DNA of 5,088 bases from Cyanobacteria bacterium UBA9971. GTDB taxonomy: Bacteria > Cyanobacteriota > Vampirovibrionia > Gastranaerophilales > UBA9971. Shown in pieces: positions 1-5,088 of the stretch. Where the stretch lies: the NCBI GenBank assembly GCA_003499955.1, contig DNRP01000042.1, positions 17,631-22,718 of the forward strand. The letters are read 5' to 3'. The notes beneath the pieces were generated by a model, which did no database searches, was not told the DNA's origin, and was given only the letters and a program-made list of their open reading frames with translations. The stretch's first letter is position 1. Each line of letters opens with the position of its first letter. The position numbers were made by a program, and so were the translations under genes.

Positions 1-225
1 AAAGAACAGGTTTTAAGAAAAAGACCCTACTTAAAACCTGAATGGTGTTCTGGTATAATAAATAAAGAATTACATAAAGAAATTCAGGAAGATGGCAGAA
101 TAAGATATTGGGGATATATTTCAGAAGAAAACAAATACCTGCGAGTCGTAACTCTTAAAGATAAAACCCTTCACAATGCTTTTTTTGACAGAAATTTTAA
201 GGAGAAAACTAATAATGAAATTTAA
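1..225 (+). CDS. Uncharacterised small protein, partner of DUF2283 (5' end missing)
   Basis: The frame is open from the first base to TAA at 223-225, giving 74 residues without a start codon. The visible protein has the pattern RPYLKPEWC near its beginning, GRIRYWGYI in the middle and YLRVVTL followed by HNAFFDRNF near the end. From memory of the family, this matches a group of single-domain proteins of about 80-90 residues, loosely similar to DUF4258, usually encoded just upstream of a DUF2283 protein. If so, only about ten N-terminal residues lie outside the window. The stop overlaps the start of the DUF2283 gene by 11 bp, so the two are almost certainly cotranscribed and translationally coupled. 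The biochemical function is unknown. A toxin-antitoxin-like role has been suspected for such small pairs, but nothing here shows a catalytic site. Confidence 0.75.
   Translation, partial: KEQVLRKRPYLKPEWCSGIINKELHKEIQEDGRIRYWGYISEENKYLRVVTLKDKTLHNAFFDRNFKEKTNNEI
199..204 (+). promoter_or_regulatory. Shine-Dalgarno site choosing the DUF2283 start
   Basis: AAGGAG lies ten bases before the ATG at 215, inside the 3' end of the preceding gene. This favours initiation at 215 over the in-frame ATG at 176, which lies upstream of this site. The spacing is slightly long but workable. Confidence 0.7.
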
Positions 226-433
226 TTATTATATTGATACAGATTCTCTTTATATTGATTTAACAGAAAAAAACAGCGTCGAATCTGTTGAAATTTCTGC
301 CGGTGTTGTAGTGGATTATGACGAAAATGGCAATATTGTTGGGATTGATATAGATAACGCAAGCAAAAAGATTAATCTGTCTAAACTTGAAACCCATTCA
401 CTGCCTTTAGAAAATATTTCAATGATTGCTTAG
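215..433 (+). CDS. DUF2283 domain-containing protein
   Basis: A 72-residue protein that is one complete DUF2283 domain. It opens with MKFNYYIDTDSLYIDL. It then has the central signature AGVVVDYDENGNIVGIDIDNASK at about residues 30-52, given here as one motif because it is the family hallmark (hydrophobic strand, DYDENG turn, GIxI strand, ASK). The start at 215 is chosen because the domain begins there and an AAGGAG precedes it. Starting at 176 would add 13 residues unlike the family. DUF2283 proteins have no established activity. They are small beta-rich proteins often paired with an equally small upstream partner, as here. The 11-bp overlap with the upstream gene and 6-bp gap to the peptidase gene suggest one transcript. 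An antitoxin-like role is inference only. Confidence 0.88.
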   Translation: MKFNYYIDTDSLYIDLTEKNSVESVEISAGVVVDYDENGNIVGIDIDNASKKINLSKLETHSLPLENISMIA

Positions 434-439
434 ACGAAA

Positions 440-1153
440 ATGCCCGAGCTAATTAAAAAAGCCTATACAACAAAAAATAACCTGATAGAGCTTTTCATTA
501 CAGAAAAATCAAATCAACAAAAAGGACAAACTGTTCTGATTATTGGAGTTTTTCACGGTGATGAACCGGAAGGCGAGTTTCTGATTAATAAATTAATGGA
601 ACAGATTGCCGCGTCGCATCCGCAGGATGCTCCTCGCAATGACAAAAACTGTCATTCTGAGGAACGAAGTGACGTAAGAATCTTAAACAAAATTTTGTTT
701 ATCCCCTGCCTTAACCCCGACGGAAAACACTTAAAAACAAGAACAAACGCAAACGGAGTGGACTTAAACAGAAATTTCCCCACCAAAAACTGGGAATTAT
801 CTAAAGAAAAAAATACTTATTATTCCGGTAATTCTCCTGCAAGCGAAATTGAAACAAAGTTTTTGATTGAAATAATTGAAAAATATAAACCTGACAGAAT
901 TTTAACGCTGCATATCCCTTATAGAGTTGTAAATTACGACGGACATGCAAAAGAAATCGCTGAAAAAATCTCAAAACTTAACGGTTATCCAGTACAAGAA
1001 AGTATAGGCTACCCTACCCCGGGTTCTTTCGGGACTTATTGCGGAATTGAGAGAAATATTCCCACGATTACTCTTGAATTACCGGAAAACGAACCTGTTG
1101 AAAAGCTCTGGGAAGACAATATAGAAGCTTTTTATTATTTTGTAAGTTTTTAA
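440..1153 (+). CDS. M14-family zinc metallopeptidase, MpaA-like (murein peptide amidase type)
   Basis: A 237-residue cytoplasmic-type protein with no signal peptide. It carries the M14 metallopeptidase landmarks in order: GVFHGDEPEGE with zinc ligands H39 and E42, NPDG at 92-95, NGVDLNRNFP at 105-114 with the substrate-binding Asn-Arg region, SPASEIET at 132-139, the third zinc ligand H158 in LTLHIP, and the catalytic Glu E213 in ITLELPENE. The layout and size match MpaA, which removes meso-diaminopimelate from murein tripeptide during peptidoglycan recycling. The exact substrate cannot be read from sequence, and other gamma-glutamyl or succinylglutamate-type substrates remain possible. No strong Shine-Dalgarno precedes ATG 440, so translation is probably coupled to the DUF2283 gene 6 bp upstream. 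Oddly, residues of about 58-78 are encoded by a palindromic repeat inserted between a helix and the conserved FIPCLNPDG strand. The 3' end overlaps a convergent gene by 4 bp. Confidence 0.88.
   Translation: MPELIKKAYTTKNNLIELFITEKSNQQKGQTVLIIGVFHGDEPEGEFLINKLMEQIAASHPQDAPRNDKNCHSEERSDVRILNKILFIPCLNPDGKHLKTRTNANGVDLNRNFPTKNWELSKEKNTYYSGNSPASEIETKFLIEIIEKYKPDRILTLHIPYRVVNYDGHAKEIAEKISKLNGYPVQESIGYPTPGSFGTYCGIERNIPTITLELPENEPVEKLWEDNIEAFYYFVSF
612..674 (+). repeat. Structured palindromic repeat inserted in frame in the peptidase gene
   Basis: A 63-bp segment (21 codons) that folds as a three-way junction. The outer stem CGTC 612-615 pairs with GACG 671-674. A first hairpin is GCATCC-GCA-GGATGC at 616-630. 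A second hairpin has TCCTC 631-635 with GAGGA 659-663 and AATGACA 638-644 with TGTCATT 650-656 around an AAAAC loop. The translated residues (SHPQDAPRNDKNCHSEERSD) are polar and unlike M14 proteins. Wording of the type TGTCATTCTGAGGA is familiar from dispersed intergenic repeats in many bacterial genomes. In-frame translated insertion recalls the Rickettsia palindromic elements, though homology to those is not claimed. Confidence 0.75.
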
Positions 1154-1344
1154 TGATTTAAAATTTTACCGATTTTTTCATTCATTTTAGAAATTTTTAC
1201 GGATTTTTCAAGGGCTATTTCGGCTAAAACACAGGTTTCAAGATTTTCTGATTTAAAAATCAGATTTTTTAACAAATACTCAATTCTTTCGGCTTCAACA
1301 GAAATATTTTGTCTTAAATTGAAAAGTTTTTGTTTTTTACTCAT
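1150..1344 (-). CDS. Small helical protein of unknown function
   Basis: A 64-residue protein that I do not recognise. It begins MSKKQKLF and is rich in Lys, Glu, Leu and Ile with no proline or glycine until near the end, which suggests two or more amphipathic helices, possibly a short coiled coil. A single cysteine sits at residue 38 (ETCVLAEIA). There is no signal peptide or membrane segment. The strongest support for a real gene is a perfect AAGGAG five bases before the ATG. Good codon structure and lack of another gene on the other strand add to this. It converges on the peptidase gene and their ends overlap by 4 bp (peptidase TAA 1151-1153, this stop read from 1152-1150), with no terminator between. 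Its upstream region is the composite repeat starting at 1381. A role in regulation or protein binding would be a guess. Confidence 0.7.
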   Translation of the reverse strand: MSKKQKLFNLRQNISVEAERIEYLLKNLIFKSENLETCVLAEIALEKSVKISKMNEKIGKILNH

Positions 1345-1349
1345 TTTGA

Positions 1350-1355
1350 CTCCTT
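1350..1355 (-). promoter_or_regulatory. Strong Shine-Dalgarno for the minus-strand small gene
   Basis: The plus-strand CTCCTT reads AAGGAG on the minus strand, five bases before the ATG (1344-1342). It is one of the two clear ribosome binding sites in the window and is the main reason to accept the 64-residue gene. Confidence 0.75.
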
Positions 1356-1380
1356 TTTGGTAAAGAGGGTTTATTTATAA

Positions 1381-1513
1381 GGGGGCTTTGCCCCTCAACC
1401 CCAGTTCATTTTCTTTCCTTTTGAACGCAAAAAGAAAGAAAACAGAACCAAAAGAAAGAAAAACTGTATCCCAAAGGGTCAACACTGTCAGGGCTTCGCC
1501 CCGAACCCCTTGG
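1381..1513. repeat. Composite intergenic repeat (GC hairpins flanking a purine/pyrimidine inverted repeat)
   Basis: This block has three parts. First is a hairpin GGGGC-TTT-GCCCC at 1382-1394 followed by AACCCC. Second is an inverted repeat with arms 1409-1423 and 1428-1442 (14 of 15 positions pair, loop AACG), bounded by CAGTT at 1402-1406 and AACTG at 1462-1466, with the motif AAAAGAAAGAAAA repeated at about 1450-1462. Third is a stem with CCAAAGGGT 1471-1479 and ACCCCTTGG 1505-1513 (8 of 9) enclosing GGGC-TTC-GCCC 1491-1501 followed by AACCCC. The left and right hairpins are related (GGGCTTyGCCCC then AACCCC). It contains no plausible coding frame and resembles dispersed non-autonomous repeats. 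It occupies the divergent region between the small minus-strand gene and the XRE regulator. Confidence 0.65.
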
Positions 1514-1551
1514 TTATCATTTGTTAAGAATATTATAAAAAATAGTTATGC

Positions 1552-1574
1552 AAGTACAACTTAAAGTATCACTT
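1552..1574. promoter_or_regulatory. Tandem AAGTnnnACTT dyads, putative operator of the XRE regulator
   Basis: Two 11-bp dyads, AAGT-aca-ACTT (1552-1562) and AAGT-atc-ACTT (1564-1574), are separated by one base. The whole is a near-palindrome centred on 1563, and the centres of the two dyads are 12 bp apart. It lies about 50 bp upstream of the regulator start codon. XRE-type proteins often bind short dyads near their own promoter, so autoregulation is the natural inference. Confidence 0.4.
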
Positions 1575-1608
1575 ATATTACATAATGTCAAGCAAGAGAT
1601 GAATGTTT

Positions 1609-1614
1609 TATAAT
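1609..1614 (+). promoter_or_regulatory. Candidate -10 box of the XRE gene (near-leaderless)
   Basis: A perfect TATAAT lies ten bases before ATG 1625. Transcription would start near 1621, leaving a leader of only a few bases, which agrees with the absence of a Shine-Dalgarno. The -35 position (1586-1591, TGTCAA) is a poor match. An alternative -10, TATATT at 1574-1579, touches the operator-like dyads. Confidence 0.35.
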
Positions 1615-1624
1615 TTAAATCACT

Positions 1625-1828
1625 ATGATTAAGAATAATTTATCTAAAATACTCGGCGAAAGACGAATAAAAATGTCTGAACTCATTGAATTAACAGGAC
1701 TTGGAAGGAGTACTGTTGAAAGAGTTTACTATGATAAAGGCGAAAATATAAGTTATACTACGATAAATAAAATATGCAACGCTCTGGAAATTTCTGTCGG
1801 TGAGCTTTTGGAACATATTCCCGATTAA
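1625..1828 (+). CDS. Cro/CI-like (XRE family) helix-turn-helix transcriptional regulator
   Basis: A 67-residue protein consisting of one HTH domain and nothing else. Helix 1 carries NLSKILGERRIK (5-16). The HTH helices are MSELIELTGL (17-26) and the recognition helix GRSTVERVYYD (27-37). Then follows YTTINKICNALEIS (44-57), ending in the family-typical GELLEHIPD. This is the compact HTH_26/XRE type found as phage, plasmid and chromosomal small repressors. It has no dimerisation or sensor domain beyond the fold. The first ATG is used because the domain needs residues before the internal Met17. No Shine-Dalgarno is visible, and a TATAAT ten bases upstream suggests a very short leader. Tandem dyads just upstream are plausible binding sites. 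No phage or plasmid genes are visible beside it, so its target is unknown and may include only its own promoter and the divergent small gene. Confidence 0.88.
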   Translation: MIKNNLSKILGERRIKMSELIELTGLGRSTVERVYYDKGENISYTTINKICNALEISVGELLEHIPD

Positions 1829-1833
1829 CAAAC

Positions 1834-1866
1834 TGTCACCCTGAACTTGATTCAGGGTCTATCTGG
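1834..1866. repeat. Short dispersed-type palindromic repeat after the XRE gene
   Basis: ACCCTGAA (1838-1845) and TTCAGGGT (1851-1858) form a perfect 8-bp stem around CTTGA, preceded by TGTC and followed by TCTATCTGG. The wording is that of a dispersed repeat common in bacterial genomes, and its start TGTCAyyCTGA matches the right arm of the repeat inside the peptidase gene. It sits five bases after the XRE stop. No T-run follows, so it is a poor intrinsic terminator, although it could still protect the mRNA 3' end. Confidence 0.55.
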
Positions 1867-2116
1867 CAAACAATTAAAAGCGTTAATTTTAAAATAGATA
1901 AATGCTGAAAGTAGCAAAGCTGCAATTTAAAAAAAATCTGGCTTATCTATACAAAAATCTGGACTATCCTTGCGCCAAAATATTGTCTGCTTTTAATACC
2001 ATTGGGTTTTCAATTACTAATAATATTAACCGCAGCAGGAAAAAAAGGATTTTTAAACGCCGAATGTTATAATGCCATAGAAAACAATCAGAAGGGGCAA
2101 AACCGGCGTCGACGTA
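1867..2116. other. Non-coding or decayed stretch between XRE gene and inverted repeat
   Basis: No convincing gene is visible. The best plus-strand frame, 1902-2072 (56 codons, MLKVAKLQFK...), has no Shine-Dalgarno and resembles nothing I know. A second plus-strand frame is open from about 1915 through the inverted repeat to a TAA near 2173. It has no ATG and contains a hydrophobic segment (LLLIPLGFQLLIILTAAG), which could be a remnant of a lost gene or chance. A minus-strand frame here runs into uvrA and is rejected. The stretch includes a 21-bp-period direct repeat at 1932-1968 and an 8-bp palindrome CGTCGACG at 2107-2114. Confidence 0.5.
1932..1968. repeat. Two-copy direct repeat, 21-bp period
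   Basis: AAAAATCTGG followed by CTTATC (1932-1947) recurs as AAAAATCTGG followed by ACTATC (1953-1968). There are only two copies, and the tract is AT-rich, so it may be chance or a small tandem duplication. Confidence 0.4.
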
Positions 2117-2171
2117 CAAAAAAGAAAGAGTGCGAAAGGCGTGACACGCCTTTCGCACTCTTTCTTTTTTG
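2117..2171. terminator. Perfect 27-bp inverted repeat with A-tract and T-tract ends (bidirectional terminator-like)
   Basis: Arms 2117-2143 and 2145-2171 are exact reverse complements around a single A at 2144. The six A at 2118-2123 and six T at 2165-2170 give the form of a bidirectional intrinsic terminator, because the RNA stem ends in a U-run in either direction. The GC-rich part (GTGCGAAAGGCGTG and its complement) would be very stable. It is longer and more perfect than a usual terminator, and the nearest upstream gene ends almost 290 bp away. It could therefore be a mobile palindromic repeat that acts as an insulator before uvrA. Confidence 0.6.
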
Positions 2172-2190
2172 GTAATAAAAATTGGATTTA

Positions 2191-2199
2191 TGACATAAT
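2191..2199 (+). promoter_or_regulatory. Candidate extended -10 promoter for uvrA
   Basis: TGACATAAT matches the extended -10 form TGnTATAAT except for one base. The -35 position is weak, which is tolerated with extended -10 elements. Transcription would begin near 2206, about 30 bases before the uvrA ATG and just after the inverted repeat. No recognisable LexA/SOS box is visible nearby. Confidence 0.35.
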
Positions 2200-2237
2200 A
2201 ATTAATAGGGCAAACGAATCTCGGGTAAAATGGCGAA

Positions 2238-5088
2238 ATGGACATAAATAAAAACGAATCTATTGTTGTAAGAGGCGCAAACTGCCATAATTTAAAGAAT
2301 GTAAGCGTGTCAATCCCCAAAAACCAGCTTGTGGTTTTCACTGGAGTGAGCGGCTCGGGAAAAAGCAGTCTGGCATTTGATACTATTTTTGCGGAAGGTC
2401 AAAGACGCTATATAGAAAGCCTTAGCGCGTATGCAAGACAGTTTTTGGGACAACTCGATAAACCTGATGTGGAAAGCATAGAAGGCTTAAGCCCCGCTAT
2501 TTCCATAGACCAGAAATCCGCCAATAACAATCCCCGCTCAACTGTGGGAACCGTTACAGAGATTTATGACCACCTAAGGCTTTTGTTTGCAAGGATTGGG
2601 ACACCTCATTGCCCTGAATGTGGCAAAGAAATCAAACCTCAAACCCTTGACCAGATTGTAAATAACATACTCCGACTCGACGAAGGAACAAAAATACAGA
2701 TTTTATCCCCTCTCATAAGAGGGAGAAAAGGCGAATATACCGGTCTTTTTAATGAGTTAAGACAGGAAGGGTTTATCAGAGTAAGAGTTGACGACAAAAC
2801 TTACAACCTTGACGAAGACGAAATAAAACTTGCGAAAACAAAAAAACACGATATAGAAGTAGTCGTAGACAGAATAATAGTCAAGGAATCCGCGCGTTCG
2901 AGAATTTCAGAGAGCGTGCAGATAGCCCTTAAAAAATCAGACGGGCTTGTTCTTGTTGATTTAATGGGTGAGAAGCAAATAATTTATTCCGAAAAACTTG
3001 CCTGCTCTGAATGTGAGTTAAGTTTTGATGAACTTTCGCCAAGATTATTCAGTTTTAATAGTCCTTTTGGAGCGTGTCTTACTTGCAGCGGACTTGGAGC
3101 GCATCTTGAGGTCAGTCCGAATCTTATAGTTCCTGACGAAAGAAAGTCATTAAAGCAGGGCGCCATTTATCCATGGGCAAAAACAGGCAATCAGTATTAT
3201 GTTGATATTTTGACTTCTGTTTGCCGGCAGTATGAAATCGACATAGATGCACCATGGGAAAGCCTTTGCGAGGAACATCAAAAAATTATTCTTTATGGAA
3301 GCGGCCCGGAAAAAGTGCTTTTGTCCCATGATGATTTCAAAAGAAGACACAGAAAATCCTACTATGCCAGATATGAAGGGGTTATTCCGTATCTAAAAAA
3401 ACGTTATGAAGCGTCATCTTCTGATTTAGTCAGGGGTGAAGTTGAAAAATATATGGATTCCAAACCTTGCTCTGATTGCAAAGGCTCAAGATTAAAGCCG
3501 CTAGCTCTTGCGGTAAAAATTAACAGCAAATCAATTGCTGATGTTTGCTCAATGCCTGTTAATGAATGCCATGATTTTATCTCAGGGCTGTTTTTGACAC
3601 TTTCCGAATACCATATTGCAATAGTCAAACAGCTTTTATCGGAAATCAGGGAACGGTTGAAATTCTTGCTGGATGTTGGTCTGAATTATCTCACTCTCTC
3701 ACGAATGGCGGGAACATTATCAGGAGGGGAAGCACAGAGAATAAGACTGGCTACTCAAATCGGTTCTGGGCTTTCAGGTGTGCTTTATGTGCTTGATGAG
3801 CCGAGCATAGGGCTTCATCAGCTGAATAATCAGCAGTTGTTAAGCACTCTTTTCAGGCTTAGAAACCTCGGAAATACTCTTATAGTCGTGGAACATGATG
3901 AGGAAATAATTAGAAGTGCTGACTGGATAGTCGATATAGGTCCAAAAGCAGGAACTCACGGCGGAGAAATCGTTGCGGAAGGAATTCCCGCCGACATCGA
4001 AGAAGTCAGAGAATCGTTAACAGGGCAGTATTTACGTGGCTCAAAATCCATTAAATTCTCTAAAAAAAGACGTGAAGGAAATGGACAGTCTATAAAAATA
4101 ATCAATGCACATAAAAACAATCTTAAAAACATTGATGTCGAGATTCCGCTTGGAAAAATTGTTTCCATAACCGGAGTAAGCGGCTCAGGGAAGTCTTCTT
4201 TGATTTTTGATATTTTACAGCCTTATGTGAAGCATAAGCTCGGAAGAAATGCTCCCAAACCTCAAGGTGTGAGAGAAATTATCGGACTTGAAAACATCGA
4301 TAAAATCATTGACATTGACCAGAGTCCGATAGGGCGAACTCCTCGCAGTAATCCTGCTACTTATACAGGAACTTTTGACCATATCAGGGCATTATTTGCG
4401 CTTACCAACGAAGCCAAAACCAGAGGCTACCAACAGGGAAGATTTAGTTTTAACGTCAAGGGCGGACGCTGCGAAGCCTGTTCAGGCGACGGTATAATCA
4501 AGATAGAAATGAACTTTTTGCCTGATGTATATGTCCCATGCGAAGTCTGCAAAGGCGATAGATATAACAGGGAAACCCTTGAAGTTAAGTACAAAGGAAA
4601 ATCAATTTCTGATGTGCTTGAAATGACTGTCGAGGAAGCTTATGAGTTTTTCAAAAACATCCCCAAAATAGCCAACAAGCTTAAGACGCTTCATGAAGTA
4701 GGGCTTGATTATATAAAACTTGGTCAGAGCGCGACTACTCTTTCCGGTGGCGAGGCGCAGCGGGTAAAACTGGCTTCTGAATTAAACAGACGCAGTACAG
4801 GCAAGACTCTTTATCTTATGGATGAGCCTTCTGTCGGGCTACACTGGCATGATCTGTCAAAATTGATTGATATTATGAATACTCTTGCGGATTCCGGCAA
4901 TACTATTCTTGTAATCGAGCATAATCTCGATATTATAAAGATTTCTGACCATATTATTGATATGGGACCTGAAGGTGGGAATGCAGGAGGGGAAATCATT
5001 ACACAGGGAACTCCAGAGCAAATTGTTCAGGTTGAGAATTCTTATACAGGGAAGTATTTGGCTAAAATTCTTGGGAAGAAAGTTTTAT
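2238..5088 (+). CDS. uvrA: Excinuclease ABC subunit A, UvrA (last few codons outside window)
   Basis: UvrA dimers with UvrB scan DNA for bulky lesions and load UvrB in nucleotide excision repair. The frame is open for 950 codons without interruption. Since UvrA is usually about 940-950 residues, only the last few are missing. First ATPase module: Walker A GVSGSGKSS at 36-44, ABC signature LSGGEAQR at 494-501, Walker B LDEPSIGLH with D520 E521. Second module: Walker A GVSGSGKSS at 646-654, LSGGEAQR at 835-842, Walker B D862 E863. Zinc fingers are C256xxC259 with C280xxC283, and C745xxC748 with C768xxC771 (CX2CX19CX2C), the latter needed for damage recognition. An additional CPEC pair lies at 125-128 before the UvrB-binding region. 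ATG 2238 fits the family N-terminus, but no good Shine-Dalgarno precedes it. A six-codon mini-frame (2230-2247, ATG GCG AAA TGG ACA TAA) overlaps the start. All key residues are present. Confidence 0.97.
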   Translation, partial: MDINKNESIVVRGANCHNLKNVSVSIPKNQLVVFTGVSGSGKSSLAFDTIFAEGQRRYIESLSAYARQFLGQLDKPDVESIEGLSPAISIDQKSANNNPRSTVGTVTEIYDHLRLLFARIGTPHCPECGKEIKPQTLDQIVNNILRLDEGTKIQILSPLIRGRKGEYTGLFNELRQEGFIRVRVDDKTYNLDEDEIKLAKTKKHDIEVVVDRIIVKESARSRISESVQIALKKSDGLVLVDLMGEKQIIYSEKLACSECELSFDELSPRLFSFNSPFGACLTCSGLGAHLEVSPNLIVPDERKSLKQGAIYPWAKTGNQYYVDILTSVCRQYEIDIDAPWESLCEEHQKIILYGSGPEKVLLSHDDFKRRHRKSYYARYEGVIPYLKKRYEASSSDLVRGEVEKYMDSKPCSDCKGSRLKPLALAVKINSKSIADVCSMPVNECHDFISGLFLTLSEYHIAIVKQLLSEIRERLKFLLDVGLNYLTLSRMAGTLSGGEAQRIRLATQIGSGLSGVLYVLDEPSIGLHQLNNQQLLSTLFRLRNLGNTLIVVEHDEEIIRSADWIVDIGPKAGTHGGEIVAEGIPADIEEVRESLTGQYLRGSKSIKFSKKRREGNGQSIKIINAHKNNLKNIDVEIPLGKIVSITGVSGSGKSSLIFDILQPYVKHKLGRNAPKPQGVREIIGLENIDKIIDIDQSPIGRTPRSNPATYTGTFDHIRALFALTNEAKTRGYQQGRFSFNVKGGRCEACSGDGIIKIEMNFLPDVYVPCEVCKGDRYNRETLEVKYKGKSISDVLEMTVEEAYEFFKNIPKIANKLKTLHEVGLDYIKLGQSATTLSGGEAQRVKLASELNRRSTGKTLYLMDEPSVGLHWHDLSKLIDIMNTLADSGNTILVIEHNLDIIKISDHIIDMGPEGGNAGGEIITQGTPEQIVQVENSYTGKYLAKILGKKVL

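Follow-up and report, generated by a model that had tools for sequence, protein, structure and literature searches.

The gene for an M14 peptidase in a draft genome that likely belongs to the Gastranaerophilales, non-photosynthetic relatives of the cyanobacteria, carries, at positions 603-683 (plus strand) of the window (the whole stretch of 5,088 nucleotides that was analysed), an 81-bp sequence of 27 codons without a counterpart in most homologues. With a probability of roughly 85%, we interpret this sequence as two units of a dispersed CGTC-type palindromic repeat, which were likely inserted in frame and are predicted to be translated as a tolerated, disordered loop of 27 residues. The element is of a known kind, a CGTC-type REP, in a lineage for which our searches of open-licence literature found no report. 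The host genome (hereafter G000) is a draft in 188 contigs and is 83% complete.

Two palindromic units in a peptidase linker

The host gene (440-1153, plus strand, 237 codons in the open reading frame list) encodes an MpaA-like protein. It scored 66.3 bits against the Peptidase_M14 profile (cut-off 21.6), and the MpaA chains 5hxd and 4axv were its top solved relatives in a profile comparison. The original prediction described a palindrome of 63 bp, at 612-674, inside a gene that otherwise keeps all M14 catalytic residues. An intact frame and retained motif residues were confirmed, but the boundaries had to be redrawn: 612-674 is only the inner part of 603-683, which consists of two units and corresponds to residues 55-82 (with partial end codons) rather than to residues 58-78. 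Unit A (603-644, minus strand) has a TGTC tag, ATTGC/GCAAT arms and a GCATCC-GGATGC tip, and reads TGTCATTGCGAGGAGCATCCTGCGGATGCGACGCGGCAATCT on the minus strand; among the matches listed, its relatives are 80-95% identical across the full unit. Unit B (650-683, plus strand) has a TGTC tag and ATTCT/AGAAT arms, and reads TGTCATTCTGAGGAACGAAGTGACGTAAGAATCT on the plus strand. The two tags are separated by the spacer AAAAC (645-649), across which the units face each other tag to tag, that is, inward. The motif ATGAC is found at 639-643 and its complement at 651-655. Since the stretch made up by A and B measures 81 bp, the reading frame of the peptidase is preserved.

A three-way-junction fold had been predicted for 612-674, and its calculated energy of -26.0 kcal/mol, compared to a shuffled mean of -13.2 (z -4.7, with none of the 200 shuffles as good), supports this. 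Folding of 604-686 gave a z of -5.1. Folded singly, the units performed poorly (z -1.3 for A and -0.1 for B), indicating that the junction requires both. Rfam, searched at gathering thresholds, returned no family within the window. At the protein level, the AlphaFold2 model has a mean pLDDT of 91.1, which drops to 55-56 over residues 61-80, between a helix (44-59) and a strand (84-88). Such low values inside a confident model suggest that the insert forms a flexible loop.

The linker was then compared across the best 120 of 7826 matched homologues, 113 of which could be parsed. In nearly all of the insert-free proteins, HG(D/E)E and P-x-x-N-P are 22-29 residues apart, as expected from the short linker foreseen for relatives, whereas the window protein has 46. 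An A-type peptide was found in seven of these 120 homologues, at 72-100% identity to the window protein: three have both A and B (P0001, P0002 with 91% identity, and P0003 with 80%) and four have A alone (P0004, P0005, P0008 and P0021). None has B without A, which suggests that A probably came first at this site and that B was added beside it later. The tree groups P0001 with P0002 (support 98/92) and P0004 with P0007 (96/86), and does not place the first gain. P0007, a protein from the congener G001, may be a deletion remnant, and P0106 has a unit-like stretch of another orientation, as judged by eye. In the 30 aligned loci from a 60-genome search, the A-type peptide was present only in the window's own locus and that of another genome, G007. 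Thus neither the best 120 homologues nor the 30 loci showed these residues in an unrelated host. In other genomes of the order (loci L057 and L061) the M14 linker has different, longer in-frame stretches (CKPAED...LNAGEAIS), which do not read as the TGTC-unit type.

A repeat family that reaches into genes

A 91-base query found at least 33 places in the own genome, including itself, with 40 of 288 candidates scored. An exact 14-base motif gave 226 matches in G000, and a looser 13-base motif gave 365, compared to a single match for the reversed pattern in either case; the family pattern demands C or T, then GTC. Matches lie both within and outside genes. The units follow a common plan, in which a TGTC tag is followed by an arm such as ATTGC, ATTCT or ATCCT and, in most units, by GAG; a hairpin of variable sequence then leads to the complementary arm, and a short tail closes the unit. 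They are 23-46 nt long, with arms of about 5 bp around the variable inner hairpin. In our sample the arms start mostly with AT and in a few cases with AC, while the tails begin mostly with CT or CC. When arm bases 2-5 were left free, the arms were exactly complementary in 36 of 38 anchored units, and fell into three types. The tip cores, by contrast, were of 34 different kinds among the 38 units, and their two sides were nevertheless paired in 160/165 cells of 33 tips, against at most 122 in 2000 shuffles.

For the counts on arms, orientation and reading frames, 126 of the 133 units found were kept, and seven with odd arms or a length above 46 nt were dropped. Adjacent pairs had outward tags in 32 of 36 cases and were tandem in the other four. 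As none was inward, the pair in the peptidase gene is exceptional and the window copy is not the typical unit; two events are more likely than one to have produced it. A third unit in the window (1834-1860, plus strand) is similar in its general plan, with a TGTC tag and ACCCT/AGGGT arms, and is located outside the peptidase gene, directly after an HTH_26 reading frame (1625-1828), and of a type found elsewhere in the genome. Two further features of the window are a long and almost perfect inverted repeat upstream of uvrA (about 2118-2170), whose ends are rich in A and T, and a region at about 1380-1520 with palindromes resembling GGGGCTTTGCCCC and runs of AAAGAAAG. The latter looks like another dispersed repeat, and a similar stretch occurs in the G001 context of L023_1604.

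The original prediction also proposed that the repeat can spread into coding sequence while keeping the frame open. The first part of this proposal was assessed in a sample of contigs C20-C59, picked by number, each of which contributed at most its first 20 kb (488,616 bases in total, 21.8% of the genome). In this sample, 25 of the 126 units lie at least 20 codons deep in reading frames of at least 120 codons, and these occupy 20 of 399 such frames; extrapolation gives an estimated 90 or so carrier frames genome-wide. As 72% of the sample lies that deep inside reading frames, a random distribution would have placed about 90 units there, so that units are depleted in genes and yet present in them. 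At least one of the intragenic units (L112 7820) is probably due to chance, and those in L095 and L098 are close to possibly misplaced N-termini. A Pfam family profile scored above its cut-off in 18 of the 19 carrier frames scanned, out of 21 (L095:3825-4418 and L112:4058-8032 being unscanned). Among the carriers are MutS, MutL, ArgRS, KdsB, KdtA, the dihydroorotate dehydrogenase PyrD and a protein that has the Fe-S domain partnering this enzyme, as well as a GH35 glycosidase, an aminotransferase, two glycosyltransferases, a radical-SAM protein, an HI0933-like protein and a TPR protein. DnaG, LeuRS (at two sites) and QueA also carry units, in loci that had been fetched for holding copies. The same peptide types occur in unrelated proteins. 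With some twenty other genes carrying in-frame copies in the sampled fifth of the genome, it is likely that the repeat enters genes and that they tolerate it.

The second part of the proposal was not upheld. The six-frame open fraction of the units is 0.643, below the 0.681 (sd 0.014) of shuffled units, with random genome segments at 0.551, and a frame-safe design was rejected on these values. The in-frame copies look instead like those that selection has spared. Two of the carriers, MutS (L120 10435-13140) and MutL (L113 11865-13697), are mismatch-repair genes, and G000, in which both carry units, has the most motif matches among the 146 genomes of the order examined. REPs within repair genes are commented on in PMC3733652.

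Proposed mobilisation and the occupancy of sites

The units could move as single-stranded DNA hairpins, which a putative trans-acting enzyme would copy into new sites or join to them. Gene-breaking insertions would be lost, while frame-keeping ones in flexible linkers would survive. One candidate for the enzyme is a Y1 (HUH) transposase of the RAYT type, a type proposed to mobilise GTAG REPs (PMC3733652, PMC6006769), which would have been lost from G000 or be missing from its assembly: PF01797 had no match in this 83% complete genome. In two other genomes (G083 and G102; L126, L127 and L131), three units lie less than 400 nt from Y1 genes, compared to 0.09 expected over six stretches, and units of other arm types adjoin some further Y1 genes (L128, L136, L139, L143). 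However, this batch was picked post hoc, after the Y1 neighbourhood had been noticed, and a second batch gave one unit against 0.81 expected. These counts come from 40 fetched stretches of a longer match list, with L085 left out, and with L130 excluded because its stretch was drawn so as to include a unit. Across genomes, Y1 presence was not associated with REP richness (9/23 REP-rich genomes versus 37/123 others, Fisher p 0.46), and G118, with 216 matches and 96% completeness, is outside the 46 genomes that have a Y1 match. PMC3733652 states that no transposase was found beside CGTC REPs. Given the lack of a cross-genome association, we retained the Y1 enzyme as a rival only, and an unlikely one.

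Sites that are empty in related genomes favour insertion of the units, but could also be explained by old ancestral insertions that are now being deleted in most lineages. The congener G001 has flanks 76-98% identical to those of G000, and for 38 of the 123 G000 clusters (181 units) both flanks were present in 599,047 fetched G001 bases, out of about 2.1 million. By automatic labels, 25 of these sites lack a unit in G001, six have units and seven are ambiguous. The ambiguous sites were read by eye as two degenerate units (KdtA and L033), two possible remnants (DnaG and M14) and three chance matches. Five of the 25 unit-free sites (L096 1797, L096 13992, L107 282, L120 12420 and L023 1604) are near N runs or gaps above 250 nt. 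Among all 25, eight correspond to in-frame units of G000, namely those in PyrD, MutS, ArgRS, LeuRS (two sites), two glycosyltransferases and a CCG-domain protein. No target-site duplication was readable in 14 cases, of which four gave no result and most others aligned poorly.

Some of the empty sites could indeed be losses, and three observations would fit ancestral insertion: the possible remnant P0007 groups with the A carrier P0004, an apparently related dimer sits in the MutL linker of both G000 and G007 (with none in G002, G003 and G006, in an alignment without G001), and, in contrast to most of the sites compared, the in-frame dimer of GH35 (L091 19741-19827; L208 in G001) consists of two unit sequences that G000 and G001 share. 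On the other hand, the MutS insert is absent from all five aligned relatives and both LeuRS inserts from all six, so that deletion would need many separate losses. Both congeners have far fewer motif matches, 76 and 80 against 365 in G000. The A unit of the peptidase gene argues in the same direction, as its arms are identical in G000 and G007 at 33/33 bases, against 76% identity (463/610) for the gene outside the linker. We consider ancestral insertion followed by deletion to be improbable. The distribution beyond the genus is patchy: at least one motif match was found in 86 of the 146 genomes of the order (range 0 to 365) and in 114 of 244 genomes drawn from the phylum. Between 11 and 93 matches were counted in five genomes that share the class but not the order. 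For most of the remaining genomes of the phylum the count is 0 to 3; exceptions include G251 (56) and G221 (14).

An origin within the M14 gene itself, as a lineage-specific linker extension or a regulatory RNA hairpin unrelated to any mobile repeat, would agree with the good RNA fold of the stretch, and is very improbable in view of the hundreds of copies elsewhere in the genome, which rule out an M14-only origin, the peptides of the same types in unrelated proteins and the negative Rfam result. In so fragmented a draft, a misassembly or gene breakage might be suspected, but either is hardly credible for an open frame with its M14 motif residues retained and an A+B layout shared by the database proteins P0002 and P0003.

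Insertion of dispersed units remains the preferred explanation. The A units of G000 and G007, with their equal arms, differ at 7/9 tip bases; in genes that are 76% identical outside the linker, this pattern is not expected from simple inheritance of one insertion, and repeated insertion, conversion between copies or rewriting of the tip would fit the sequences. It is possible, if doubtful, that occupied sites stay so while the element in them is rewritten, with tips changing on both sides together and pairs being swapped or turned in place. Further examples may be the outward dimer upstream of the M14 gene (L017 2651-2744), where G000 and G001 have different arm types at the same site, two dimers whose order is apparently reversed in G001 (L096 12172 and L111 1645), and the KdtA unit. 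If this is true, hairpin-templated copying or repeated insertion into linkers would be a continuing source of new sequence in essential proteins.

Relation to known palindromic repeats

Rickettsia is the best-known source of palindromes that lie in frame within conserved genes. A resemblance to the Rickettsia palindromic elements had been suggested from the window alone; it holds for those of the CGTC type, to which RPE-4 and RPE-6 of R. conorii are assigned (PMC3733652), but not for the longer RPE-1. CGTC-tagged REPs, as defined in PMC3733652, often have TGTC as their tag, and both units in the peptidase gene begin with this variant. Their stem opens with complementary A/T, as do the ATTGC and ATTCT arms in the window, and their pairs are predominantly outward, as are those of G000, the inward pair of the window excepted. 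An unpaired tail, the presence of some units in reading frames (in several species) and a patchy distribution are also shared (PMC3733652). The tail is mostly CCA in CGTC REPs and begins mostly with CT or CC in G000. Their stems are described as 8-9 bp long and their loops as 4-5, and many units of G000 exceed this length and have a variable tip within arms of about 5 bp. CGTC REPs have no known transposase according to PMC3733652, which compares with a genome without PF01797 here and with some Y1 neighbours in G083 and G102.

RPE-4, RPE-6 and RPE-7 contain an ATGAC motif and lie in frame in housekeeping genes, in solvent-exposed loops (PMC3767692). The units described here resemble them in both the motif and the in-frame position, although the hosts belong to different phyla. 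Rickettsia orthologues may have elements of different groups near one place, and QueA (tRNA ribosyltransferase-isomerase), which has a unit here (L028 691-1821), has an RPE-4 in Rickettsia (PMC3767692). The resemblance to GTAG REPs and REPINs (PMC3733652, PMC6006769) extends to short tagged hairpins, inverted pairs and high copy number. In contrast to them, both units have TGTC in place of a GT(A/G)G tag, and the search for a Y1 gene in G000, which would correspond to the RAYT of such systems, was negative. Our search of open-licence literature found no report of palindromic repeats in Gastranaerophilales or Melainabacteria, and a search with sequence strings returned unrelated papers only.

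The host phylum differs from those given for CGTC repeats in PMC3733652 (Proteobacteria, Chlorobi, Bacteroidetes, Spirochaetes and Thermotogae), and the genes with in-frame units include those for MutS, MutL and DnaG, together with three aminoacyl-tRNA synthetase sites. Natural pairs of proteins with and without an insert offer a way to ask what a protein tolerates, and the comparison of repeat-rich with repeat-poor sister species offers a route to the mobilising enzyme of CGTC REPs.
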